DNA from: Rhizobium subbaraonis | GTDB taxonomy: Bacteria > Pseudomonadota > Alphaproteobacteria > Rhizobiales > Rhizobiaceae | Direction: 5' to 3' | Length of the DNA stretch: 64,000 nt | NCBI RefSeq assembly: GCF_900220975.1 | Contig: NZ_OBQD01000003.1 | Span: 124,001-188,000 of the forward strand | Shown: positions 1 to 64,000 of the stretch, piece after piece | Position numbering within the stretch: the stretch's first letter is position 1 | Layout: each line of letters begins with the position of its first letter | Made by a program: the position numbers and the translations under genes | Notes under the pieces: model-generated | Seen by the model: the letters and a program-made list of their open reading frames with translations, nothing else | Told to the model about the DNA's origin: nothing | Database searches by the model: none

Positions 1-929
1 TAGTCGGCACCGACAACGCCTATGTTCGCGGCCGGACGACGATCGTCAGCCCGCAGGTCAGCGGTTACATCGCCGAAATTCCGGTGCATGACTACCAGTC
101 CGTTGCCGCTGGCGCGACGCTCGTCCGCATCGACGACCGCACATATCGCCAGCAGGTCGCCGCCGCGCAGGCGAGCCTCGACCTCGCGCGCGCCAATCTG
201 GAAAACAACAAGCAGACGATCGCGCAACGCCAGCTCGACATCGCGACGGCGGAGGCGAAGATCGCCAGCGCTGACGCGCAACTGGTCAAGGCCACGGCCG
301 ACAAGCAGCGCGCCGACGAACTGGTGCGGCAAGGCTCGATGTCGCAAAGCCAGCTCGACACCGCGACCGCTGCGCTCGATACCACGAAGGCGGCCGTTCG
401 CGAGGCGCTTGCAAACCGCGACGGCGCGGGTCAGGCGCTGAAATCGGCGGAGGTCAACAATGCCGCCCTGAGTGCGCTCGTGGAAAGCGCGACGGCTCAG
501 CTGGAGCTCGCCCGGATCGATCTCGGCTACACCGAGGTGAAGGCACCGGAGGGCGGCACGCTCAGCGACGTCGGCGCGCGAACCGGACAGTATGTCACCA
601 ACGGCACCGAACTGATGTTTCTCGTTCCGGACGCGCACTGGGTCATCGCCAATCTGAAGGAAGCCGACACGGCAGATGTACGGCCGGGCCAGCGGGCCTG
701 GTTCACCGTGGACGCGCTGGGCGGCGCGCGCTTTGAGGGGCGTGTCGACAGGATATCGCCGGCCGCCGGCTCGGAGTTCTCCGTATTGCGGACCGACAAC
801 GCGATCGGAAATTTCACCAAGATCCCCCAGCGCATCCCGGTGAAGATCGTCATCGATCCCGGCCAGCCTTCGATCGACCGGTTACGTCCGGGCATGTCGG
901 TGGAAGCCTATGTCGATACGGATAGCTAA
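1..929 (+). CDS. HlyD/EmrA-family membrane fusion protein, 5' end outside window
   Basis: This is the periplasmic adaptor of a multidrug or secondary efflux system, linking an inner-membrane pump to the outer membrane. The reading frame is open from base 3; the first visible residues (TDNAYVRGRTTIVSPQVSG) are the start of the first lipoyl-like half that normally follows the single N-terminal membrane helix, so about 40-60 residues are missing. An Ala/Gln/Lys-rich coiled-coil hairpin follows. The second lipoyl half then contains TEVKAPEGGTL, and the end carries the EmrA-type GNFTKIPQRIPVKI block. The pump partner is not in the window and may lie upstream. The next gene starts 12 bases after the stop. 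The family is clear; the exported substrate is unknown. Confidence 0.9.
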   Translation, partial: VGTDNAYVRGRTTIVSPQVSGYIAEIPVHDYQSVAAGATLVRIDDRTYRQQVAAAQASLDLARANLENNKQTIAQRQLDIATAEAKIASADAQLVKATADKQRADELVRQGSMSQSQLDTATAALDTTKAAVREALANRDGAGQALKSAEVNNAALSALVESATAQLELARIDLGYTEVKAPEGGTLSDVGARTGQYVTNGTELMFLVPDAHWVIANLKEADTADVRPGQRAWFTVDALGGARFEGRVDRISPAAGSEFSVLRTDNAIGNFTKIPQRIPVKIVIDPGQPSIDRLRPGMSVEAYVDTDS

Positions 930-941
930 GGGACGACCTTC

Positions 942-2600
942 ATGATCTCGACGGCCGACCCGACCGATCCCTGGCTGCGCAAGGCGCAGACCTTTCCGCG
1001 CCTCAGCGAGGAGATGATCGCGCGCCTCTCTGCCTATGGCAGCGAGGAGACGGCCTCGGAGCGGCAGCTTCTTTTCCGGCGCGGAGACCGCGCCGTCGAC
1101 TTCTTCGTGGTGATCGAGGGGGAGGTCAGGGTCTATGCCGACCATCCGCTCGTCGGGCGCCGGCATCTCTTCAACTACGGCGCGGGTCAGTTTAGCGGCG
1201 AACAGATCCTGTTTACCGATCGGCCGGCGCTGCTGTCGGGGGAGTGCAGCGCGGGTACGCGCTTCATTCGCGTCCCCCACCGCCGGTTCCGGGCGATGCT
1301 GACGGGCGAAAGCGATATCGGTGAGACGATCATGCGTGCCTTCGTGCTGCGCCGGGCCGGTCTGCTCAGGCACCAGAGCGGCGGCGTGCTTTTGATCGGT
1401 CATCGCGACAGCGCGCAATTGCTGGGCCTGGAGCGATTCCTCGTTCGCAATCTCTATCCGGTGGAGGTGCTGGATGCGACCGATCAGGAGCGCGCTTCCG
1501 CGGTTCTCGGTACACTGGACATGACCGAGGAAGATCTGCCGGTCGCCGTCACGCAGGATCGGGAGGCGATCAGGGGCGCCACCAATGCGGTTATCGCCGA
1601 CCGGCTGGGCCTGTTCGAGCCGCCGGAGGCGGATACGGTTCACGATGTCGCCATCGTCGGCGGTGGACCGGCCGGGCTGGCGGCGGCGGTCTATGCCGCC
1701 TCGGAAGGATTGAAGACGGTCGTCATCGAGGCCCTGGCGCCGGGCGGTCAGGCTGGAACCTCGTCACGGATAGAGAACTACCTGGGATTTCCCACCGGCA
1801 TTTCGGGCCAGGCGCTTGCCGGGCGGGCGCACATGCAGGCGCAGAAGTTCGGCGCCAGAATCTGCGTGTCGCGACCCGTCGAGGCGCTCGACTGCGATAC
1901 GGCACCCTACGGGCTTGCACTCAGCGACGGGCGGACAATCCGGGCGTGGTCGGTGGTGATTGCCACCGGCGCCCGTTATCGCAAGCTGGACCTGCCGGAG
2001 TACGATCGCTTCGAAGGGCACGGAATTCGCTACGCGGCAACGGCGCTGGAGGCCGATCTGTGCGTTCAGCAGCCCGTCTTCGTGGTGGGCGGCGGCAATT
2101 CTGCAGGCCAGGCGGCGGTGTTCCTCGCACAGAGCGCGCAACACGTCCACATGCTGGTGCGCGGCGAGATCGCGGCCACCATGTCGGACTATCTTGTCCA
2201 GCGGATCAGGAACTCGCATCACATCACGCTGCACGAACACAGCGAGGTGACGGCACTCCAAGGCGAAAGCAGGCTTGAACGCGTCGGCTGGATCGACCGG
2301 AAGGCCGGCATGGAACATCTGACGCCTGCATCCCATCTCTTTGTCATGATCGGCGCTTCGCCCAACACGGGGTGGCTGAAAGGCTGCGTCGCGCTGGACC
2401 GCAGTGGCTTCGTGCAGACCGGAGCCGGTTATGCGCCTGCGGAAGAGACGAGCCCGCATGCCACGAGCCACGCCGGCATCTTTGCGGTCGGCGACGTCCG
2501 GTCGGCTTCGGTCAAGCGCGTCGCTTCGGCGGTGGGGGAAGGTGCGGTTGTCGTCGCTGCGGTCCACCGGTATCTCGCCGGGCATCGCCCGTCGAGTTGA
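942..2600 (+). CDS. Cyclic-nucleotide-binding domain fused to thioredoxin-reductase-like FAD oxidoreductase
   Basis: This 552-residue protein has two parts. Residues about 15-135 look like a CNB/Crp-type sensor domain (LLFRRGDRAVDFFVVIEGEV). From about residue 235 it is a pyridine-nucleotide-disulphide oxidoreductase of thioredoxin-reductase shape: the FAD motif GGGPAGLAAAVY is near residue 240, GGQAGTSSRIENYLGFP follows, the NADPH-binding VVGGGNSAGQA is near 378, and GIFAVGDVR is near the end. The redox CxxC that thioredoxin reductase carries just before the NADPH motif is absent; the matching stretch reads RYAATALEADLC. It is therefore unlikely to reduce thioredoxin in the usual way. An effector-gated NAD(P)H oxidoreductase is an inference. 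It follows the efflux adaptor by 12 bases, so co-transcription is likely. Confidence 0.9.
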   Translation: MISTADPTDPWLRKAQTFPRLSEEMIARLSAYGSEETASERQLLFRRGDRAVDFFVVIEGEVRVYADHPLVGRRHLFNYGAGQFSGEQILFTDRPALLSGECSAGTRFIRVPHRRFRAMLTGESDIGETIMRAFVLRRAGLLRHQSGGVLLIGHRDSAQLLGLERFLVRNLYPVEVLDATDQERASAVLGTLDMTEEDLPVAVTQDREAIRGATNAVIADRLGLFEPPEADTVHDVAIVGGGPAGLAAAVYAASEGLKTVVIEALAPGGQAGTSSRIENYLGFPTGISGQALAGRAHMQAQKFGARICVSRPVEALDCDTAPYGLALSDGRTIRAWSVVIATGARYRKLDLPEYDRFEGHGIRYAATALEADLCVQQPVFVVGGGNSAGQAAVFLAQSAQHVHMLVRGEIAATMSDYLVQRIRNSHHITLHEHSEVTALQGESRLERVGWIDRKAGMEHLTPASHLFVMIGASPNTGWLKGCVALDRSGFVQTGAGYAPAEETSPHATSHAGIFAVGDVRSASVKRVASAVGEGAVVVAAVHRYLAGHRPSS

Positions 2601-2609
2601 CGCGCCCCT

Positions 2610-3515
2610 TCAGCTTCGCATCATCCTGCGCCAGGTGGCGGGCGGCGTCCCGATGGAGGCGGAGAAGACACGGGTGAAATGAGCCTGATCGGCAAAACCG
2701 CAGGCTGCCGAGATTTCCGCTATCGACAAAGCCGAGTTCAAAAGCAGCGCGCGCGCCTGATCGAGGCGCTGCTGCATCAGCCACTGGTGCGGGGTCACGC
2801 CCGCCGTCTCGCGAAAGGCGCGCAGGAACGCGCTCGGAGACAGGTTGCACTGTGCCGCGATGTCGGCGATCGAGAGGTCGGCCTGCAGGCGGCTGCGCAG
2901 AAGTTCCTTGGCGCGGATCTCGGCCCTGCGCGACAGGGTCCGCCTTCTATTCGATCCGGTTTCCCGGCCATCGCCATATTGGCGGATCAGGTGGACGCCG
3001 ATCGCGACAGACATCTGATCCACGAAGAGTGCGCTCGGCTGACAATCCTGGCCTAGCGAGGAAAACAGCGCCTTCGAAAGCCCGGCGAGCACGGGATCGT
3101 GCTGGCCGGCCGCCTCGCAAAGCCGGGTCACGGCCGCGGTGCCGGAGCCGTCCGCCAGCTGGCTGAGCGTCGCCTTCGAAATCTCCAGGAGGATGAAGTC
3201 GAAGCTGCCTTCGAGATCGGCGGCATAGGGATCGGATAGGTCGCGGACATAGACGGTATTCTCCGCGAAATCGTGTACCGAGGAACCGGGGCCCTTGAAA
3301 ATGCGCCGCCTGTGCCCGCCCGCTGCCGACAGGCCGACGAGAAAGCCGCGACCGCTTTCAGGCATCGTGACGTGCCCGGGCGAACCGGCGCGTGAATGCT
3401 TGCGGAAGAAGTCGATGCTGGCGCCCTGGATGCGCTGGTCGCAGTCGAGCTTGTGAAGGGAGCAGCCGAAGCTGTCGGTCTTCTGAGTTGGACGCGGATC
3501 CAAAGCATTGGACAT
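2610..3515 (-). CDS. AraC-family transcriptional regulator
   Basis: A 301-residue regulator with an unassigned N-terminal sensor part and a C-terminal double helix-turn-helix of the HTH_18 type (ADLSIADIAAQCNLSPSAFL and later SIAEISAACGFADQAHFTRV). I chose the ATG at 3515 (MSNALDPRP) because it gives the usual length of about 300 residues; an in-frame ATG at 3611 would add 32 residues that do not look conserved. It lies on the same strand, 110 bases downstream of cydB, and converges on the CNB oxidoreductase gene, with nine bases between the stops. It may regulate either neighbour; the sequence does not decide. Confidence 0.88.
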   Translation of the reverse strand: MSNALDPRPTQKTDSFGCSLHKLDCDQRIQGASIDFFRKHSRAGSPGHVTMPESGRGFLVGLSAAGGHRRRIFKGPGSSVHDFAENTVYVRDLSDPYAADLEGSFDFILLEISKATLSQLADGSGTAAVTRLCEAAGQHDPVLAGLSKALFSSLGQDCQPSALFVDQMSVAIGVHLIRQYGDGRETGSNRRRTLSRRAEIRAKELLRSRLQADLSIADIAAQCNLSPSAFLRAFRETAGVTPHQWLMQQRLDQARALLLNSALSIAEISAACGFADQAHFTRVFSASIGTPPATWRRMMRS

Positions 3516-3625
3516 CGTGCGGGAGGTTCCGTTCTGAGCAGCAGGTCGAGCTTGGAAATCGCCCACATTAAGCCTTCGCGGAGTGGGTTTGTCAAAACAC
3601 ACGGCGTGCATGTCCCCACTAGCAA

Positions 3626-4609
3626 CTAACGGTAGCCTGCCCCAAGCCCCACCTTACCCTTGAACAGACGATAGACGACCACGGTATAGGTGACGTTGAG
3701 CGGCAGCACGAAAAGGCCCGCCCAGAGCATGAAGGACAGGCTGGACATCGGTGCAGCGGCTTCGGTGATCGTGACCGAAAACGGAACCATGTACGGCAGG
3801 AATGATGCCGCGAGGGTTCCGAACGCGGAGAGGAAGAGAATGACGGCGCCTGCAAAGGGAAGGCGGTCGTCGCGGCGCCGGCAACCGGTCCATACCAGCG
3901 CACATCCGAAGACGCCGGCCAGCGGGAAGAGCACCAGGAAGGGACGCTGCAGCCAGCGCTCCATGACGGGGAGGTGCATCGCCAGGGAGGCAACGAAGGC
4001 TGCCGCGAGAAAGACGAGCACGCCTGCCAGCAGGCGGGGCAGTTGGCGATAGGCGCGGTCGCGCAACTCGCCTTCCGTCTTGCGCACCAGCCAGCCTGCG
4101 CCGAGCAGGCTGTAGCCGAAACACAGCCCCACGCCGCAGAGGACGGAGAACGGTGTCAGCCAGCCGAACGGCGTGCCGGTGAAGCGGCCCGCCTCGTTCG
4201 GCACGCCGCCGACGATCGCGCCGACCGCCGCACCCTGGACGAACGTCGCCACAAGCGAGCCGAGCGAGAAGCCCGCATCCCAGAACCATTTCCGGGAGAG
4301 GCTCTTTTCCCGGAACTCGAAGGCCACGCCGCGAAAGATCAGCGCCGAAAGCATCAACACGATCGGAATGTAGAACGCGCTGAGCAGCAGCGAGTAGACG
4401 AGGGGAAAGGCGCCGAAGAGGATCGTCCCTGTCAGCACGAGCCAGGTTTCGTTGCCATCCCATACCGGGGAAATGGAATGCAGCATCTGCTGCCTGTCCA
4501 TCTCGTTGCGGTCCAGGCCGAAGAGGATGCCGACGCCGAGATCGAAGCCGTCGAGAATGACGTAGAGGGCGAGCGTCAGGGAAAGAGTAGCAGTCCAGAA
4601 GGCGATCAT
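3626..4609 (-). CDS. cydB: Cytochrome bd-type quinol oxidase subunit II
   Basis: Subunit II of a bd-type terminal oxidase, an inner-membrane protein that with CydA reduces oxygen to water using ubiquinol. The 327 residues begin MIAFWTATLSLTLALYVIL and continue with DGFDLGVGIL and SPVWDGNETWLVL, the family's signature stretches, then about eight to nine hydrophobic helices. An open frame runs far upstream (to 5650), but that part is antisense to cydA and shows no conserved sequence. The true ATG is five bases after the cydA stop, so the two are translated together. No small CydX-like frame was found in the 110 bases downstream. Confidence 0.96.
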   Translation of the reverse strand: MIAFWTATLSLTLALYVILDGFDLGVGILFGLDRNEMDRQQMLHSISPVWDGNETWLVLTGTILFGAFPLVYSLLLSAFYIPIVLMLSALIFRGVAFEFREKSLSRKWFWDAGFSLGSLVATFVQGAAVGAIVGGVPNEAGRFTGTPFGWLTPFSVLCGVGLCFGYSLLGAGWLVRKTEGELRDRAYRQLPRLLAGVLVFLAAAFVASLAMHLPVMERWLQRPFLVLFPLAGVFGCALVWTGCRRRDDRLPFAGAVILFLSAFGTLAASFLPYMVPFSVTITEAAAPMSSLSFMLWAGLFVLPLNVTYTVVVYRLFKGKVGLGAGYR

Positions 4610-4614
4610 GGGCG

Positions 4615-6021
4615 TTACTCCGCTGGGTTGCTTGCTGCGGCCGGATCGCCTGCGGCCATGCCGAGCGGGCGTTTCGGATTGAGTTTCGGATCCATCATCT
4701 GCGGCTCCGGTTCGGGACCGCGGTGGAGAAGGCGGTGGACGTAGATGATGCCGGCGACGGCGATCGTTCCGTAGATCACCGCGAAGATCGCCAGGCTGAT
4801 GGCGACCTCGCGCACCGTCAGCGACGGCGTTGCCGCCTCTGCCGTCCTGAGCACGCCGTAGACGGCCCAGGGCTGCCGGCCGACTTCGGCGGTGAACCAG
4901 CCGGTAAGGGTGGCGATGAAGCCGAGCGGGAAGCTGAGGAAGACGCACCAGATCAGCCAGCGCCGCTGCGGCAGGAGGCGCCGGTGCGTCGCCCATGTGC
5001 CGTACCAGGCGAGCGCCAGCATCACGAGGCCGCAGCCGACCATGATGCGGAAGGCGAAGAATGGAATGGCGACCGGCGGACGCTGGTCCTGAGGAAAGCT
5101 TTTCAGGCCCACCTCCTCCGAGGTCAGGCTCATCGAGCCGATGATGCTGCCCAGATAGGGGATGGAAACGGCATAGCGGTTCGTCTCGGCCGCCTCGTCG
5201 GGGATGGCGAACAGCACCTCCGCTGCCGGTCTCTCGTTTTCCCAGCGACCCTCGATCGCTGCGAATTTCGCCGGCTGCCTGTCGTGCACATAGTCGCCGG
5301 TCAGGTGACCGAACAGGATCTGCAGCGGTACGAGAACGGCGGCGAGACCAAGACCCATCCGGATCATCTCGACGCCTTCGGCATGAAGGCGCTTTTCGAT
5401 CAGGTACCAGGCACCGGTCGCCGCCACGCAGAAAGCCGTTGTCACATAGGCGGCCAGCACCATGTGCGGGAAACGGACCCAGACGACGGGGCTGAAGATG
5501 ATGGCGAACCAGTCGGTCGGAACGAAGATGCCGTTCGCATCCATCTCGTATCCTACCGGCCACTGCATCCAGGAGTTGTTCACCATGATCCAGAAGGACG
5601 ACAGGCTGGTGCCGAGCGCCACCATCGCGCAGGCGAACAGGTAGAACCACGGTGGCACGCGCTTGCGGCCAAACATCATCACGCCGAAGAAGCTCGCTTC
5701 CAACGCGAAGGCGGTGAAGCTCTCATACCCCAGCAGAGGCCCCTGGATCGGGCCGGTGCGCAGCGAGAGCTCGCTCCAGTTGGTGCCGAACTGGAAGGCC
5801 ATTACGATGCCGGTCACGACGCCGAGCCCGAAGGCGATGGCGAAGATGCGCAGCCAGAAGTCGAACAGGCGGCGATAGAGCGGCCTGCCGGTCGCAAGCC
5901 GCAGAGCTTCGAGAAACGTCAGCCACGCGGCCAGTCCGACCGTGAAGGCCGGAAAGATGATGTGAAAGGATACGGTGAAAGCGAACTGGATTCGCGACAG
6001 GAGCAGGGCGCTGACTTCCAC
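4615..6021 (-). CDS. cydA: Cytochrome bd-type quinol oxidase subunit I (CIO-like)
   Basis: Catalytic haem-bearing subunit of a bd oxidase. The 468 residues are shorter than E. coli CydA (about 520), which fits the short quinol-loop group that includes the cyanide-insensitive oxidase CioA. Visible signatures are the haem-ligand histidine at residue 20 in VSFHIIFPAF, the conserved acidic stretch GYESFTAFALEASFFG, and GWFTAEVGRQPWAVYG in the second half. The gene starts nine bases after the poxB stop and ends five bases before cydB, so the three form one operon in which pyruvate oxidation can feed ubiquinol directly to this oxidase. Cyanide resistance itself is an inference from loop length. Confidence 0.96.
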   Translation of the reverse strand: MEVSALLLSRIQFAFTVSFHIIFPAFTVGLAAWLTFLEALRLATGRPLYRRLFDFWLRIFAIAFGLGVVTGIVMAFQFGTNWSELSLRTGPIQGPLLGYESFTAFALEASFFGVMMFGRKRVPPWFYLFACAMVALGTSLSSFWIMVNNSWMQWPVGYEMDANGIFVPTDWFAIIFSPVVWVRFPHMVLAAYVTTAFCVAATGAWYLIEKRLHAEGVEMIRMGLGLAAVLVPLQILFGHLTGDYVHDRQPAKFAAIEGRWENERPAAEVLFAIPDEAAETNRYAVSIPYLGSIIGSMSLTSEEVGLKSFPQDQRPPVAIPFFAFRIMVGCGLVMLALAWYGTWATHRRLLPQRRWLIWCVFLSFPLGFIATLTGWFTAEVGRQPWAVYGVLRTAEAATPSLTVREVAISLAIFAVIYGTIAVAGIIYVHRLLHRGPEPEPQMMDPKLNPKRPLGMAAGDPAAASNPAE

Positions 6022-6030
6022 GGCCGGCTC

Positions 6031-7764
6031 CTAGTGCCATAGATTGACGCGGGCGAGGTCCAGCAGTTCGTCGCCTCGCCCCGAGAACACCGCCTTCAGC
6101 GAATAGAGCGTGAAGCCCTTGGCCATCTCGGCGGTGATCGCCGGCGGGATCGGCAGTTCCGTGCGGGCGACGACGGCGTCGACCAGTACAGGGCCGTCGT
6201 GGGCGAGCGCTTCGCGAAGGCTGGCCTCGACGTCTTCAGGTTTTTCCAGGCGGATGCCCTTGATGCCCAGCGCCTCCGCCATGGCGGCGAAGTTGGGGTT
6301 GGCGAGGTCGGTGCCCATGGGCAGGAAGCCCGTCGACTTCTGCTCCACCTCGACGAAGCCGAGTGTGCCGTTGTTGAAGACGACGATCTTCGCCGGCAGC
6401 TTCAGCTGGGCAAGGCTCAGGAAATCGCCCATCAGCATCGCGAAGCCGCCGTCGCCGGAAAGCGAAATCACCTGCCGGCCCGGATAGGTCGCCTGCGCGC
6501 CGATCGACTGGGCCATCGCGTTGGCCATCGAACCGTGCCAGAACGAGCCCACGAGCCGGCGCATGCCGTTCATGGCGAGATAGCGGGCCGCCCAAACCGT
6601 CGGCAAGCCGACGTCGCAGGTGAAGATGGCGTCGCCATCGGCAAGATCGCTGAGGGCCTTCGCCACCTGCTGGGGATGGATCACCGTCCCGTGGTGCACT
6701 TCCGCCAGAGCGTCCAGCTCTTTGCGTGTGCGGCGATAGTGCTCCCGCGCCTGGGTCAGGTGCGCATCGTCATCGCGCGTGTCGAGCAGCGGCAGAAGCG
6801 CTCCGACCGTCGTGCGCACGTCGCCGACGAGGCCGAGATCGACCTTCGCCCGCTTGCCGATCTGCCCTGGGCGAAGGTCGACCTGCGCGATGCGCACGCC
6901 GCTGCCTTGCGGATAGAACTGGCGATAGGGAAAGTCGGTTCCGAGCATCAGGAGCGTGTCGCAGTCAAGCATGGCGTAGTAGCCGGAGGAGAAGCCGATC
7001 AGGCCAGTCATACCGACGTCGAAGGGGTTGTCGTATTCGACGTGCTCCTTGCCCTTGAGTGCGTGGACGACCGGAGCCTTCAGCTTTTCGGCGAGGGACA
7101 CGATCTCTTCGTGGGCGCCGGCGCAGCCCGATCCGCACAGGATCGTCACCTTGCCGCCGTCATTGAGCATCTCTGCCAGCGATTTCAGGTCGTCGGCCGG
7201 CGGGGTGACGCTGGGCGCGCGCGGAAGGAGGGCGGCCGGCTTCGGATCGGTCGGCACCGCGGCCTGCTGCAAAGCGACATCCCCGGGGATGACGACGACG
7301 GAAACGCCGCGCTGGCCGACCGCTTCGCGGATCGCGATCTCGAGTGTGCGCGGCATCTGGTTGGCGCCGGAGACCAGCTCGCAATAGGCGGAGCATTCGC
7401 GAAACAGCTCCTGCGGACGGGTCTCCTGAAAATAGCCGCTGCCGATTTCCTGTGAGGGGATGTGGGCGGCAATCGCCAGCACCGGCACGCGCGAGCGATG
7501 CGCATCGAAGAGACCGTTGATGAGGTGGAGGTTGCCAGGCCCGCAACTGCCTGCACAAACGGCAAGCGAGCCTGTGAGATGCGCCTCCGCGCTTGCGGCA
7601 AAGGCCCCCGCTTCCTCGTGGCGGACATGGATCCACTCGATCTTGCCCTGGCGGCGGATGGCATCGGTTATGCCGTTGAGGCTGTCGCCGACGACCCCGT
7701 AGATTCTCTTCACGCCGGCGGCGGCGAGGGTGGCTGCGAATTGATCGGCAACGGTTTCGGCCAT
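6031..7764 (-). CDS. poxB: Pyruvate dehydrogenase (quinone), PoxB
   Basis: A thiamine-diphosphate and FAD enzyme that oxidises pyruvate to acetate and CO2 and hands the electrons to ubiquinone at the membrane. The 577 residues match the E. coli PoxB layout closely: [10 protein letters not shown] with the cofactor-activating Glu at residue 50, [34 protein letters not shown], and the thiamine-binding [14 protein letters not shown] with NNGTLGFVE. The lipid-activated C-terminal segment ([14 protein letters not shown]) is also kept. ATG 7764 is preceded by AAGGAG. It is the first gene of a poxB-cydA-cydB operon. This could serve as an overflow or low-oxygen respiratory bypass of pyruvate dehydrogenase complex. 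Confidence 0.96.
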
Positions 7765-7895
7765 GGTGCTTCTCCTTGTCGGGCGGGGAAATCCGTACGG
7801 GACAGATGGTGCCGTGGGAAAAGCGTTCCGGATAGTCAGATCCGTCGGGCGTTTGGATGGAACAACCGCCGGTTATTGGCTGGCCGCCGACGCTC

Positions 7896-8198
7896 TCAAT
7901 AGTACCGGGGGATCGGACCGATCTGCGGCGTCTGGTCAGGCAGATCGACGAACGCCTCGTCGACGTAGCACCAGCCCCAGCCTTCCGGTGGATCGTAGCC
8001 CTCGATGATCTGATGTCCGGTTTCGTGGAAATGCGCGGTGGCGTGCCGGCCGATCGACTGGTCGCAGCATCCGACATGGCCACAGATGCGGCAGAGCCTC
8101 AGATGAAACCATTCGAGCCCTTCGGCCAGGCACTCCTCACATCCGATCGTCTTCGGCCGGACGCGCCGGACCAGCCTGACATGCGAACAATTGGCCAT
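7896..8198 (-). CDS. Small standalone UBP-type zinc-finger protein
   Basis: A 100-residue protein made almost wholly of a ZnF-UBP (BUZ-like) domain. The expected ligands are visible: C4 and H6 (CSH), C20 and C23 (CEEC), C36 and C39 (CRIC), then GCC, and spaced histidines in GRHATAHFHETGHQI. In eukaryotes this fold binds the free C-terminal glycines of ubiquitin; bacteria have short standalone versions whose ligand is not known to me. ATG 8198 was chosen over an upstream in-frame start because GGAG lies eight bases before it. It sits 13 bases downstream of the receiver gene and probably shares its transcript. Confidence 0.87.
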   Translation of the reverse strand: MANCSHVRLVRRVRPKTIGCEECLAEGLEWFHLRLCRICGHVGCCDQSIGRHATAHFHETGHQIIEGYDPPEGWGWCYVDEAFVDLPDQTPQIGPIPRYY

Positions 8199-8211
8199 GG
8201 CCTCTGCTCCG

Positions 8212-8577
8212 TCATTTGCTTGCGATTGCGTTTTCGACGCAAGTTGCGAGCGCTTCGGCCTGGAACGGCTTCTGCAGCACACAGACCTCCGGCCCCACCT
8301 GTGCGCGCACGGCCTTTCCCGATGACGCGGTGATGAAGACGAACGGCGTGGTGCTTTGTCGCTCGCGCAGCATGGTGAACAGGTCGATGCCGCTCATGCC
8401 GTCCATCTGAACATCGGAGACGATGCAGGCACAGGTGGAGACGCATTCGGAGCCCAGGAAATCCTCCGCCGAAACAAAGGCCCTTACCGAAAAGCCAAGC
8501 GATCTGAGAAGGCTGCTGGTCGCCCGACGAACGGCTTCTTCGTCGTCTATCACTGAAACAATGTGGGGAGTTTCCAC
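8212..8577 (-). CDS. Single-domain response regulator receiver
   Basis: A 121-residue CheY-like receiver with no output domain. The acidic pair D11-D12, the phospho-acceptor D55 (VSDVQMDG), T83 (FITASSG) and K103 (LQKPF) are all present, so it should be phosphorylated. Its sequence style is that of the FixJ receiver group. No histidine kinase lies nearby, so its partner is elsewhere. It may be a phosphate sink or competitor for the FixJ-type regulator at 8801-9424, which is an inference from proximity. A 16-bp element at 8654-8669 lies upstream of its start and recurs upstream of the FixJ-type gene. Confidence 0.9.
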   Translation of the reverse strand: METPHIVSVIDDEEAVRRATSSLLRSLGFSVRAFVSAEDFLGSECVSTCACIVSDVQMDGMSGIDLFTMLRERQSTTPFVFITASSGKAVRAQVGPEVCVLQKPFQAEALATCVENAIASK

Positions 8578-8653
8578 CGGGAGTTATACCAATCTCCGGC
8601 CGGAGCCGGTTTCTTTCATTGGTGGCATTATGGCCCCGAACCGTCGCCATTTG

Positions 8654-8669
8654 AATTATACAGGGGTTT
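8654..8669 (-). promoter_or_regulatory. 16-bp AWACCC-N2-GTATAATT element upstream of the receiver gene
   Basis: On the minus strand this reads AAACCCCTGTATAATT. It sits 77-92 bases upstream of the receiver ATG. The same pattern occurs at 9516-9531 (ATACCCGGGTATAATT) and 15125-15140 (AAACCCCCGTATAATT), in each case on the minus strand and upstream of something transcribed on that strand. The TATAAT could be a -10 box and the AWAC-N4-GTAT core could be a dimeric regulator site. The remaining bases of this 220-base gap hold a weak GGAAC-N16-CGTC stress-sigma-like match (8686-8710). Confidence 0.45.
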
Positions 8670-8800
8670 ATTCGGAAGACACCTCGACGAAATCGGCCGG
8701 TTTTAGTTCCGTAAAAGTCAAAAAATACAAGTCTTGGTACGAATACTGAGAAGATTGTTGCGGCTGCGCATCGCTTTTTGGATCCAGCAGGGCAGGGGCG

Positions 8801-9424
8801 TCACACCGTCGATCTGGACAGCCCCAGCACTTCCGCCATCCGCACCAGGTCGGCAAATGTCTTGGCCATCATCTTCCGGCTGATCTTGCCGCGGTGAATC
8901 TTGACTGTGATCTCGCTCAGGCCGAGCTCCCCGGCGATCTGCTTGTTCATCAGGCCGGCTGTCGCCATCGCCATGATCTGCTGCTCCCGCGGGGAAAGCG
9001 TCTGGTAGCGGGTGCGGAGCTCGACCTCCGTCCTGTCGGAGCCGCGGACGAGCCTGTCTTTTTCCACCGCGGCCGCGACCGCGTCGAGGATGTCCTGATC
9101 GCGAAAGGGCTTGGCCAGAAAGTCGGCAGCGCCTGCCTTCATGGCCCTGACCGTCATCGGAATGTCGCCATGGCCGGTAACGAAAATCACGGGCGTGTTC
9201 ACGCCCCGCTCGGCGAGCTTCTGGTGAAAGTCGAGACCGCTGGTGAAGGGCAGGCGTACGTCGAGGATCAGGCAGTTCGCATCCGGCAGGCGGGGGTCGT
9301 CATAGAGTTCCTGTGCCGTTGCGAACGTCTTGACGCGGTATCCGACGGATCGGAGGAGGGTGTCCAGCGACTGCCGAACGAGCGGTTCGTCGTCAACGAC
9401 CAGGACAAGGGGGCTTTCCGACAT
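8801..9424 (-). CDS. FixJ/NarL-type two-component response regulator
   Basis: A 207-residue regulator: a receiver domain (residues 1-120) with D11-D12, phospho-acceptor D55 (LILDVRLPF), T83 and K105, then a C-terminal LuxR/FixJ helix-turn-helix (LSPREQQIMAMATAG, NKQIAGELGLSEITVKIHRG). I took the ATG at 9424 (MSESPLVLVV), which has GGAAGAAG upstream; a longer frame from 9517 would add 31 residues without receiver similarity. No cognate kinase is next to it. Its upstream region holds a perfect ATACCCGGGTAT palindrome, which could be an autoregulatory site. It is not the classical nitrogen-fixation FixJ; that identity cannot be claimed from this sequence. Confidence 0.92.
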   Translation of the reverse strand: MSESPLVLVVDDEPLVRQSLDTLLRSVGYRVKTFATAQELYDDPRLPDANCLILDVRLPFTSGLDFHQKLAERGVNTPVIFVTGHGDIPMTVRAMKAGAADFLAKPFRDQDILDAVAAAVEKDRLVRGSDRTEVELRTRYQTLSPREQQIMAMATAGLMNKQIAGELGLSEITVKIHRGKISRKMMAKTFADLVRMAEVLGLSRSTV

Positions 9425-9515
9425 GGCAGGCGCTTCTTCCAGATTGCAGTTCCTCGTTCCTGCGCATTCGCAAGGCGGACGCCGAGAACACCTAAACACG
9501 CGCCCGCGCGAGGGC

Positions 9516-9531
9516 AATTATACCCGGGTAT
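9516..9531 (-). promoter_or_regulatory. Palindromic copy of the shared 16-bp element upstream of the FixJ-type gene
   Basis: The minus strand reads ATACCCGGGTATAATT; its first twelve bases are a perfect palindrome. It lies 92-107 bases before the ATG of the FixJ-type regulator. It matches the elements at 8654-8669 and 15125-15140 at most positions. A site for the FixJ-type protein itself is a reasonable but untested reading. Confidence 0.45.
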
Positions 9532-9647
9532 GATCCGCTAACACTCATGTGTAGCGGAAGTCGATCACAGTACGATTTCGGATCACGCCGACCGATTTCA
9601 TTATGGGAGCACAAAATCGCACTGCAATCTTCTCAAGGAGATCGAAG

Positions 9648-10238
9648 ATGTCTGTCAATGCCGATGCTGTCCTCGAGCACTCTGAACGTCGAAACGACAT
9701 TCGCGACCTGAGCAACAGGACCTCGAGCGAGGTCTCGGATCTGCTGTTGCGGGCCATCAGCCTCGTCGAACGGGACGAGGTCGTCGCCATTGACCTGATG
9801 AAGAAGGCGTCCAGCCTTATGAGGCCGAGCGGCGCCAAGACGTCGCCGGCCGCCGAGCAGGGCATCGTCGTCGGGGGGCTCGCGCCCTGGCAGGTAAAGC
9901 GCACCAGGGCCTACATTGCCGAGCGCATCTCCCAGTCGATCTCGCTTCCGGAGCTTGCAAGCGTTGCAAAGCTGAGCACGAGCTATTTCTCCGCCGCCTT
10001 CAAGGTGAGCTTCGGCATGCCGCCGCACGCCTATATCGTCCATCAGCGGGTCGCCTTCGCAAAGCACCTGATGACCAGTAGCGAGGCGCCGCTGTGCGAA
10101 ATCGCGCTCGATTGCGGCCTGTCGGACCAGGCGCATCTCTCCCGCGTCTTCCGCAAGGTGACCGGCATGACGCCTAGCGCCTGGCGCCGCTACAGCGCCC
10201 GCCCTCTCGTCGTGGCCGCTTCCCTCGGCGACCAGTAA
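9648..10238 (+). CDS. AraC-family transcriptional regulator (short)
   Basis: A 196-residue protein. The first 85 residues are unassigned and the rest is a complete AraC/XylS DNA-binding domain: the first helix-turn-helix around SISLPELASVAKLSTSYFS and the second around CEIALDCGLSDQAHLSRVFRK, ending with the usual MTPSAWRR. It lacks the larger sensor domain of typical 300-residue family members. ATG 9648 was chosen because AAGGAG lies eight bases upstream; an ATG at 9603 is also in frame. It is divergent from the FixJ-type gene, so the 223 bases between them may be a shared control region. Confidence 0.88.
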   Translation: MSVNADAVLEHSERRNDIRDLSNRTSSEVSDLLLRAISLVERDEVVAIDLMKKASSLMRPSGAKTSPAAEQGIVVGGLAPWQVKRTRAYIAERISQSISLPELASVAKLSTSYFSAAFKVSFGMPPHAYIVHQRVAFAKHLMTSSEAPLCEIALDCGLSDQAHLSRVFRKVTGMTPSAWRRYSARPLVVAASLGDQ

Positions 10239-10380
10239 CGGTCATGTCTTGCAAGCTTGCCGATCGAAGCTCACCCGAAGCGAAACGGCTGCACAGTCAG
10301 CCCGCGGCAGGTATGCTGCCAGCCATCCGCCACGAGCGCGACCTGACGTCGCAAGCCTGATCAGGGCAAGGAGGGAAGGA

Positions 10381-11496
10381 ATGACCGGAACGAAGCTTTT
10401 TTCGCCCATCCATATGGGCAACCTGCGGCTCGACAACCGCATCGTCATCGCCCCGATGTGCCAGTATTCGGCCGAAGACGGCAGGATGACCGACTGGCAC
10501 CTGATGCACCTCGGCATGCTGGCGAATTCCGGGGCCGGCGTCCTCACGATCGAGGCGACGGCGGTCTCCCCCGAAGGCCGCATCTCCTACGGTGACGTCG
10601 GGCTCTACTCCGACGCATGCGAGGCGGCAATGGCGCGCGTCCTTGCCGGCGTCCGACGGTGGTCGAACATGCCGATCGCCATCCAGCTTGGCCATGCCGG
10701 GCGCAAGGCCTCGAGCGAGGTGCCATGGCTAGGCGGCGGGCAGATTGCGCCGTCGTCGACCAACGGATGGAAGACGGTCGCGCCTGCCGGCGTTCCGTTC
10801 CGCGCGATCTACGATCCGCCTGTGGCGCTCGACGCGATCGGCATGAACCGCATACGCGAGGCGTTTGCCGACGCCGCCCGCCGCGCGGCGAAACTGGGAA
10901 TCGATGCGGTCCAGATCCACGGCGCGCACGGATATCTGCTGCACCAGTTCCTTTCGCCGCTGTCGAACACGCGGACCGACGCCTATGGCGGTTCGCTCGA
11001 AAACCGGATGCGTTTTCCGCTGGAGGTGTTCGAGGCCGTGCGCGAAGCCTTTCCGGCGGAGCGTCCCGTCACGATGCGGCTTTCGGCGACCGACTGGGTT
11101 GCGGGAGGCTGGGACGTCGAGCAGTCCATCGCGTTCGCCACGGAACTCGAGCGCCGGGGGTGCGGCGCGATCCACGTCTCGAGCGGGGGGCTCTCCGAAC
11201 ACCAGAAGATCGCGCTCGGGCCGAACTACCAGGTGCCTTTCGCCCGCGCGATCAAGGCGGCGACCAGCCTTCCCGTCATTGCCGTCGGCCTCATCACCGA
11301 GTTCGAGCAGGCCGAAGCGATCCTCGTCACCGGCGATGCGGACATGATCGCCATCGCCCGCGCGATCCTCTACGATCCCCGCTGGCCCTGGCATGCGGCG
11401 GCGCATTTCGGTGAGACGGTGAGGGCTGCCGACCAGTATCTTCGCTGCCAGCCCCGACAGTTCAAGCACCTGTTCGAGCACGCTTCGGCCGTCTGA
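10381..11496 (+). CDS. Old Yellow Enzyme family NADH:flavin oxidoreductase (YqjM-like)
   Basis: A 371-residue FMN-dependent ene-reductase of the class that reduces activated C=C bonds using NAD(P)H. The bacterial YqjM subgroup is indicated by Cys27 in APMCQYS, where the cysteine tunes the flavin, by the substrate-binding pair in QIHGAHGYLLHQFLSP, and by NTRTDAYGGSLENR. The ATG at 10381 follows a strong GGAGGGAAGGA site; an upstream in-frame start at 10249 would add 44 residues without family similarity. It stands alone between the AraC gene and a convergent LysR gene. The natural substrate is unknown; detoxification of electrophiles is the usual role proposed for the family. Confidence 0.94.
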   Translation: MTGTKLFSPIHMGNLRLDNRIVIAPMCQYSAEDGRMTDWHLMHLGMLANSGAGVLTIEATAVSPEGRISYGDVGLYSDACEAAMARVLAGVRRWSNMPIAIQLGHAGRKASSEVPWLGGGQIAPSSTNGWKTVAPAGVPFRAIYDPPVALDAIGMNRIREAFADAARRAAKLGIDAVQIHGAHGYLLHQFLSPLSNTRTDAYGGSLENRMRFPLEVFEAVREAFPAERPVTMRLSATDWVAGGWDVEQSIAFATELERRGCGAIHVSSGGLSEHQKIALGPNYQVPFARAIKAATSLPVIAVGLITEFEQAEAILVTGDADMIAIARAILYDPRWPWHAAAHFGETVRAADQYLRCQPRQFKHLFEHASAV

Positions 11497-11538
11497 CCGC
11501 GCCCCTGCCGCGTTTCCGGGACGCGTCCCTTTCGATCC

Positions 11539-12438
11539 TCACCCTTTGAGGGGCGAGACACCCGACTCGGCCAGCGCCTGGCGCAGGGCCGAGATGAAGA
11601 CGCGCACCTTGGGCAGGACGAGGCGGGCGGTCGGATAGACGGCCCAGATGTTCAACGTTTCGGGCTGCGCGTCGGCCAGTTCGATCCGAACCAGCCGGCC
11701 GGATGCGAGGTCGTCACTGACGTTCCAATGGGACAGCAACGCGATGCCGCCACCGGCAACGCACACGGACAGGCAGGCGGCGATGCTGCTGGAGGAGAAG
11801 CGGGCATTGACGCGGACTTGCCTGTCGCTCCTTCCGCCTGCGAACGTCCAGTGCGTGACGCCGTCCAGCGGCAGGCAGTCGTGTTCCGAAAGCGCGTCGA
11901 GCGAAGCAGGCGTTCCCCGTGCTTCCAGATAGCCGGGGCTTGCGACGAGGAGGCGCGGGTTGTCGGCAAGCTTCTGCGCAACGAGGCTATTGTCGCGAAG
12001 CCTGGCGATGCGGATCGCAAGATCCGTCCCGGTGGCGACGAGATCGGGCAGCGCATCGGTGAGGTCGAGCGCGATGCGCAAGTCGGGATGACGGGCCAGC
12101 AGGCCAGGCACGATGGGTGCGACGAAGCGCAGGCCGAAGGCGACCGGCACGGAGACGCGGAGCAGGCCGGCGGCGCCGCGACTGTCGGAGCGCATCCTGG
12201 CCAGGGCCTCGTCACCGTTTTCAACGATCGACTGGGCGAAGGGCAGGAAGGTTTCTCCCTCCGGCGTCAAAGAGAGGGCGCGCGTGGTCCGGTGCAGCAG
12301 CCTGACGCCCAGCGCCGTTTCGAGTGCGGCAAGACGCCTGCTCGCCATCATGGCCGTGATTCCAAGCCGTCGCGCCGCAGCCGCGAGGCTGCCGGCCGAA
12401 ACGGCGACGCAGAAGACGCGGACATCATCGAGGTTCAA
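11539..12438 (-). CDS. LysR-family transcriptional regulator
   Basis: A 299-residue LysR protein with the N-terminal winged helix (VFCVAVSAGSLAAAARRLG, ASRRLAALETALGVRLLHR) and the two-lobe substrate-binding domain expected for the family. It is divergently placed from an MFS transporter that is followed by a flavin monooxygenase. That arrangement usually means it controls those two genes from the 98-base gap and responds to their substrate. It converges with the Old Yellow Enzyme gene. Confidence 0.94.
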   Translation of the reverse strand: MNLDDVRVFCVAVSAGSLAAAARRLGITAMMASRRLAALETALGVRLLHRTTRALSLTPEGETFLPFAQSIVENGDEALARMRSDSRGAAGLLRVSVPVAFGLRFVAPIVPGLLARHPDLRIALDLTDALPDLVATGTDLAIRIARLRDNSLVAQKLADNPRLLVASPGYLEARGTPASLDALSEHDCLPLDGVTHWTFAGGRSDRQVRVNARFSSSSIAACLSVCVAGGGIALLSHWNVSDDLASGRLVRIELADAQPETLNIWAVYPTARLVLPKVRVFISALRQALAESGVSPLKG

Positions 12439-12536
12439 TATCGAAATCCGTTATACCGGCCGAACATACAAGAGCAGTACATCCGGTCTCGATAAAGTTC
12501 TAGATCTCGTACATCGCTTTCTTCAGCCAGAAAGGC
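12439..12536. promoter_or_regulatory. Divergent promoter region, LysR gene / MFS-monooxygenase genes
   Basis: This 98-base gap separates two genes read in opposite directions and is visibly more AT-rich than its surroundings. It should hold both promoters and the LysR binding sites. I could not pick out one convincing T-N11-A box by eye. Confidence 0.4.
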
Positions 12537-13757
12537 ATGAAAATGGATATGAAAATCTCGAGCGCGGCTGCGGACACCTCGCATGGGGGCGTCGGGCGGC
12601 TCGCCCTTCTTGCCATGGCAACGGCCGGCGGTATCGCGGTGGCGAACATCTACTACAACCAGCCCATGCTCGGCCTTATCGAGGCGGAATTCCAGCATCA
12701 GACGGCTACGGGGCTTATTCCCACTGCGACGCAGCTCGGCTACGCGCTCGGCCTCTTCCTGCTGCTGCCGCTGGGCGATCTCGTTCACCGCCGGCCGCTG
12801 ATCATCGGCCAGTTCGTACTGCTGGCGGTAACGCTTCTGCTTGCGGCGCTGGCGCCAACCGCCTGGCTTCTCGTCGCCGCATCGTTTCTCGTCGGTACGG
12901 CATCCACCGTCGCACAGCAGATCGTTCCGTTTGCCGCGTCGCTTGCCGCTCCTGAAAAGCGCGGCGCCACGATCGGGACCGTGATGGCGGGCGTTCTGTC
13001 GGGCATCCTGTTCAGCCGGACGCTGTCCGGCTTCGTCGGGCAGCATGCCGGCTGGCGCGAGATGTTCTGGATCGGCGTGCCGATGGCGCTCATCGCAGCG
13101 GCAATGATGTTTCTGACGCTGCCTCATCATCGCCCGGCATCGCGCATGCGCTATCACACGGCGATGCGATCGCTCGTTCATTTGTGGAAACACCAGCCGT
13201 CCTTGAGAACGGCAACCCTTGTCCAGGCGGCGCTGTTCGCCTCGTTCACGGCGTTCTGGACGATCCTGGCGCTCTATCTGCAGGGGCCGAGCTTCGATCT
13301 CGGCGCCGATGTCGCGGGCCTTTTCGGGATCGTCGGCGCGGTCGGCATCTTTGCTGCGCCGCTCGCCGGCAAGGTGGCCGATCGCCGCGGCCCCGGCTTC
13401 GTCGTCTGGATGGGTGCGGTGCTGGCAGCCGTCGCCTGGATCGTCTTCGGCCTCTGGTCGTCGTTGGCAGCCCTCGTCATCGGCGTCATCATTCTCGATT
13501 TCGGCATCCAGAGCGCGCTGGTCGCCAACCAGCACATCATCTACGCGATCGATCCCGAAGCCCGCAGCCGCCTCAATACGATCTTCATGACGGGGATGTT
13601 CCTGGGCGGCGCATTCGGTTCCGCCGCGGCCACGGCTGCCTGGGGCTATGGAGCGTGGGCGGCCGTCAGCGCGCTGGGCGTGGTTTTCGCGCTGGTTGCG
13701 ATCGGCATCAAGTTCGTGGCGCACCACCGCTCCACTACCGTCGGAAAGACCCGTTGA
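12537..13757 (+). CDS. MFS transporter
   Basis: A 406-residue inner-membrane carrier with about twelve hydrophobic segments. The first loop carries the MFS signature in the form GYALGLFLLLPLGDLVHRRPL, and NIYYNQPMLGLIEAEF in helix 1 resembles the YnfM/YdeE-like proton-driven exporters. It precedes a flavin monooxygenase gene by ten bases and is divergent from a LysR regulator. It may import or export the aromatic substrate or product of that monooxygenase; the direction is not clear. The start is chosen as the first ATG after an AAAGG; a nearby ATG at 12543 is possible. Confidence 0.9.
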   Translation: MKMDMKISSAAADTSHGGVGRLALLAMATAGGIAVANIYYNQPMLGLIEAEFQHQTATGLIPTATQLGYALGLFLLLPLGDLVHRRPLIIGQFVLLAVTLLLAALAPTAWLLVAASFLVGTASTVAQQIVPFAASLAAPEKRGATIGTVMAGVLSGILFSRTLSGFVGQHAGWREMFWIGVPMALIAAAMMFLTLPHHRPASRMRYHTAMRSLVHLWKHQPSLRTATLVQAALFASFTAFWTILALYLQGPSFDLGADVAGLFGIVGAVGIFAAPLAGKVADRRGPGFVVWMGAVLAAVAWIVFGLWSSLAALVIGVIILDFGIQSALVANQHIIYAIDPEARSRLNTIFMTGMFLGGAFGSAAATAAWGYGAWAAVSALGVVFALVAIGIKFVAHHRSTTVGKTR

Positions 13758-13767
13758 GGAGCGAGCG

Positions 13768-14880
13768 ATGAAAAGACTACGCGTGCGGGTCGTCGGCGGT
13801 TCTCTCGGCGGGCTCTTTGCCGCCATCCTGCTTCAGCGCGACGGCCACGACGTCATCGTCTACGAGCGCTCCGCCGCCGGCCTCGGCGGCCGGGGAGCGG
13901 GGCTGGTCGGCCAGCACGACCTGTACGACGTGCTCGGGCGCATCGGATTGCGGGAACTCGCCCAGGTGGGCGTGGAAGCCTTCGAACGCATCTATCTCGA
14001 TGCTGACGGACGGATTTCGGGACGGATCCGCGCGTCGCAGACGCAGATTTCCTGGGATGTTCTCTATGAGGGCGTCTCCTCGATGCTGGCGCCGGGCAGC
14101 CATCTCCTCGGGCGCAAGGTGAGGCGCGTCACCGATGGCGAACGTCAGGCGTCGGTGATGTTTGCGGACGGTACGACCGACACGGCCGATCTCGTCGTCG
14201 GCGCGGACGGGCTCGGCTCGGTCACGCGCGGTGCCGTCAACACGCTGACGCAGAACGACTATGCCGGCTACGTCGCCTGGCGCGGGCTCATTCCGGAAGG
14301 AAAGCTCCCCTCCGGCAGCGCGATCCTGAAAGACCGCTTTGCGTTTTTCGTGATGGCCGGCATCCATGTCCTCGGCTATCTCGTTCCCGGACCGCGCGGC
14401 GAGATGCTGCCGGGCGAGCGTCGCTACAACTGGGTATGGTACAGGAAGGTTGCTGCCGGCGAGATTGAAAGCCTGTTCACCGGCCAGAATGGAAGGGCGA
14501 ACCGCTTCTCGCTTCCGCGCGGAGAATTGTCGCGTGACCGGCTCGAGACGTTGAGGATGGACGCGGCGCGGCTGCTGCCACCGCAGTTCGCCCTTGCCGT
14601 TACGGCGGAAGACGAGCCGTGGATACAGGGCATCTTCGATTATCGCGCCGACAGGATGGCGGGCAATGCCGTCGCCCTTGTGGGGGACGCGGCCTTCGTC
14701 GTGCGACCCCACACGGCGATGGGCGCCTCCAAGGCCGCGGGTGACGCAATGGCGCTTCGCGACAGCCTTGCCCGTTCGCAATCGGTCGACGAAGCCCTGC
14801 GGCGCTATGCTGCGCTGCGCATGCCCGTCGGGGAAGAAATCGCAAGCTATGGCCGCCGGCTGGGCGCTTCCGCACTCTGA
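13768..14880 (+). CDS. FAD-dependent monooxygenase (aromatic hydroxylase family)
   Basis: A 370-residue class A flavoprotein hydroxylase. The N-terminal FAD fold reads RVVGGSLGGLFAAILLQ. The DG motif is VVGADGLGSVTRG. The second FAD motif is VALVGDAAFVVRPHTAMGASKA. The sequence style is like the 2,6-dihydroxypyridine 3-monooxygenase and 6-hydroxynicotinate monooxygenase groups, so an N-heterocycle or hydroxylated aromatic is a plausible substrate, but this is only a family-level guess. ATG 13768 is preceded by GAGGAGCGAGCG. It starts ten bases after the MFS gene, so the two form an operon probably controlled by the divergent LysR protein. Confidence 0.9.
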   Translation: MKRLRVRVVGGSLGGLFAAILLQRDGHDVIVYERSAAGLGGRGAGLVGQHDLYDVLGRIGLRELAQVGVEAFERIYLDADGRISGRIRASQTQISWDVLYEGVSSMLAPGSHLLGRKVRRVTDGERQASVMFADGTTDTADLVVGADGLGSVTRGAVNTLTQNDYAGYVAWRGLIPEGKLPSGSAILKDRFAFFVMAGIHVLGYLVPGPRGEMLPGERRYNWVWYRKVAAGEIESLFTGQNGRANRFSLPRGELSRDRLETLRMDAARLLPPQFALAVTAEDEPWIQGIFDYRADRMAGNAVALVGDAAFVVRPHTAMGASKAAGDAMALRDSLARSQSVDEALRRYAALRMPVGEEIASYGRRLGASAL

Positions 14881-14964
14881 CGCCGGCTGCGGGAGGAGAG
14901 GCACGATGCTCTCCTCCCGTCCGCGTTCGACGGGATGAAAACTGTCCGTTACGCCTGTATTCCG

Positions 14965-15118
14965 ACGGGAAAGACCGCCCGGCGGCGGAGCCGGGCGGTC
15001 TGGCGGAGTTGGGATCCGCTGGCTTCGGACGAGGGGGAAACCCGAAGCTCGGTAGCGGGGAGGGGAGTGCGCTACCGCCTCTTTTGAGGCTGAAACGAGG
15101 TTACTATGCCGGGCGCTT
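14965..15118 (-). ncRNA. Candidate trans-acting small RNA with C/U-rich loops
   Basis: No gene fits the 298 bases between 14880 and 15179, but the minus strand shows an ordered set of hairpins. A TATAAT lies at 15126-15131, so transcription could begin near 15118. Then follow a 5-bp hairpin with AAAA loop (15077-15090), an 8-bp hairpin (15050-15057 with 15070-15077) whose RNA loop is CACUCCCCUCCC, a 7-bp hairpin (15022-15028 with 15042-15048) with loop GUUUCCCCCUCGU, and a 12-bp GC-rich terminal hairpin at 14972-15001. Loops rich in CUCC are a known feature of several alphaproteobacterial small RNAs that pair with Shine-Dalgarno sequences. Expression is not shown, and the 3' U-run is short. 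Confidence 0.5.
14972..15001 (-). terminator. Strong 12-bp GC-rich hairpin, probable end of the candidate small RNA
   Basis: A perfect 12-bp stem (14972-14983 with 14990-15001) and a 6-base loop. On the minus strand it is followed by TTCCC, so the U-run is short; on the plus strand there is no U-run at all. It could also end the monooxygenase transcript 90 bases upstream. Confidence 0.5.
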
Positions 15119-15124
15119 CTTCGA

Positions 15125-15140
15125 AATTATACGGGGGTTT
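15125..15140 (-). promoter_or_regulatory. Third copy of the shared 16-bp element, at the candidate small RNA promoter
   Basis: The minus strand reads AAACCCCCGTATAATT. It differs at only one base from the copy before the receiver gene at 8654-8669. A 9-bp inverted repeat (ATGCCGGGC at 15106-15114 with GCCCGGCAT at 15141-15149) encloses it. No protein gene on the minus strand starts downstream of it, which supports its being the promoter of a non-coding RNA. Confidence 0.4.
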
Positions 15141-15178
15141 GCCCGGCATCATACATACGGATGGGGGGATCAGGCAGA

Positions 15179-15637
15179 TCATGCAATCCTTGCTATCACG
15201 CCAACCGCGAGGATCGCAGCCCCGGCGAAATCCGTCACCATGGCGAAATTTTCCTTGGCGTTCCGGTCGCGGTTCATGGCGTGCTTGACCCCTGCCAGCG
15301 CCAGGTAGAGGCCGCCGACCAGCCCCGCCGGGGCCACCCAACCGGGCATCAGCAGGCTCAAGGTTGCGACGAGCCCCATCGCCAGGTTGCCGCAGCCGAT
15401 CTCGGTGACCAGCTTCTCGGCGTCCGGATCATCGATCCCGAATATGGTCTTGGCGGTGAAGGACGGCTGAAGCACCTGCTTGAAGCCGGCAAGCAGCAGC
15501 CTGATGCCGGCGGCCCAGAACACGAACCACTTGCCCACCAGAAACAGCAGGCCCGCGTCCGAGCCCGCTGCCCATTCCGCAAGGATGGACAGGACCGGAA
15601 GGACGAACATCAATGCGGCGACTGCGACGAAATACAT
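15179..15637 (-). CDS. Small four-helix membrane protein, DUF6790-like
   Basis: A 152-residue protein with about four hydrophobic helices (residues 3-20, 28-47, 75-100 and 125-150) and a short polar loop between the second and third. Its layout (MYFVAVAALMFVLPVLSI, GKWFVFWAAGIRLLLAGFKQ) resembles the uncharacterised DUF6790 family from memory. ATG 15637 is supported by GGAG nine bases upstream; a longer frame from 15769 adds an unconserved basic leader. It stands alone between the candidate small RNA and the carboxyspermidine genes. No function can be given. Confidence 0.75.
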   Translation of the reverse strand: MYFVAVAALMFVLPVLSILAEWAAGSDAGLLFLVGKWFVFWAAGIRLLLAGFKQVLQPSFTAKTIFGIDDPDAEKLVTEIGCGNLAMGLVATLSLLMPGWVAPAGLVGGLYLALAGVKHAMNRDRNAKENFAMVTDFAGAAILAVGVIARIA

Positions 15638-15823
15638 CGAAAAACTCCGCGTCAGGGACAGCGGTTTCCATCCTAGATTGCCGCGTCGGCGAAGCCAATG
15701 GGCGGCGGCGCGCGCCGGGGTTCGCCCATTCGGTGGATCGCTGGCGTAGCGTTGCCGCCATGCCGGCAAAAAAGAACCCGCGGCGACTGCCGCGGGTTCG
15801 GTCGTTCGTCGCGGTGCCGTCGC

Positions 15824-17062
15824 CTATTCGAACAGCGGGCGCTCCTGGCCGTTCTCGCGGATCCAGGTCGACAGGCCGATCTTGGCGAGAACGGAGAGGA
15901 AGGGCTTGGGCGCCAGTTCCTCGACGTTCGCCATATGCTTGACGTCCCACTCGCCGGTCGCGACCAGCATGGCGGCGGCTACCGGAGGAACGCCGGCGGT
16001 GTAGGAGATGCCCTGGGAGCCGACCTCTTCGTAGGCTTCCTTGTGGTCCGCCACGTTGTAGATGAAGACCTCGCGCTCCTTGCCGTCCTTTGTGCCCTTG
16101 ACGAAGTCGCCGATGCAGGTCTTGCCGGTATATTCCGGTGCGAGCGAGGCCGGGTCGGGCAGGCAGGCCTTGACGACCTTCAGCGGCACGACTTCCGAAC
16201 CGTCGGCGAGCTTGACCGGCTGCTCGGAGAGAAGGCCGATCGACTTCAGGACGGTGAAGACGTTGATGTAGTGGTCGCCGAAGCCCATCCAGAAACGCAC
16301 GTCGGCGCCGTCCATGTTCTTGGCCAGCGAATGCACTTCGTCATGGCCGCAGAGATAGGCGCGGCGGGTGCCGACGACGGGCAGGTCGTAGTCCTTGCCG
16401 ATCTCGAACATCTTGTTGACGTTCCATTCGCCGTTCTGCCACGAATAGACGACGCCGGTGAATTCGCGGAAGTTGATTTCCGGGTCGAAATTGGTGGCGA
16501 AGTACTTGCCGTGGCTGCCGGCGTTGATGTCGACGATGTCGACGTCGGTGACCTTGTCCAGGTACTCGTCCTTTGCGAGCCTGGCATAGGCGTTGACGAC
16601 GCCCGGGTCGAAGCCGGCGCCGAGAATGGCGGTGATGCCCTTCTCCCGGCATTCGTCCGCGCGCTTCCACTCGTAGTTTCCATACCACGGCGGGGTCTCG
16701 CAGATCTTGTTCGGCTCTTCATGGATTGCGGTGTCGATATACGCGACGCCGGTGTCCATGCAGGCGCGCAGCACCGACATGTTGAGGAAGGCGGTGCCGA
16801 CGTTGATGACGATCTCGCAGCCCGTCTTCTTGATGAGCGCCTTCGTGGCCTCGATGTCCAAGGCATCCAAGGCATGGGCTTCCAGTACGCCCGGTTGCTT
16901 CATCGCCTTCTTTTCGTGGACCGAGGCGATGATCGCATCGCATTTGGATTTTGTGCGCGAGGCGATGTGGATGTCGCCCAGCACGTCATTGTTCTGTGCG
17001 CACTTGTGCGCCACCACCTGGGCAACGCCACCCGCGCCGATGATGAGAACGTTCTTTTTCAT
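15824..17062 (-). CDS. Carboxynorspermidine/carboxyspermidine dehydrogenase (saccharopine dehydrogenase family)
   Basis: A 412-residue NADPH-dependent enzyme that condenses aspartate semialdehyde with putrescine or diaminopropane to make carboxyspermidine or carboxynorspermidine. The N-terminal Rossmann motif is LIIGAGGVAQVVAHKCAQN, followed by INVGTAFLNMSVLRACMDTG, AYIDTA and ILGAGFDPGVVNAYARLA, all typical of the CASDH branch rather than lysine-pathway saccharopine dehydrogenase. It lies 52 bases downstream of nspC. Together they form the alternative route to spermidine that does not use S-adenosylmethionine decarboxylase, known in Agrobacterium and Vibrio. Whether the product is spermidine or norspermidine depends on the diamine available. 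Confidence 0.93.
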   Translation of the reverse strand: MKKNVLIIGAGGVAQVVAHKCAQNNDVLGDIHIASRTKSKCDAIIASVHEKKAMKQPGVLEAHALDALDIEATKALIKKTGCEIVINVGTAFLNMSVLRACMDTGVAYIDTAIHEEPNKICETPPWYGNYEWKRADECREKGITAILGAGFDPGVVNAYARLAKDEYLDKVTDVDIVDINAGSHGKYFATNFDPEINFREFTGVVYSWQNGEWNVNKMFEIGKDYDLPVVGTRRAYLCGHDEVHSLAKNMDGADVRFWMGFGDHYINVFTVLKSIGLLSEQPVKLADGSEVVPLKVVKACLPDPASLAPEYTGKTCIGDFVKGTKDGKEREVFIYNVADHKEAYEEVGSQGISYTAGVPPVAAAMLVATGEWDVKHMANVEELAPKPFLSVLAKIGLSTWIRENGQERPLFE

Positions 17063-17114
17063 TTCGGGGTATATCTCCTTGTACCCTTAGCCGTCGTCGC
17101 TGTGAATTTTGACC

Positions 17115-18212
17115 TCAGGAGAGGCTCTGCTCGTAGTCCGCATAGGTGAAGTCGCGGACCGTCCTGATCGAGCCATCCAGTTCGCGGATGGCGATGGCCG
17201 GCATTTTTACGCCGTTGAACCAGTTCTTCTTGACCATTGTATAACCGGCGGCGTCCTGGATCGAGATGCGGTCGCCGACCTTGATTTCGTTTTCGAAGTC
17301 GAACTCGCCGAAGATGTCGCCGGCCAGGCACGACTTGCCGCAGATCATCCAGCGGTGTGGGCCCTTGTTGGGGGTGAGCTTGGCGCTCTCGCGGTAGATC
17401 AGAAGATCCAGCATGTGGGCTTCGATCGATGAATCGACGATCGCAAGGTTCTTGCCGTTGAAAAGCGTGTCGAGCACCGTCACCTCCAGCGTGGTGGACC
17501 TGGTGATCGAGGCCTCGCCGGGCTCCAGATAGACCTGCACGCCGTATTCCCCGGCAAAGCGCTTCAGGCGCTCGGCGAATTGCTCCAGCGGGTAGTTCTC
17601 GCCGGTGAAGTGGATGCCGCCGCCGAGGCTGACCCATTCCGCCTTGCGCAACAGTGGGGCGAACTTCTCCTCGATCGCGCCGAGCATGCGGTCGAAAAGG
17701 TCGAAGTCGCCGTTCTCGCAATTGTTGTGGATCATGAAGCCGGAGATCATGTCCATGACCGGCTCGACCTTCTTCACGTCCCACTCGCCAAGCCTAGAAA
17801 AGGGGCGGGCGGGATCGGCGAGGTCGAAGCTGGACGAGGAGACGCCGGGGTTGAGGCGAAGACCCCGGACGATGCCGGACGATTGCCTGTCGAAGCGCTG
17901 CAACTGGCCGATCGAGTTGAAGATGATCTTGTCGGCGTGGCTGACGACCTCGTCGATCTCGTAGTCGGCATAGGCGACCGAATAGGCGTGCGTCTCCTTG
18001 CCGAAGCGCTCGTGGCCGAGACGCACCTCGTTCAGCGACGAGGACGTCGTGCCGTCCATGTAGTCGCGCATGAAGTCGAACACGCCCCAGGTCGCGAAGC
18101 ACTTCAGCGCCAACAGAGCCTTCGCGCCGGAAAGCTCGCGGAGCCTTGCGATCTTTTCCATGTTCAGAAGCAGCTTCGACTTGTCGATCAGGTAGTAGGG
18201 CGTCTGGATCAT
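17115..18212 (-). CDS. nspC: Carboxynorspermidine/carboxyspermidine decarboxylase
   Basis: A PLP enzyme of the alanine-racemase fold that decarboxylates carboxy(nor)spermidine to spermidine or norspermidine. The 365 residues begin MIQTPYYLIDKSKLL; K37 in LLALKCFATWGVFD is the expected PLP lysine; SLGGGIHFTGENYP binds phosphate, and later blocks such as LEPGEASITRS and CLAGDIFGEFDF fit NspC. ATG 18212 was chosen over an in-frame start at 18290 on similarity, although its ribosome site is weak. It is the first gene of the pair with the dehydrogenase, and the long upstream gap (18213-18709) may hold control elements. Confidence 0.94.
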   Translation of the reverse strand: MIQTPYYLIDKSKLLLNMEKIARLRELSGAKALLALKCFATWGVFDFMRDYMDGTTSSSLNEVRLGHERFGKETHAYSVAYADYEIDEVVSHADKIIFNSIGQLQRFDRQSSGIVRGLRLNPGVSSSSFDLADPARPFSRLGEWDVKKVEPVMDMISGFMIHNNCENGDFDLFDRMLGAIEEKFAPLLRKAEWVSLGGGIHFTGENYPLEQFAERLKRFAGEYGVQVYLEPGEASITRSTTLEVTVLDTLFNGKNLAIVDSSIEAHMLDLLIYRESAKLTPNKGPHRWMICGKSCLAGDIFGEFDFENEIKVGDRISIQDAAGYTMVKKNWFNGVKMPAIAIRELDGSIRTVRDFTYADYEQSLS

Positions 18213-18709
18213 CAATTCTGGTCTTTCGTGGAGCGGATGTTGCAGCCCGATGAGCGCACCCGTAGCCGGCGCCCATCTGGTAGGTCCCATGTCTACTCGA
18301 TGCGCTCGGGCATCGCGGTCTTCAGGTCAGGGAACTGTCATCTTCAATCCGGAAGAGCCTGCCATTCGCGCAAGGCACCGGCAGCGGCGTTTCTGTCTCT
18401 CTTGGCGTTCGCGTGCCGGCATGCGGGTCACCCCGACCGTTTACAGCGCAAATGTGACGGTCGGGCTACAATCGCGCGCCAAAGCGCGACAACTCCTGAC
18501 CTGTGTGAGAGAGCAAAGACAGCATGGCGCCTATCTAGCCGTACGGCCGGGGAAGTCAAGGCAAGCCGCATCTTGGCCGCTATCCGGCCCCTTGGTCTGG
18601 CTCTTGCGAAAACAGGGCAGGATGGTATCTGACGGAGACGCGCCTGCGGGTCTTTGCGGCATTGCAAATTCGACATGGTCGGCGCACCCATCGCCATCGG
18701 AGCGTTCCC
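18213..18709. other. 497-base non-coding gap with a 9-bp inverted repeat
   Basis: No coding sequence is evident between the divergent nspC and pseudouridine synthase genes. It must hold the promoters of both. The clearest structure is CCCGACCGT at 18432-18440 paired with ACGGTCGGG at 18457-18465, separated by 16 bases. This lies about 220 bases upstream of the nspC start and could be part of a long leader or a terminator-like hairpin. I found no match to a polyamine leader that I could defend. Confidence 0.5.
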
Positions 18710-19513
18710 TTGCCCAGAAAGCCCATGCCGAACCAAGCCAACAGGGTCACGCTGCCGCGGGCCTTTTCCAAGCTCGGCATCTGCTCGCGCAAGCAGGCCG
18801 AAAAGCTGATCGTCGACGGGCGGGTGCGGGTCAACAAGCGGGTCGTCAACGACGTCGAGGCCTGGGTGGACATGGCGTCCGACCGGATCGAGCTCGACGG
18901 TCAGCCGCTAAAGGCGCATGCCAAGGTCTATCTAGCGCTGAACAAGCCGCGCGGCCTGGTGACGACGCGGGACGATCCCGAGGGACGCAACACCGTCTTC
19001 GATTGCCTCGAGGGGCTGGACCTCCCCTTCGTCGCGCCGGTCGGTCGCCTCGACAAGGCCAGCGAGGGGCTTCTGCTCTTCACCAACGACACGCAACTGG
19101 CGCAGCGGCTGCTCGATCCGGACAAGGACGTCCGAAAGATCTATCACGTGCAGGTCTCCGGCCGACCGGGCGAGGCCGAGATCGCTCGCATGACGACAGG
19201 CATGGAGGTGGACGGCCAGACGCTGACGGCCGCGGCGGTGCGGCTGCTGCGCGCGGGGGAAAAGAACGCCTGGCTGGAAGTGGAGCTCACCGAGGGCAAG
19301 AACCGCCAGATCCGCCGCATGCTGGAGGCCATGGGGCTCGAATGCCTGCGGCTCGTTCGCGTTGCCATCGGCGATATCGCCCTTGGCGACCTCGCAAAGG
19401 GCGCGACCCGCTTCCTCACCGACGCCGAGGTCCAATCCCTGCAGCGGGGCGCGGGGCTGAATGCGGCGGGCGCGAAATCCTCCGGCACCGCGGCGCGGCG
19501 AAAGCAGCGCTGA
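18710..19513 (+). CDS. rRNA pseudouridine synthase, RsuA/RluB/E/F family
   Basis: An enzyme that isomerises a uridine in ribosomal RNA to pseudouridine. An N-terminal S4 RNA-binding domain (AFSKLGICSRKQAEKLIVDGRVRVN) is followed by the catalytic domain with GRLDKASEGLLLFTND, whose Asp is the nucleophile, and by GKNRQIRRMLEAMG. The basic tail ends AARRKQR. I chose TTG 18710 because GGAG sits seven bases before it; ATG 18725 (MPNQANRV) has a weaker ribosome site but is the more conservative alternative. The exact target uridine cannot be told from sequence. Confidence 0.9.
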   Translation: MPRKPMPNQANRVTLPRAFSKLGICSRKQAEKLIVDGRVRVNKRVVNDVEAWVDMASDRIELDGQPLKAHAKVYLALNKPRGLVTTRDDPEGRNTVFDCLEGLDLPFVAPVGRLDKASEGLLLFTNDTQLAQRLLDPDKDVRKIYHVQVSGRPGEAEIARMTTGMEVDGQTLTAAAVRLLRAGEKNAWLEVELTEGKNRQIRRMLEAMGLECLRLVRVAIGDIALGDLAKGATRFLTDAEVQSLQRGAGLNAAGAKSSGTAARRKQR

Positions 19514-19585
19514 GGCGCGTGCCCGGCGCAGTCACGCCGCCGCAGCTCAGCCGACTGCGGCCCACCGAGCCGATGCAAGTCGAGG

Positions 19586-19690
19586 ATGCCGCCGCGGACG
19601 CTCGTGGGGGTGGGGCAGGAGGTCGAGCTTTCCTTCGACGAGGATGCCATGCACCTTTTTGACGCGGAGAGCGGCCGGCGGATCGGCTGA
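19586..19690 (+). pseudogene. Remnant: C-terminal end of a sugar ABC transporter ATPase
   Basis: The plus frame through 19604-19690 translates to a stretch containing VGQEVELSFDEDAMHLFD, then AESGRRIG and a stop. This is the typical last 30 residues (TOBE domain) of MalK/UgpC-type ATPases, where HLFD followed by a TG or SG motif just before the stop is very common. Nothing upstream in this frame looks like the rest of an ATPase, and the pseudouridine synthase ends at 19513. I read it as the leftover of a deleted ABC gene. It is short, so chance cannot be fully excluded. Confidence 0.5.
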
Positions 19691-19729
19691 ACAGGCTGCG
19701 CCGCACACCGCTTTGGCTGAAATCGACGC

Positions 19730-20998
19730 CTATTCGATCAGGATCGCGCGGAAGTCGTTGACATTGGTCCCGGTCGGGCCCGTCTCGAAGAGATCGCCGG
19801 CAGCCTGGAAGGCGGTGTAGGCGTCGTGGCCGAGAAGGCGGGCGCGCGGATCCTGTCCGGCGGCGCGCATGCGGGCGATGGAGGCGCCGTCGGCAAAGGC
19901 GCCGGCGTTGTGCTCGGAGCCGTCCCGGCCGTCGGTGTCGGCGGCGAGCGCATGGATGCCGGCGAGGCCGTCGATGGCAATCGCGAAGGAGAGCAGAAGT
20001 TCGCTGTTGCGGCCGCCCTTGCCGAAGCTTTCGCCCCGGATCGAGACGGTCGTTTCACCGCCCGAGAGGATCAGGGACGGCGCAGGGAAGGGGCGGTTGC
20101 GCGTGCGCACCTCCCGCGCGATGGCCGCATGCATCAGACCGATATCGCGCGCTTCTCCCTCTATCGCGTCGGAGAGGATGAAGGTGTCGATGCCGGCCGC
20201 GCGCGCCTTGGATGCGGCCGCCTCCAGCGAGACGCGTGCCGAAGCGATCACGTGATGTTGCTGGTTGGCGAAGGCCGGATGGTCCGGGCCAGGTGCGGCG
20301 GCTGCATCGGAGGCCAGATGCGCCATCACGCGCTGTGGCAGCTGCATGCGGTACTGGTGGACGATGTCGATTGCGTCCGACGGCGTCGAGGCGTCCGGCA
20401 CGGTGGGACCGGAGGCGACATGTGCGGGATTGTCGCCGGGAATGTCGGAGACGATCAGGCTCACCACCTTCGCCGGAAACGCCGAATAGGCCAGCCGCCC
20501 TCCCTTGATGCGCGAGACGTGCTTGCGCACCACGTTCATGGCGGAGATGGGCGCGCCGGAGGCGAGCAGCGCCCGATTGACGGCGATCTCGTCTTCGAGC
20601 GTCAGATCGCCCGCGGGTGCCGGCAACAGCGACGAGCCGCCGCCGGAAATCAGGGCGATGACGAGATCGTCTTCGCTGAGCCCGTCTACCAGTCCGAGCA
20701 ATCGCCGGGCGGCGAAAAGGCCGGCCGTGTCGGGGACCGGGTGGGCAGCCTGCAGCACCTCGATCCGCCGGCAGGCGGCGACCGCCCCGTGCTGGGCGAC
20801 GACTGTTCCTTCGAGCGGTCCTTCCCAGACGTTTTCGAGCGCTGCGGCCATCTGGCTGGCCGCTTTGCCCGCGCCGACGACGATCGTGCGCCCTTTCGGC
20901 CGCTTCGGCAGGTGGGCAAGGATGGCGGCCAGCGGATCGGCCGCCTTGACGGCTTCATGGAACAGCGAGGCGAGAAAGGCGCGCGGATTGTCGATCAT
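19730..20998 (-). CDS. Glycerate 2-kinase / MOFRL-family protein (TtuD/GckA-like)
   Basis: A 422-residue class II glycerate kinase that phosphorylates D-glycerate, probably to 2-phosphoglycerate; older literature names the family hydroxypyruvate reductase (TtuD). It carries VVGAGKAASQMAAALE, the phosphate-loop-like ISGGGSSLLPAPAGDLTL, VSDIPGDNPAHVASGPT, LSGGETTVSIRG and the final TDGRDGSEHNAGAF with GTNVNDFRAILI. It is the last gene of the long minus-strand locus led by the sugar ABC transporter, six bases after the Dabb gene. This places D-glycerate as a likely end product of the pathway that joins central metabolism. Confidence 0.93.
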   Translation of the reverse strand: MIDNPRAFLASLFHEAVKAADPLAAILAHLPKRPKGRTIVVGAGKAASQMAAALENVWEGPLEGTVVAQHGAVAACRRIEVLQAAHPVPDTAGLFAARRLLGLVDGLSEDDLVIALISGGGSSLLPAPAGDLTLEDEIAVNRALLASGAPISAMNVVRKHVSRIKGGRLAYSAFPAKVVSLIVSDIPGDNPAHVASGPTVPDASTPSDAIDIVHQYRMQLPQRVMAHLASDAAAAPGPDHPAFANQQHHVIASARVSLEAAASKARAAGIDTFILSDAIEGEARDIGLMHAAIAREVRTRNRPFPAPSLILSGGETTVSIRGESFGKGGRNSELLLSFAIAIDGLAGIHALAADTDGRDGSEHNAGAFADGASIARMRAAGQDPRARLLGHDAYTAFQAAGDLFETGPTGTNVNDFRAILIE

Positions 20999-21004
20999 GC
21001 CGTA

Positions 21005-21322
21005 TCAATCGATCGATTCGAGGTCGTACACAAGTACCCCGGCGACACCGTCGAGGGCGGCGGCTACGATCTTCGCCCCGGTCTTTCTGTGTTCCTCGTC
21101 GGCAAGATAGGTGTCGCGCGCGAAGCTGTCGTCGAAGTCGACGATGAAGCCGTCGGAAAATCCCTTGTCCATACCCGTTTCGGGGCTGACATTGGTGCCG
21201 ACATGGACGGCAAGCAGCCCCGGGATGCGGTCCTTCAGGGCCACGATCTCGTCGAATATCTCGGACTTGGCGGCCGCACTGATCGTCGGCTTGAAGCGGA
21301 TGAAGACGCAGTGGCGGATCAT
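21005..21322 (-). CDS. Dabb-family (stress-responsive alpha/beta barrel) protein
   Basis: A 105-residue single-domain dimeric alpha+beta barrel protein. It opens MIRHCVFIRFKPTISAAAK and ends with a short acidic tail (VYDLESID). The typical family pattern of an initial HxVxxxFK strand and a later FSDGFIVDFDDSFARDTYLA is present. The role of Dabb proteins is not settled; some act as small enzymes on reactive intermediates. Here it sits between a GMC oxidoreductase (nine bases) and glycerate 2-kinase (six bases), so it probably acts in, or protects, that pathway. Confidence 0.85.
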   Translation of the reverse strand: MIRHCVFIRFKPTISAAAKSEIFDEIVALKDRIPGLLAVHVGTNVSPETGMDKGFSDGFIVDFDDSFARDTYLADEEHRKTGAKIVAAALDGVAGVLVYDLESID

Positions 21323-21331
21323 GCGGTGCTC

Positions 21332-22987
21332 CTATCGGATATCGGTGCGGGCGCGTGCCCGGGTGTCGTTGCGCTCGTGGGCGAAGATCTGCGGCGGCAG
21401 CGGCTGCAGGTCGCGGATGATGTCTGCGCCCTTCTCGCCCACCATGATCGTCGGCGCATTGGTGTTGCACGAGGGCACGCGCGGCATCACGGACGAATCG
21501 CAAACCCGCAATCCTTCCAGCCCGTGCACCCTGAGATCGAGCCCGACGACGGCATCTGCGCCCGTGCCCATCTTGCAGGTGCCGACGGGATGGTGATCGG
21601 TCTTGGCATTGGCGCAGCCGTAGTCGAACAGATCCTCGTCGGTGAGATATTTGGGGCCGGGCAGCCGTTCGGCAAGAACGAAAGGCTTCAGCGCCGGTTG
21701 CTGCATGATCTCGCGGGCGATCTTCAGCCCTTCGATCGACATCTTGCGGTCGTGCGGATCCGCCCAGTAGTTCGGGTCGATCAGCGGCGCAACTGCCGGA
21801 TCGGCCGAGGCGAGTCGGACCGTGCCGCGCGAACGGGGATGCAGATAGGCGGAGTTCAGCGTCACGCCGGCATTCTTCAGCCGCTCGACGCCCGCCTCGA
21901 TGCCGGAGCCGAGGCCGAGGTGGAACTGGATGTCGGGCGAGCGGGCGTCCGGATCGGCATACCAGAACCCGCCGGTCTCGAAGAGCGAGGAGGCGACCGG
22001 GCCGGAACGGAACAGCACGTATTGCAAGCCCGCCCAGAGCGTGCGGTGGAGCTTTGCCACGTTGTCGTAGGTGTGATCGCCCGTGCATTCGCAGATGACG
22101 AACAGGTCGAGATGATCCTGCAGGTTCGAGCCGACGCCGGGCAGGTCGTGCTTCACCGGCACGCCGGCCGTCTTGAGATGGTCGGCCGGGCCGATGCCCG
22201 ACTGCAGCAGGAGCTTCGGCGAGCCGATGGCACCGGAGGAGACGAGAACCTCGCGCTCCGCCCGCAATGTCTCCAGCCCGCGCGAGGTCGCGACCTCGAC
22301 CCCGACGGCGCGGCTACCTTCGATGAGGATGCGGGTGACGCGGGCGCCGGTGCGGATCGTCAGGTTCTTCCGATCCCTGATCGGCGAGAGATAGGCCAGC
22401 GAGGCCGAGGAACGCCGCCGGTTGCGCTGCGTCAGCTGGTAGAAGCCGACGCCGGCCTGCTGGCGGCCGTTGAAGTCGTGATTGTGCGGAATGCCGAGTT
22501 CCTGGCCGGCGCGAATGTAGGCGTCGCAGATCGGCAGGCCGGAGACCGGCATCGAGACGCCGAGCGGCCCGCCATAGGCATGGTAGTCGTCGAAAAAGCG
22601 CTGGTTGTCCTCCGCGCGCTTGAAGTAGGGCAGCACGGAGCGATAGTCCCATCCCTCGCAGCCGTCTTCGCTGGCCCAGAGGTCATAGTCCGTCGCATTG
22701 CCACGGGTGTAGAGTTGGGCGTTGATCGACGAGCCGCCGCCGATGACCTTGGCCTGGGTATAGCGCAGCACGCGGCCCTTCATGTGCTTCTGCGGCACCG
22801 TCTCCCAGCCCCAGCTGGCGACCCCCTTGGTCATCTTGGCAAAGCCGGCCGGCATGTGGAACAGCGGGTTCCAGTCGCCGCCGCCGGCCTCCAGCAGGAG
22901 GACGCGCACCGTGGGGTCTTCCGAGAGGCGGTTGGCGAGCACGCAGCCTGCGGGGCCGGCGCCGGTGATGATGTAGTCGTAAGCCAT
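21332..22987 (-). CDS. GMC-family FAD alcohol dehydrogenase (choline-dehydrogenase-like)
   Basis: A 551-residue glucose-methanol-choline oxidoreductase. The N-terminal FAD motif is DYIITGAGPAGCVLANRL with ADP-contacting LLLEAGG, GMC signature 1 spans the GGGSSINAQLYTRGNATDY block, signature 2 is SSGAIGSPKLLLQSGIG, and the catalytic end has HPVGTCKMG and NTNAPTIMVGEKGAD. ATG 22987 follows TGAGGAAA by seven bases. It resembles BetA-like alcohol dehydrogenases, but no betaine genes are near. In this locus, with a sugar ABC transporter, it more likely oxidises a polyol or an alcohol intermediate. Electrons probably go to quinone. Confidence 0.93.
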   Translation of the reverse strand: MAYDYIITGAGPAGCVLANRLSEDPTVRVLLLEAGGGDWNPLFHMPAGFAKMTKGVASWGWETVPQKHMKGRVLRYTQAKVIGGGSSINAQLYTRGNATDYDLWASEDGCEGWDYRSVLPYFKRAEDNQRFFDDYHAYGGPLGVSMPVSGLPICDAYIRAGQELGIPHNHDFNGRQQAGVGFYQLTQRNRRRSSASLAYLSPIRDRKNLTIRTGARVTRILIEGSRAVGVEVATSRGLETLRAEREVLVSSGAIGSPKLLLQSGIGPADHLKTAGVPVKHDLPGVGSNLQDHLDLFVICECTGDHTYDNVAKLHRTLWAGLQYVLFRSGPVASSLFETGGFWYADPDARSPDIQFHLGLGSGIEAGVERLKNAGVTLNSAYLHPRSRGTVRLASADPAVAPLIDPNYWADPHDRKMSIEGLKIAREIMQQPALKPFVLAERLPGPKYLTDEDLFDYGCANAKTDHHPVGTCKMGTGADAVVGLDLRVHGLEGLRVCDSSVMPRVPSCNTNAPTIMVGEKGADIIRDLQPLPPQIFAHERNDTRARARTDIR

Positions 22988-23099
22988 GCACGTTTCCTCA
23001 GGCAATCAGGCCATTCGTTTATTCATTTCGCGCGTGGCGGCCCCGTCGCTCGGCCACATCGCGCTCGGCAATGCTTCCATTCCACCCGCCGAAGCCGTG

Positions 23100-23207
23100 C
23101 CCCTCATCCGGCTGCCGCCCCTTCTCCCCGCAAGCGGGGAGCAGGACGCAAGTCGCGGGGCTGCACGTCCCCTCTCTCCGCTTGGGGGAGAGGGTCAGGG
23201 TGAGGGG
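23100..23207. repeat. Rhizobial-type intergenic palindromic repeat, copy 1
   Basis: The element is bounded by CCCCTCA (23100-23106) and TGAGGGG (23201-23207) and holds an inner perfect palindrome CTCCCCGC-AA-GCGGGGAG (23124-23141). It lies between the SDR gene and the second GMC gene, inside an otherwise tight operon. It matches copies at 28497-28611, 48672-48720 and 61144-61254. Such elements are common between genes in Rhizobiales and may fold in mRNA. Confidence 0.8.
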
Positions 23208-23251
23208 CGACAGCGAAATCCACGCGACCGAAATGTCACCACCCCGGTGCA

Positions 23252-24049
23252 TCACAGCCGCCCGATCGAGAGCCCTCCGTCCAGGTCGATCACCGACCCC
23301 GTCGCAAAAGCGAAGCGGCCCGATGCGAGGGCTGCAACGGCGGTGCCGATGTCCTCCGGCTCGCCCCAGCGTTTCATCGGCACAAGCCCGCCTGCGATCA
23401 GCGCATCGTACTTGGCCGAAACGCTTGCGGTCATTTCCGAGCGGATGATGCCGGGGCGGATCTCGAAGACGGCGATGCCGGTCTCGGCCAGCCGCACCGC
23501 CAGCCCCTGGCTGAAGGCGGCGAGTCCCGCCTTCGTCATGCAGTAGTCGAGCCGTTCGGGCGAAGACAGAGCAGCCGAGACAGACGTGATGTTGACGATC
23601 GACCGCGGATGGGTGGCCGGCGCCGCGAGCATCGCGCGCAGCACGGCCTGCGTGAAGAACACCGTGCCGCGCAGGTTGGTGGCGACGATCGTGTCGAAAT
23701 TCTCAGGCTGGAGGTCGAGAAAGTCGCCACGCACCACCGAGGCGATGCCAGCGTTGTTGACCAGGCAATCGATGTGGCCGAAAGCGTCGACAATGGCCTC
23801 GACCGTCTCATGATGGCTCTCGACCGCGGCAAGATCGGCCTGGAAATAGGCCGCCTTCGCTCCGGCTTCGCCGAGCTTTGCGAGCACAGTGTCGGTGCCC
23901 TCGTCCGAGGCGCCGATGCCGGTGATGGCGATGTCGAAGCCGTCCACAGCAAGAGCCCGGGCGATGCCGAGCCCGATGCCGCGACGGCCGCCGGTGACGA
24001 TGGCGAGCGGGCGGGTTTTCCGATGGCGGAGCGAGCGAAACGAAGTCAT
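23252..24049 (-). CDS. SDR-family short-chain dehydrogenase (3-ketoacyl reductase-like)
   Basis: A 265-residue classical NAD(P)-dependent short-chain dehydrogenase. It has the cofactor motif VTGGRRGIGLGIARAL near residue 19, NNAG (LVNNAGIAS), the catalytic Ser in NITSVSA, YxxxK (YCMTKAG), and the usual C-terminal GSVIDLDGGLSI. It would interconvert an alcohol and a ketone. ATG 24049 shares one base with the stop of the upstream GMC gene (TGATG), so the two are translationally coupled and probably act on consecutive steps. A longer open frame reaches 24481 but runs antisense-free of any conserved sequence. Confidence 0.93.
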   Translation of the reverse strand: MTSFRSLRHRKTRPLAIVTGGRRGIGLGIARALAVDGFDIAITGIGASDEGTDTVLAKLGEAGAKAAYFQADLAAVESHHETVEAIVDAFGHIDCLVNNAGIASVVRGDFLDLQPENFDTIVATNLRGTVFFTQAVLRAMLAAPATHPRSIVNITSVSAALSSPERLDYCMTKAGLAAFSQGLAVRLAETGIAVFEIRPGIIRSEMTASVSAKYDALIAGGLVPMKRWGEPEDIGTAVAALASGRFAFATGSVIDLDGGLSIGRL

Positions 24050-25557
24050 CACGCGACAGCCTCCCTGGCTCGGATGTGTTCGGCCACGCGCAGCGCCTGC
24101 GCGGCAATCGTCAGTGCCGGGTTGACCGCCGCCGAGGTCGGCAGGAACGATGCATCGACGACGAAGAGGTTGGGATGGTCGAACGAGCGGCAATAGATGT
24201 CGAGCGGCGCGGTTGCCGCGTCGCTGCCGAGGCGCACGGTTCCGCACTGGTGGGAGGGCGTGCGCTTGTCGAAGGCGCGCGACAAGACGATCGGGAAGCC
24301 CGCCTTCTTCAGCACCGCCTTCAGCTTCGCCACCAGCTCGAGATGGGCGTCCCAGTTGGTACGGGTCCATTTCAGCACGATCCGATCGCCGTCGACGGTG
24401 ATCCGGCTTTCGGGGTGCGGCAGGTCTTCGCTCATGGCGTAGAAATCGACCGCATGCCGTGAGACGCGGTCCAGCAGCCATTCCGGCACCTGCGGCAGGT
24501 TGGCTTTCAGCACCTTGCCGGAGATACGGCCGAGCAGCTGGACATTTCCGAGCGGTGGCCCGCCGGCTCCGTCGGAGAGGTAGAAATCGTTGAAGCCGAG
24601 GGTCTTTTGGTAGATCGAGGTGTTGCGGAACGTGGGCGAGATCGCGATCACTGCACTGGAATTGTGGTTCATGAAGTTGCGCCCGACCTGGTCGGACGAA
24701 TTGGCGAGCCCGCGGGGATGGCTCTCGCTCGCCGAGCGCAACAGCAGGGCTGCCGACTGCACGGCGCCTGCGGAGAGGATGACGAGTTTCGGCGAAAGGC
24801 TCGCCTCCACCCCGTCCCGGACATAGCGGATCCCGGTGATCGAGCGCCCGTCCGGGCCGGTCACGAGCCGCGTGACGCGGCTGTCGGTCTGCAGCGTCAC
24901 GTTCGGGTGTCGCAAGGCCTCAGCAAGTGCTGCCGTCTCGGCGTCCATCTTGCCGTCGTCGGCGTTCGGATGGGCGTCCCACGGCGTCTTTGCCTTTCTC
25001 AGCCAACGCTCGAGGTCGATTCCGAGAGGCAATGAATAGGGGTGGATGCCAACCGCCTTCAGCCGCTTGCGCACCAGCGCGATCGCCGGTTCGTCCGGGA
25101 CCGGCGGAAAGGGATAGGCCGCCGAATGCGGCGGCTCGGTCGGATCCTCGTCGAGCGCGCCGCGAACCTGGTAGAGCTTTTCCGCAGCCGAATACCACGG
25201 CTCCAGTTCCTCGTAAGCGAACGGCCATGCCGGCGAGACGCCCTCGCGATGGCGCATCTCCAGGAAATCCTCGCGGCGATAGCGCACGAGGACCGCGCCG
25301 AAGAACTTCGAATTGCCGCCGACATTGTAGTAGTTGCCGGGGTTGAAGCCCTCACCGCCGGCCTCGTACCACGTCTCCTTCGGACGGAAGTGGCCGCGCT
25401 GGAAGATCGCCCGCTGGTCGCGGTTCTCCGGCCGGTCCTCGATGTGGCTGCCGGCCTCGAGGATCAGGATGCGGGCGCCGCTGGCGGCCAAGCCGGCGGC
25501 GACGGTTGCTCCGCCGATGCCGGAGCCGATGATGACGATGTCGGGCTGCGAGGTCAT
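24049..25557 (-). CDS. GMC-family oxidoreductase
   Basis: A 502-residue FAD-dependent GMC oxidoreductase distinct from the one at 21332-22987. It has the FAD motif VIIGSGIGGATVAAGLAASG and ILILEAGSHIE, then YYNVGGNSKFFGAVLVRYR, which is the style of the pyranose-dehydrogenase and sugar-3-dehydrogenase branch. The C-terminal catalytic part reads PSHQCGTVRLG and later VDASFLPTSAAVNPALTI. No small gamma subunit of the glucoside 3-dehydrogenase type lies beside it. It starts nine bases after the ABC ATPase gene, so uptake and first oxidation of the sugar are probably co-expressed. The substrate is unknown. Confidence 0.92.
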   Translation of the reverse strand: MTSQPDIVIIGSGIGGATVAAGLAASGARILILEAGSHIEDRPENRDQRAIFQRGHFRPKETWYEAGGEGFNPGNYYNVGGNSKFFGAVLVRYRREDFLEMRHREGVSPAWPFAYEELEPWYSAAEKLYQVRGALDEDPTEPPHSAAYPFPPVPDEPAIALVRKRLKAVGIHPYSLPLGIDLERWLRKAKTPWDAHPNADDGKMDAETAALAEALRHPNVTLQTDSRVTRLVTGPDGRSITGIRYVRDGVEASLSPKLVILSAGAVQSAALLLRSASESHPRGLANSSDQVGRNFMNHNSSAVIAISPTFRNTSIYQKTLGFNDFYLSDGAGGPPLGNVQLLGRISGKVLKANLPQVPEWLLDRVSRHAVDFYAMSEDLPHPESRITVDGDRIVLKWTRTNWDAHLELVAKLKAVLKKAGFPIVLSRAFDKRTPSHQCGTVRLGSDAATAPLDIYCRSFDHPNLFVVDASFLPTSAAVNPALTIAAQALRVAEHIRAREAVA

Positions 25558-25566
25558 GTCGTCGTC

Positions 25567-26691
25567 TCAGGCGATGCGGCGCTGGCTGTCGGGGTCGAAG
25601 AAGACGGCCTTGTCGAGATTGAAGGCAAGCCTCGCTTTTTGCCCGGCGGAGATGCGCGCGTCGGCGCGCAGGCGGGCCACGATCTCCTTGCCGCCGAGAT
25701 GTGTCACGGCGAAGGTGTCGGCACCGGCGGGCTCCACCACCTCGATCAGGCATTCGCCCTCGGCGATCGTGCGGGCGTTGTGATCAGCACCCTCGGGATC
25801 GGTGAGTGCCTCGGGGCGGATGCCGAAGACCACGTCCTTGCCGCGGTAGGCGCCTAGGCCCTGCGGCGCATTGTTGACGACGAGCCTGAGCGGCTCGGCC
25901 TCGAGGCGGGCGAGCGACACCGCCAGGCTGCCACCGTCCCCTTCGACCTTCGCCTTCAGGAGGTTCATGGCCGGCGAACCCATGAAATCGGCCACGAACA
26001 TGTTGGCCGGGTTGTTGTAGATCTCCGCCGGCGATCCGAACTGCTGCAGCACGCCGTCCTTCAGCACGGCGATCTTTGTCGCCAGCGTCATCGCCTCTAT
26101 CTGGTCATGGGTGACGTAGACGATCGTGGTCTTCATGCGTTGGTGCAGACGCTTGATCTCGGTGCGCATGTCGACGCGCAGCTTGGCGTCGAGGTTGGAG
26201 AGCGGTTCGTCGAACAGGAACAGCTTGGGATCGCGCACGAGCGCCCGGCCCATGGCGACGCGCTGGCGCTGGCCGCCGGAGAGCTGGCCTGGCTTGCGGT
26301 CGAGCAGGTGGCCGATCTGAAGCATCTCGGCGACCTGCTTGATCGCCTTGTCGCGTTGATCCTTGGGAACCCCGCGGATCTCCATGCCGAAGGCGATGTT
26401 CCCGGCCACCGTCATGTTCGGATAGAGCGCATAGGACTGGAACACCATGGCGATGTCGCGCTTGGAGGGGTGCAGGCCCGCGACCGAGCGGCCGTCGATG
26501 GCGATGTCGCCGGAGGTGATCGGCTCCAGACCGGCGATGGTGTTGAGCAGCGTGGACTTGCCGCAGCCGGAGGGGCCGACGAGCACGAGGAAACCGCCCT
26601 GTTCGATTTCCAGGTTGATGTCCTTCAGGATTTCCAGCGCGCCGTAGGACTTGCGAAGATTGCTGATCTTGAGAAACGACATGGCGGTCAT
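25567..26691 (-). CDS. CUT1 sugar ABC transporter ATP-binding protein (MalK/UgpC-type)
   Basis: The 374-residue ATPase that powers sugar uptake. Walker A is GPSGCGKST, the signature is LSGGQRQRVAMGRAL, Walker B is LFLFDEPLSNLD and the switch His is in VYVTHDQIEAMTL. A TOBE/OB regulatory domain occupies the last 130 residues (FGIRPEAL). ATG 26691 overlaps the permease stop as ATGA; ATG 26682 (MSFLKI) is an alternative. A much longer open frame upstream is a shadow of the permease gene. Part of a substrate-binding protein, permease, permease, ATPase set, followed directly by a GMC oxidoreductase. Confidence 0.95.
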   Translation of the reverse strand: MTAMSFLKISNLRKSYGALEILKDINLEIEQGGFLVLVGPSGCGKSTLLNTIAGLEPITSGDIAIDGRSVAGLHPSKRDIAMVFQSYALYPNMTVAGNIAFGMEIRGVPKDQRDKAIKQVAEMLQIGHLLDRKPGQLSGGQRQRVAMGRALVRDPKLFLFDEPLSNLDAKLRVDMRTEIKRLHQRMKTTIVYVTHDQIEAMTLATKIAVLKDGVLQQFGSPAEIYNNPANMFVADFMGSPAMNLLKAKVEGDGGSLAVSLARLEAEPLRLVVNNAPQGLGAYRGKDVVFGIRPEALTDPEGADHNARTIAEGECLIEVVEPAGADTFAVTHLGGKEIVARLRADARISAGQKARLAFNLDKAVFFDPDSQRRIA

Positions 26692-27569
26692 CCTTTCACG
26701 GCGCCGGACATCAGGCCGCGGACGAAGTAGCGGCCGGAGACGATGTAGACGATGAGGGTGGGAAGGGCTGCGAGGATCGCGCCCGCGAAGTGGACGTTGT
26801 ATTCCTTCACGCCGGTCGACGAGGAGACGAGGTTGTTCAGCGCCACCGTCATCGGCGTCGAATAGGGGCCGGAGAAGGACGCGCCGAACAGGAAGTCGTT
26901 CCAGATATTGGTGAACTGCCAGATGACGGAGACGACGATGATCGGCCCGGAGGACGGCAGCAGGATGCGGCGGAAGATCTGGAAGAAGCTCGCGCCGTCG
27001 ATCTGCGCTGCCCGCACCAGCTCGGTCGGGAAGTTTTCGTAGTAGTTGCGGAAATAAAGCGTCGTGAAGCCGATGCCGTAGATCACATGCACCATGATCA
27101 GCCCCCAGATGGTGCCGGCGATGCCAAAGAGGCCGAGCATGCGCGCCATCGGGATGAGCACGATCTGGAACGGGATGAAGCAGGACAGCAGCAGCAGGCC
27201 GAAGAAGATGTTCGAGCCGCGGAACGGCCATTTCGTCAGCACGTAGCCATTGAGCGCGCCGATGATGGTGGAGATCGCCACCGCCGGGACCACCATGAGG
27301 ATCGAATTGATGAAGAACGGGCGCAGGCCCGTCGGCTGCACGCCGATCTGCGCCGTCGACCAGGCCGACAACCAGGGCTCGATCGTCCACACCTGCGGCA
27401 GGTTCAGCATGCCGCCCTGACGGATTTCCTCCAGCGGCTTGAGCGAATTGACCACCATCACGTAAAGCGGCAGCAGGTAATAGACGGCGAAGATGATCAG
27501 CGCCGTATAGATCAGCACGCGCGTCAGGCGGCCGTGGCTGATGACGTTGTCGGAGCTTGCAGCACTCAT
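26688..27569 (-). CDS. CUT1 sugar ABC transporter permease (MalG-type)
   Basis: A 293-residue inner-membrane permease with six predicted helices and the MalG-type ATPase-contact loop (ELVRAAQIDGASFFQIFRRILLP). It begins MSAASSDNVISHGRLTR and ends SGAVKG. It overlaps the upstream permease by ATGA (27566-27569) and the downstream ATPase gene by ATGA (26688-26691), so the three are tightly coupled in translation. The sequence is closest in style to glucose/mannose-type carriers, but the sugar is not proved. Confidence 0.95.
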   Translation of the reverse strand: MSAASSDNVISHGRLTRVLIYTALIIFAVYYLLPLYVMVVNSLKPLEEIRQGGMLNLPQVWTIEPWLSAWSTAQIGVQPTGLRPFFINSILMVVPAVAISTIIGALNGYVLTKWPFRGSNIFFGLLLLSCFIPFQIVLIPMARMLGLFGIAGTIWGLIMVHVIYGIGFTTLYFRNYYENFPTELVRAAQIDGASFFQIFRRILLPSSGPIIVVSVIWQFTNIWNDFLFGASFSGPYSTPMTVALNNLVSSSTGVKEYNVHFAGAILAALPTLIVYIVSGRYFVRGLMSGAVKG

Positions 27570-28447
27570 CGGCCCCTGCCTCCACGGATTTCGGAATAGA
27601 GATAGGGAACGATGATCGAGAAGATCATGATCAGCATGATGATCGCCGAGGACGCGCCGATCCCCATCTGGTTGCGGGTGAAGGTATAGGAATACATGAA
27701 GGTCGCCGGCAGCTCGGTCGCCTGGCCAGGTCCGCCGCCGGTCAGCGCGATGACCAGGTCGTAGGCCTTGATGGCGAGGTGGGCGAGCACGACGAAGGCC
27801 GAGAGGAAGATCGGCCGCATCAGCGGGATGATGATGCGGCGGTAGACGGTCATCGTGGAGGCGCCGTCGATCTGGGCGGCCTTGATGATCTCGTTGTCGA
27901 CGCCGCGCAAGCCTGCCAAAAACATCGCCATGACGAAGCCGGACGACTGCCAGACGGCGGCGATCACGACGCAGTAGATCGCGTAGTTTCGGTCCTTGAT
28001 CCAGTTGAACGAGAAGCTCTCCCAGCCCCATAGATGCATGGTGTTCTCAAGGCCGATGCCGGGGTCGAGGAACCATTTCCAGGCCGTGCCGGTGACGATG
28101 AAGGACAGCGCCATCGGGTAGAGGTAGATCGGCCGCAAGAGCCCCTCGATACGGATGCGCTGGTCGAGCAGGATCGCAAGCCCGAGGCCCAGCACGCTGC
28201 AGATGACGATGTAGAGCGAGGCGAAGATCGCAAGATTCGAGATCGCCCGCCACCAGTGCGGCAGGGACCACAGCCGCACATAGTTCTGCAGCCCGACGAA
28301 ATTGTAGGACGGCAGCATCTTGCTGTCCGTCAGCGACAGGAGTCCCGTGTAGGCGATGAAGCCGTAGACGAACACCAGGACTATGAGGAAGCTGGGGGCG
28401 AGCACGAGCTTGGGAAGAAGCTCCTGCAGGCGCGAGCGGCTGTCCAT
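27566..28447 (-). CDS. CUT1 sugar ABC transporter permease (MalF-type)
   Basis: A 293-residue inner-membrane permease with six helices. The EAA-type loop is IIKAAQIDGASTMTVYRRIIIP, and the segment DLVIALTGGGPGQATELPATFMY is the hallmark of MalF-like sugar permeases. ATG 28447 (MDSRSRLQELL) was chosen; an earlier in-frame start at 28504 lies in the repeat. Its stop overlaps the next permease start. It pairs with the MalG-type permease to form the channel. A repeat element lies in the gap between it and the substrate-binding protein gene, which may set different mRNA levels for the two. Confidence 0.95.
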   Translation of the reverse strand: MDSRSRLQELLPKLVLAPSFLIVLVFVYGFIAYTGLLSLTDSKMLPSYNFVGLQNYVRLWSLPHWWRAISNLAIFASLYIVICSVLGLGLAILLDQRIRIEGLLRPIYLYPMALSFIVTGTAWKWFLDPGIGLENTMHLWGWESFSFNWIKDRNYAIYCVVIAAVWQSSGFVMAMFLAGLRGVDNEIIKAAQIDGASTMTVYRRIIIPLMRPIFLSAFVVLAHLAIKAYDLVIALTGGGPGQATELPATFMYSYTFTRNQMGIGASSAIIMLIMIFSIIVPYLYSEIRGGRGR

Positions 28448-28496
28448 AAGCGTTTCCACTCTGTTGTGAATATGTCTTCTCGGTGCGGGGAGGCTG

Positions 28497-28611
28497 CCCC
28501 TCACCCTGAACCTCCCCCCGCAGGCGGGGAGAGGGGACGGATACGGATACGGTGCGGCATGTGCCCTTCTCCCCGCGCGCGGGGAGAAGCTGCCGGCAGG
28601 CGGATGAGGGG
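28497..28611. repeat. Rhizobial-type intergenic palindromic repeat, copy 2
   Basis: Bounded by CCCCTCA (28497-28503) and TGAGGGG (28605-28611), with inner palindromes such as CTCCCCGCGCGCGGGGAG. Its right part reads GCCGGCAGGCGGATGAGGGG, the same as copy 3 at 48672-48720. It sits between the binding-protein gene and the first permease gene, where a stem-loop often stabilises the binding-protein message. Confidence 0.82.
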
Positions 28612-28631
28612 CAAAGCCCCGAACATGACGC

Positions 28632-29885
28632 CTACTTCGCGCCTTCGACCGCGGCGACCAGTTCCTTGGTGGCTTCCTCGGAGGAAAGCTCGCCGTTGAA
28701 CTGGCGGGTCACCACGTCATAGATCGCGTTCTTGACGGCGGCCGGGTTGGCGTGGCCGTGCGCCATGGAGCCGTAGAGCGTGCCGCTGGCGTTCGCCTCG
28801 GCGAGGTCCTTGATGCCCTTCTTGCCGCAGTCGTCGAAGTCGGTGTCCGGCACGTCGGTGCGGGCCGGGACCGAACCCTTGACCACGTTGAAAGCCGACT
28901 GGAAGACCGGGCTTTCGATGGCGGATGCCATGGCGAGCTGGGCGGGAACCTTGTCGTCGGCGACCTTGAACATGGCGAACTGGTCGGAGTTGAAAGTGAC
29001 GGAGCCCTGCGTGCCCGGGAAGCGCATGCAGACGAAGTCCGTGCCCGGCTTCTTGCCGGCCTTCAGGAACTCGCCCTTGGCCCAGTCGCCCATGAACTGC
29101 AGGCCGGCCTTGTCCTCGATGACCATGGCGGAGGCGAGGTTCCAGTCGCGACCGGAGAAGTTGTCGTCCACGTAGGAGCGCAGCTTCGTCATGCGGTCGA
29201 AGGCTTCCTTCATCTGGTCGCTGCCGAGCGTTTCGGGATCGAGATCAATGAAGGCCTTCTTGTAGAAGTCGTTTCCGAGCGAGAGCACGACGGCGTCGAA
29301 GATCGTCGCATCCTGCCAGGGCTGGCCGCCATGGGCGACGGGGGTGATGCCCTGCGCCTTGAAGTTGTCGAGCAGCGCGATCAGTTCGTCCCAGTTCTGG
29401 GGCTCCTTGCCGCCGGCCTTGTCGAGGGCCGCCTTGTTGATCCAAACCCAGTTGGTGGAGTGGACGTTGACGGGTGCTGCGATCCAGTGGCCGTCATACT
29501 TCGAGAACTGCTGCAGGGCGCCGGGGACCACCTTGTCCCAGCCCTCCTTGGAAGCCACTTCGTCCAGGTTGCCGAGCGCGCCTTCCTTGGCCCAGTCGAG
29601 AATGTCGAAGCCGAGCATCTGCACGGCCGTCGGCGCGTTGCCAGCTGTGACGCGGGCGCGCAGCACGGTCATCGCCTCGGTGCCGCCGCCGCCGGCGACC
29701 GGCATGTCGGTCCAGGTGATGCCCTTCGATTCCAGGTCTTTCTTCAGGACGTCGAGCGCGGCAGCCTCGCCGCCGGACGTCCACCAGTGCAGCACTTCGA
29801 CATTTTCCGCAGCGCGTGCGGATACGCCGGCGCCGAGTGCCACCATCACCGCGGCGATCGCGGTCGTCGTTACAAACTTGCGCAT
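28632..29885 (-). CDS. Sugar ABC transporter substrate-binding protein
   Basis: A 417-residue periplasmic binding protein with a clear Sec signal peptide ([20 protein letters not shown], cleaved near ARA-AEN). The mature start [20 protein letters not shown] and the [20 protein letters not shown] block resemble the glucose/mannose-type binding proteins of Pseudomonas and rhizobia. ATG 29885 follows a strong GGGAGGAAA. It is the first gene of the transporter operon. A near-palindromic operator lies 111 bases upstream at 29996-30015 and probably binds the divergent LacI protein. The sugar cannot be fixed from sequence alone. Confidence 0.94.
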
Positions 29886-29995
29886 CGTTTTCCTCCCGTT
29901 TGCAAGTTCCAATGGCGGGATCCTCCTCCCGCCGTTCCTCATCGTCCCCCAACCCCGGGCGACAATTCTGGAGCTGCGGCGCGTGCCGCCGGCTC

Positions 29996-30015
29996 AATTT
30001 AAAACGTTATAAATT
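29996..30015. promoter_or_regulatory. LacI-type operator, 20-bp near-palindrome
   Basis: AATTTAAAACGTTATAAATT: nine of ten base pairs are symmetric about a central CG, the classic form for LacI/GalR operators. It lies between the sugar ABC operon (start 29885) and the divergent LacI gene (start near 30218), so it can control both. Confidence 0.75.
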
Positions 30016-30128
30016 CGACGAGTCAAGCGCACGGCCAGCCACACCGAATTTCCTCAGAAATCGCCAGTTTCCGGCGAAAAATCTGAGTCTTTCCGAGAAA
30101 AGTTTGTGTGCGCCGCAACGTATGCGAG

Positions 30129-30140
30129 TTTAAAACGTTT
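30129..30140. promoter_or_regulatory. Second, weaker LacI-type site
   Basis: TTTAAAACGTTT has the same left half and central CG as the site at 29996-30015, with a poorer right half. The centres are 131 bases apart, about 12-13 helical turns, which would permit looping. It lies about 80 bases before the LacI start and may give autoregulation. Confidence 0.5.
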
Positions 30141-30217
30141 GCATTGCACGATTGCGCCGGGCGGATCGTCTTTGTAAGGTGCCGCCGAAATATCAACTTC
30201 AGCCAAAGACCGTTGCC

Positions 30218-31270
30218 GTGCCCAGCCGACAGAAGCTCTCCGACATCGACACGGCCAGGACGGCCCAGCGCACCGGCAAGCCGACGCTGAAGACGATCGC
30301 CGACATGACCGGCCTTGCGGTCACCACCGTGTCGCGGGCGCTCGGCAACGCGCCGCAGATATCCGAGGCGACCCGCAAGCGCGTCCACGAGGTCGCAAGC
30401 GAGATCGGTTACCTGCCGGACCGTGCGGCCCAGCGCCTCAAGACCGGACGCACGAACGTCATCTCCGTGCTGCTTGATCCGCATGAGGAGATCCTGGGCT
30501 TTGGCACCTCCGTCATCCACGGACTGGCGCGCGCCCTGAAGGCCACGCCCTATCACCTGATCGTCACGCCCAACTTCGTCGAGGACAGCAGTGTCGAGGC
30601 GGTCAACTACATCATCCGCAACGGAATGGCCGATGGCCTGGTGCTGTCGCGCACCGAACCTTTCGACCCGCGGGTGCGGCTGCTGCTCGAGCGTGATTTT
30701 CCCTTCGTGACGCATGGGCGGACGGAGTTCACGACGCCGCACGCCTATGTCGACTTCGACAATTTTGCCTTCGCCCACGAAGCCGTGCGCCGGCTGATTT
30801 CCAAGGGACGACGGAAGGTGGCGATCATTCCGCCGCCGAAGCGGCTGACCTTCTGCCAGCACATGCTGCACGGCTTCATGACCGCTGTGCGCGAGGCCGG
30901 CATCGCCTTCGAGGTGCCGGAAGCGATCGACCTCGATTGTCCGGCCGATCAGATCCGCGACCACGTCCGCCGCCGCGGGGCGGGTGGGGATGCGCCGGAC
31001 GGTCTCGTCTGTCCGGGCGAGGTCTCGGCGCTCGCAACGATCACCGGCATGAGCGATCGGGGCATGACGCTCGGCGTCGAATACGACATCGTCGCCAAGC
31101 AGACCTCGCATCTTCTCACCCAGATCCAGCCAAAGGTCGAGACGATTTACGAGGACCTGACGGCGGCCGGCGAGGCGATGGGAACGCTGCTGTTGAGGCG
31201 CGTGGCCGGCGACGACACCGCCGACCTGCACATTCTTCAGGCGCCGCAACTGGGGTTTCCAGCGCTCTGA
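30218..31270 (+). CDS. LacI-family regulator of the sugar ABC / GMC locus
   Basis: A 350-residue LacI/GalR repressor. The helix-turn-helix reads TLKTIADMTGLAVTTVSRALG, the hinge is RAAQRLKTGRTNVISVLL, and a periplasmic-binding-protein-like effector domain follows. I took GTG 30218 (first residues VPSRQKLSD); an ATG at 30152 would add 22 residues that do not fit the family. It is divergent from the sugar ABC transporter operon and shares with it a region holding two TTTAAAACGTT sites. A repressor released by the imported sugar or a product is the likely mode. Confidence 0.92.
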   Translation: MPSRQKLSDIDTARTAQRTGKPTLKTIADMTGLAVTTVSRALGNAPQISEATRKRVHEVASEIGYLPDRAAQRLKTGRTNVISVLLDPHEEILGFGTSVIHGLARALKATPYHLIVTPNFVEDSSVEAVNYIIRNGMADGLVLSRTEPFDPRVRLLLERDFPFVTHGRTEFTTPHAYVDFDNFAFAHEAVRRLISKGRRKVAIIPPPKRLTFCQHMLHGFMTAVREAGIAFEVPEAIDLDCPADQIRDHVRRRGAGGDAPDGLVCPGEVSALATITGMSDRGMTLGVEYDIVAKQTSHLLTQIQPKVETIYEDLTAAGEAMGTLLLRRVAGDDTADLHILQAPQLGFPAL

Positions 31271-31314
31271 CAGGAGGCGGACCCCCACGGCGTCCGGTGT
31301 CGGAAACGATCTCC

Positions 31315-32823
31315 TCATCGCGGCATCCACCAGTTGGTGCGTGCGCCGATGTGCATGTTGAGCGTCTTGGTCTCGGTATAGTCTTCCACCGCATGACGGC
31401 CGAGCTCGCGTCCGAGCCCCGACTGGCGATAACCGCCGAAGGGCAGCTCCGAGGCTCCGTCCATGAAGGTGTTCATCCAGACCGTACCCGCGCGGACACG
31501 GCGGCCGATCGTCAGGCACGTGTCGAAGTCGCGGCTCCAGACGCCGGCCGACAGGCCGTAGTCGATGGCGTTGGCGATACGGATCGCCTCCTCGGTCGTC
31601 TCGAAGGTCAGGACGGAAAGGACGGGGCCGAACACCTCCTCGCGGGCGACCGCCATGTCCGGCTTCACGCCGGAAAGGATGGTCGGTGCCATGAACTGGC
31701 CGAGCCCGAGGTCGAGCTGGCTGCCGCCAAGGGCAATGCCGGCGCCCGCATCCTGCGCCCCTGCGACATAGCCCGCGATCTTTTCGAGGTGCTGCGGCGT
31801 GATGATCGCGCCCACCTGCGTGGAGGGATCGAGCGGATCGCCGACGCGCACTTTCTTCGAAAGCTCCGCGATGCGCGCCGTCACATCGTCGGCTATGCCG
31901 CGATGCAGGATCAGCCGCGAGCCGGCATTGCAGCATTCGCCGGCGTTGAAATAGGCGCCGAAGACGGCGGCATCGACGAACGCTTCGAGGTCGGCATCCG
32001 GGAAGACGATCTGCGGATTCTTGCCGCCGAGTTCGAGAGAGACCTTCTTCAGGGTCTGGGCCGCGTTCGCCATCGTCAGCCGGCCGACGCCGGTCGAACC
32101 GGTGAAGGAGACCATGTCGACGTCCGGATGCGTCGTCATCGGGGCGCCTACCGCGGGCCCCGTGCCGGTGACGATGTTGACCACACCGGCCGGAACGCCG
32201 GCCTCGATCAGGATCTCGCCCAGCACCAGCGTCGAGCCTGAGGTGAGCTCCGACGGCTTGACGACGGTGGTGCAGCCGGCAGCGAGCGCGAAAGGAAGCT
32301 TCTGGCTTACGATCAGGAACGGGAAGTTCCACGGCGTGATGATCGACACGACGCCGATCGCCTCGCGCAGCACGACGCCGAGCGTGCCGTCGCCAAGCGT
32401 GTTGTAGCTTTCGCCGTGCAGGTCGCGGGCGAGCGCTGCCGCATAGCGCCAGATGTCGACGGCGCCGCCGAGCTCGCCCTTCGCCTGGCTGATCGGCTTG
32501 CCGCTCTCGATCGCATCGAGAAACGCAAGCTCGTCGGCGCGTGCGGCGATCAGGTCGGCGGCCTTGAGCAGGATGTTGGAGCGCTCCGCGCCCGTCATCC
32601 GCGGCCAATGGCCTTCGTCGAAGGCGCGGCGGGCGGCGGCGATCGCCCGCTCGGCATCCTTCGCCGTGCCGGCCTGATAGCGGCTGACGGTAACGCTGTG
32701 GCCGGGAGCGACGCGCTCGAGAGATGCACCGCTATCGGAGGCGACCCATGCGCCGTCGATCAGCATGCGGAAATCGCGTGCCGCGTGGTTCTGTAGCGCC
32801 TTCGGCTGCACTGTGACCGCCAT
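31315..32823 (-). CDS. NAD(P)-dependent aldehyde dehydrogenase
   Basis: A 502-residue aldehyde dehydrogenase. It has the N-terminal TPWNFPF loop, SFTGSTGVGRLTM for cofactor binding, the catalytic Glu in LELGGKNPQIV, the catalytic Cys in FNAGECCNAGSR, and the usual EVFGPVLSVL. It oxidises an aldehyde to an acid. The ATG at 32823 was chosen because GGGAG is seven bases upstream and its first base is shared with the enoyl-CoA hydratase stop (TGATG); an ATG at 32829 is closer to the ribosome site than usual. It is the last gene of the CoA-transferase, hydratase, dehydrogenase set. Confidence 0.95.
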   Translation of the reverse strand: MAVTVQPKALQNHAARDFRMLIDGAWVASDSGASLERVAPGHSVTVSRYQAGTAKDAERAIAAARRAFDEGHWPRMTGAERSNILLKAADLIAARADELAFLDAIESGKPISQAKGELGGAVDIWRYAAALARDLHGESYNTLGDGTLGVVLREAIGVVSIITPWNFPFLIVSQKLPFALAAGCTTVVKPSELTSGSTLVLGEILIEAGVPAGVVNIVTGTGPAVGAPMTTHPDVDMVSFTGSTGVGRLTMANAAQTLKKVSLELGGKNPQIVFPDADLEAFVDAAVFGAYFNAGECCNAGSRLILHRGIADDVTARIAELSKKVRVGDPLDPSTQVGAIITPQHLEKIAGYVAGAQDAGAGIALGGSQLDLGLGQFMAPTILSGVKPDMAVAREEVFGPVLSVLTFETTEEAIRIANAIDYGLSAGVWSRDFDTCLTIGRRVRAGTVWMNTFMDGASELPFGGYRQSGLGRELGRHAVEDYTETKTLNMHIGARTNWWMPR

Positions 32824-33602
32824 CACCATTCTCCCTTGAAGTTTGCGGGGCGCTTTTCGCTGAAGGCGGCAACGCCTTCCTTCAGGTCCCCGGTCTTGGC
32901 GACGAGGATGGAGCCCAAGGTCTCCACCGCGCTGCCGTTGTCCTCGCCGTTGGCAACGGCGATCATCAGCTTGGAAATCTCGGTCGCGGCCGGGCCGCGT
33001 GCGGCGATGCGCGCCGCATAGTCCCGGGCGGCCTGCACCGAGGCGCCGCTCTCGACCACATGGTCGACGATGCCCAGCGTCTCGGCTGCTTCTGCCGTCA
33101 GCACCTCGCCGCCGAGCAGCATGCGGCGCACGGCCTGCGCGCCGAAACGCTTCACCAGCCGCTGCGTGCCCGACCAGCCGGGCACCATGCCGAGGCCCGC
33201 TTCCGGCAGGCCGATCTTCACCTGGCGCTCGGCGATCCGGATGTCGGCTGCGGCGGCAAGCTCCAGCCCGCCTCCCAGCGCGTGGCCGTTGACGGCGGCG
33301 ATCAGCGGCATGCGCAATGTCGCCAGACGCTCGAACACCCGGTGGCCGAAGCGCACCCAGGCGTGGCCGAATTCGTTGGGCTCCATGCCGCCCCAGGCCT
33401 TGATGTCGCCGCCGGCCGAAAAGGCCTTGCCTTCGCCGGTCAGGATCGCGACGCGCACGGCGGCTTCCGCCTCGATCGCGTCGCAGGCGGCGGCAAGCTG
33501 CCGGAGCATGTCGATGTCGAAGGCGTTCAGCTTTTCCGGCCGCGCGATCGTAAGCGTGGCAATGGGACCGTCGACGGTCACCCGGATACGCGGCTCAGAC
33601 AT
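32823..33602 (-). CDS. Enoyl-CoA hydratase/isomerase family protein
   Basis: A 259-residue crotonase-fold protein. The oxyanion-hole stretch is AFSAGGDIKAWGG and the helix is HALGGGLELAAAADIRIA. Both catalytic glutamates of true hydratases appear to be kept: one in GGGLELA and one in LPEAGLGMVPGWSGTQRL. It would hydrate a 2-enoyl-CoA. It overlaps the CoA-transferase gene by eight bases (ATGTCTGA) and the aldehyde dehydrogenase by one, so all three are translated together. This suggests a CoA-bound intermediate formed by the transferase. Confidence 0.94.
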   Translation of the reverse strand: MSEPRIRVTVDGPIATLTIARPEKLNAFDIDMLRQLAAACDAIEAEAAVRVAILTGEGKAFSAGGDIKAWGGMEPNEFGHAWVRFGHRVFERLATLRMPLIAAVNGHALGGGLELAAAADIRIAERQVKIGLPEAGLGMVPGWSGTQRLVKRFGAQAVRRMLLGGEVLTAEAAETLGIVDHVVESGASVQAARDYAARIAARGPAATEISKLMIAVANGEDNGSAVETLGSILVAKTGDLKEGVAAFSEKRPANFKGEW

Positions 33603-35208
33603 GGCGCGCCCCCTCAAGGGTTCGTTGCGGCTTGCGCGGCAGCACCAGTCCGAGCGGCGCGTCGGTGAACAGCGAGGCATCCATCGTCTTCAGGTCGTCG
33701 GCGATGATCAGCGGAAATTCCGACTGGTCGAGAATGTGCGCCTGCAGGTCGATGCCCGGTGCGATCTCGGTAAGCACGACCCCCTTCGGTGTCAGCTTCA
33801 TCACGCAGCGCTCGGTGACGTAGGTGATGTCCTGCCCCTGCTCGACGGCGCGACGGCCGGAGAAGGTGACGTGCTCGACTTCGTTTACCAGCTTCTTCAG
33901 CTTGCCTTCCTTCTCGATTGTGAGCTTCTGATTGTCGACACCGAGCTTCGCGCCCGCGTTGAACATGCCGGAGAAGACGATCTTCCTGGCGCGCGCCGTG
34001 ATGTCGACGAAGCCGCCCGCGCCGGCCGTGACATGCGGCCGGAAGGAGAGCTTGGAGACGTTGACTGAACCGTCGCGCCCGATCTCCAGGAACGACAGCA
34101 GCGATGCGTCGAAGCCCGCACCCTGGAAATAGGTGAACTGGTAGGGCGAGGGCATGTAGGCGTCGGCGTTGGACGCGCAGCCGAAGGCGAAATCGAGCAG
34201 CGGCACCCCGCCGACGGCTCCCTGCTCGATCACCCAGGTGACGTCGCCGTGAAGACCTTCTTCCAGCAGGATGCGCGGCACGTTGGCGGAGATGCCGAAG
34301 CCGAGATTGACGCAGCTTCCGGCCTCGAGTTCTCGTGCGACGCGGCGGGCGATGACCTTCTGGATGTTGAATTCCGGCACGCGGAACGTGTCGAGCGGGC
34401 GCATGATCTCGCCCGAGATCGCCGGATCGTAGGGCGTCTGCGTCGTCTGCTTCTGGTCGGGATCGACAACGACGTAGTCGACCAGCATGCCCGGTACGCG
34501 CACGTCGTGCGGCCGTAGCGACCCGTCCTTGGTGATCCGCTTGACCTGGGCGATGACGATGCCGCCGTTGTTGCGGGCGGCGAGCGCCTGGTCCAGTCCG
34601 CCGAGGTAGGCGCCCTCGTGCTCGTAGGTGAGGTTTCCGCGCTCGTCGGCTGTGGTGGCCCGGATGATCGCCACCTGCGGTACGATCGCCGGGAAGTAGA
34701 GCCAGTCCTCGCCCTCGAACGCGACTTTCTTGACGACCGGTTCGGCCATAGCCTTCCCGTTCATCGCGCAGCCCTCCCGTGACGGATCGACGAAGGTGTC
34801 TAGACCGACCTTGGTCAGAACGCCCGGCCGCTTTGCCGCCGCTTCGCGGTGCATGTCGAAGAGGATGCCCGAGGGAATGTTGTAGGCGGGGATCTCGTTG
34901 CCGGTCACCATCTGCCAGATCAGCGGTGGCTCGGAAGAGGAGGGGCCGGAAGGGTAGGAGCCGCCGATGACTTTGGCCAGCAACCCCTTCTTCGCGATGT
35001 GGTCCACGCCCTTGATGCCGCTCATGTCGCCGGCCGCGATCGGGTGCAGGGTGGTGATGTCTCGCGGATGCCCGGTCGCCTCGAAGCGCTCGCCGATCGC
35101 CCTGAGCATCAGGTCGGGGCAGCCCAGCCCGGAGGACGAAGACACAGACACGACGGCGCCGTCAGGGATCAGGCCGGCTGCTTCGGTGGGGGAAATGTGC
35201 TTGGTCAT
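33595..35208 (-). CDS. Acyl-CoA:carboxylate CoA-transferase (family I, fused subunits)
   Basis: A 537-residue CoA-transferase in which both halves are fused, as in the YdiF/propionate-CoA-transferase group. The first half starts MTKHISPTEAAGLIPDGAV and has GGSYPSGPSSSEPPLIW; the second has LGFGISANVPRIL and the catalytic Glu in VIEQGAVGGVPLLDFAFG. It moves CoA between acids, here probably activating an acid product of the pathway. ATG 35208 has a weak ribosome site; a longer frame from 35349 has no similarity. A 232-base gap separates it from the Gfo/Idh/MocA gene upstream, so it may have its own promoter. Confidence 0.93.
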   Translation of the reverse strand: MTKHISPTEAAGLIPDGAVVSVSSSSGLGCPDLMLRAIGERFEATGHPRDITTLHPIAAGDMSGIKGVDHIAKKGLLAKVIGGSYPSGPSSSEPPLIWQMVTGNEIPAYNIPSGILFDMHREAAAKRPGVLTKVGLDTFVDPSREGCAMNGKAMAEPVVKKVAFEGEDWLYFPAIVPQVAIIRATTADERGNLTYEHEGAYLGGLDQALAARNNGGIVIAQVKRITKDGSLRPHDVRVPGMLVDYVVVDPDQKQTTQTPYDPAISGEIMRPLDTFRVPEFNIQKVIARRVARELEAGSCVNLGFGISANVPRILLEEGLHGDVTWVIEQGAVGGVPLLDFAFGCASNADAYMPSPYQFTYFQGAGFDASLLSFLEIGRDGSVNVSKLSFRPHVTAGAGGFVDITARARKIVFSGMFNAGAKLGVDNQKLTIEKEGKLKKLVNEVEHVTFSGRRAVEQGQDITYVTERCVMKLTPKGVVLTEIAPGIDLQAHILDQSEFPLIIADDLKTMDASLFTDAPLGLVLPRKPQRTLEGARHV

Positions 35209-35440
35209 GATGCTGCCCGAAGTTGGAATTGGTCCGGCGAAGTCGATCCCTGCTTTGCCTGCCCGCCGGCGGGGAGGAGGTGCCCGAAGGCGGGCCGATG
35301 GGCGATTTCTCGATTCGATCGCGGGGCAGGTCCTGCCGTCGCTTCGCAAGCGCCCGGCGCTGTTCCGCGACGGGGAGACAAGGCCGCTTCCGCTGTGGCG
35401 CCGATTGGAGAGAGCGTTCGCATCAGATCACCAGCCCCCT

Positions 35441-37499
<2,059 letters not shown>

Positions 37500-37550
37500 G
37501 GTCAATGCTCCCTTGCGGACCTCCTCGTCCGCTTTCGAGGGGCAGGATTA

Positions 37551-37564
37551 TTGGATCGTTCCAA
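37551..37564. promoter_or_regulatory. LacI-type operator at the LacI/Gfo promoter
   Basis: TTGGATCGTTCCAA has a central CG and 12 of 14 bases symmetric. It lies about 50 bases upstream of the LacI start and shares GATCGTTCCAAA with the reverse complement of the site at 37978-37997. Confidence 0.65.
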
Positions 37565-37715
37565 ATTAGTCAAGCGGGTTTTGGGGAGATGGGTGAGGGA
37601 GGTTGCGCCGGTGCCAGTTATTCGCGGCCTTGTGGCTTTGCACGGCGAGTCGGCATCGACCCGGCAGTTACGCACGGCCCCATCTTCGCCTGCTTCTCCG
37701 CAATCTTCTGTCTCT

Positions 37716-37838
37716 CCGTCATGCTCGGGCTTGTCCCGGCCATCTGGGGTGATGCCGTCATGCACTATCTATCATCATGATAATAATGAAAATTCTTGAC
37801 GATCCAGATCCTCGGGGCAATCCCGAGGATAACGTCGG
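37716..37838. repeat. Inverted pair of a dispersed intergenic repeat
   Basis: The arm at 37716-37747 reads CCGTCATGCTCGGGCTTG and continues TCCCGG; the arm at 37801-37838 is its degenerate reverse complement (CTCGGGGCAATCCCGAGGAT and then AACGTCGG). About 53 bases of AT-rich DNA separate them. CTCGGGCTTG-type elements of this sort recur between genes in many rhizobial genomes. The rest of the 531-base gap 37500-38030 holds two operators and no coding sequence that I can support. Confidence 0.55.
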
Positions 37839-37977
37839 TGAGTGTTGTCCGTTGCGTCGAGCGAAGTGGATCCGTTGCGAGGCCTGTTTCGCTGTAGACG
37901 TCGCGCACTAGTGGGGCGGAGCATGCAGCCGGCCTGGTGCGCATCTTCGCAACTCGGTCTCACTTTCATCCCCTTGC

Positions 37978-37997
37978 AATTTGGAACGATCTAAATT
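37978..37997. promoter_or_regulatory. LacI-type operator in front of the DUF993 gene
   Basis: AATTTGGAACGATCTAAATT is a near-palindrome with central CG and eight of ten pairs symmetric. It ends 33 bases before the DUF993 ATG, where a bound repressor would block transcription or its start. It carries GGAACGATC, the inverse of the GATCGTTCC in the 37551-37564 site. Confidence 0.7.
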
Positions 37998-38030
37998 ATG
38001 CCCTGTCCTCGAACCAAGGAGGAGGTTTCC

Positions 38031-39197
38031 ATGCCGACAGTCAACCTGCCGGGCGCGGACGGCAGCATCGCGCCCTACACGCTGACCGGAACGCCGACCG
38101 AGCGTCCGAAGGCCCCGCCGGCTTTCAACCGCATCGCCTATGCGGCCGCCCACGTGGTCTCCGATCCATTGCGCGAGACCCGTCCCTGGGAGGCGCCTGC
38201 GATCGACTGGGAGGCGACGCTGGCGTTCCGGCATCACCTGTGGTCGCTCGGCTTTCGCATCGCCGAGGCGATGGACACGGCCCAGCGCGGCATGGGGCTC
38301 GACTGGGCCGGCGCGCAGGAGCTGATCCGCCGCTCGCTTGCGGAGGCCCGGACGCTGCCCGGCGCCGACCTTGCCTGCGGTGCGGGCACGGACCAGCTCT
38401 CGCCGGCCGACACGCGCGCGCTGGACGACGTGATCGCCGCCTATGAAGAGCAGGTCGGCTTCGTCGAAAAGCATGGCGGCCGCGCCATCATGATGGCGAG
38501 CCGGGCGCTTGCGCGCGTCGCGCGCTCGCCCGACGACTACCGCAAGGTCTACGGCCGCATTCTCGGGCAGGCCAAGGACAAGGTCGTGCTGCACTGGCTG
38601 GGTGACATGTTCGATCCGCAGCTGAAGGGCTACTGGGGCAGCGATCACTTCGAGGGCGCGCTTTCCACTGTCATCTCCATCATCGAGGAAAACAGGGAGA
38701 AAGTGGAAGGCATCAAGATTTCGCTGCTCGACAATGCCAAGGAGGTGGCGCTGCGGGACCGGCTGCCCGATGGCGTGCTTTGCTTTACAGGCGACGATTT
38801 CAATTACGCCGAGCTGATCGAGGGCGATGGCCGGAAGTACAGCCATGCCCTGCTCGGCATCTTCGACGCGGTGGCACCCCAGGCGTCGATGGCGCTCGCC
38901 TGCCTTGCGGCGGGCGATGTCGCGACGTTCCGTTCCGTGATTGCGCCGACCGTGCCGCTGTCGCGGAAGATCTTCGAAGCGCCGACGCAGTATTACAAGG
39001 CCGGCGTCGTCTTCCTTGCCTGGCTGAACGGGCACCAGTCGCATTTCACCATGCCGGCCGGCATGCAATCCGCACGCGGCATGCTCCACTATGCCGAAGT
39101 TTTCCGGCTTGCCGACCGCGCCCATGTGCTGGACAAGCCGGACCTGGCGGCCGCGCGGATGAAGAGCCTGATGGCGGTGATGGGCGTGGGCGACTAG
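38031..39197 (+). CDS. DUF993 family protein (dihydrodipicolinate-synthase/aldolase-like)
   Basis: A 388-residue protein of the DUF993 group, usually annotated as related to the dihydrodipicolinate synthase/NAL aldolase superfamily. It starts [20 protein letters not shown]; later blocks such as [19 protein letters not shown] and [15 protein letters not shown] fit a TIM-barrel, with the Lys in [10 protein letters not shown] a candidate Schiff-base residue. ATG 38031 follows a strong AAGGAGGAGG. It is divergent from the LacI gene, with an operator just upstream. It may cleave a keto-acid in the same pathway as the Gfo/Idh/MocA and CoA enzymes, which is inference. Confidence 0.82.
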
Positions 39198-39366
39198 GCG
39201 CAGGGCGGCCATCGCAGGTCCTTGCGCCGTTCGCTCGGCCTGCGCACGAGAGGGCGGGCGGACGGTTCGTCGTCGTGCGCCATGTTGCGGCTCGGCGCAA
39301 TCTGGGCATTTTGCTTTTCGAGCCGGTGCGCTATCCAGAGCCATGGCAAACGGCAGGAGAGCGAGG

Positions 39367-40062
39367 ATGACGGCTGCGGACGCCCGGATTGGGGAAAGCT
39401 GGAAGGGGCCGCTCGCGGCGGAGTTCGAAAGCCCGTACATGGCGGCGCTGAGAAGCTTTCTTATCCGCGAGAAGGAGCAGGGAAAGCGCATCTTCCCAAA
39501 GGGGGCGGAATATTTTCGCGCGCTCGACCTGACGCCACTCGAAGAGGTGAAGGTGGTGATCCTCGGACAGGATCCCTATCACGGCGAGGGGCAGGCACAC
39601 GGGCTCTGCTTCAGCGTCCGGCCGGGCGTGCGCATCCCGCCTTCGCTCGTCAACATCTACAAGGAAATCTCAGCCGACATCGGCATCCCGCCCGCGCGCC
39701 ACGGCTTTCTCGAGCACTGGGCGCGGCAGGGCGTCCTGTTGCTCAACAGCGTGCTGACGGTGGAAATGGGGCGCGCGGCCTCGCATCAGGGACAGGGCTG
39801 GGAACGCTTCACGGATGCGGTGATCCGGGCGGTCAACGAAAACGACCAGCCCGTCGTCTTCATGCTCTGGGGCTCCTACGCGCAGAAGAAGGCCGCCTTC
39901 GTGGACCAGGAAAAGCATCTGGTGCTGCGCGCGCCGCATCCCTCGCCATTGTCCGCGCATAGCGGCTTCCTCGGCTGCCGGCATTTTTCCAAGGCGAATG
40001 CCTTCCTTGAAAGCCGCGGTCGCACGCCGGTCGACTGGCAGTTGCCCGAACGGGTGGAGTAG
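39367..40062 (+). CDS. ung: Uracil-DNA glycosylase (family 1)
   Basis: A 231-residue base-excision repair enzyme that removes uracil from DNA. The water-activating motif [17 protein letters not shown], the uracil-binding LLLNSVLTV, and the DNA-contacting [11 protein letters not shown] loop are all intact. ATG 39367 follows AGGAGAGCGAGG; an ATG at 39343 would add eight residues. It is preceded by the DUF993 gene, with a 169-base gap, and converges on the nucleoside hydrolase gene. A housekeeping gene unrelated to the catabolic locus beside it. Confidence 0.97.
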
Positions 40063-40092
40063 GGGGCAAGCCCCCAACGATGTCGTCCGCCG

Positions 40093-41046
40093 TCATGCAG
40101 GGCGGGCCAGCGTCCTTGCGATCAGGTCAAGAACGGCATCCGCATCGATGCCGGTGCAGGCATGCTGGCTCGGGAAATCGTCCCAGTTGCCGGGCGGGAA
40201 GGCGCGGCCGTCCGGTTTCTGGATCGTCTGCCCGTCGGCAATGCCGCCTGAGACGACACGGATTACGCCCGAACGCGTGGTGAAGAGTTCGGGTGCGACC
40301 AGATAGGCGCAGGCGCAGCTGTCGTGGACGACCATGCCGTCCTTCACGTGGCGGCCGTAGAAATCGATGTAGAGCTGCGAGATGTCGGAGAGGAGTTTCG
40401 CACGGGCGCCGCCCTTCTCGACGATCGCGTCGAGCAGCGTGCGCGTCATCACCGTCTTCATCGTCACGTCGAGGCCGACGACGGTCACCTTCCAGGGCGC
40501 GGTCATTACCACGTCCGCAGCTTCGGGATCGCCATGGATGTTGGCCTCGGCTGCGGGCGTAATGTTGCCGGGAACGTCGAAGGCGCCGCCCATGATGATG
40601 ACCTGCTTGACGAGCGTGGCAATCTCCGGGGCCTCCTTCAGCGCGAAGGCGAGGTTCGACATGCGCCCGACGGCGATCAGCGTCACCTCTCCCGGATTTT
40701 TCCTGACGGTGTCGATGATGAAGCGGTGCGCCGGCAGCGGATCGACCGGCAGGTCGATCGTTTCGGGAACGTCGATGTTGCCGAGCCCGTCGCGGCCGTG
40801 GATCATGACGGGCCAGTCGACCGGATTGCGCATGGGATTGAACGCCTTGCCGTCGCCCATGGCAACCGGGGCGGCAATCTCCCATTCTCGCTTCAGAAAC
40901 AGCGCGTTGCGCGTCGTCGTCTCGACGGAAGCATTGCCGAAGACGGTAGTGATGCCGATCAGGTCGATATCGGGATGGTGATGCAAGAACAGCAGCGCCA
41001 TCGCGTCGTCGATGCCGGGATCGGTGTCGAATATGACCTTGTGCAT
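40093..41046 (-). CDS. Nucleoside hydrolase (inosine-uridine preferring type)
   Basis: A 317-residue calcium-dependent enzyme that splits ribonucleosides into base and ribose. The family hallmark DTDPGIDDAMALL is at residues 7-19, with later VIIMGGAFDVPGNITPAAEANIHGDPEAA and the catalytic-site VVHDSCACAYLVAPELF. ATG 41046 (MHKVIFDTD) was chosen; the open frame extends 30 residues further without similarity. It lies 19 bases downstream of a DadA-like oxidoreductase gene, so the two may be co-transcribed, although a joint pathway is not evident. Confidence 0.94.
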   Translation of the reverse strand: MHKVIFDTDPGIDDAMALLFLHHHPDIDLIGITTVFGNASVETTTRNALFLKREWEIAAPVAMGDGKAFNPMRNPVDWPVMIHGRDGLGNIDVPETIDLPVDPLPAHRFIIDTVRKNPGEVTLIAVGRMSNLAFALKEAPEIATLVKQVIIMGGAFDVPGNITPAAEANIHGDPEAADVVMTAPWKVTVVGLDVTMKTVMTRTLLDAIVEKGGARAKLLSDISQLYIDFYGRHVKDGMVVHDSCACAYLVAPELFTTRSGVIRVVSGGIADGQTIQKPDGRAFPPGNWDDFPSQHACTGIDADAVLDLIARTLARPA

Positions 41047-41065
41047 GGAAGAAGGACTTTCGGTG

Positions 41066-42304
41066 TTACTGGAAGCGCCGGATGGAGAAGGGTTCGAGTT
41101 CGGCCCCTGCTGCGCCGGCGAAAAGGTCGGCGACATGGCGCCCGGTGGTGGCGGCGAGCGTCAGGCCGAGATGGCCGTGGCCGAAGGCGAACGCGATACG
41201 GGCGTCGCCAGGATGCAGGCCGATGACAGGGATGGAATCCGGCGTCGAGGGGCGGCGGCCCATCCACTCGGTGCCGCCCTCTTCGGGCAGATCGGGCACG
41301 TAGCGGCGCATCTTCCGGCGCATGGCGGCGGCGCGCGCATAGTTGGCAGCCGTCTCCGGACGCGCCAGCTCTACGGCGCCGCCCACGCGCAGCATGTTTT
41401 CGAAGGGCGTGGCGACGAAGCCGTGTTCGGAGAAGAACACCGGCATTTCCAGCGTCACGGTGGGGTTGACGAAGGTGGTGTTATAGCCGCGCTCGGTTTC
41501 GAGCAGTACGTGGAGACCCATGCGCTCGACCAGCGGCCTGGACCAGATACCGGCTGCGACCACCGCCTTGTCGAAAAGGTGGTTGTTCTGCGCTTCGGTT
41601 CGCACCGTGATGCCTTGCTCGCCCCAGGTCAGCATGGAGGCGGCCGCGTCGATGAAGGTGGCCCGCTCGCGCAGGACCGCCTGCAGACGACGCAGGAACG
41701 TCAGCGGATACTCGAAGGTCTGGTAGCCGTCGTTGTAGATCGCGCCGGCGAAATTGCCCGACAATGCCGGCACCCGCCGCCGCGACTCGGCCGCATCGAG
41801 CTTGTCGATGCCGAAGCCGCCGAGGAGGCGGGCGTTTTCGCTCGCACGGGCAAAGGCCTTGTCGCGGGCCGTTTCCGTGTCGAAAACGGTCAGCGCGCCG
41901 CCCTGGCGCAGATGGCCGCTGATGCCGGCGATCCGCGCCAGAGCGGTTTGGTCGGCAGCGGCGCTTTTCATCAGGAAGGCCAGCGTAGCTCGGGAGCGCT
42001 CCACAGTAGCGGGGCTGGAGGAGCGCAGAAGCTTCATCAGCCAGGGCAGCATCGCGGGCATGTCGCCCCAGCGCAGCGCCAGCGGGCCGAGGGGATCGAG
42101 CAGCCAGCGCGGAACGGACAGCAGCATGCCGGGGCTCGCGATCGGGTCGATCTCGGGAATAGCGAGGATGCCCGCATTGCCGACCGAAGCCGGCAGGCCC
42201 CCCGCATCGCGCTCGATGATCGTCACCTGATGGCCTCGGTCGAGGAGATGGAGCGCTGTGGCGCAGCCAATGATGCCGCCGCCGACGATGCCGATATGTG
42301 CCAT
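41066..42304 (-). CDS. DadA-like FAD-dependent D-amino-acid dehydrogenase / glycine oxidase family
   Basis: A 412-residue flavoprotein of the DAO family. It has HIGIVGGGIIGCATALHLLDRGHQVTIIERD at the N-terminus (FAD binding) and GRRPSTPDSIPVIG near residue 350, typical of the small subunit of D-amino-acid dehydrogenase. It would oxidise a D-amino acid or a related amine to a keto acid, passing electrons to quinone. It precedes the nucleoside hydrolase by 19 bases. No alanine racemase is nearby, so classical alanine catabolism is not indicated, and the substrate remains open. Confidence 0.9.
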   Translation of the reverse strand: MAHIGIVGGGIIGCATALHLLDRGHQVTIIERDAGGLPASVGNAGILAIPEIDPIASPGMLLSVPRWLLDPLGPLALRWGDMPAMLPWLMKLLRSSSPATVERSRATLAFLMKSAAADQTALARIAGISGHLRQGGALTVFDTETARDKAFARASENARLLGGFGIDKLDAAESRRRVPALSGNFAGAIYNDGYQTFEYPLTFLRRLQAVLRERATFIDAAASMLTWGEQGITVRTEAQNNHLFDKAVVAAGIWSRPLVERMGLHVLLETERGYNTTFVNPTVTLEMPVFFSEHGFVATPFENMLRVGGAVELARPETAANYARAAAMRRKMRRYVPDLPEEGGTEWMGRRPSTPDSIPVIGLHPGDARIAFAFGHGHLGLTLAATTGRHVADLFAGAAGAELEPFSIRRFQ

Positions 42305-42467
42305 GCCTGTCCTGCTCGGTAAATGCGTGGTCCGACGCGAAGCGGCCCTTCTGACCGCGGCGGACGATAGACGGAAAAGAAAATGCTGTCGACCGCGTGC
42401 GGGGGCCGTCCGGACAACGCCGGCGGATACCCGGGGCTGTCGGCTGGGGCGCCGGCTGTGACCGGTG

Positions 42468-43331
42468 TCAGCCGCCCGCGGGCGGGCGGGCGGGCCTGGT
42501 GGCGGCAGAGCTGCTTGCGATCGTCTGGCGGAGGAAGGCTGCGACGAAGAGAATGGTCAACGTCACGACGATCGTCGGTGCCGGGGCGCTGTCGAGGAAG
42601 AAGCTGACATAGATGCCGGTGAGGGATGCGCCGACGGCAATTGCCACCGCCGCGAGCAGCATCGATCCGAACCGCCGCGTCAGCAGGGCCGCAATCGCGC
42701 CGGGCGCGACCAGCAGCGACACCGACAGGATGATGCCGACCGCCTTGAGCGCGCCGACGACCACCAGCGAAATCACCGCGAGCAGGCCGTAGTGCAGCAG
42801 GCGGACGGGCAGGCCGATTGCCGCGGCATGCTGCCGGTCGAACGCCTGGACGAGAAGATCCTTGCGGAAGAACAGGATGAAGGCGGCGCAGGCGAGCGCG
42901 ATCAGGCCCGTTTCCACGAGATCGGGAAGCGTGATGCCGAGCATGTCTCCAAACAGGATGTGGTCGAGATGGACGTCGGATTCGACGGCGACGTAGAGGA
43001 CGATGCCGAGGCCGAACATGCCGGAAAAGACGATCCCGAGCACCGTATCCTCCTTCACGCGGCTGTTGTTGCGCACGTAGCCGGCGGCCAGGGCGCAGAA
43101 CAGCCCCGCGACGAAGGCGCCGATCGCAAGGGGAAGGCCCACCACATAGGCGATGACGACGCCGGGCAGCACCGCATGGGAAACCGCATCGCCCATCAGC
43201 GACCAGCCCTTGAGCACGAGGTAGCAGGACAGCAGTGCCATCGGCACGGCGATCATCAGCGTGACGGCGAAGGCGTATTGCATGAAGCCCAGCCGGAAGG
43301 GCATGACCGCCAGTTCGAGGAATTCGCTCAT
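42468..43331 (-). CDS. sitD: Manganese/iron ABC transporter permease SitD
   Basis: A 287-residue inner-membrane permease of the ABC-3 family with about eight to nine helices (MPFRLGFMQYAFAVTLMIA, GWSLMGDAVSHAVLPGVVIAY). It ends in a flexible Ala/Pro-rich tail. Its ATG overlaps the sitC stop (ATGA). It is the last gene of sitABCD, each joined to the next by a four-base overlap. A long open frame that runs on through sitC is a shadow. Confidence 0.94.
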   Translation of the reverse strand: MSEFLELAVMPFRLGFMQYAFAVTLMIAVPMALLSCYLVLKGWSLMGDAVSHAVLPGVVIAYVVGLPLAIGAFVAGLFCALAAGYVRNNSRVKEDTVLGIVFSGMFGLGIVLYVAVESDVHLDHILFGDMLGITLPDLVETGLIALACAAFILFFRKDLLVQAFDRQHAAAIGLPVRLLHYGLLAVISLVVVGALKAVGIILSVSLLVAPGAIAALLTRRFGSMLLAAVAIAVGASLTGIYVSFFLDSAPAPTIVVTLTILFVAAFLRQTIASSSAATRPARPPAGG

Positions 43332-44194
43332 GCCGGCCCGCCTTTCTGCTCCAGGGCGAGGCGGCCCTTGCGGCGGATCGCGATCATCCCGTGCTTGGGC
43401 GCGAAGACGAAGGCTGCGAGGAAGATCAGCGTCTGCAGGACGACGATGATGCCGCCGGTGGCGCCGTCGAGAAAATAGGAGACATAGGCGCCGACAAAGC
43501 TGGTACCGGCGCCGAGCAGGGCTGCGATCAGGATGATGCGCTGGAAGCGGTCCGTCAGCAGGTAGGCGGTGGCGCCGGGCGTGACGACCATCGCGATGAC
43601 CAGGAAGGCGCCGACGGTCTGCAGCGCTGCGACGGTGGAGGCCGCAAGAAGGGTGAAGAACAGGAGCTTCAGCGCCAGCGGCTTCAGCCCGATCGATCGG
43701 GCGTGGTTCTCGTCGAAGAAGGTGACCATCAGGTCCTTCCATTTCAAAAGCAGGACGACCAGCGTCACGCCGCCGATGATGGCGAGCTGCAGCGTGTCGG
43801 CCGGCGTGATCGCCAGGATGTTGCCGAGCACGATCGTCTGGATGTTCACCGAGGTGGGCGAGAGCGACACCATGAACAGCCCGACGCCGAAGAAGGAGGT
43901 GAAGATCATGCCGATGATCGCATCTTCCTTCAGCCTGGTGCGGTGATTGAGGAAGAGCATGGCGCCGGCGGCGAGGCCGCCGGACAGGAAGGCGCCGACG
44001 GCGAAGGGCAGGCCCAGCATATAGGCGCCGGCGACGCCCGGCACGATCGCGTGGGAAAGCGCGTCGCCGATCAGCGACCAGCCCTTGAGCATGAGATAGG
44101 CGGAAAGAAAGCCGCAGACGCAGCCGACGAGCGCACTGACCCACATGGCGTTGACCATGTAGTCGTAGCCGAAGGGTTCGAGGAGCGTGCTCAC
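43328..44194 (-). CDS. sitC: Manganese/iron ABC transporter permease SitC
   Basis: A 288-residue ABC-3 family permease with the same hallmark as SitD ([21 protein letters not shown]). It forms the heterodimeric channel with SitD. The two proteins are clearly homologous, as is usual for sit operons. ATG 44194 overlaps the sitB stop as ATGA. Confidence 0.94.
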
Positions 44195-45081
44195 TGGTCC
44201 GTCTTCTCCGGTTCCGCAGCCGGGCTGCCCTTGGCGCCGTAGATGACGAAGGGACGCTCGTCGTCGCTGATGACCTTGACCTGGCGCGGATCGGCATCCT
44301 CGTGCAGATCCTGGCCGGACAGGATGAAATGGCGCAGCACGCCGCCGAAGGCGCGCTCCAGGTTCGCCTCGTTGAACGTCTCGGCTGTCGGGCCGGACGC
44401 GATCACGGTGCCCTTGACGAAGACGGTGCGGTCGCAGAAGTCCGGCACGCTGCCGAGATTGTGCGTCGAAACCAGCATCACCCGCCCTTCGTCGCGCAGC
44501 GTCCCGAGCAGCTCGACGATCTGTTCCTCGGTGGTGACGTCGACGCCGGTGAAGGGCTCGTCGAGCAGGATCACCTGGCCTTCCTGCGCCAGCGCTCTTG
44601 CGAGGAACACACGCTTGCGCTGGCCGCCGGAGAGTTCGCCGATCTGGCGCTTGCGGAAATCGCTCATGTTGACGCGGGCCAGCGCCTCGGCGACCATCTC
44701 GTGGTCGTGCCGGGAAGGGATGCGCAGCCAGTTCATGTGCCCGTAGCGCCCCATCATCACCACGTCCTCGACGAGGACCGGGAACGTCCAGTCCACCTCC
44801 TCGGCCTGCGGGACGTAGGCGACGAGGTTTTTCTTCAGGGCCTCGCGCACCGGCATGCCGAGGATGGTGACCCTGCCGCCGGCCAGCGGCACGAAACCCA
44901 TGATCGCCTTGAAAAGGGTGGACTTGCCGCTGCCGTTGACGCCGACGAGCGCCGTGATTGTGCCGCGCGGCACCGAGAAGCTCGCATGCTTGAGCGCGGT
45001 CACCCCGGTCCGGTAGGTGACGGTGACGTCTTCCGCCACAATCCCGTCTACCGGCTTGCCGCGGCCCCCCATCATCATCAT
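44191..45081 (-). CDS. sitB: Manganese/iron ABC transporter ATP-binding protein SitB
   Basis: A 296-residue ATPase. Walker A is GVNGSGKST, the signature [15 protein letters not shown], Walker [13 protein letters not shown], and the switch His is in [10 protein letters not shown]-terminal extension of about 45 residues rich in charged residues follows the ATPase core. Four consecutive ATG codons open the frame at 45081; the first overlaps the sitA stop. Powers uptake of Mn(II), and possibly Fe(II). Confidence 0.94.
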
Positions 45082-45971
45082 TGCGAAAGTCCCTTCACGA
45101 TGGTCTCGGACGTGACGCGCAGCAGGTCGAGGTAGGTGGGCACCGGTCCGTCGATCTCGCTGAGGCTGTCGACGTAGAGGACGCCGCCATAGGCAGCCCC
45201 GGTCTCGGCGGCAACCTGTCTGGCGGGCTTGTCGGAAACGGTGCTTTCGGAGAAGACGACATGAATGTCGTGCTCGCGCACGGCATCGATCACCGCCTTG
45301 ACCTGCTTGGGGGTACCCTGCTGGTCGGCGTTGATCGGCCAGAGGAACAGCTCCTTCAGGCCGAAGTCGCGGGCGAGGTAGGAGAAGGCGCCCTCGCTGG
45401 TGACGAGCCAGCGCTTTTCTTCCGGCAGCTTGCCGAGCTCTGCCTTGATCTGTTCCGACAGCGCCCTGATCTTCTCGCCATAGGCCTTGGCGTTCGCCTC
45501 ATAGACGGCGGCATTTTGCGGATCGATTTCTGTCAACGCCTTGCGGATGTTCTCGACATATATCAGCCCGTTGTCGGGCGACATCCAGGCATGCGGATTG
45601 GGCTTGCCGCTGTAGGGGCCTTCGCTAATCCCCATCGGCTCGACGCCATCGGAGACGACGGCGTTCGGGACGTCGTTGAGATTGGCGAGGAACTTCTCGA
45701 ACCAGCGCTCGAGGTTCAGTCCGTTCCACAGCACCAGCGAGGCGTCCTGCGCCTTGAGGATGTCGCGCGGCGTCGGCTGGTAGTTGTGGATCTCGGCTCC
45801 GGGTTTGGTGATCGAGTCCACGACCGCGGCGTCGCCGGCGACATTGCGGGCAATGTCGGCGATGACGGTGAAGGTGGTGATGACCTTCGGCTTTTCCTGT
45901 GCCGCTGCAAATGTCGCCCCGCTGAACGTGACAAGTGCTGCGAGGAGGGATTTCAAAATTCCTGAGATCAT
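45078..45971 (-). CDS. sitA: Manganese/iron ABC transporter substrate-binding protein SitA
   Basis: A 297-residue metal-binding periplasmic protein with a signal peptide ([18 protein letters not shown], cleaved near AAA-QEK). Metal ligands of the cluster A-I family are visible: His in [11 protein letters not shown], His in [13 protein letters not shown], the Glu in [14 protein letters not shown] and the Asp in [11 protein letters not shown] 45971 was chosen; the only upstream in-frame start is a TTG inside a regulatory box. Two copies of TTTGCRAATGAKTTGCAAT lie upstream, as expected for control by Mur, the manganese-sensing Fur homologue of rhizobia. Confidence 0.95.
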
Positions 45972-45989
45972 TGATTGAGACCATACGCT

Positions 45990-46008
45990 TTTGCAAATGA
46001 GTTGCAAT
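45990..46008 (+). promoter_or_regulatory. Mur-like box 1 at the sit promoter
   Basis: TTTGCAAATGAGTTGCAAT, with an inner TGCAA-N5-TTGCA inverted repeat. It lies 19 bases before the sitA ATG and just downstream of a TATATT that may be the -10, so a bound regulator would cover the transcription start. It matches the site at 46043-46061 at 17 of 19 bases on the opposite strand. Confidence 0.7.
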
Positions 46009-46042
46009 AAAATATAGGCGGCAAATTTGAAGTGTCAATGCA

Positions 46043-46061
46043 ATTGCAAATCATTCGCAAA
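46043..46061 (-). promoter_or_regulatory. Mur-like box 2 at the sit promoter
   Basis: On the minus strand it reads TTTGCGAATGATTTGCAAT. It lies 35 bases beyond box 1. Paired boxes of this kind in front of sitABCD and control by Mur are known from Rhizobium and Sinorhizobium. The whole 46009-46080 stretch is unusually AT-rich for the window. The rest of the gap to 46241 shows nothing else I can name. Confidence 0.7.
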
Positions 46062-46241
46062 TTAGCGTTGCGCGTAACCGGCCGGAGGGACTTTGTTAAC
46101 CATCGGCAGAGGGAATCCGGCACGGCGGGCTCGTTCTGCAATCTCTTAAGTTTTCGGAAACGGCCGCAGAAATACGGTGGCGGAAGTTCCCGCACGTCCG
46201 TTCGGGGCGGCAACCTTCATGTCCAAGAGTAGTGCGTCCCG

Positions 46242-46919
46242 GTGAAATTTCTCTCCAAGCTGCAGTTGCCGAAGAAGGTGGTCGTCCTTGTCGCGGGCGT
46301 CGTCGTTCTAACCGGCGCATCCGGCGCGGTGGCGGTTTTCGTCGGGCGCGACGCGATCCTGGGTCCGTCGGAAGAACGTGTTTCCGGCACCGCCTGCACC
46401 ACGGTCATGACCCTGCGGCAGAAGCGCGACGGGCAGGAATGGATCCGCCACTACATCCGCTCGACGGCCGAGGACGGCGACGTGCGCATCAAGACCGCTC
46501 TTCGCGTGGCGGCCGCGCTCTCCAACAAGGAAGAGGCGGACCTCTATCAGGTGGTGCTTATGGATGAGGCCGGTCCCGCGCTGCGCGCCGACATGCGCGG
46601 GCGGGCGATCGGCGCGGAAGTGCTGTTCAGCCGCGATCCCGGCAAGATCTCCGGCATGACCGCGCCATTCCAGGCAAGCGTCATCGATGGAGCGGCCGCC
46701 GAAAACGGTGAGTTTTACGGTGAGCGCAAGGCCTTGAGCCTCGCGGAAATCAAGACCATCGTCACGGCGATGACGGACAAGGCAGACTGTCTCGACCCGA
46801 ACGCTCCCGAGGGAACGGGTGTCGCCGAAAATCATGGCGAAGGTGACGCCGGCCATGCTCCTGCGCATGCGGAAAGCGAAGCCGCACCGCAGGAACACGC
46901 GGCCGCCGCGGGCCACTGA
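46242..46919 (+). CDS. Hypothetical membrane-anchored or exported protein with His-rich tail
   Basis: A 225-residue protein starting at GTG 46242 (no ATG is available in frame). Residues 12-35 form a hydrophobic signal anchor (VVVLVAGVVVLTGASGAVAV). The middle has no domain that I recognise. The final 30 residues contain seven or more histidines amid Ala and Glu (ENHGEGDAGHAPAHAESEA, EHAAAAGH), which could bind metal ions. It is divergent from sitABCD. A link to manganese or other metals is suggested by the tail and the position only. Two cysteines (C52 and C183) could form a disulphide. Confidence 0.75.
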   Translation: MKFLSKLQLPKKVVVLVAGVVVLTGASGAVAVFVGRDAILGPSEERVSGTACTTVMTLRQKRDGQEWIRHYIRSTAEDGDVRIKTALRVAAALSNKEEADLYQVVLMDEAGPALRADMRGRAIGAEVLFSRDPGKISGMTAPFQASVIDGAAAENGEFYGERKALSLAEIKTIVTAMTDKADCLDPNAPEGTGVAENHGEGDAGHAPAHAESEAAPQEHAAAAGH

Positions 46920-47013
46920 CGCCTTTTGCTTTCGGCAGACGCCAATTCCCCCGTGAAGACCAGTTTGCCGCACGTGCACTGTTGCGTTTGGCCCTGAAGC
47001 ACAGCCCGAAGAA

Positions 47014-47046
47014 GCACAAAAGAAAAGCCCCGCTCGAGGCGGGGCT
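47014..47046 (-). terminator. Rho-independent terminator of lysS
   Basis: On the minus strand an 8-bp stem (AGCCCCGC/GCGGGGCT, 47026-47033 with 47039-47046) and 5-base loop are followed by TTTTCTTTTG. It lies 30 bases past the lysS stop. Confidence 0.85.
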
Positions 47047-47076
47047 TCAGGAGCGTTTCGCGCGCTGCCGTACTCG

Positions 47077-48573
47077 TCAGTCCGCCTTCGCCCGGCGGGC
47101 GGGGAAGAGGATGACGTCGCGGATCGAGGGCGCGTTGGTCAGGAGCATGATCAGGCGATCGACGCCGATGCCGAGACCGCCGGCCGGCGGCATGCCCTGG
47201 TCGATCGCGTCCAGGAACTCGTCGTCCAGCTGCTTTTCCTTTTCGCCGCGCGCATGGGCCTGTTCGAGCTGCTCGACCATGCGGGCGCGCTGTTCGACCG
47301 GATCGTTCAGCTCGGAGAACGCGTTGCCGAGTTCCCAGGTGTTGCAATAGGTCTCGAAGCGTTCCACGAGACGCGGCTCGCCCGGCACTTCCTTGGCGAA
47401 GGGCGAGATGTCCTTGGGGAAATGGGTGACGTGGCTCGGCTGGATCAGCGTGCCCTCGACCTTCTCCTCGAAGATGAAGGCGAGGCATTCGCCCCAGGTC
47501 CAGTCCTTCTCCACCGCAAAGCCGGCGGCCTTGGCCGCGGCGCGGGCTTCCTCATCGGTCTTGATCGCGAGGAAGTCGATGCCGGTTACTTCCTTGACGG
47601 CATCGGGCATCGGCACGCGCTTGAACGGGCCCTTGAAGGAGATTTCCTTGTCGCCATAGGCGAACTCGGTCGAGCCGTGGATCTTCACTGCAAGCTCGGC
47701 GAACAGGCGCTCCACGAGGTCCATGATGTCCTCGTAGTCGGCATAGGCCCAGTAGCATTCCATCATGGTGAATTCGGGATTGTGCCGAGTGGACACGCCC
47801 TCATTGCGGAAGTTGCGGTTGATCTCGAACACCTTGTCGGTGAGGCCGGAGACTAGCGTGCGCTTCAGGTACAGCTCCGGCGCGATGCGCAGGAACATGT
47901 CCAGCTTCAACGTGTTGTGGTGCGTCTTGAAGGGCTCGGCCGTCGCACCGCCATAGACGGAGTGCAGCATCGGAGTCTCGACTTCCATGAAGCCGTCGTT
48001 CTCCATGAAGCGGCGGATGCCGGAAATGATCTTCGAGCGCTGCTGGAAGCGCAGCTTGGATTCCTCGTTGGTCATGATGTCGAGATGGCGCTTGCGATAG
48101 CGGATCTCGATGTCGGAGACGCCGTGCCACTTTTCAGGCATCGGCAGCAGCGACTTCGTCAGCATGGTGATTTCCCGCGCGTTGATCGAGAGCTCGCCGC
48201 GCTTGGTGCGGCGCACCGTGCCGGTCACACCGATGATGTCGCCGATGTCGATCATCGACAGCATGTTGCGGGCTTCTTCCGGCGTCACGTCTTTGTGGCT
48301 GAAGATCTGGATCTTGCCCGACGCGTCGTGGATGTCCATGAACATGCCGGAATTGCGCGAGGAATAGACCCGGCCGGCAACGGTGACGACGTCCTGGGTC
48401 TCGGTGTCTGGCTCCAGGTTCTCGTATTTCGTCGCCAGATCCGCATTGGTGATCGTGCGATGGAAATGCGCCGGATAGACGTCGCCGATCTGCTCGCGCA
48501 GCAGGTCGAGCTTCTGGCGGCGCACTTCGGCGGCGTCGGAGGAAAGGGCGGTTTCGGTCTTGGTATCGGTCAT
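47077..48573 (-). CDS. lysS: Lysyl-tRNA synthetase, class II
   Basis: A 498-residue class II synthetase that charges tRNA-Lys. An N-terminal OB-fold anticodon domain (VVTVAGRVYSSRNSGMFMDI) precedes the catalytic core with motif 1 (FMENDGFMEVETPML), motif 2 (FEINRNFRNEGVSTRHNPEFTMME, start and end shared) and motif 3 (GLGIGVDRLIMLL). ATG 48573 (MTDTKTETAL) gives the normal length. It lies downstream of gltX on the same strand with a repeat in the 159-base gap, an order also known from Sinorhizobium. An intrinsic terminator follows. Confidence 0.97.
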   Translation of the reverse strand: MTDTKTETALSSDAAEVRRQKLDLLREQIGDVYPAHFHRTITNADLATKYENLEPDTETQDVVTVAGRVYSSRNSGMFMDIHDASGKIQIFSHKDVTPEEARNMLSMIDIGDIIGVTGTVRRTKRGELSINAREITMLTKSLLPMPEKWHGVSDIEIRYRKRHLDIMTNEESKLRFQQRSKIISGIRRFMENDGFMEVETPMLHSVYGGATAEPFKTHHNTLKLDMFLRIAPELYLKRTLVSGLTDKVFEINRNFRNEGVSTRHNPEFTMMECYWAYADYEDIMDLVERLFAELAVKIHGSTEFAYGDKEISFKGPFKRVPMPDAVKEVTGIDFLAIKTDEEARAAAKAAGFAVEKDWTWGECLAFIFEEKVEGTLIQPSHVTHFPKDISPFAKEVPGEPRLVERFETYCNTWELGNAFSELNDPVEQRARMVEQLEQAHARGEKEKQLDDEFLDAIDQGMPPAGGLGIGVDRLIMLLTNAPSIRDVILFPARRAKAD

Positions 48574-48671
48574 GTCGTTCAAAATCCTATCGCAGGTTCG
48601 CGTGTCTGCGGTTTGCCTTTCGCCCTGGCCCCTGCAAGCGGTGAGCACGGACCGGGCGTTCGCGGCTTTGT

Positions 48672-48720
48672 CCTTCTCCCCGTCAGCATGGGGAGAAGGT
48701 GCCGGCAGGCGGATGAGGGG
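48672..48720. repeat. Rhizobial-type intergenic palindromic repeat, copy 3
   Basis: It reads CCTTCTCCCCGTCAGCATGG, then GGAGAAGGT, then GCCGGCAGGCGGATGAGGGG, the last 20 bases being identical to copy 2. The left CCCCTCA boundary is degenerate (region 48621-48671). It sits between gltX and lysS. Confidence 0.75.
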
Positions 48721-48732
48721 CATTCCCCCGAT

Positions 48733-50202
48733 TTACTTCCCGCTTCCCGTCATGGAAGCCACCACCTTGGCGGCGACCTTCAGGCGCTGGCGGACGACGG
48801 AACGGCCGAGGATGGCCATCGAATCGAAGAGCGGCAGCGAGCGCGACGAGCCGGACACGGCAACGAACAGCGGCGCCAGCACCACCTTGAGCTTCTTGCC
48901 CATGCGGTCGGCGATCGCGCGCAGTTCGGCCTCGATGCTTTCGACGTTCCACTCGAAGATCTTCTCGAGATCCGGCTGGACCGTGTCGAGGATCTCCAGA
49001 ATCTCCTCCGGCGTGGACTTCACCTTGGCGAAGGCCGACGGCTCCAGTCCGAGGTCGGACTTCAGCAGGAAGCCGGCAAGGTCGGGCAGTTCGCCGAGCT
49101 TGGTGATGCGCGACTGGGAAAGCTTCAGGCCGTCCTTCAGGCGATCGTTCTCCATTGCCCAGGTCAACACCCGTGCTGCGAATTCCTCTTCCGAGAGCTT
49201 CTCGCGGAGCCAGCGGCCGTTCAGCCAGTCGAGCTTCTGGATGTCGAAGATGGCGCCCGACTTCGACAGGTTGTCGGGATCGAACTTCTCCGACAGCTCC
49301 TGCATCGTCATCAGTTCCTCGCCTTCGGCGATCTGGATGAAGAACAGGCCGAGGAAGTTCATCAGCGCTTCCGGCATGTAGCCGAGCGCGGAGTAGTAGG
49401 AGATCGAGGTCGGGTTCTTGCGTTTCGACAGCTTCGACTTGTCGGCGTTGCGCATCAGGGAAAGATGCATGAACGTCGGCTCGTCCCAGCCGAAATAGCG
49501 GTAGAGCAGAATGTGCTTCGGCACCGACGCCAGCCATTCCTCGCCGCGCGCCACATGGGTGATCTTCATCAGGTGGTCGTCGATGACGTTCGCCATGTGG
49601 TAGGTGGGCATGCCGTCGCCCTTGATGAGCACCTGCATGTCGACGCTGTCCCACGGGATCGAGACGTCGCCATAGACGCCGTCGGTGAAGTCGCAGGAGC
49701 CTTCGGCCGGAATCTTCATGCGGACGACGGAGCTTTCGCCCGCCGCCATCTTGGCGGTCACTTCCTCGGCCGACAGGTGTAGGCAAAGTCCGTCATACTT
49801 CGGCTGCTTGCCCTCGGCACGCTGCGCATTGCGCATCTGCTCGAGCCGCTCGGGCGTGCAGAAGCAGCGGAAGGCATGGCCCTTGTCCAGCAGTTCCTGC
49901 GCGTAGGGCTGGTACATGTCCTTGCGGTCGGACTGGCGATACGGACCGTAGGGGCCGCCGATATCGGGGCCTTCGGACCAGTCGAGCCCGCACCACTTGA
50001 GAGCGTCCAGCACCTTGGTCTCGAATTCCGGCGTCGAGCGGGTCGCATCGGTGTCCTCGATGCGCAGGATGAAGGTGCCGTTGTGCTTCTTGGCGAAGAG
50101 GTAGTTGAACAGCGCGATATAGGCGGTGCCGACATGGGGTTCGCCGGTGGGGGAGGGTGCGATGCGGACGCGTACGGGGGCGTTCGTCGTGGAAGTGCTC
50201 AT
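48733..50202 (-). CDS. gltX: Glutamyl-tRNA synthetase
   Basis: A 489-residue class I synthetase. The HIGH-type motif is RIAPSPTGEPHVGTAY and the KMSKS-type loop is KSKLSKRKNPTS. A zinc-like FCFCTPERLEQ element is present (RCFCTPERLE). The C-terminal helical anticodon domain ends SMTGSGK. Alphaproteobacteria often have two GltX copies, one discriminating and one broader; which one this is cannot be told here. It is upstream of lysS on the same strand. Confidence 0.97.
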   Translation of the reverse strand: MSTSTTNAPVRVRIAPSPTGEPHVGTAYIALFNYLFAKKHNGTFILRIEDTDATRSTPEFETKVLDALKWCGLDWSEGPDIGGPYGPYRQSDRKDMYQPYAQELLDKGHAFRCFCTPERLEQMRNAQRAEGKQPKYDGLCLHLSAEEVTAKMAAGESSVVRMKIPAEGSCDFTDGVYGDVSIPWDSVDMQVLIKGDGMPTYHMANVIDDHLMKITHVARGEEWLASVPKHILLYRYFGWDEPTFMHLSLMRNADKSKLSKRKNPTSISYYSALGYMPEALMNFLGLFFIQIAEGEELMTMQELSEKFDPDNLSKSGAIFDIQKLDWLNGRWLREKLSEEEFAARVLTWAMENDRLKDGLKLSQSRITKLGELPDLAGFLLKSDLGLEPSAFAKVKSTPEEILEILDTVQPDLEKIFEWNVESIEAELRAIADRMGKKLKVVLAPLFVAVSGSSRSLPLFDSMAILGRSVVRQRLKVAAKVVASMTGSGK

Positions 50203-50418
50203 GTTTTCGGCCCGGTCGAAATGCTGTGATGCTGTCCCGCGGAGGGATTTCCGCGTGATCGGCTCATGCTTTTAGGGAGGGAAAGCCCGGTTTACCGCCA
50301 ATTTTGCGGCCAAAATGAAGCTTTCCGTTTGGGCTGGGGTGAGACCACATTCGCCCCGGCGCGTCAAGGGGCGCGCTCGCTTCGCCACTGTTCCAGCCGT
50401 CAGGTCCCGCGAGGCGCT

Positions 50419-52191
50419 TCAGTTCACCGGCCAGACATAGAGCAGCGCCGGGACGCTGACGAGGACGATCATCAGCGAAAGCGGCAGGCCCAGGCGCGGA
50501 TAGTCGCTGAACCGGTAGCCGCCCGGACCCATCACCAGTGTGTTGCACTGGTGCCCGATGGGGGTGAGAAAGTCGCAGCCGGCGCCGATCGCGACCGCCA
50601 TCAGGAATGCTTCCGGCCGGTAGTCAAGGGCGGAGGCGAAGCTGACGGCGATCGGCGCCATGACCAGAACCGTGGCGGCATTGTTGAGGAAGGGCGTGAC
50701 GGCCATCGCCGTCAGCAGGATCATTGCCAGCGCGCCGTAGGCCGGCAGGCCCGAGGCGACGCTGCCGAGCCAGCCGGCGATGAGTTCGCTGCCCCCCGTC
50801 GAGCGCAGCGTATCGGCGACGGGAATCAGCGCTGCCAGCATGACGAGGATCGGCCCGTCGACGGCGCGGTAGGCGTCTGCCAGCGGGATGACGCGCAGCA
50901 GGAGCATGGCGACTGCGGCGGCGAAGAAGGCTGTGGCGACCGGGATCGTGCCGGTCGCGCTTGCGATCATTGCCGCGGCAAGCACGAGGAGCGGCACATA
51001 GGCGCGCCGCTTGGTGCCGAGCAGGATCTGCCTTTGCGCCAGCGGCAGCAGGCCCAGTTCCTGCAGCGTCGCCGGCAGCGTCTTCATGCCACCCTGTACC
51101 ATCAGCATGTCGCCGGGCGCGAGCGTCACCTCGCTCAGCCGCTCGGAAAGGCGCTTTCCCTGCCGGTTCACGGCCAGCAGGTTGATGCCGTAGCTGTGAA
51201 ACAGGGCGAGCCTGCGGGCGGAAAGGCCGGCAAGACGGGAATCCGTCGAGACCACCACTTCGACGGCGGCGATGTCCTCGCCGGCGGCGGGCGCCTGCTG
51301 CATAGGCTTGCCGGACAGCTTGAGGCCGGCGGCCTCCGTCACCTGGTCGAGCGCCGTCGGCGTTCCCTCCAGAAGAAGTGTGTCGCCGGCCTTGACCGTG
51401 ACGTCCGGCAGCGGCGCCATGCGGCTACCGTCGCGAATGATCGCGGTCGCGGCGATGTCGCCATGGCCGGGCTTGAGCACCGCGTTCAGAGACTTGCCGA
51501 CTGCGCCGGATTCTTTCGTCACCGTTGCGTCGGACGAGTAGGTGCCGAGTTCGAGCGCTTCGTCCAGCGACGGGTTCTGGTTGGTGCGCACGGGCACGAG
51601 CTTGTGAAGGGCGAGCAGGAAAAGGATGCCGGCCACCGTCAGGATGCCGCCGACCGGGGTGAAGTCGAACATGGTGAAGCTCTCGCCCGTAATCTCCTGT
51701 CGCATGCGGGAGACGACGATGTTCGGCGAGGTGCCGATCTGCGTCATCAGTCCGCCGAGCAGGGCAGCGAAGGCCATGGGCATCAGATAGCGCGAAACCG
51801 GTACCCCGGATCGGCGCGAGAACTGGAAGGCCATCGGCATCATGATGGCGAGCGCGCCGATGTTCTTGATGAAGGCGGACATGACAGCGACGGCGACCAG
51901 CAAGAGCACCATCTGCGGCATGAAGGCCGACATGTTCGGGAAGAAGCGTTGGACTGCCCGGTTGATGATGCCCGATCGCGCCACGGCGGCGCTGACCACA
52001 AGAGCGCTGCCGACGATGATGACGATATCGTCGCTGAAGCCGGAAAACGCCTTGTCGAAGGGGACGATGCCGGCGGCAATGGCGATCAGCAGCGCAAGGC
52101 AGGCCACGACGTCGTAGCGCAGTCTGCCCCAGACGAACGCCGCCATCATCGCAAGAATGATCGCGAACGACAAGATTTGCGGTGTCGACAT
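50419..52191 (-). CDS. SLC13-type permease with two internal TrkA_C-like domains
   Basis: A 590-residue inner-membrane carrier of the divalent-anion/Na+ symporter superfamily. Hydrophobic helices fill residues 5-200 and 400-590; the centre (about 205-385) is hydrophilic and contains two repeats resembling RCK_C/TrkA_C ligand-binding domains (LPDVTVKAGDTLLLEG and LSEVTLAPGDMLMVQG). Conserved carrier motifs include MSAFIKNIGALAIMMPMA, GTSPNIVV and PFLNNAATVLVMAPIA. The family imports sulfate, di- or tricarboxylates; the substrate cannot be told. The gene stands alone between gltX and terC-like genes. Confidence 0.9.
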   Translation of the reverse strand: MSTPQILSFAIILAMMAAFVWGRLRYDVVACLALLIAIAAGIVPFDKAFSGFSDDIVIIVGSALVVSAAVARSGIINRAVQRFFPNMSAFMPQMVLLLVAVAVMSAFIKNIGALAIMMPMAFQFSRRSGVPVSRYLMPMAFAALLGGLMTQIGTSPNIVVSRMRQEITGESFTMFDFTPVGGILTVAGILFLLALHKLVPVRTNQNPSLDEALELGTYSSDATVTKESGAVGKSLNAVLKPGHGDIAATAIIRDGSRMAPLPDVTVKAGDTLLLEGTPTALDQVTEAAGLKLSGKPMQQAPAAGEDIAAVEVVVSTDSRLAGLSARRLALFHSYGINLLAVNRQGKRLSERLSEVTLAPGDMLMVQGGMKTLPATLQELGLLPLAQRQILLGTKRRAYVPLLVLAAAMIASATGTIPVATAFFAAAVAMLLLRVIPLADAYRAVDGPILVMLAALIPVADTLRSTGGSELIAGWLGSVASGLPAYGALAMILLTAMAVTPFLNNAATVLVMAPIAVSFASALDYRPEAFLMAVAIGAGCDFLTPIGHQCNTLVMGPGGYRFSDYPRLGLPLSLMIVLVSVPALLYVWPVN

Positions 52192-52431
52192 TATGACCCC
52201 CGGGCTTGCCGGCGCGGGGCGTCGGCGGGACAGGAATTCGCTTCTTTAGAAATGGTTCCGGAACCTTTTCCAGGCCCGGTCATTGTGGTCGCAGGAGGCG
52301 TGGCCGTGTCAACCGGACATGACGGGAATGGAGAACACGGGAATTTTTCCGGTTTCTTCCTGTGGCCAACGCAACGGCAGTCGAGCTTCTTACCCGTTCG
52401 GCCTGCGCCTTCTGCTTCCCGTAGACTGAAA

Positions 52432-52463
52432 GGCCGGCGAGCATCGTCTCGCCGGCCATTTTT
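52432..52463. terminator. Bidirectional-looking hairpin terminator
   Basis: A perfect 10-bp stem (GGCCGGCGAG/CTCGCCGGCC, 52432-52441 with 52448-52457) with a 6-base loop. A T-run (ATTTTTT) follows on the plus strand; on the minus strand only TTT follows. It lies 37 bases past the TerC-family stop and 240 bases before the SLC13 gene start, so it probably ends the TerC transcript. Confidence 0.65.
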
Positions 52464-52499
52464 TCGTGTGACTTTCGCTGCGGGCCGGCCTCCGGCCCG

Positions 52500-53258
52500 T
52501 CAATGCATCGCGCGTTTTTCCGCCTTCGCTTTCAGCCTCGCATTGCGTGAAAGCGTATTCAGGACTTCCACCAGCGCGGAGAATGCCATCGCCGCATAGA
52601 TGTAGCCCTTGGGAACGTGGAAGCCCATGCCCTCGGCGATCAGCGTGGTGCCGATCATCAGCAGGAATGCCAGCGCCAGCATGACGATGGTCGGGTTCTT
52701 CTCGATGAAGTTCGCAAGCGGGGTGGCTGCGACCAGCATGACGGTGACCGCCACGAGCACGGCCACGACCATGATCGGCAGGTGCGGGGTCATGCCGACG
52801 GCGGTGATGATGCTGTCGACCGAGAAAACGAGGTCCAGGAGCAGGATCTGGCCGATCGCAGCGCCGAAGGAGGCGTTTGCCGTCGAGGCGATGAAGTCCT
52901 CGTCGTGGTCGGCCGGGTCGACGTTGTGGTGGATCTCCTTCGTCGCCTTCCACACCAGGAAGAGGCCGCCGGCGATCAGGATCACATCCTTCCAGGAGAA
53001 GCCGTGCCCGAAGAGCTCGAATACCGGAGTCGTCAGCTTGACGATCCAGGCGACGGTTCCCAGCAGTGCCAGCCGCATGACGAGTGCCAGGCCGATGCCG
53101 ACGCGGCGTGCGGTTTCCCGCTGGTCGGGGGGAAGCTTGTTGGTGAGGATGGAGATGAAGATCAGGTTGTCAATGCCAAGGACCACTTCCATGACGATCA
53201 GCGTCAAAAGGGCAATCCATGCTTCTGGGCTCTGCATCAGGGCCAGGATGCTGTCCAT
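52500..53258 (-). CDS. TerC-family integral membrane protein
   Basis: A 252-residue protein with seven predicted helices. The TerC hallmark [21 protein letters not shown] and the second acidic helix [18 protein letters not shown] are intact; the conserved Asp and Asn residues in them are thought to coordinate metal. TerC relatives export manganese or help load manganese on secreted proteins. ATG 53258 was chosen on similarity over an in-frame start at 53363. It may balance the manganese importer sitABCD found 7 kb away. I saw no convincing manganese riboswitch in the 213 bases upstream. Confidence 0.92.
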
Positions 53259-53471
53259 CCGGTATCTTCCTCTCGGTTTCGGGCGTCGAATGACGCTGAT
53301 ATGTATGGAGAACCGGGAGGGTTGCAAGACGTCGCCGACGGACGAACACAGATTTGCGCGCAAACAGCCGCCGCCGAGCGGGCGATCCGTTTGCCGTTCA
53401 CCGCAACGGTCGCGCGCGATGGCGGGCGTTCAGCCGTCGAAATCTATGCCGGGCGGCGCGCCGAGGGGCGT

Positions 53472-54149
53472 TCAGTTGTGCGCCGCATCGTAGGCGGCGA
53501 GAAAGACCCGGATGCCGCCGTCGACGATGCGCTCGATCTCGGATGGCGGCGGCGGCGCGTCCATTGTGCCGAAGAGACGATACTTGAAGAAGCCGACGGT
53601 CGCGAGCTCGAGAAACTGCCGGGCCGCCAGTTCCGGGTCGTCGATCACGAGCGTCCCCTTGGCGACCTGGCGTTCGAGATAGCCCTTGAGGACCGACACC
53701 GGGTTCATCGGCGTCGCGGACAGGAAGGTGCAGGCAAGGTTCGGCATGCGCTGATTGACGGAAATGACCATGCGTATCGCCTTGATGGTGTATTCCGAGG
53801 TCAGGTGCGTGGCAAAGAGGATGCCGAAGCTGCGCAGTGCTTCCCGGACGGAGACGCCCCCATCAAGCGCATGCCGGGCGGATTCGGTGATCCGGTAGCG
53901 CTCGCGCTGGATCAATTCGGCGAAGAGGTCTTCCTTGTTCTCGAAGTAGACATAGATGGTGCCTTTCGAGACGCCGGCGGCACGGGTGATGTCGTTCATG
54001 CTCGCCGCGTCGAAGCCCTGTTCCATGAAAACGCGTTTGGCGCCGTCGAGAATTTGCTCACGCTTGACCGGGTCCTCCCCGGCGACGCGACGTCCGGCAG
54101 GGGGTGTCGCGCAATCCTCGTGACAAACTTTCGATACGTCCGTTTCCAT
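53472..54149 (-). CDS. TetR-family repressor of the emrAB-type efflux operon
   Basis: A 225-residue TetR regulator. After a 25-residue leader come the helices KREQILDGAKRVFMEQGFDAAS and the helix-turn-helix ITRAAGVSKGTIYVYFENKEDLF. The C-terminal ligand-binding part is of the AefR-like type (TYPE: FFKYRLFGTMD near the end). It is divergent from an EmrA/EmrB pair. The 153-base gap carries two GAACCG-N2-CGGTTC palindromes, which are near-certain binding sites. It probably represses both itself and the pump until a toxic ligand binds. Confidence 0.94.
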   Translation of the reverse strand: METDVSKVCHEDCATPPAGRRVAGEDPVKREQILDGAKRVFMEQGFDAASMNDITRAAGVSKGTIYVYFENKEDLFAELIQRERYRITESARHALDGGVSVREALRSFGILFATHLTSEYTIKAIRMVISVNQRMPNLACTFLSATPMNPVSVLKGYLERQVAKGTLVIDDPELAARQFLELATVGFFKYRLFGTMDAPPPPSEIERIVDGGIRVFLAAYDAAHN

Positions 54150-54182
54150 AGCGTTATCTATGAAGCCTCCTTGCTGCAGTTT

Positions 54183-54200
54183 TCGAACCGCTCGGTTCGA
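54183..54200. promoter_or_regulatory. TetR operator 1, perfect 18-bp palindrome
   Basis: TCGAACCGCTCGGTTCGA: 8-bp arms around two bases. It lies 34 bases upstream of the TetR start, so it would govern autorepression. Confidence 0.8.
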
Positions 54201-54241
54201 TTTGATCTTGATATGAAGCAGAAATAGGACTATGTCAAATC

Positions 54242-54255
54242 GAACCGAACGGTTC
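54242..54255. promoter_or_regulatory. TetR operator 2, 14-bp palindrome
   Basis: GAACCGAACGGTTC carries the same GAACCG-N2-CGGTTC core as operator 1. It lies about 50 bases upstream of the EmrA start. The two centres are about 57 bases apart. Confidence 0.78.
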
Positions 54256-54302
54256 AGTTCAGTTTGATATTGCTTCTTTCCCTAAATATGCCGGGTATCC
54301 CG

Positions 54303-55535
54303 ATGTCGGTCTCGAAGAGTTCCAGCAAAGCCAAGGTCCGCCCCGTCGACGATGATTTCGTTCCCGAGGCGGCAGACGTTCAGCCGGCAGCGGAAGCGCC
54401 CCAGCCGGCCGGCCCGGCAAAGGCCGAGCCCGCGCCGCAGGGGCCTGCAGTGTCGGAAGCTTCCCCGCCCGCCAAGTCCGGCGGCAAGCGCTTTGTCCTG
54501 CCGGTGCTGCTGCTTGCGCTTCTCGCCGGCGGTGCCGCCTATGGCTACGAATGGTGGACGAACGGCCGCTTCATGGTCTCGACCGACGACGCCTATGTCC
54601 AGGGAGACATCGCGACGATCTCGCCGAAGGTGACGGGCTATGTCGCCCAGGTCAATGTCTCGGCCAACCAGTCGGTCAAGGCGGGCGACGTGCTCGTGAC
54701 GCTGGACGACGGTGACTATCGCAACGCGCTGGACCAGGCCAACGCGCAGATCGCGACCGCGAGGCTGTCGCTCGGCCGCATCGATGCGCAGATCGACGGC
54801 GCCAAGGCCTCGCTCACCCAGGCAGAAGCGCAGAAGGCTGCGCTTGAGGCGTCTGTTCGCGGCGCGGAGATCAACCAGGGCCGCGCCAGCACGCTGCAGT
54901 CGAAGTCGGTCGGAACGACCGCCGAACTCGACAGCGCCAATGTTGCGCTCGATCAGGCGAAAGCCAATCTGGCGGGCGGCGAGGCGACGATCGTCTCGGC
55001 CAGGGCGAACATCGCGCTGCTGGAAGCCCAGTACAGGGAGACCGAGGGTACGATCCGCACGCTCGAGCTGCAGCGCGACAAGGCCGCGCGCGACCTCGGC
55101 TTCACCGTCCTGAAGGCGCCCTATGACGGCGTCGTCGGCAACCGGTCCGTCCAGGTCGGCGATCTCGTTTCGCCGGGCCAGCGGCTGATGGCGCTGGTGC
55201 CGACGCGCGAGCTCTACATCGACGCCAACTTCAAGGAGACGCAGATCGCGCACCTGGTTCCCGGTTCGAAGGTCAACGTCCACGTGGACGCCTATGACGA
55301 CCATCCGATCCAGGCGACCGTGGAGTCGATCGCGCCCGCCTCCGGCTCGGTGTTCTCGCTGCTGCCGCCGGAAAATGCGACCGGCAACTTCACCAAGATC
55401 ATCCAGCGGGTGCCGGTGCGCATCGCGCTGCCGCAGGATGCGCTCGACAGCGGCCGCCTTCGGGCCGGCCTGAGCGTCGTCGTCGACGTCGATACCCGCA
55501 CGGCTCCAGAGGCAGGCACCGTTGCGGCAAAGTGA
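54303..55535 (+). CDS. emrA: EmrA/HlyD-family membrane fusion protein
   Basis: A 410-residue periplasmic adaptor. An unusually long cytoplasmic Pro/Ala/Glu-rich N-terminus precedes the single helix (FVLPVLLLALLAGGAAYGY). The lipoyl half starts STDDAYVQGDIATISPKVTG, a long coiled coil follows, and the second half has LKAPYDGVVGNRSVQVGD and GNFTKIIQRVPVRI. The start is uncertain: ATG 54303 (MSVSKSSSK) and ATG 54288 both lack a clear ribosome site. It works with the EmrB-type pump encoded 152 bases downstream, under the divergent TetR repressor. Confidence 0.93.
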   Translation: MSVSKSSSKAKVRPVDDDFVPEAADVQPAAEAPQPAGPAKAEPAPQGPAVSEASPPAKSGGKRFVLPVLLLALLAGGAAYGYEWWTNGRFMVSTDDAYVQGDIATISPKVTGYVAQVNVSANQSVKAGDVLVTLDDGDYRNALDQANAQIATARLSLGRIDAQIDGAKASLTQAEAQKAALEASVRGAEINQGRASTLQSKSVGTTAELDSANVALDQAKANLAGGEATIVSARANIALLEAQYRETEGTIRTLELQRDKAARDLGFTVLKAPYDGVVGNRSVQVGDLVSPGQRLMALVPTRELYIDANFKETQIAHLVPGSKVNVHVDAYDDHPIQATVESIAPASGSVFSLLPPENATGNFTKIIQRVPVRIALPQDALDSGRLRAGLSVVVDVDTRTAPEAGTVAAK

Positions 55536-55686
55536 ATGCTGCGCGCCCGCTTGGGCGTGCAGCATTCTCCCATCCGCTGCGCCGCCCAAAGGTTGCGCAG
55601 GTCGAAACTGAAGTCTTGAAACGGCGCATCCGCCCCTTCGGCATCCTTCCGGGTGCTGCGGCGATGCTGTGCCAGCGGAGCAGGGC

Positions 55687-57276
55687 ATGTCTGCCACCAC
55701 CACACTACCGGGCAAGGGCATAGCGCCCGCGACCCCGGCAGCCGAAACCATGGACCCGCGGCGGATGATCGCCTTCATCGCCATGGTGATCGGCATGTTC
55801 ATGGCGATCCTGGACATCCAGGTGGTGTCGGCGTCGCTTTCCGAAATCCAGGCGGGCCTCAGCGCCGGCTCGGACGAGATCGCCTGGGTCCAGACGGCCT
55901 ATCTGATCGCGGAAGTGATCATGATCCCGCTGTCGGGCACGCTCGCCCGGATCGTCTCGACCCGCTATCTCTTCGCCTTTTCCGCCGCCGGCTTCACGCT
56001 TGCCAGCATCCTGTGCGCCACCGCGACGAACATCGAGCAGATGATCGTCTACCGTGCCCTGCAGGGCTTCATCGGCGGCGGCATGATTCCCTCGGTGTTC
56101 GCCGCGGCGTTCACGATCTTCCCGCCCTCGAAGCGTAGCGTGGTGAACCCGATCATCGGCCTCATCGCGACGCTCGCCCCCACCATCGGCCCGACTGTCG
56201 GCGGCTATCTCAGCCATGCCTTTTCCTGGCACTGGCTGTTTCTGATCAACGTCATTCCCGGCATCATCGTGACGGTGGTCGCATGGAACTTCATCGATTT
56301 CGACAAGCCCGAGATGTCGCTCTTGAAGAGGTTCGACTGGATGGGCCTGGCGGCAATGGCTGTGTTCCTGGGTTCGCTGGAATATGTGCTGGAGGAGGGC
56401 AACGCCAACGACTGGTTCAATGACGAACACATCGTCATGGGCGCCATCGCCTGCGCAATTGGGGCTGCGCTGTTCTTCTTCCGCGCCTTCAGGGTGGAAT
56501 TCCCCGTGGTCGATCTCAGGGCGTTCGCAGACCGAAACTTCGCGTTCGGCTCGATGTTCTCCTTCATCATGGGCATAGGCCTCTACGGTCTGACCTACCT
56601 CTACCCGGTCTATCTCGGTCGCATTCGCGGCTACGATTCGCTGATGATCGGCGAGACGATGTTCGTTTCGGGGCTGGCGATGTTCTTCACCGCGCCCGTC
56701 GCCGGAATCCTGTCCGCCAAGCTCGATCCGCGCGTGATGATGTCGGTTGGATTCATCTCCTTCGGCGCCGGTACCTACATCATGACCGGGCTGACCGCGG
56801 ACTGGGACTTCTACGAGCTGTTCATCCCGCAGATCCTGCGCGGCGTCGGCCTGATGCTCTGCATGGTGCCGATCAACAATATCGCGCTCGGAACCCTGCC
56901 GCCGGCGCGCGTACGCAACGCTTCGGGCCTCTACAACCTGACCCGAAACCTCGGCGGCGCCGTCGGCCTTGCGATCATCAACCTGCTTTTGACGACGCGC
57001 CAGGACGTGCACTACATGCGCCTGCGCGAGCACGTCAACTGGGGCAGTCCGGAAGCCGTCGAGCGGCTCAGCGACATGGCGGCCAATTACACGGCGCACG
57101 GACTGGACGGCGCGACCGCGGCGATCAAGCAGTTGGTCGGGCTGGTGCAGCGCGAGGCGATGATTATGGCCTTCAGCGACGTGTTCATGTTCCTGACGGT
57201 GCTGTTTGCCGGCATGCTCTTCTGCGTGGTGCTGATCAAGAAGCCGCAGGCAAACGCCGGCGGCGGCGGCCATTGA
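55687..57276 (+). CDS. emrB: EmrB/QacA-type (DHA2) multidrug MFS transporter
   Basis: A 529-residue pump with fourteen predicted helices, the DHA2 size. The first helix region is MIAFIAMVIGMFMAILDIQVV, the family motif, with SDEIAWVQTAYLIAEVIMIPL and the later GFIGGGMIPSVFAAAF. It exports drugs or toxic amphiphiles using the proton gradient. ATG 55687 follows GGAGCAGGGC; an in-frame ATG at 55669 is an alternative. A tripartite pump with EmrA and an outer-membrane factor encoded elsewhere. Confidence 0.95.
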   Translation: MSATTTLPGKGIAPATPAAETMDPRRMIAFIAMVIGMFMAILDIQVVSASLSEIQAGLSAGSDEIAWVQTAYLIAEVIMIPLSGTLARIVSTRYLFAFSAAGFTLASILCATATNIEQMIVYRALQGFIGGGMIPSVFAAAFTIFPPSKRSVVNPIIGLIATLAPTIGPTVGGYLSHAFSWHWLFLINVIPGIIVTVVAWNFIDFDKPEMSLLKRFDWMGLAAMAVFLGSLEYVLEEGNANDWFNDEHIVMGAIACAIGAALFFFRAFRVEFPVVDLRAFADRNFAFGSMFSFIMGIGLYGLTYLYPVYLGRIRGYDSLMIGETMFVSGLAMFFTAPVAGILSAKLDPRVMMSVGFISFGAGTYIMTGLTADWDFYELFIPQILRGVGLMLCMVPINNIALGTLPPARVRNASGLYNLTRNLGGAVGLAIINLLLTTRQDVHYMRLREHVNWGSPEAVERLSDMAANYTAHGLDGATAAIKQLVGLVQREAMIMAFSDVFMFLTVLFAGMLFCVVLIKKPQANAGGGGH

Positions 57277-57356
57277 TGCTTGCCGGCGCGCGGGACTGTA
57301 CCTGCGCGCGACTTCGGGTAGGATGCCAGCCGCGAGCATGACGATCCGGTGAAGGC

Positions 57357-58517
57357 ATGGCATCTTATCCACCCCCTGTTTTCTCCCGCCGCATCCTCCT
57401 TGGCACGGCTGCCGGGCTGGGTGCGGCCAGCCTCTTGCGCGGCGTACCCGGAAGCGCCCAGACGCAAGACCAGATGCAGCCCACAGCCCTGCCCGCAAGG
57501 CCCAGGATCGACGCGACCTTCATCTTCGCCGCCGATGTGCATGCCTGCCTGGTCACCGCGGACGCGTTGAGCCCCAATTGCGAGGCGGAAGGCAAGACCG
57601 ATGCAAACCTCGTGCGCCACGTGCGCGCGCTCAACGCGCTGGAGGAGAAGGACTGGCCGAAGGCGATCGACGGCGTGCCGACCGGCCTGGAAAGCGCCGG
57701 CAAGCCGATCGGCCGACCGCTTGGCGTCGTCATGGGCGGCGACATGACCGATGACGGCGGCGGTCAGCTGAAGCTGCCGGGCGAGGGGTGGCAGTTGCAG
57801 CAGTTCGCCAACCGCTACCGTCAGGGCGGCGCGCCGGGGCAGCTCCGCTTTCCCGTCTATGCGGGCCTTGGAAACCACGATCTCGATCAGGACGGCGTGC
57901 CGCCCCATACCGATTTCTATCGGCGGGAAATGCGCGACTACGTGGAAATGAACCACCGCAGCTCGGTGTTCTACAAGCCGCCGGTGCCGGTGACGAACTT
58001 CCACGTCGCCTCCGACAATTACTCGTGGGACTGGGGCGGCTTGCATCTGGTGCAGTTGCAGCGCTTCGGCGGCGACCAGACGAAAAACGCGATCAGCGGC
58101 CTCGCCTGGCTGAAGGACGACCTTGCGACCTATGCCGCGGACGGACGCCCGGTCGTTCTGTTCCAGCACTACGGATGGGATCCGTTCTCGCTCGAAAAAT
58201 GGGATCCCGCGGCCCACACCTTCGACGATCACGGAGCCGGCGCGGCTCACTGGTGGAGCGAGGACGACCGGCAGGCGCTGCTTGCGACGATCGCGGGATA
58301 CAACGTCGTCGCCGTCTTCCACGGCCACGAACATCCGACGCCGATGATCTACCGCGCCGAAGGGCTCGACCTCGTCAAGCCGGTCGCCTCCTATATGGGC
58401 GGCTTCGCCGTCGCCCGCGTGCGGGACCACCTGTTCGAGGTGGTGCTGGGAAGGGCCTATGGCGACCGCGGCGAGGTCGTCTTCACTCATGCCTTCAGCA
58501 AGCCGTTGACCGGCTGA
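57357..58517 (+). CDS. Tat-exported metallophosphoesterase
   Basis: A 386-residue calcineurin-like phosphoesterase. The N-terminus has a twin-arginine signal (FSRRILLGTAAGLGAASLL) that predicts export in folded form. The five metal-site blocks are visible: FAADVHA, VVMGGDMTD, GLGNHDLD, LFQHYG and VFHGHEH. It would hydrolyse phosphomonoesters or diesters in the periplasm. An Asp/Gly-rich loop (TDDGGGQLKLPGEGWQ) lies between the second and third blocks. It starts 80 bases after emrB on the same strand, without an obvious functional link. Confidence 0.9.
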   Translation: MASYPPPVFSRRILLGTAAGLGAASLLRGVPGSAQTQDQMQPTALPARPRIDATFIFAADVHACLVTADALSPNCEAEGKTDANLVRHVRALNALEEKDWPKAIDGVPTGLESAGKPIGRPLGVVMGGDMTDDGGGQLKLPGEGWQLQQFANRYRQGGAPGQLRFPVYAGLGNHDLDQDGVPPHTDFYRREMRDYVEMNHRSSVFYKPPVPVTNFHVASDNYSWDWGGLHLVQLQRFGGDQTKNAISGLAWLKDDLATYAADGRPVVLFQHYGWDPFSLEKWDPAAHTFDDHGAGAAHWWSEDDRQALLATIAGYNVVAVFHGHEHPTPMIYRAEGLDLVKPVASYMGGFAVARVRDHLFEVVLGRAYGDRGEVVFTHAFSKPLTG

Positions 58518-58555
58518 AACAGGCGGCAGAGCCGCCGCCGCATGCCACCAGCCAC

Positions 58556-58579
58556 TTTTTGATTTACGTACATCAAAAA
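58556..58579. promoter_or_regulatory. LacI-type operator of the xylose genes, 24-bp palindrome
   Basis: Eleven of twelve pairs are symmetric about a central CG; the core is GATTTACGTACATC and the flanks are runs of T and A. It lies 30 bases upstream of the LacI-type gene that leads the xylose genes, so it probably controls that operon and autoregulates the repressor. Confidence 0.8.
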
Positions 58580-58608
58580 AGCCGCTAAAGGTCGCCGCGG
58601 AGGAATTC

Positions 58609-59673
58609 ATGCGACCGACGGTTCACGACATCGCCGCCAGCGCGGGCGTCAGCCTTGCGACGGTTGACCGGGTGCTCAACGCCCGGCCCGGCGTGCGCGC
58701 GGTCACGCGCGCCAAGGTCGAGGCTGCGATCGAGCGCCTCGGTTACGTCCGTGACGTGGCGGCCGCCAACCTTGCCAAGGGGCGGATCTATCCGCTGGTC
58801 TTCATCATCCCCGAGGGCGAAAACCCGTTCATGCGCGGGCTCGAGGCCGAGGTCCGGCAGGCGATGGACCGCGTGACGTTCGATCGCACCAGCATCTCCG
58901 TCGTCAACGTGCCGCCCTTCGACGCCCACGCGCTGGCGGCGGCGATCGATGCGGCCGTCGCGGGCGAAGTGGCGGGCATTGCCGCCGTCGCCGTCGATGC
59001 GCCCGAAGTCGTTGACGCGATCGACCGTGCGCATGCCGAAGGCGTCGCCTTCGTGACGCTGGTGTCCGACCTCGCCTCTTCAAGGCGCGACCATTTCTGC
59101 GGGGTCGACAACGTTGCCGCCGGCCGCACGGCGGGTTCGCTGATGGCCCGTTTTCTGGGCGACAGGGAGGGGCCGGTCGCAGTCCTCGCCGGCTCGATGC
59201 GGGTGCGCGACCATAGCGAGCGCCTTTCCGGATTCTCCGCGGTGATGGCTGAAGCGGGGTGCGGCCGGCATGTTCTCGACGTGCTGGAGGGGCAGGATGA
59301 TCCGGTGCGTGCGCGTGCGCTTGTCGCCCGCTGCCTCGCCGAATTTCCGGGGCTTGCCGGCATCTACAGCCTTGGCGCCGGCAATGCCGGCCTTGTTGCC
59401 GCACTCGAGGCGGCCGGCCGGCCCGGGCTTTGCGTCATCGCGCACGAATTGACGCCCCCGACGCGGGCGGGGCTCGAAAGCGGTATCGTCGACGCCGTGC
59501 TGCACCAGGACGCCGGCCACGAGGTGCGCAGCGCCATCCGCGTGCTGCGCGCCAAGGCCGACGGCATGAAGCCCGTCGCCGCGCAGGAGCGCATCAGGAT
59601 CGACATCTTCATCAAGGAGAACCTGCCGCCGCCGGATCCGGAGACGGGCACGGCGCTGGCAGGCGAAGGCTAG
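58609..59673 (+). CDS. LacI-family regulator leading the xylose operon
   Basis: A 354-residue LacI repressor: helix-turn-helix TVHDIAASAGVSLATVDRVLN, hinge VAAANLAKGRIYPLVFII, and an effector domain like the ribose/xylose-type periplasmic binding proteins. It precedes xylB by nine bases on the same strand and its promoter contains a 24-bp palindrome with central CG. Xylose or xylulose would be the expected inducer. A GGAGG lies seven bases before ATG 58609. The final residues are an unstructured Pro/Gly-rich tail. Confidence 0.92.
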   Translation: MRPTVHDIAASAGVSLATVDRVLNARPGVRAVTRAKVEAAIERLGYVRDVAAANLAKGRIYPLVFIIPEGENPFMRGLEAEVRQAMDRVTFDRTSISVVNVPPFDAHALAAAIDAAVAGEVAGIAAVAVDAPEVVDAIDRAHAEGVAFVTLVSDLASSRRDHFCGVDNVAAGRTAGSLMARFLGDREGPVAVLAGSMRVRDHSERLSGFSAVMAEAGCGRHVLDVLEGQDDPVRARALVARCLAEFPGLAGIYSLGAGNAGLVAALEAAGRPGLCVIAHELTPPTRAGLESGIVDAVLHQDAGHEVRSAIRVLRAKADGMKPVAAQERIRIDIFIKENLPPPDPETGTALAGEG

Positions 59674-59682
59674 GAGGAGCCC

Positions 59683-61137
59683 ATGTATCTCGGAATCGAT
59701 CTCGGCACGTCGGGCGTCAAGGCGATGCTGATGGACGCCGACCAGCGGATCGTCGGCTCGGCGAGCGGCGCGCTGGAGGTTTCCCGCCCGCACCCCGGCT
59801 GGTCGGAGCAGGACCCCGCCGACTGGATCGCGGCGACCACCGAAGCGCTCGACGCGCTGAGAGCAGCGCATCCGGCCGAACTGGCCGCCGTGCGCGGCAT
59901 CGGCCTTTCGGGGCAGATGCACGGCGCGACCCTGCTCGACGCCGCCGATGGCGTATTGCGCCCCTGCATCCTTTGGAACGACACCCGCAGCCACGGCGAG
60001 GCCGCGGCGCTGGACGCCGATCCGCGCTTTCGCGCGATCACCGGCAACATCGTCTTTCCGGGCTTCACCGCGCCGAAGCTCGCCTGGGTAAAGAACAACG
60101 AGCCGGAAATCTTTGCGAAAGTCCGCTGGGTTCTGCTGCCGAAGGATTACCTGCGCCTCTGGCTGACCGGCGAACACCTGTCGGAAATGTCGGATTCGGC
60201 GGGTACCTCCTGGCTCGATACCGGTGCGCGGACCTGGTCTGCCGCACTTCTGGCGGCGACCGAGCTTGAGGAGCGGCAGATGCCGCGCCTCGTCGAGGGG
60301 ACGGACCGTGCAGGAACGCTGCGTCAGGAACTCGCCGCTCGCTTCGGCCTCGGCGATGGCGTCGTTGTTGCCGGCGGGGCGGGGGACAATGCCGCGTCCG
60401 CCTGCGGCATGGGAACGGTCAGCGATGGTGCGGCCTTCGTGTCGCTCGGCACTTCGGGCGTGCTTTTTGCTGCAAACGGCAGCTACCTGCCAAACCCGCA
60501 AAGCGCCGTTCACGCCTTCTGCCACGCGCTGCCGGACACCTGGCACCAGATGGGCGTGATCCTGTCGGCGACGGATGCGCTCAACTGGCATTCGCGCGTC
60601 ACGGGCGTGAGCGCCGCCGAGCTTACGGCGGCACTCGGCGGGTCGTTGAAGGCGCCGACGGGCGTCACCTTCCTTCCCTACCTCTCCGGCGAGCGCACGC
60701 CGCACAACGACGCTTCCATCCGGGGCGCCTTCGTCGGCCTCGGCCACGAGAGCGACCGCGCCGTCCTGACTCAAGCCGTGCTCGAAGGAGTCTCCTTTGC
60801 GATCCGTGACAGTCTGGAGGCCCTTCGCCTCGCCGGCACACAGCTGACCCGTGTCACCGCGATCGGCGGCGGATCGCGTTCGCGCTACTGGCTGCAGTCG
60901 ATCGCAACCGCGCTGTCGCTGCCGGTGGATGTTCCGGCCGACGGCGATTTCGGCGCCGCCTTCGGTGCGGCGCGGCTCGGCCTGATCGCGGCGACAGGGG
61001 CCGACCCGGTTTCCGTCTGCACCGCGCCTGTGACGGCGGAGACGATCGAGCCGGTGCCCGCGCTGGCCGCTGCCTATGAGGAGGCCTATGGCCGCTATCG
61101 CCGGCTTTATCCGGCGATCCGCGATGCGGTGAACTAA
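59683..61137 (+). CDS. xylB: Xylulokinase
   Basis: A 484-residue FGGY-family kinase that phosphorylates D-xylulose to xylulose 5-phosphate. It opens [17 protein letters not shown] (ATP phosphate loop), has [13 protein letters not shown] with the xylulose-contacting [11 protein letters not shown], and the family signature region near [16 protein letters not shown]. The second ATP site includes [19 protein letters not shown] is seven bases before the ATG. It lies between the LacI gene and, after a repeat, xylA. Confidence 0.96.
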
Positions 61138-61143
61138 CTGCCG

Positions 61144-61254
61144 GCCCTTCACCCTGGCCCTGTTCCCTCATTCGCGGAGAGGGAAGGGAAACGCCGCGGC
61201 AATCTCCCTTTTCACCGTTCGCGGGGAGAGGGGGCTGGCAGGCGGATGAGGGGG
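61144..61254. repeat. Rhizobial-type intergenic palindromic repeat, copy 4
   Basis: A divergent copy ending GGCTGGCAGGCGGATGAGGG, matching copies 2 and 3 at most bases. The left end CCCTTCACCCTGGCCCTGTT resembles the CCCCTCACCCTGA start of copy 2. It lies between xylB and xylA, which are otherwise a normal operon. Confidence 0.75.
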
Positions 61255-61298
61255 CGGATGCCCAACGAGCAACCTATCCATCCAAGGAGGAAATACCC

Positions 61299-62609
61299 AT
61301 GAGCACCGGATTTTTCGGCGATATCGGCAAGATTAAGTACGAAGGCCCCGACAGCACCAATCCGCTCGCCTTCCGCCACTACAACAAGGACGAGGTGGTG
61401 CTCGGCAAGCGGATGGAGGACCATCTGCGCTTTGCCGTCGCCTACTGGCACACCTTCGTCTGGCCGGGCGGTGACCCCTTCGGCGGGCAGACTTTCCTGC
61501 GGCCCTGGTTCGACGATTCGATGAAGGCCGCGAAGCTGAAGGCCGACGTCGCGTTCGAATTCTTCCAGCTTCTCGACGTGCCGTTCTACTGCTTCCACGA
61601 CGCCGACGTCCGCCCCGAGGGCAAGACGTTCGCCGAGAACACGAAGAACCTCAACGAGATCGTCGATCACTTCGAAAAGAAGCAGGCCGAGACCGGCGTC
61701 AACCTGCTCTGGGGCACGGCCAACCTGTTCTCCAACCGCCGCTACATGGGCGGCGCCGCCACCAACCCGGATCCGGATGTCTTCGCCTTTGCTGCTGCGA
61801 CGGTGAAGACCTGCATCGACGCAACGCAGCGCCTCGGCGGACAGAACTACGTGCTGTGGGGCGGGCGCGAGGGCTATGAAACGCTGCTCAACACCGATAT
61901 CGGTCGTGAGCTTGACCAACTCGGCCGCTTCGTCAACCTCGTCGTCGAATACAAGCACAAGATCGGCTTCAAGGGCGCAATCCTGATCGAACCGAAGCCG
62001 CAGGAGCCGACCAAGCACCAGTACGACTTCGACGTCGCCACCGTCTACGGCTTCCTGAAGAAGTATGGGCTGGAGAACGAGGTCAAGGTCAACATCGAAC
62101 AGGGCCATGCGATCCTGGCCAACCACTCCTTCGAGCATGAACTGGCGCTGGCGAACGCGCTCGGCATCTTCGGCTCGATCGACATGAACCGCAACGACTA
62201 CCAGTCCGGCTGGGATACCGACCAGTTCCCCAACAACGTGCCGGAGATGGCGCTGGCCTTCTACCAGGTGCTGGCCGGCGGCGGCTTCACCACCGGCGGC
62301 ACCAATTTCGACGCCAAGCTGCGCCGCCAGTCGATCGATCCGGAAGACCTGCTGATCGGCCACATCGGCGGCATGGACTGCTGCGCCCGCGGCCTGAAGG
62401 CAGCGGCAAGGATGCTGGAGGACAAGGCCCTGTCGAAGCCGCTGGAAGATCGCTATGCCGGCTGGAACGCTGCCGAGGCGAAGAAGATGCTTTCCGGCGG
62501 CTACTCGCTGGAAGAGATCGCCGCACGTGTGGAGCACGAGAACGTCAATCCGGAGCCGAAGTCCGGTCGCCAGGAATATTTGGAGAACGTGGTCAACCGC
62601 TACGTCTGA
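61299..62609 (+). CDS. xylA: Xylose isomerase
   Basis: A 436-residue class II xylose isomerase that converts D-xylose to D-xylulose. The catalytic His/Asp are in [11 protein letters not shown], the metal-binding Glu in [24 protein letters not shown] carries the second Glu and His, and [19 protein letters not shown] supplies metal-binding Asp. AAGGAGGAA precedes ATG 61299 by eight bases. With xylB it feeds the pentose phosphate pathway. No xylose importer lies in the visible part of the locus. Confidence 0.97.
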
Positions 62610-62633
62610 GGCGCTTTCCAACGGATAGGAACG

Positions 62634-62657
62634 GCCGCGGCGCGCGAGCGCCGCGGT
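62634..62657. terminator. GC-rich hairpin downstream of xylA
   Basis: A stem of nine GC-rich pairs plus one G-T pair (62634-62643 with 62648-62657) and a 4-base loop, 25 bases past the xylA stop. No T-run follows, so a factor-independent terminator is uncertain. Confidence 0.35.
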
Positions 62658-62795
62658 CACTTAGCCGACGCCTTCGTCGATTGCCGGCTGCCACAACGCG
62701 GTCGCGCGCTGTTTGGCTGTATCTGTGCCGCCCAGAGTTGAAGGGCGCGCCGGCTGCCCTACTCTCTTGAGTGCAGAGCAAGCCAGGAGGGCGCA

Positions 62796-63047
62796 ATGGA
62801 AAACACAGGTATCGGCTGGATCGCAGCCATCATCATCGGGGGGATCGCCGGCTGGCTGGCCGAGAGGTTCATGAAGTCCGAGATGGGCGTGCTCATGAAT
62901 ATCGTCCTGGGGATCGTCGGCGCCTTCGTCGCCAATCTCATTCTCAGTCTTCTCGGCGTATCCCTTGGGGGCTGGCTCGGCTACCTGATCGCCGGCTTCA
63001 TCGGCGCCTGCATCCTCATCGCCGTCGCCAGGGCGATCAGGCGATAG
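62796..63047 (+). CDS. GlsB/YeaQ/YmgE-family small membrane protein
   Basis: An 83-residue protein with three hydrophobic helices and repeated glycines (GWIAAIIIGGIAGWLAERFM, MNIVLGIVGAFVANLIL, GWLGYLIAGFIGACILIAVA). It ends with a basic ARAIRR. The family is a common stress-associated membrane protein (transglycosylase-associated protein) of unknown action. AGGAGGGCGCA precedes the ATG. It stands alone between xylA and a convergent LacI gene. Confidence 0.93.
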   Translation: MENTGIGWIAAIIIGGIAGWLAERFMKSEMGVLMNIVLGIVGAFVANLILSLLGVSLGGWLGYLIAGFIGACILIAVARAIRR

Positions 63048-63101
63048 GCTATTTCTGTTGACGGATTGTCCGAAGCCGAAGCGATACCGCTTCTGGAAAC
63101 C

Positions 63102-64000
63102 CTAGCGCTTGCCCGGCATGGTGACCGAGCCGCGCACCACGAGATCGGGCATGATCAGCACCTCGCGCTGTTCCGTCAGCGGCTGCGTCAGGTTTTCCAG
63201 CAACAGCGCCATCGCCTGCCTGCCGATCGCCGAGCGGGGCTGGCGAACGGTGGTGAGCGCCGGCGTCATGTAGGTGGCCTGCGGCACGTCGTCGAAGCCG
63301 ATCACCGAGAAATCGCGCGGAAGATCGTAGCCGCGCGCGGCAAGACCGTTCATCACCCCGATGGCGGTGGCGTCGTTGACGCACATGAAGGCGGTCGGCA
63401 GCGTGTCGCGCATGAACAGCTGCTCCACCGCCAGCCGCCCGCTCTCGATCGTGCCCTCGCCATCGACCACCAGCCGCTGGGCCGGGGCGATGCGGGCGGC
63501 GTCGAGGGCGAGGTCGTATCCCTTGCGGCGGCGCAGATGGCCGAGCCGCGTCTTGCTGTCGCCGATGAAGGCGATCGAGCGATGGCCTGATGCCAGAAGG
63601 TATTCGGCGGCCTTGCGGGCGCCGGCGGTGTCGTCGACGCCGACATAGGGAATCCTGCTGCCGAAGACGGGCTCGAACACGGCCACCGTTGGCGGCAGGC
63701 GCTGGGTCATCTCCTGGTGACCGAAGGGCTCGTGGCCGGTGAACAGCAGCAGTCCGTCGGCCTGGTTGGAGTTCAGGAACTTCAGATATTCGAGGCCGCG
63801 TTCGGGGTCGTTCTGCGTGTGGCCGATCAGCACACCATAGCCATGCGCGCGCGCCTCATTCTCCAGCCCGATCAGGATCGAGGAGAAATTCGGGTCGCCG
63901 ATGTCGGGGGCCAGCACCAGGATCATGTTGGAGCGGCCCATGCGCAGGGAGCGCGCCATGGCGTTGGTCGTGTAGCCGGTGATCGCGATCGCCTGATTGA
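63102..64000 (-). CDS. LacI-family regulator, 5' end outside window
   Basis: The effector domain and hinge of a LacI/GalR repressor. The frame continues to the window edge beyond the first internal ATG: the residues before it read NQAIAITGYTTNAMARSLRMG, the hinge helix that follows the DNA-binding domain. The helix-turn-helix itself, about 45 residues, is missing because the window ends. The visible part includes LVLAPDIGDPNFSSILIGLE, INVND-like FMCVNDATAIGVM and SVIGFDDVPQATYMTPALTT. The genes it controls are probably outside the window. Confidence 0.92.
   Translation of the reverse strand, partial: NQAIAITGYTTNAMARSLRMGRSNMILVLAPDIGDPNFSSILIGLENEARAHGYGVLIGHTQNDPERGLEYLKFLNSNQADGLLLFTGHEPFGHQEMTQRLPPTVAVFEPVFGSRIPYVGVDDTAGARKAAEYLLASGHRSIAFIGDSKTRLGHLRRRKGYDLALDAARIAPAQRLVVDGEGTIESGRLAVEQLFMRDTLPTAFMCVNDATAIGVMNGLAARGYDLPRDFSVIGFDDVPQATYMTPALTTVRQPRSAIGRQAMALLLENLTQPLTEQREVLIMPDLVVRGSVTMPGKR

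Follow-up and report, generated by a model that had tools for sequence, protein, structure and literature searches.

What is encoded by the gap between two convergent genes at positions 14965 to 15118 of the window, the stretch of 64,000 nucleotides of Rhizobium subbaraonis DNA analyzed here, and what would switch it on? The minus strand of this gap contains three hairpins (H1, H2, and H3), a 12-bp GC-rich terminal stem, a TATAAT, and an extra hairpin, H0. Very probably the gap encodes a small RNA (sRNA) from a rhizobial family that is uncatalogued and often present in several copies per genome. As to its function, we consider it probable on balance that this RNA of ~123 nt acts in trans, that its C-rich loops pair with Shine-Dalgarno regions, and that it is driven by a two-component system through a dyad in its promoter.

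Genomic context and structure of the predicted RNA

The gap is flanked by an FAD-monooxygenase gene (~13768-14880, plus strand) and a DUF6790-like gene, which ends at 15179 on the minus strand and scores 26.4 bits, slightly under the Pfam cut-off of 27.1. Open reading frames of at least 60 amino acids that reach into the gap are short (99 amino acids at most) and are taken for chance. A strong inverted repeat, GGGAGGAGAG...CTCTCCTCCC (14890-14919, plus strand), lies directly 3' of the FAD-monooxygenase gene; it probably is the terminator of this gene, and the loops of the sRNA could base-pair with its G-rich arm. An adjoining pair of carboxynorspermidine synthase-like and decarboxylase-like genes, both under the NCBIfam cut-offs, occupies 15824-18290 on the minus strand.

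The predicted RNA extends on the minus strand from ~15091, a start derived from the conserved -10 box described below, to ~14969. Hairpin H0 (15077-15090; GCCUC-AAAA-GAGGC), recognized from the fold, sits before H1 (15051-15076), whose loop CACUCCCCUCCC is anti-Shine-Dalgarno-like according to fold, covariation, and loop tests. The elements that follow are delimited by fold and covariation: H2 (15022-15048), with a C-rich loop that reads GUUUCCCCCUCGU on a 7-bp stem or UUUCCCCCUCG on one of 8 bp; H3 (15003-15019; GCGGA...UCCGC); and the terminal stem (14972-15001) with the loop UCCGCC and a short U-tract, UUU, followed by CCC. A terminator scan did not call the terminal stem, and a promoter scan did not find a sigma-70-like site upstream of the hairpins.

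The predicted fold has a free energy of -67.1 kcal/mol, compared to -48.2 +/- 3.7 for 200 dinucleotide shuffles (z = -5.1), none of which was equally stable. The minus-strand hairpins and the 12-bp GC-rich terminal stem, which had been proposed in an earlier sequence-only reading of this DNA, are thus all present. The same reading had named covariation among homologues as a check. In alignments fitted to the structure model, 55 distinct copies have both-sided changes at 30 of 31 base pairs, and 94.4% of the cells pair. None of 500 shuffles of these copies was as high, and slid structures give 10-17 such pairs. An earlier alignment of 14 copies, likewise fitted to the model, had both-sided changes at 27 of the 31 pairs. 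When the matched stretches were folded individually and a helix was counted as kept at 60% or more of its pairs, all 55 copies retained the terminal stem, 51 retained H2, 49 retained H3, and 44 retained H1. With a plain MAFFT alignment of 14 copies as input, the consensus structure from RNAalifold is limited to the terminal stem and three pairs of H0. The structure of this sRNA family is conserved, and its conservation is compensatory.

Distribution of the sRNA family

By blastn, the sRNA sequence was detected in three of seven genomes of the window's genus, its own genome included, and in one genome of another genus (E 1.3e-7). Plain blastn over 297 family genomes matched 15 of them; the eleven weakest loci were rejected as apparent chance matches in terminators or coding sequence. 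A covariance model built from four copies and spanning H1 to the terminal stem (R1) matched at least 17 places in at least 14 of 394 family genomes. Three of these places were set aside, two (L033 and L034) because they are devoid of the family architecture and one (L035) because it is ar14. The searches of the 394 genomes scored nine of many candidates per genome, and all genome tallies derived from them are lower bounds. With a model built from 14 copies (R2), 35 places were found in 23 of 40 genomes of genus g30 and 17 places in 8 of 20 genomes of genus g63, up to four per genome in either genus; by inference, g30 is Rhizobium and g63 Phyllobacterium. Thirty of the 35 g30 places were taken as loci (26 new and four known), plus L186 later, and all 17 places in g63 were used (15 new and two known). 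In the window's own genome, the known place was the sole R2 match. Another search yielded seven places, and one of them (L040) was discarded for lack of the architecture. A second of the seven (L039, genome G407), from another hyphomicrobial family, has a similar architecture, C-rich loops, and 50 bits with R2; a dyad was not seen there by eye, and L039 was kept out of the family set.

The final model, R3, was built from 57 copies (55 distinct), among them the window copy, and does not contain the promoter. It matched at least 16 of the 394 genomes and at least 8 of 109 genera. The window copy (14966-15077, minus strand) scored 91.4 bits. From the same genome 429 kb were searched, made up of the window, the ar14 loci, and 360 kb of the window's contig; the ar14 genes reached at most 33.8 bits there, and the next other place 20.8. 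Scores of 62-82 bits were obtained in R. etli, R. leguminosarum ATCC 14479, Rhizobium sp. T136 and T1473, and S. medicae WSM419; the copy on p42f of R. etli CFN 42 is the same stretch as L124. The family thus occurs in Rhizobium, Phyllobacterium, Sinorhizobium medicae, and the window's genus, with up to four copies per genome. A search of open-access full texts did not find a published description of it; the p42f copy may already be recorded in the tiling-array tables for R. etli (PMC2881028).

Different genes adjoin different copies. The FAD-monooxygenase gene also adjoins the sRNA in two Rhizobium genomes (L028 and L029), which are the same two that recur among 80 named loci (as L053 and L041). 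In G003, a genome of the window's genus, only the last 77 FAD-monooxygenase residues match beside the sRNA (L023 and L210), and the distance from the sRNA to the regulator and AraC-type genes is shorter than in the window, which looks like a loss of the intervening genes.

Promoter architecture

Upstream of the sRNA copies lies a 17-mer, AWACC-N3-GTATA-N-TTW. Among the 55 training copies, 53 exceed a score of 10, compared to 2 of 4608 background stretches, each 155 nt long. The window 17-mer scores 17.8 with full training. When the window's genus was left out of the training, the five copies from this genus scored 10.9-17.4 and the window copy 13.8; its dyad is among the weaker ones of the family. 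Six later copies, found by the promoter-free model R3 and absent from the 17-mer training, all carry the 17-mer (scores 12.4-24.6). Among five copies found by blastn with queries that contained the promoter, four score 18.8-24.9 and one (L207) 7.2. The dyad was not found within 170 nt upstream of the four ar14 genes of the same genome (scores -10.5 to 4.9).

Of 65 copies examined, 63 scored above 10, and 50 non-redundant copies were aligned on the 17-mer. Exactly 20 nt after it, TA is present in 46 and TAnnnT in 40 of these 50; at the other offsets from 12 to 31, TA occurs in four copies at most. On the minus strand of the window this position is the predicted -10 box TAACCT (15098-15103), located 17 bp after a weak -35-like element, TTTCGA (15121-15126), whose TT is found in 93% and 83% of the 50 copies. 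A distance of 17 bp is the expected spacing of -35 and -10 boxes. The dyad itself (15129-15140, minus strand) reads AAAC-CCCC-GTAT in the window, the family consensus being ATAC-N4-GTAT (AWAC-N4-GTAT). Centered at about -43, it looks like an activator site and is the predicted site of a response regulator. The TATAAT that the sequence-only reading had placed before the hairpins does exist (15131-15126) and spans the right half of the dyad; it is not kept in many copies. Because the conserved TAnnnT falls 20 nt after the 17-mer, the TATAAT is more likely a part of the dyad centered at about -43 than the -10 box, and because the predicted -10 box of the window is TAACCT, the RNA should start at ~15091 and not at 15118. 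A TATAAT before an sRNA thus need not be its -10 box.

The promoter pattern had 18 matches in seven of eight genomes searched, compared to five for the reversed pattern. Ten of the 18 are known sRNA copies. One of the other eight precedes a gene for a small Gly-rich protein and one a presumed Rrf2-type regulator gene; at the remainder, apart from L167, which was not assigned either way, an sRNA of the family was not seen on reading.

A candidate regulator and its putative regulon

The window encodes a response regulator (8801-9424, minus strand) with a receiver (PF00072) and a GerE domain (PF00196), which is a candidate activator of the sRNA. It scores 192.5 bits with the FixJ model NF006900, missing the equivalog cut-off of 255, and is therefore referred to as FixJ-like and not as FixJ. 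Its gene is preceded by the perfect palindrome ATACCCGGGTAT (9520-9531, minus strand), with TAGGTG (9494-9489) at the -10 place. In the 429 kb of own sequence, the dyad combined with the -10 TA occurs at two places, before the sRNA and before this regulator gene 5.6 kb away. In G003, an identical palindrome 17-mer and -10 box lie 2.6 kb from the sRNA dyad of that genome. A stand-alone receiver-domain protein in the window (8212-8577, minus strand) has a dyad upstream (8669-8658) without TA at the exact -10 offset. The TodT/StyR-type regulators of the FixJ family share the receiver and the GerE/LuxR helix-turn-helix with the window protein, and their boxes are AAAC-N4-GTTT-like palindromes. The window regulator differs from the exemplars of the FixJ family in falling under the FixJ cut-off, and its site is a predicted one.

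The link between the sRNA and regulators of this type extends beyond the window. Of 65 distinct copies, 12, which fall into about four sequence groups, have a FixJ-class regulator gene (E <1e-40) beside them; counted by loci these are 13 of 67, L184 being the same as L037 and L205 the same as L124. Such genes were found in none of 108 own-genome pieces (3.1 kb) and in four of 68 pieces from FAD-monooxygenase loci. Against all 176 control pieces, this corresponds to a raw Fisher p of 4.6e-5 that ignores kinship. Twelve 20-kb regions around copies (240 kb) contain 22 further dyads scoring above 10, the sRNAs' own excluded, compared to one in the 360 kb of own flank, which represents one genome. 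A FixJ-type regulator gene is present in eight of these regions and was not seen in the other four (L211-L213 of the window's genus and L219). As a planned second dyad control, 34 FAD-monooxygenase loci gave 12 dyads in 307 kb; they were rejected as a neutral control, because among the dyads that have a -10 TA there, two belong to sRNA copies and others precede regulon-type genes.

Some of the further dyads precede genes that suggest a common regulon. At L220, dyads with a -10 TA are located before a histidine kinase gene, which lies directly upstream of a receiver-GerE regulator gene, before an FdhF/YdeP oxidoreductase gene, and before a formate/nitrite transporter gene. L221 has the same dyad-bearing set, judged by the resemblance of the translated starts. 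Dyad and -10 box also precede FdhF/YdeP in L049 and a kinase in L060 and L065, where the names again rest on resemblance. On contig 43 of the window's genome, an FdhF/YdeP gene (105109-107421; 79% identical to that of L220) adjoins a related kinase gene (107498-109441; 37% identical), with dyads between them and GATCCT at the -10 place. The FdhF/YdeP protein belongs to the respective NCBIfam family (965 bits, cut-off 582) and does not reach the acid-resistance YdeP model (1013 vs 1473); that acid or organic acids are the signal would be a guess. In Sphingomonas echinoides (L086), outside the Rhizobiales, the dyad with a -10 TA occurs before genes that by resemblance encode an FAD-monooxygenase and a lone receiver. 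In genus g63 (L217, L218, and L219), dyads precede genes for small Gly/His-rich secreted-looking proteins, the malonate decarboxylase alpha subunit, and a type III polyketide synthase-like protein. At six other loci (L045, L050, L051, L055, L056, and L066), a near-identical dyad, AGACCTCTGTATAG, with the -10 box TAGCCT is found before a gene for a small conserved protein of ~155 amino acids.

Is the dyad a regulatory site at all? It might be merely a promoter that was passed on as the sRNA family duplicated, as the copies are of common descent and the dyad could be a conserved core promoter. We regard this as unlikely, for the same dyad and -10 spacing precede the histidine kinase, FdhF/YdeP, and formate/nitrite transporter genes, and the palindrome before the response regulator gene is perfect.

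Loop composition and predicted pairing with ribosome-binding regions

The loops are C-rich; the expected motif counts given here come from shuffled loops. CCUCC occurs in the H2 loop of 29 of 55 copies (12.5 expected) and in the H3 loop of 15 (2.1 expected), and the H1 loop contains CCUCCC in nine copies (2.3 expected). CCC is present in the H2 loop of 53 copies. For plain CUCC, the count in H2 (31 vs 24.1 expected) is inside the shuffle range, and in the terminal loop this motif is rarer than expected (2 vs 6.4). In several Phyllobacterium copies, the loops are C-runs without CUCC.

Pairing was assessed with the 309 predicted genes of the window's contig. For the H1 loop, pairing with the regions upstream of gene starts is favored over coding sequence by -0.89 kcal/mol, and none of 30 shuffled loops was as low. 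This preference beyond all shuffles is in line with the anti-Shine-Dalgarno-like character that had been ascribed to the C-rich loops in the sequence-only reading. The preference is weaker for H2, with 3 of 30 shuffles as low; the count was 1 of 30 for H3 and 13 of 30 for the terminal loop, which has no such preference. When absolute energies are compared, the real H1 and H2 loops are predicted to bind the start-upstream regions less strongly than their shuffled versions, and therefore only the contrast between start and coding regions counts. The preference of H1 fits a blocking of ribosome sites, modestly. The supposed regulon of the sRNA itself is not conspicuous among the predicted partners: twelve neighborhood or regulon genes were not top partners (best rank 23 of 309), the starts of the response regulator, DUF6790, CANSDC, and histidine kinase genes being off by some bases.

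Taking promoter, regulator, and loops together, we infer that the minus strand of the gap is transcribed from ~15091, using the weak -35 and the TAnnnT -10 box, into a trans-acting member of a Rhizobiaceae multi-hairpin family with C-rich loops. The activator would bind AWAC-N4-GTAT directly upstream of the -35 element and most likely is a FixJ/NarL-type response regulator, the 8801-9424 protein being the first candidate. Base pairing of the loops with G-rich Shine-Dalgarno regions would then reduce the translation of several mRNAs, a mode of action that has been proposed for the alpha-r14 and CcsR RNAs. There may be an even chance of a wider model, in which a Rhizobiaceae FixJ-type system (kinase, regulator, lone receivers, FdhF/YdeP, and formate/nitrite transporter) directly drives these multi-copy RNAs, so that a phosphorelay signal is converted into a broad, dosage-dependent dampening of translation. 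If this is true, plant-associated bacteria gain an sRNA family without an Rfam entry, for which both a candidate regulator and its DNA site can be named. For anti-Shine-Dalgarno RNAs of alphaproteobacteria, published links are to RpoH sigma factors (CcsR; PMC10253847) and, in the case of NfeR1, to NtrBC (PMC10746234). Control by a FixJ-type module that has a regulon of its own would add another input to such RNAs besides RpoH and NtrBC.

Relation to known RNAs and alternative explanations

At gathering thresholds, Rfam has no match at the sRNA locus. At relaxed thresholds the best match is ar14 (RF02344), full-length and weak, with 22.7 bits where the gathering score is 58.8; membership in the alpha-r families, which the sequence-only reading had left open, is thus not supported by the Rfam models. 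Could it be a divergent alpha-r14/CcsR ('cuckoo') RNA, which has kept the common origin and job and whose loop motifs have degenerated? The full-length ar14 match, although far under the gathering threshold, speaks for this, as do the 15.8-34.4 bits that the own ar14 genes reach with R2 and the similarity between the H1 loop CACUCCCCUCCC and the ar14 loop CACUCCUCCUCCC. Several hairpins and several copies per genome are also known of SmelA075/SmelA099 (PMC3927594). However, the genome contains four true ar14 genes (L020 and L021; contigs 47 and 50), three of them in tandem within ~750 bases, and their upstream 170 nt are all devoid of the dyad. An Rfam scan of 17 family loci (E up to 1 or 0.5) found ar14 only at L036 (27.3 bits) and L206 (26.8 bits). 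Moreover, exact CCUCCUCCC does not occur in the window loops (CACUCCCCUCCC, UUUCCCCCUCG, and UCCGCC), the H1 motif being related and not identical to it, and the conserved H3 is an extra element. We consider such a divergent ar14 RNA a rather doubtful alternative, the strongest one nevertheless. The window RNA is kept apart from ar14 because two of the ar14 features examined, the score and the identical CCUCCUCCC loops, are lacking. It is assigned to a distinct family that has a promoter type of its own and that, by inference, works like the ar14/NfeR1 and CcsR RNAs.

The resemblance to ar14/NfeR1 (RF02344; SmelA075) comprises several hairpins, CU-rich anti-Shine-Dalgarno loops, a terminator-like last hairpin, multiple copies, and occurrence in Rhizobiaceae. 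NfeR1 is likewise tied to a two-component system, NtrBC (PMC10746234). The predicted length is near the ~123 nt of ar14, but the window RNA has five hairpins (H0 to H3 and the terminal stem) instead of three; in ar14, three hairpins carry the same CCUCCUCCC loop, whereas the window family has variable loops, the conserved H3, and the AWAC-N4-GTAT promoter dyad. The CcsR1-4/cuckoo RNAs of Rhodobacter and other alphaproteobacteria share hairpins with anti-Shine-Dalgarno loops, and for RSs0680a such hairpins have been proposed to bind the ribosome sites of several genes (PMC3927594). These RNAs are marked by CCUCCUCCC in at least two loops, to which the H1 motif of the window RNA is related without being identical, and by an adjoining DUF1127 gene (CIN1 locus). 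In contrast, CcsR is processed from the transcript of a DUF1127 gene with an RpoHI/RpoHII promoter (PMC10253847), and the promoter of the window copy is of another type; its neighbors were identified as FAD monooxygenase and DUF6790-like, neither as DUF1127. PmaR of Agrobacterium also uses a C-rich loop sequence for pairing. It was ruled out as a family member by its published structure, a single long spoon-like hairpin; it is restricted to Agrobacterium species and one Rhizobium strain and has been described as not anti-Shine-Dalgarno (PMC6234868).

Two further explanations concern the hairpins themselves. Their similarity and repetition within one RNA, and the C-run loops without CUCC in several Phyllobacterium copies, would also suit an sRNA that titrates a protein, for instance a C- or hairpin-binding regulator, instead of pairing with mRNA. 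This is improbable in view of the loop order in H1, which prefers start regions, and of the description of the ar14 RNA NfeR1 as an antisense regulator (PMC10746234). Still less probable is that the hairpins mainly terminate the DUF6790-like mRNA and form its processed 3' end, or that they serve both convergent genes as a bidirectional terminator. The DUF6790-like gene does read into the gap between these genes, but a conserved promoter-like site of their own precedes the hairpins, the copies adjoin different genes, and the conserved, covarying hairpins are more than a terminator needs. We thus prefer the sRNA that would act in trans on ribosome-binding regions. Elsewhere in the window, Atu_At1 (52297-52404, plus strand; 109.1 bits, gathering score 60) is the sole Rfam match above threshold.
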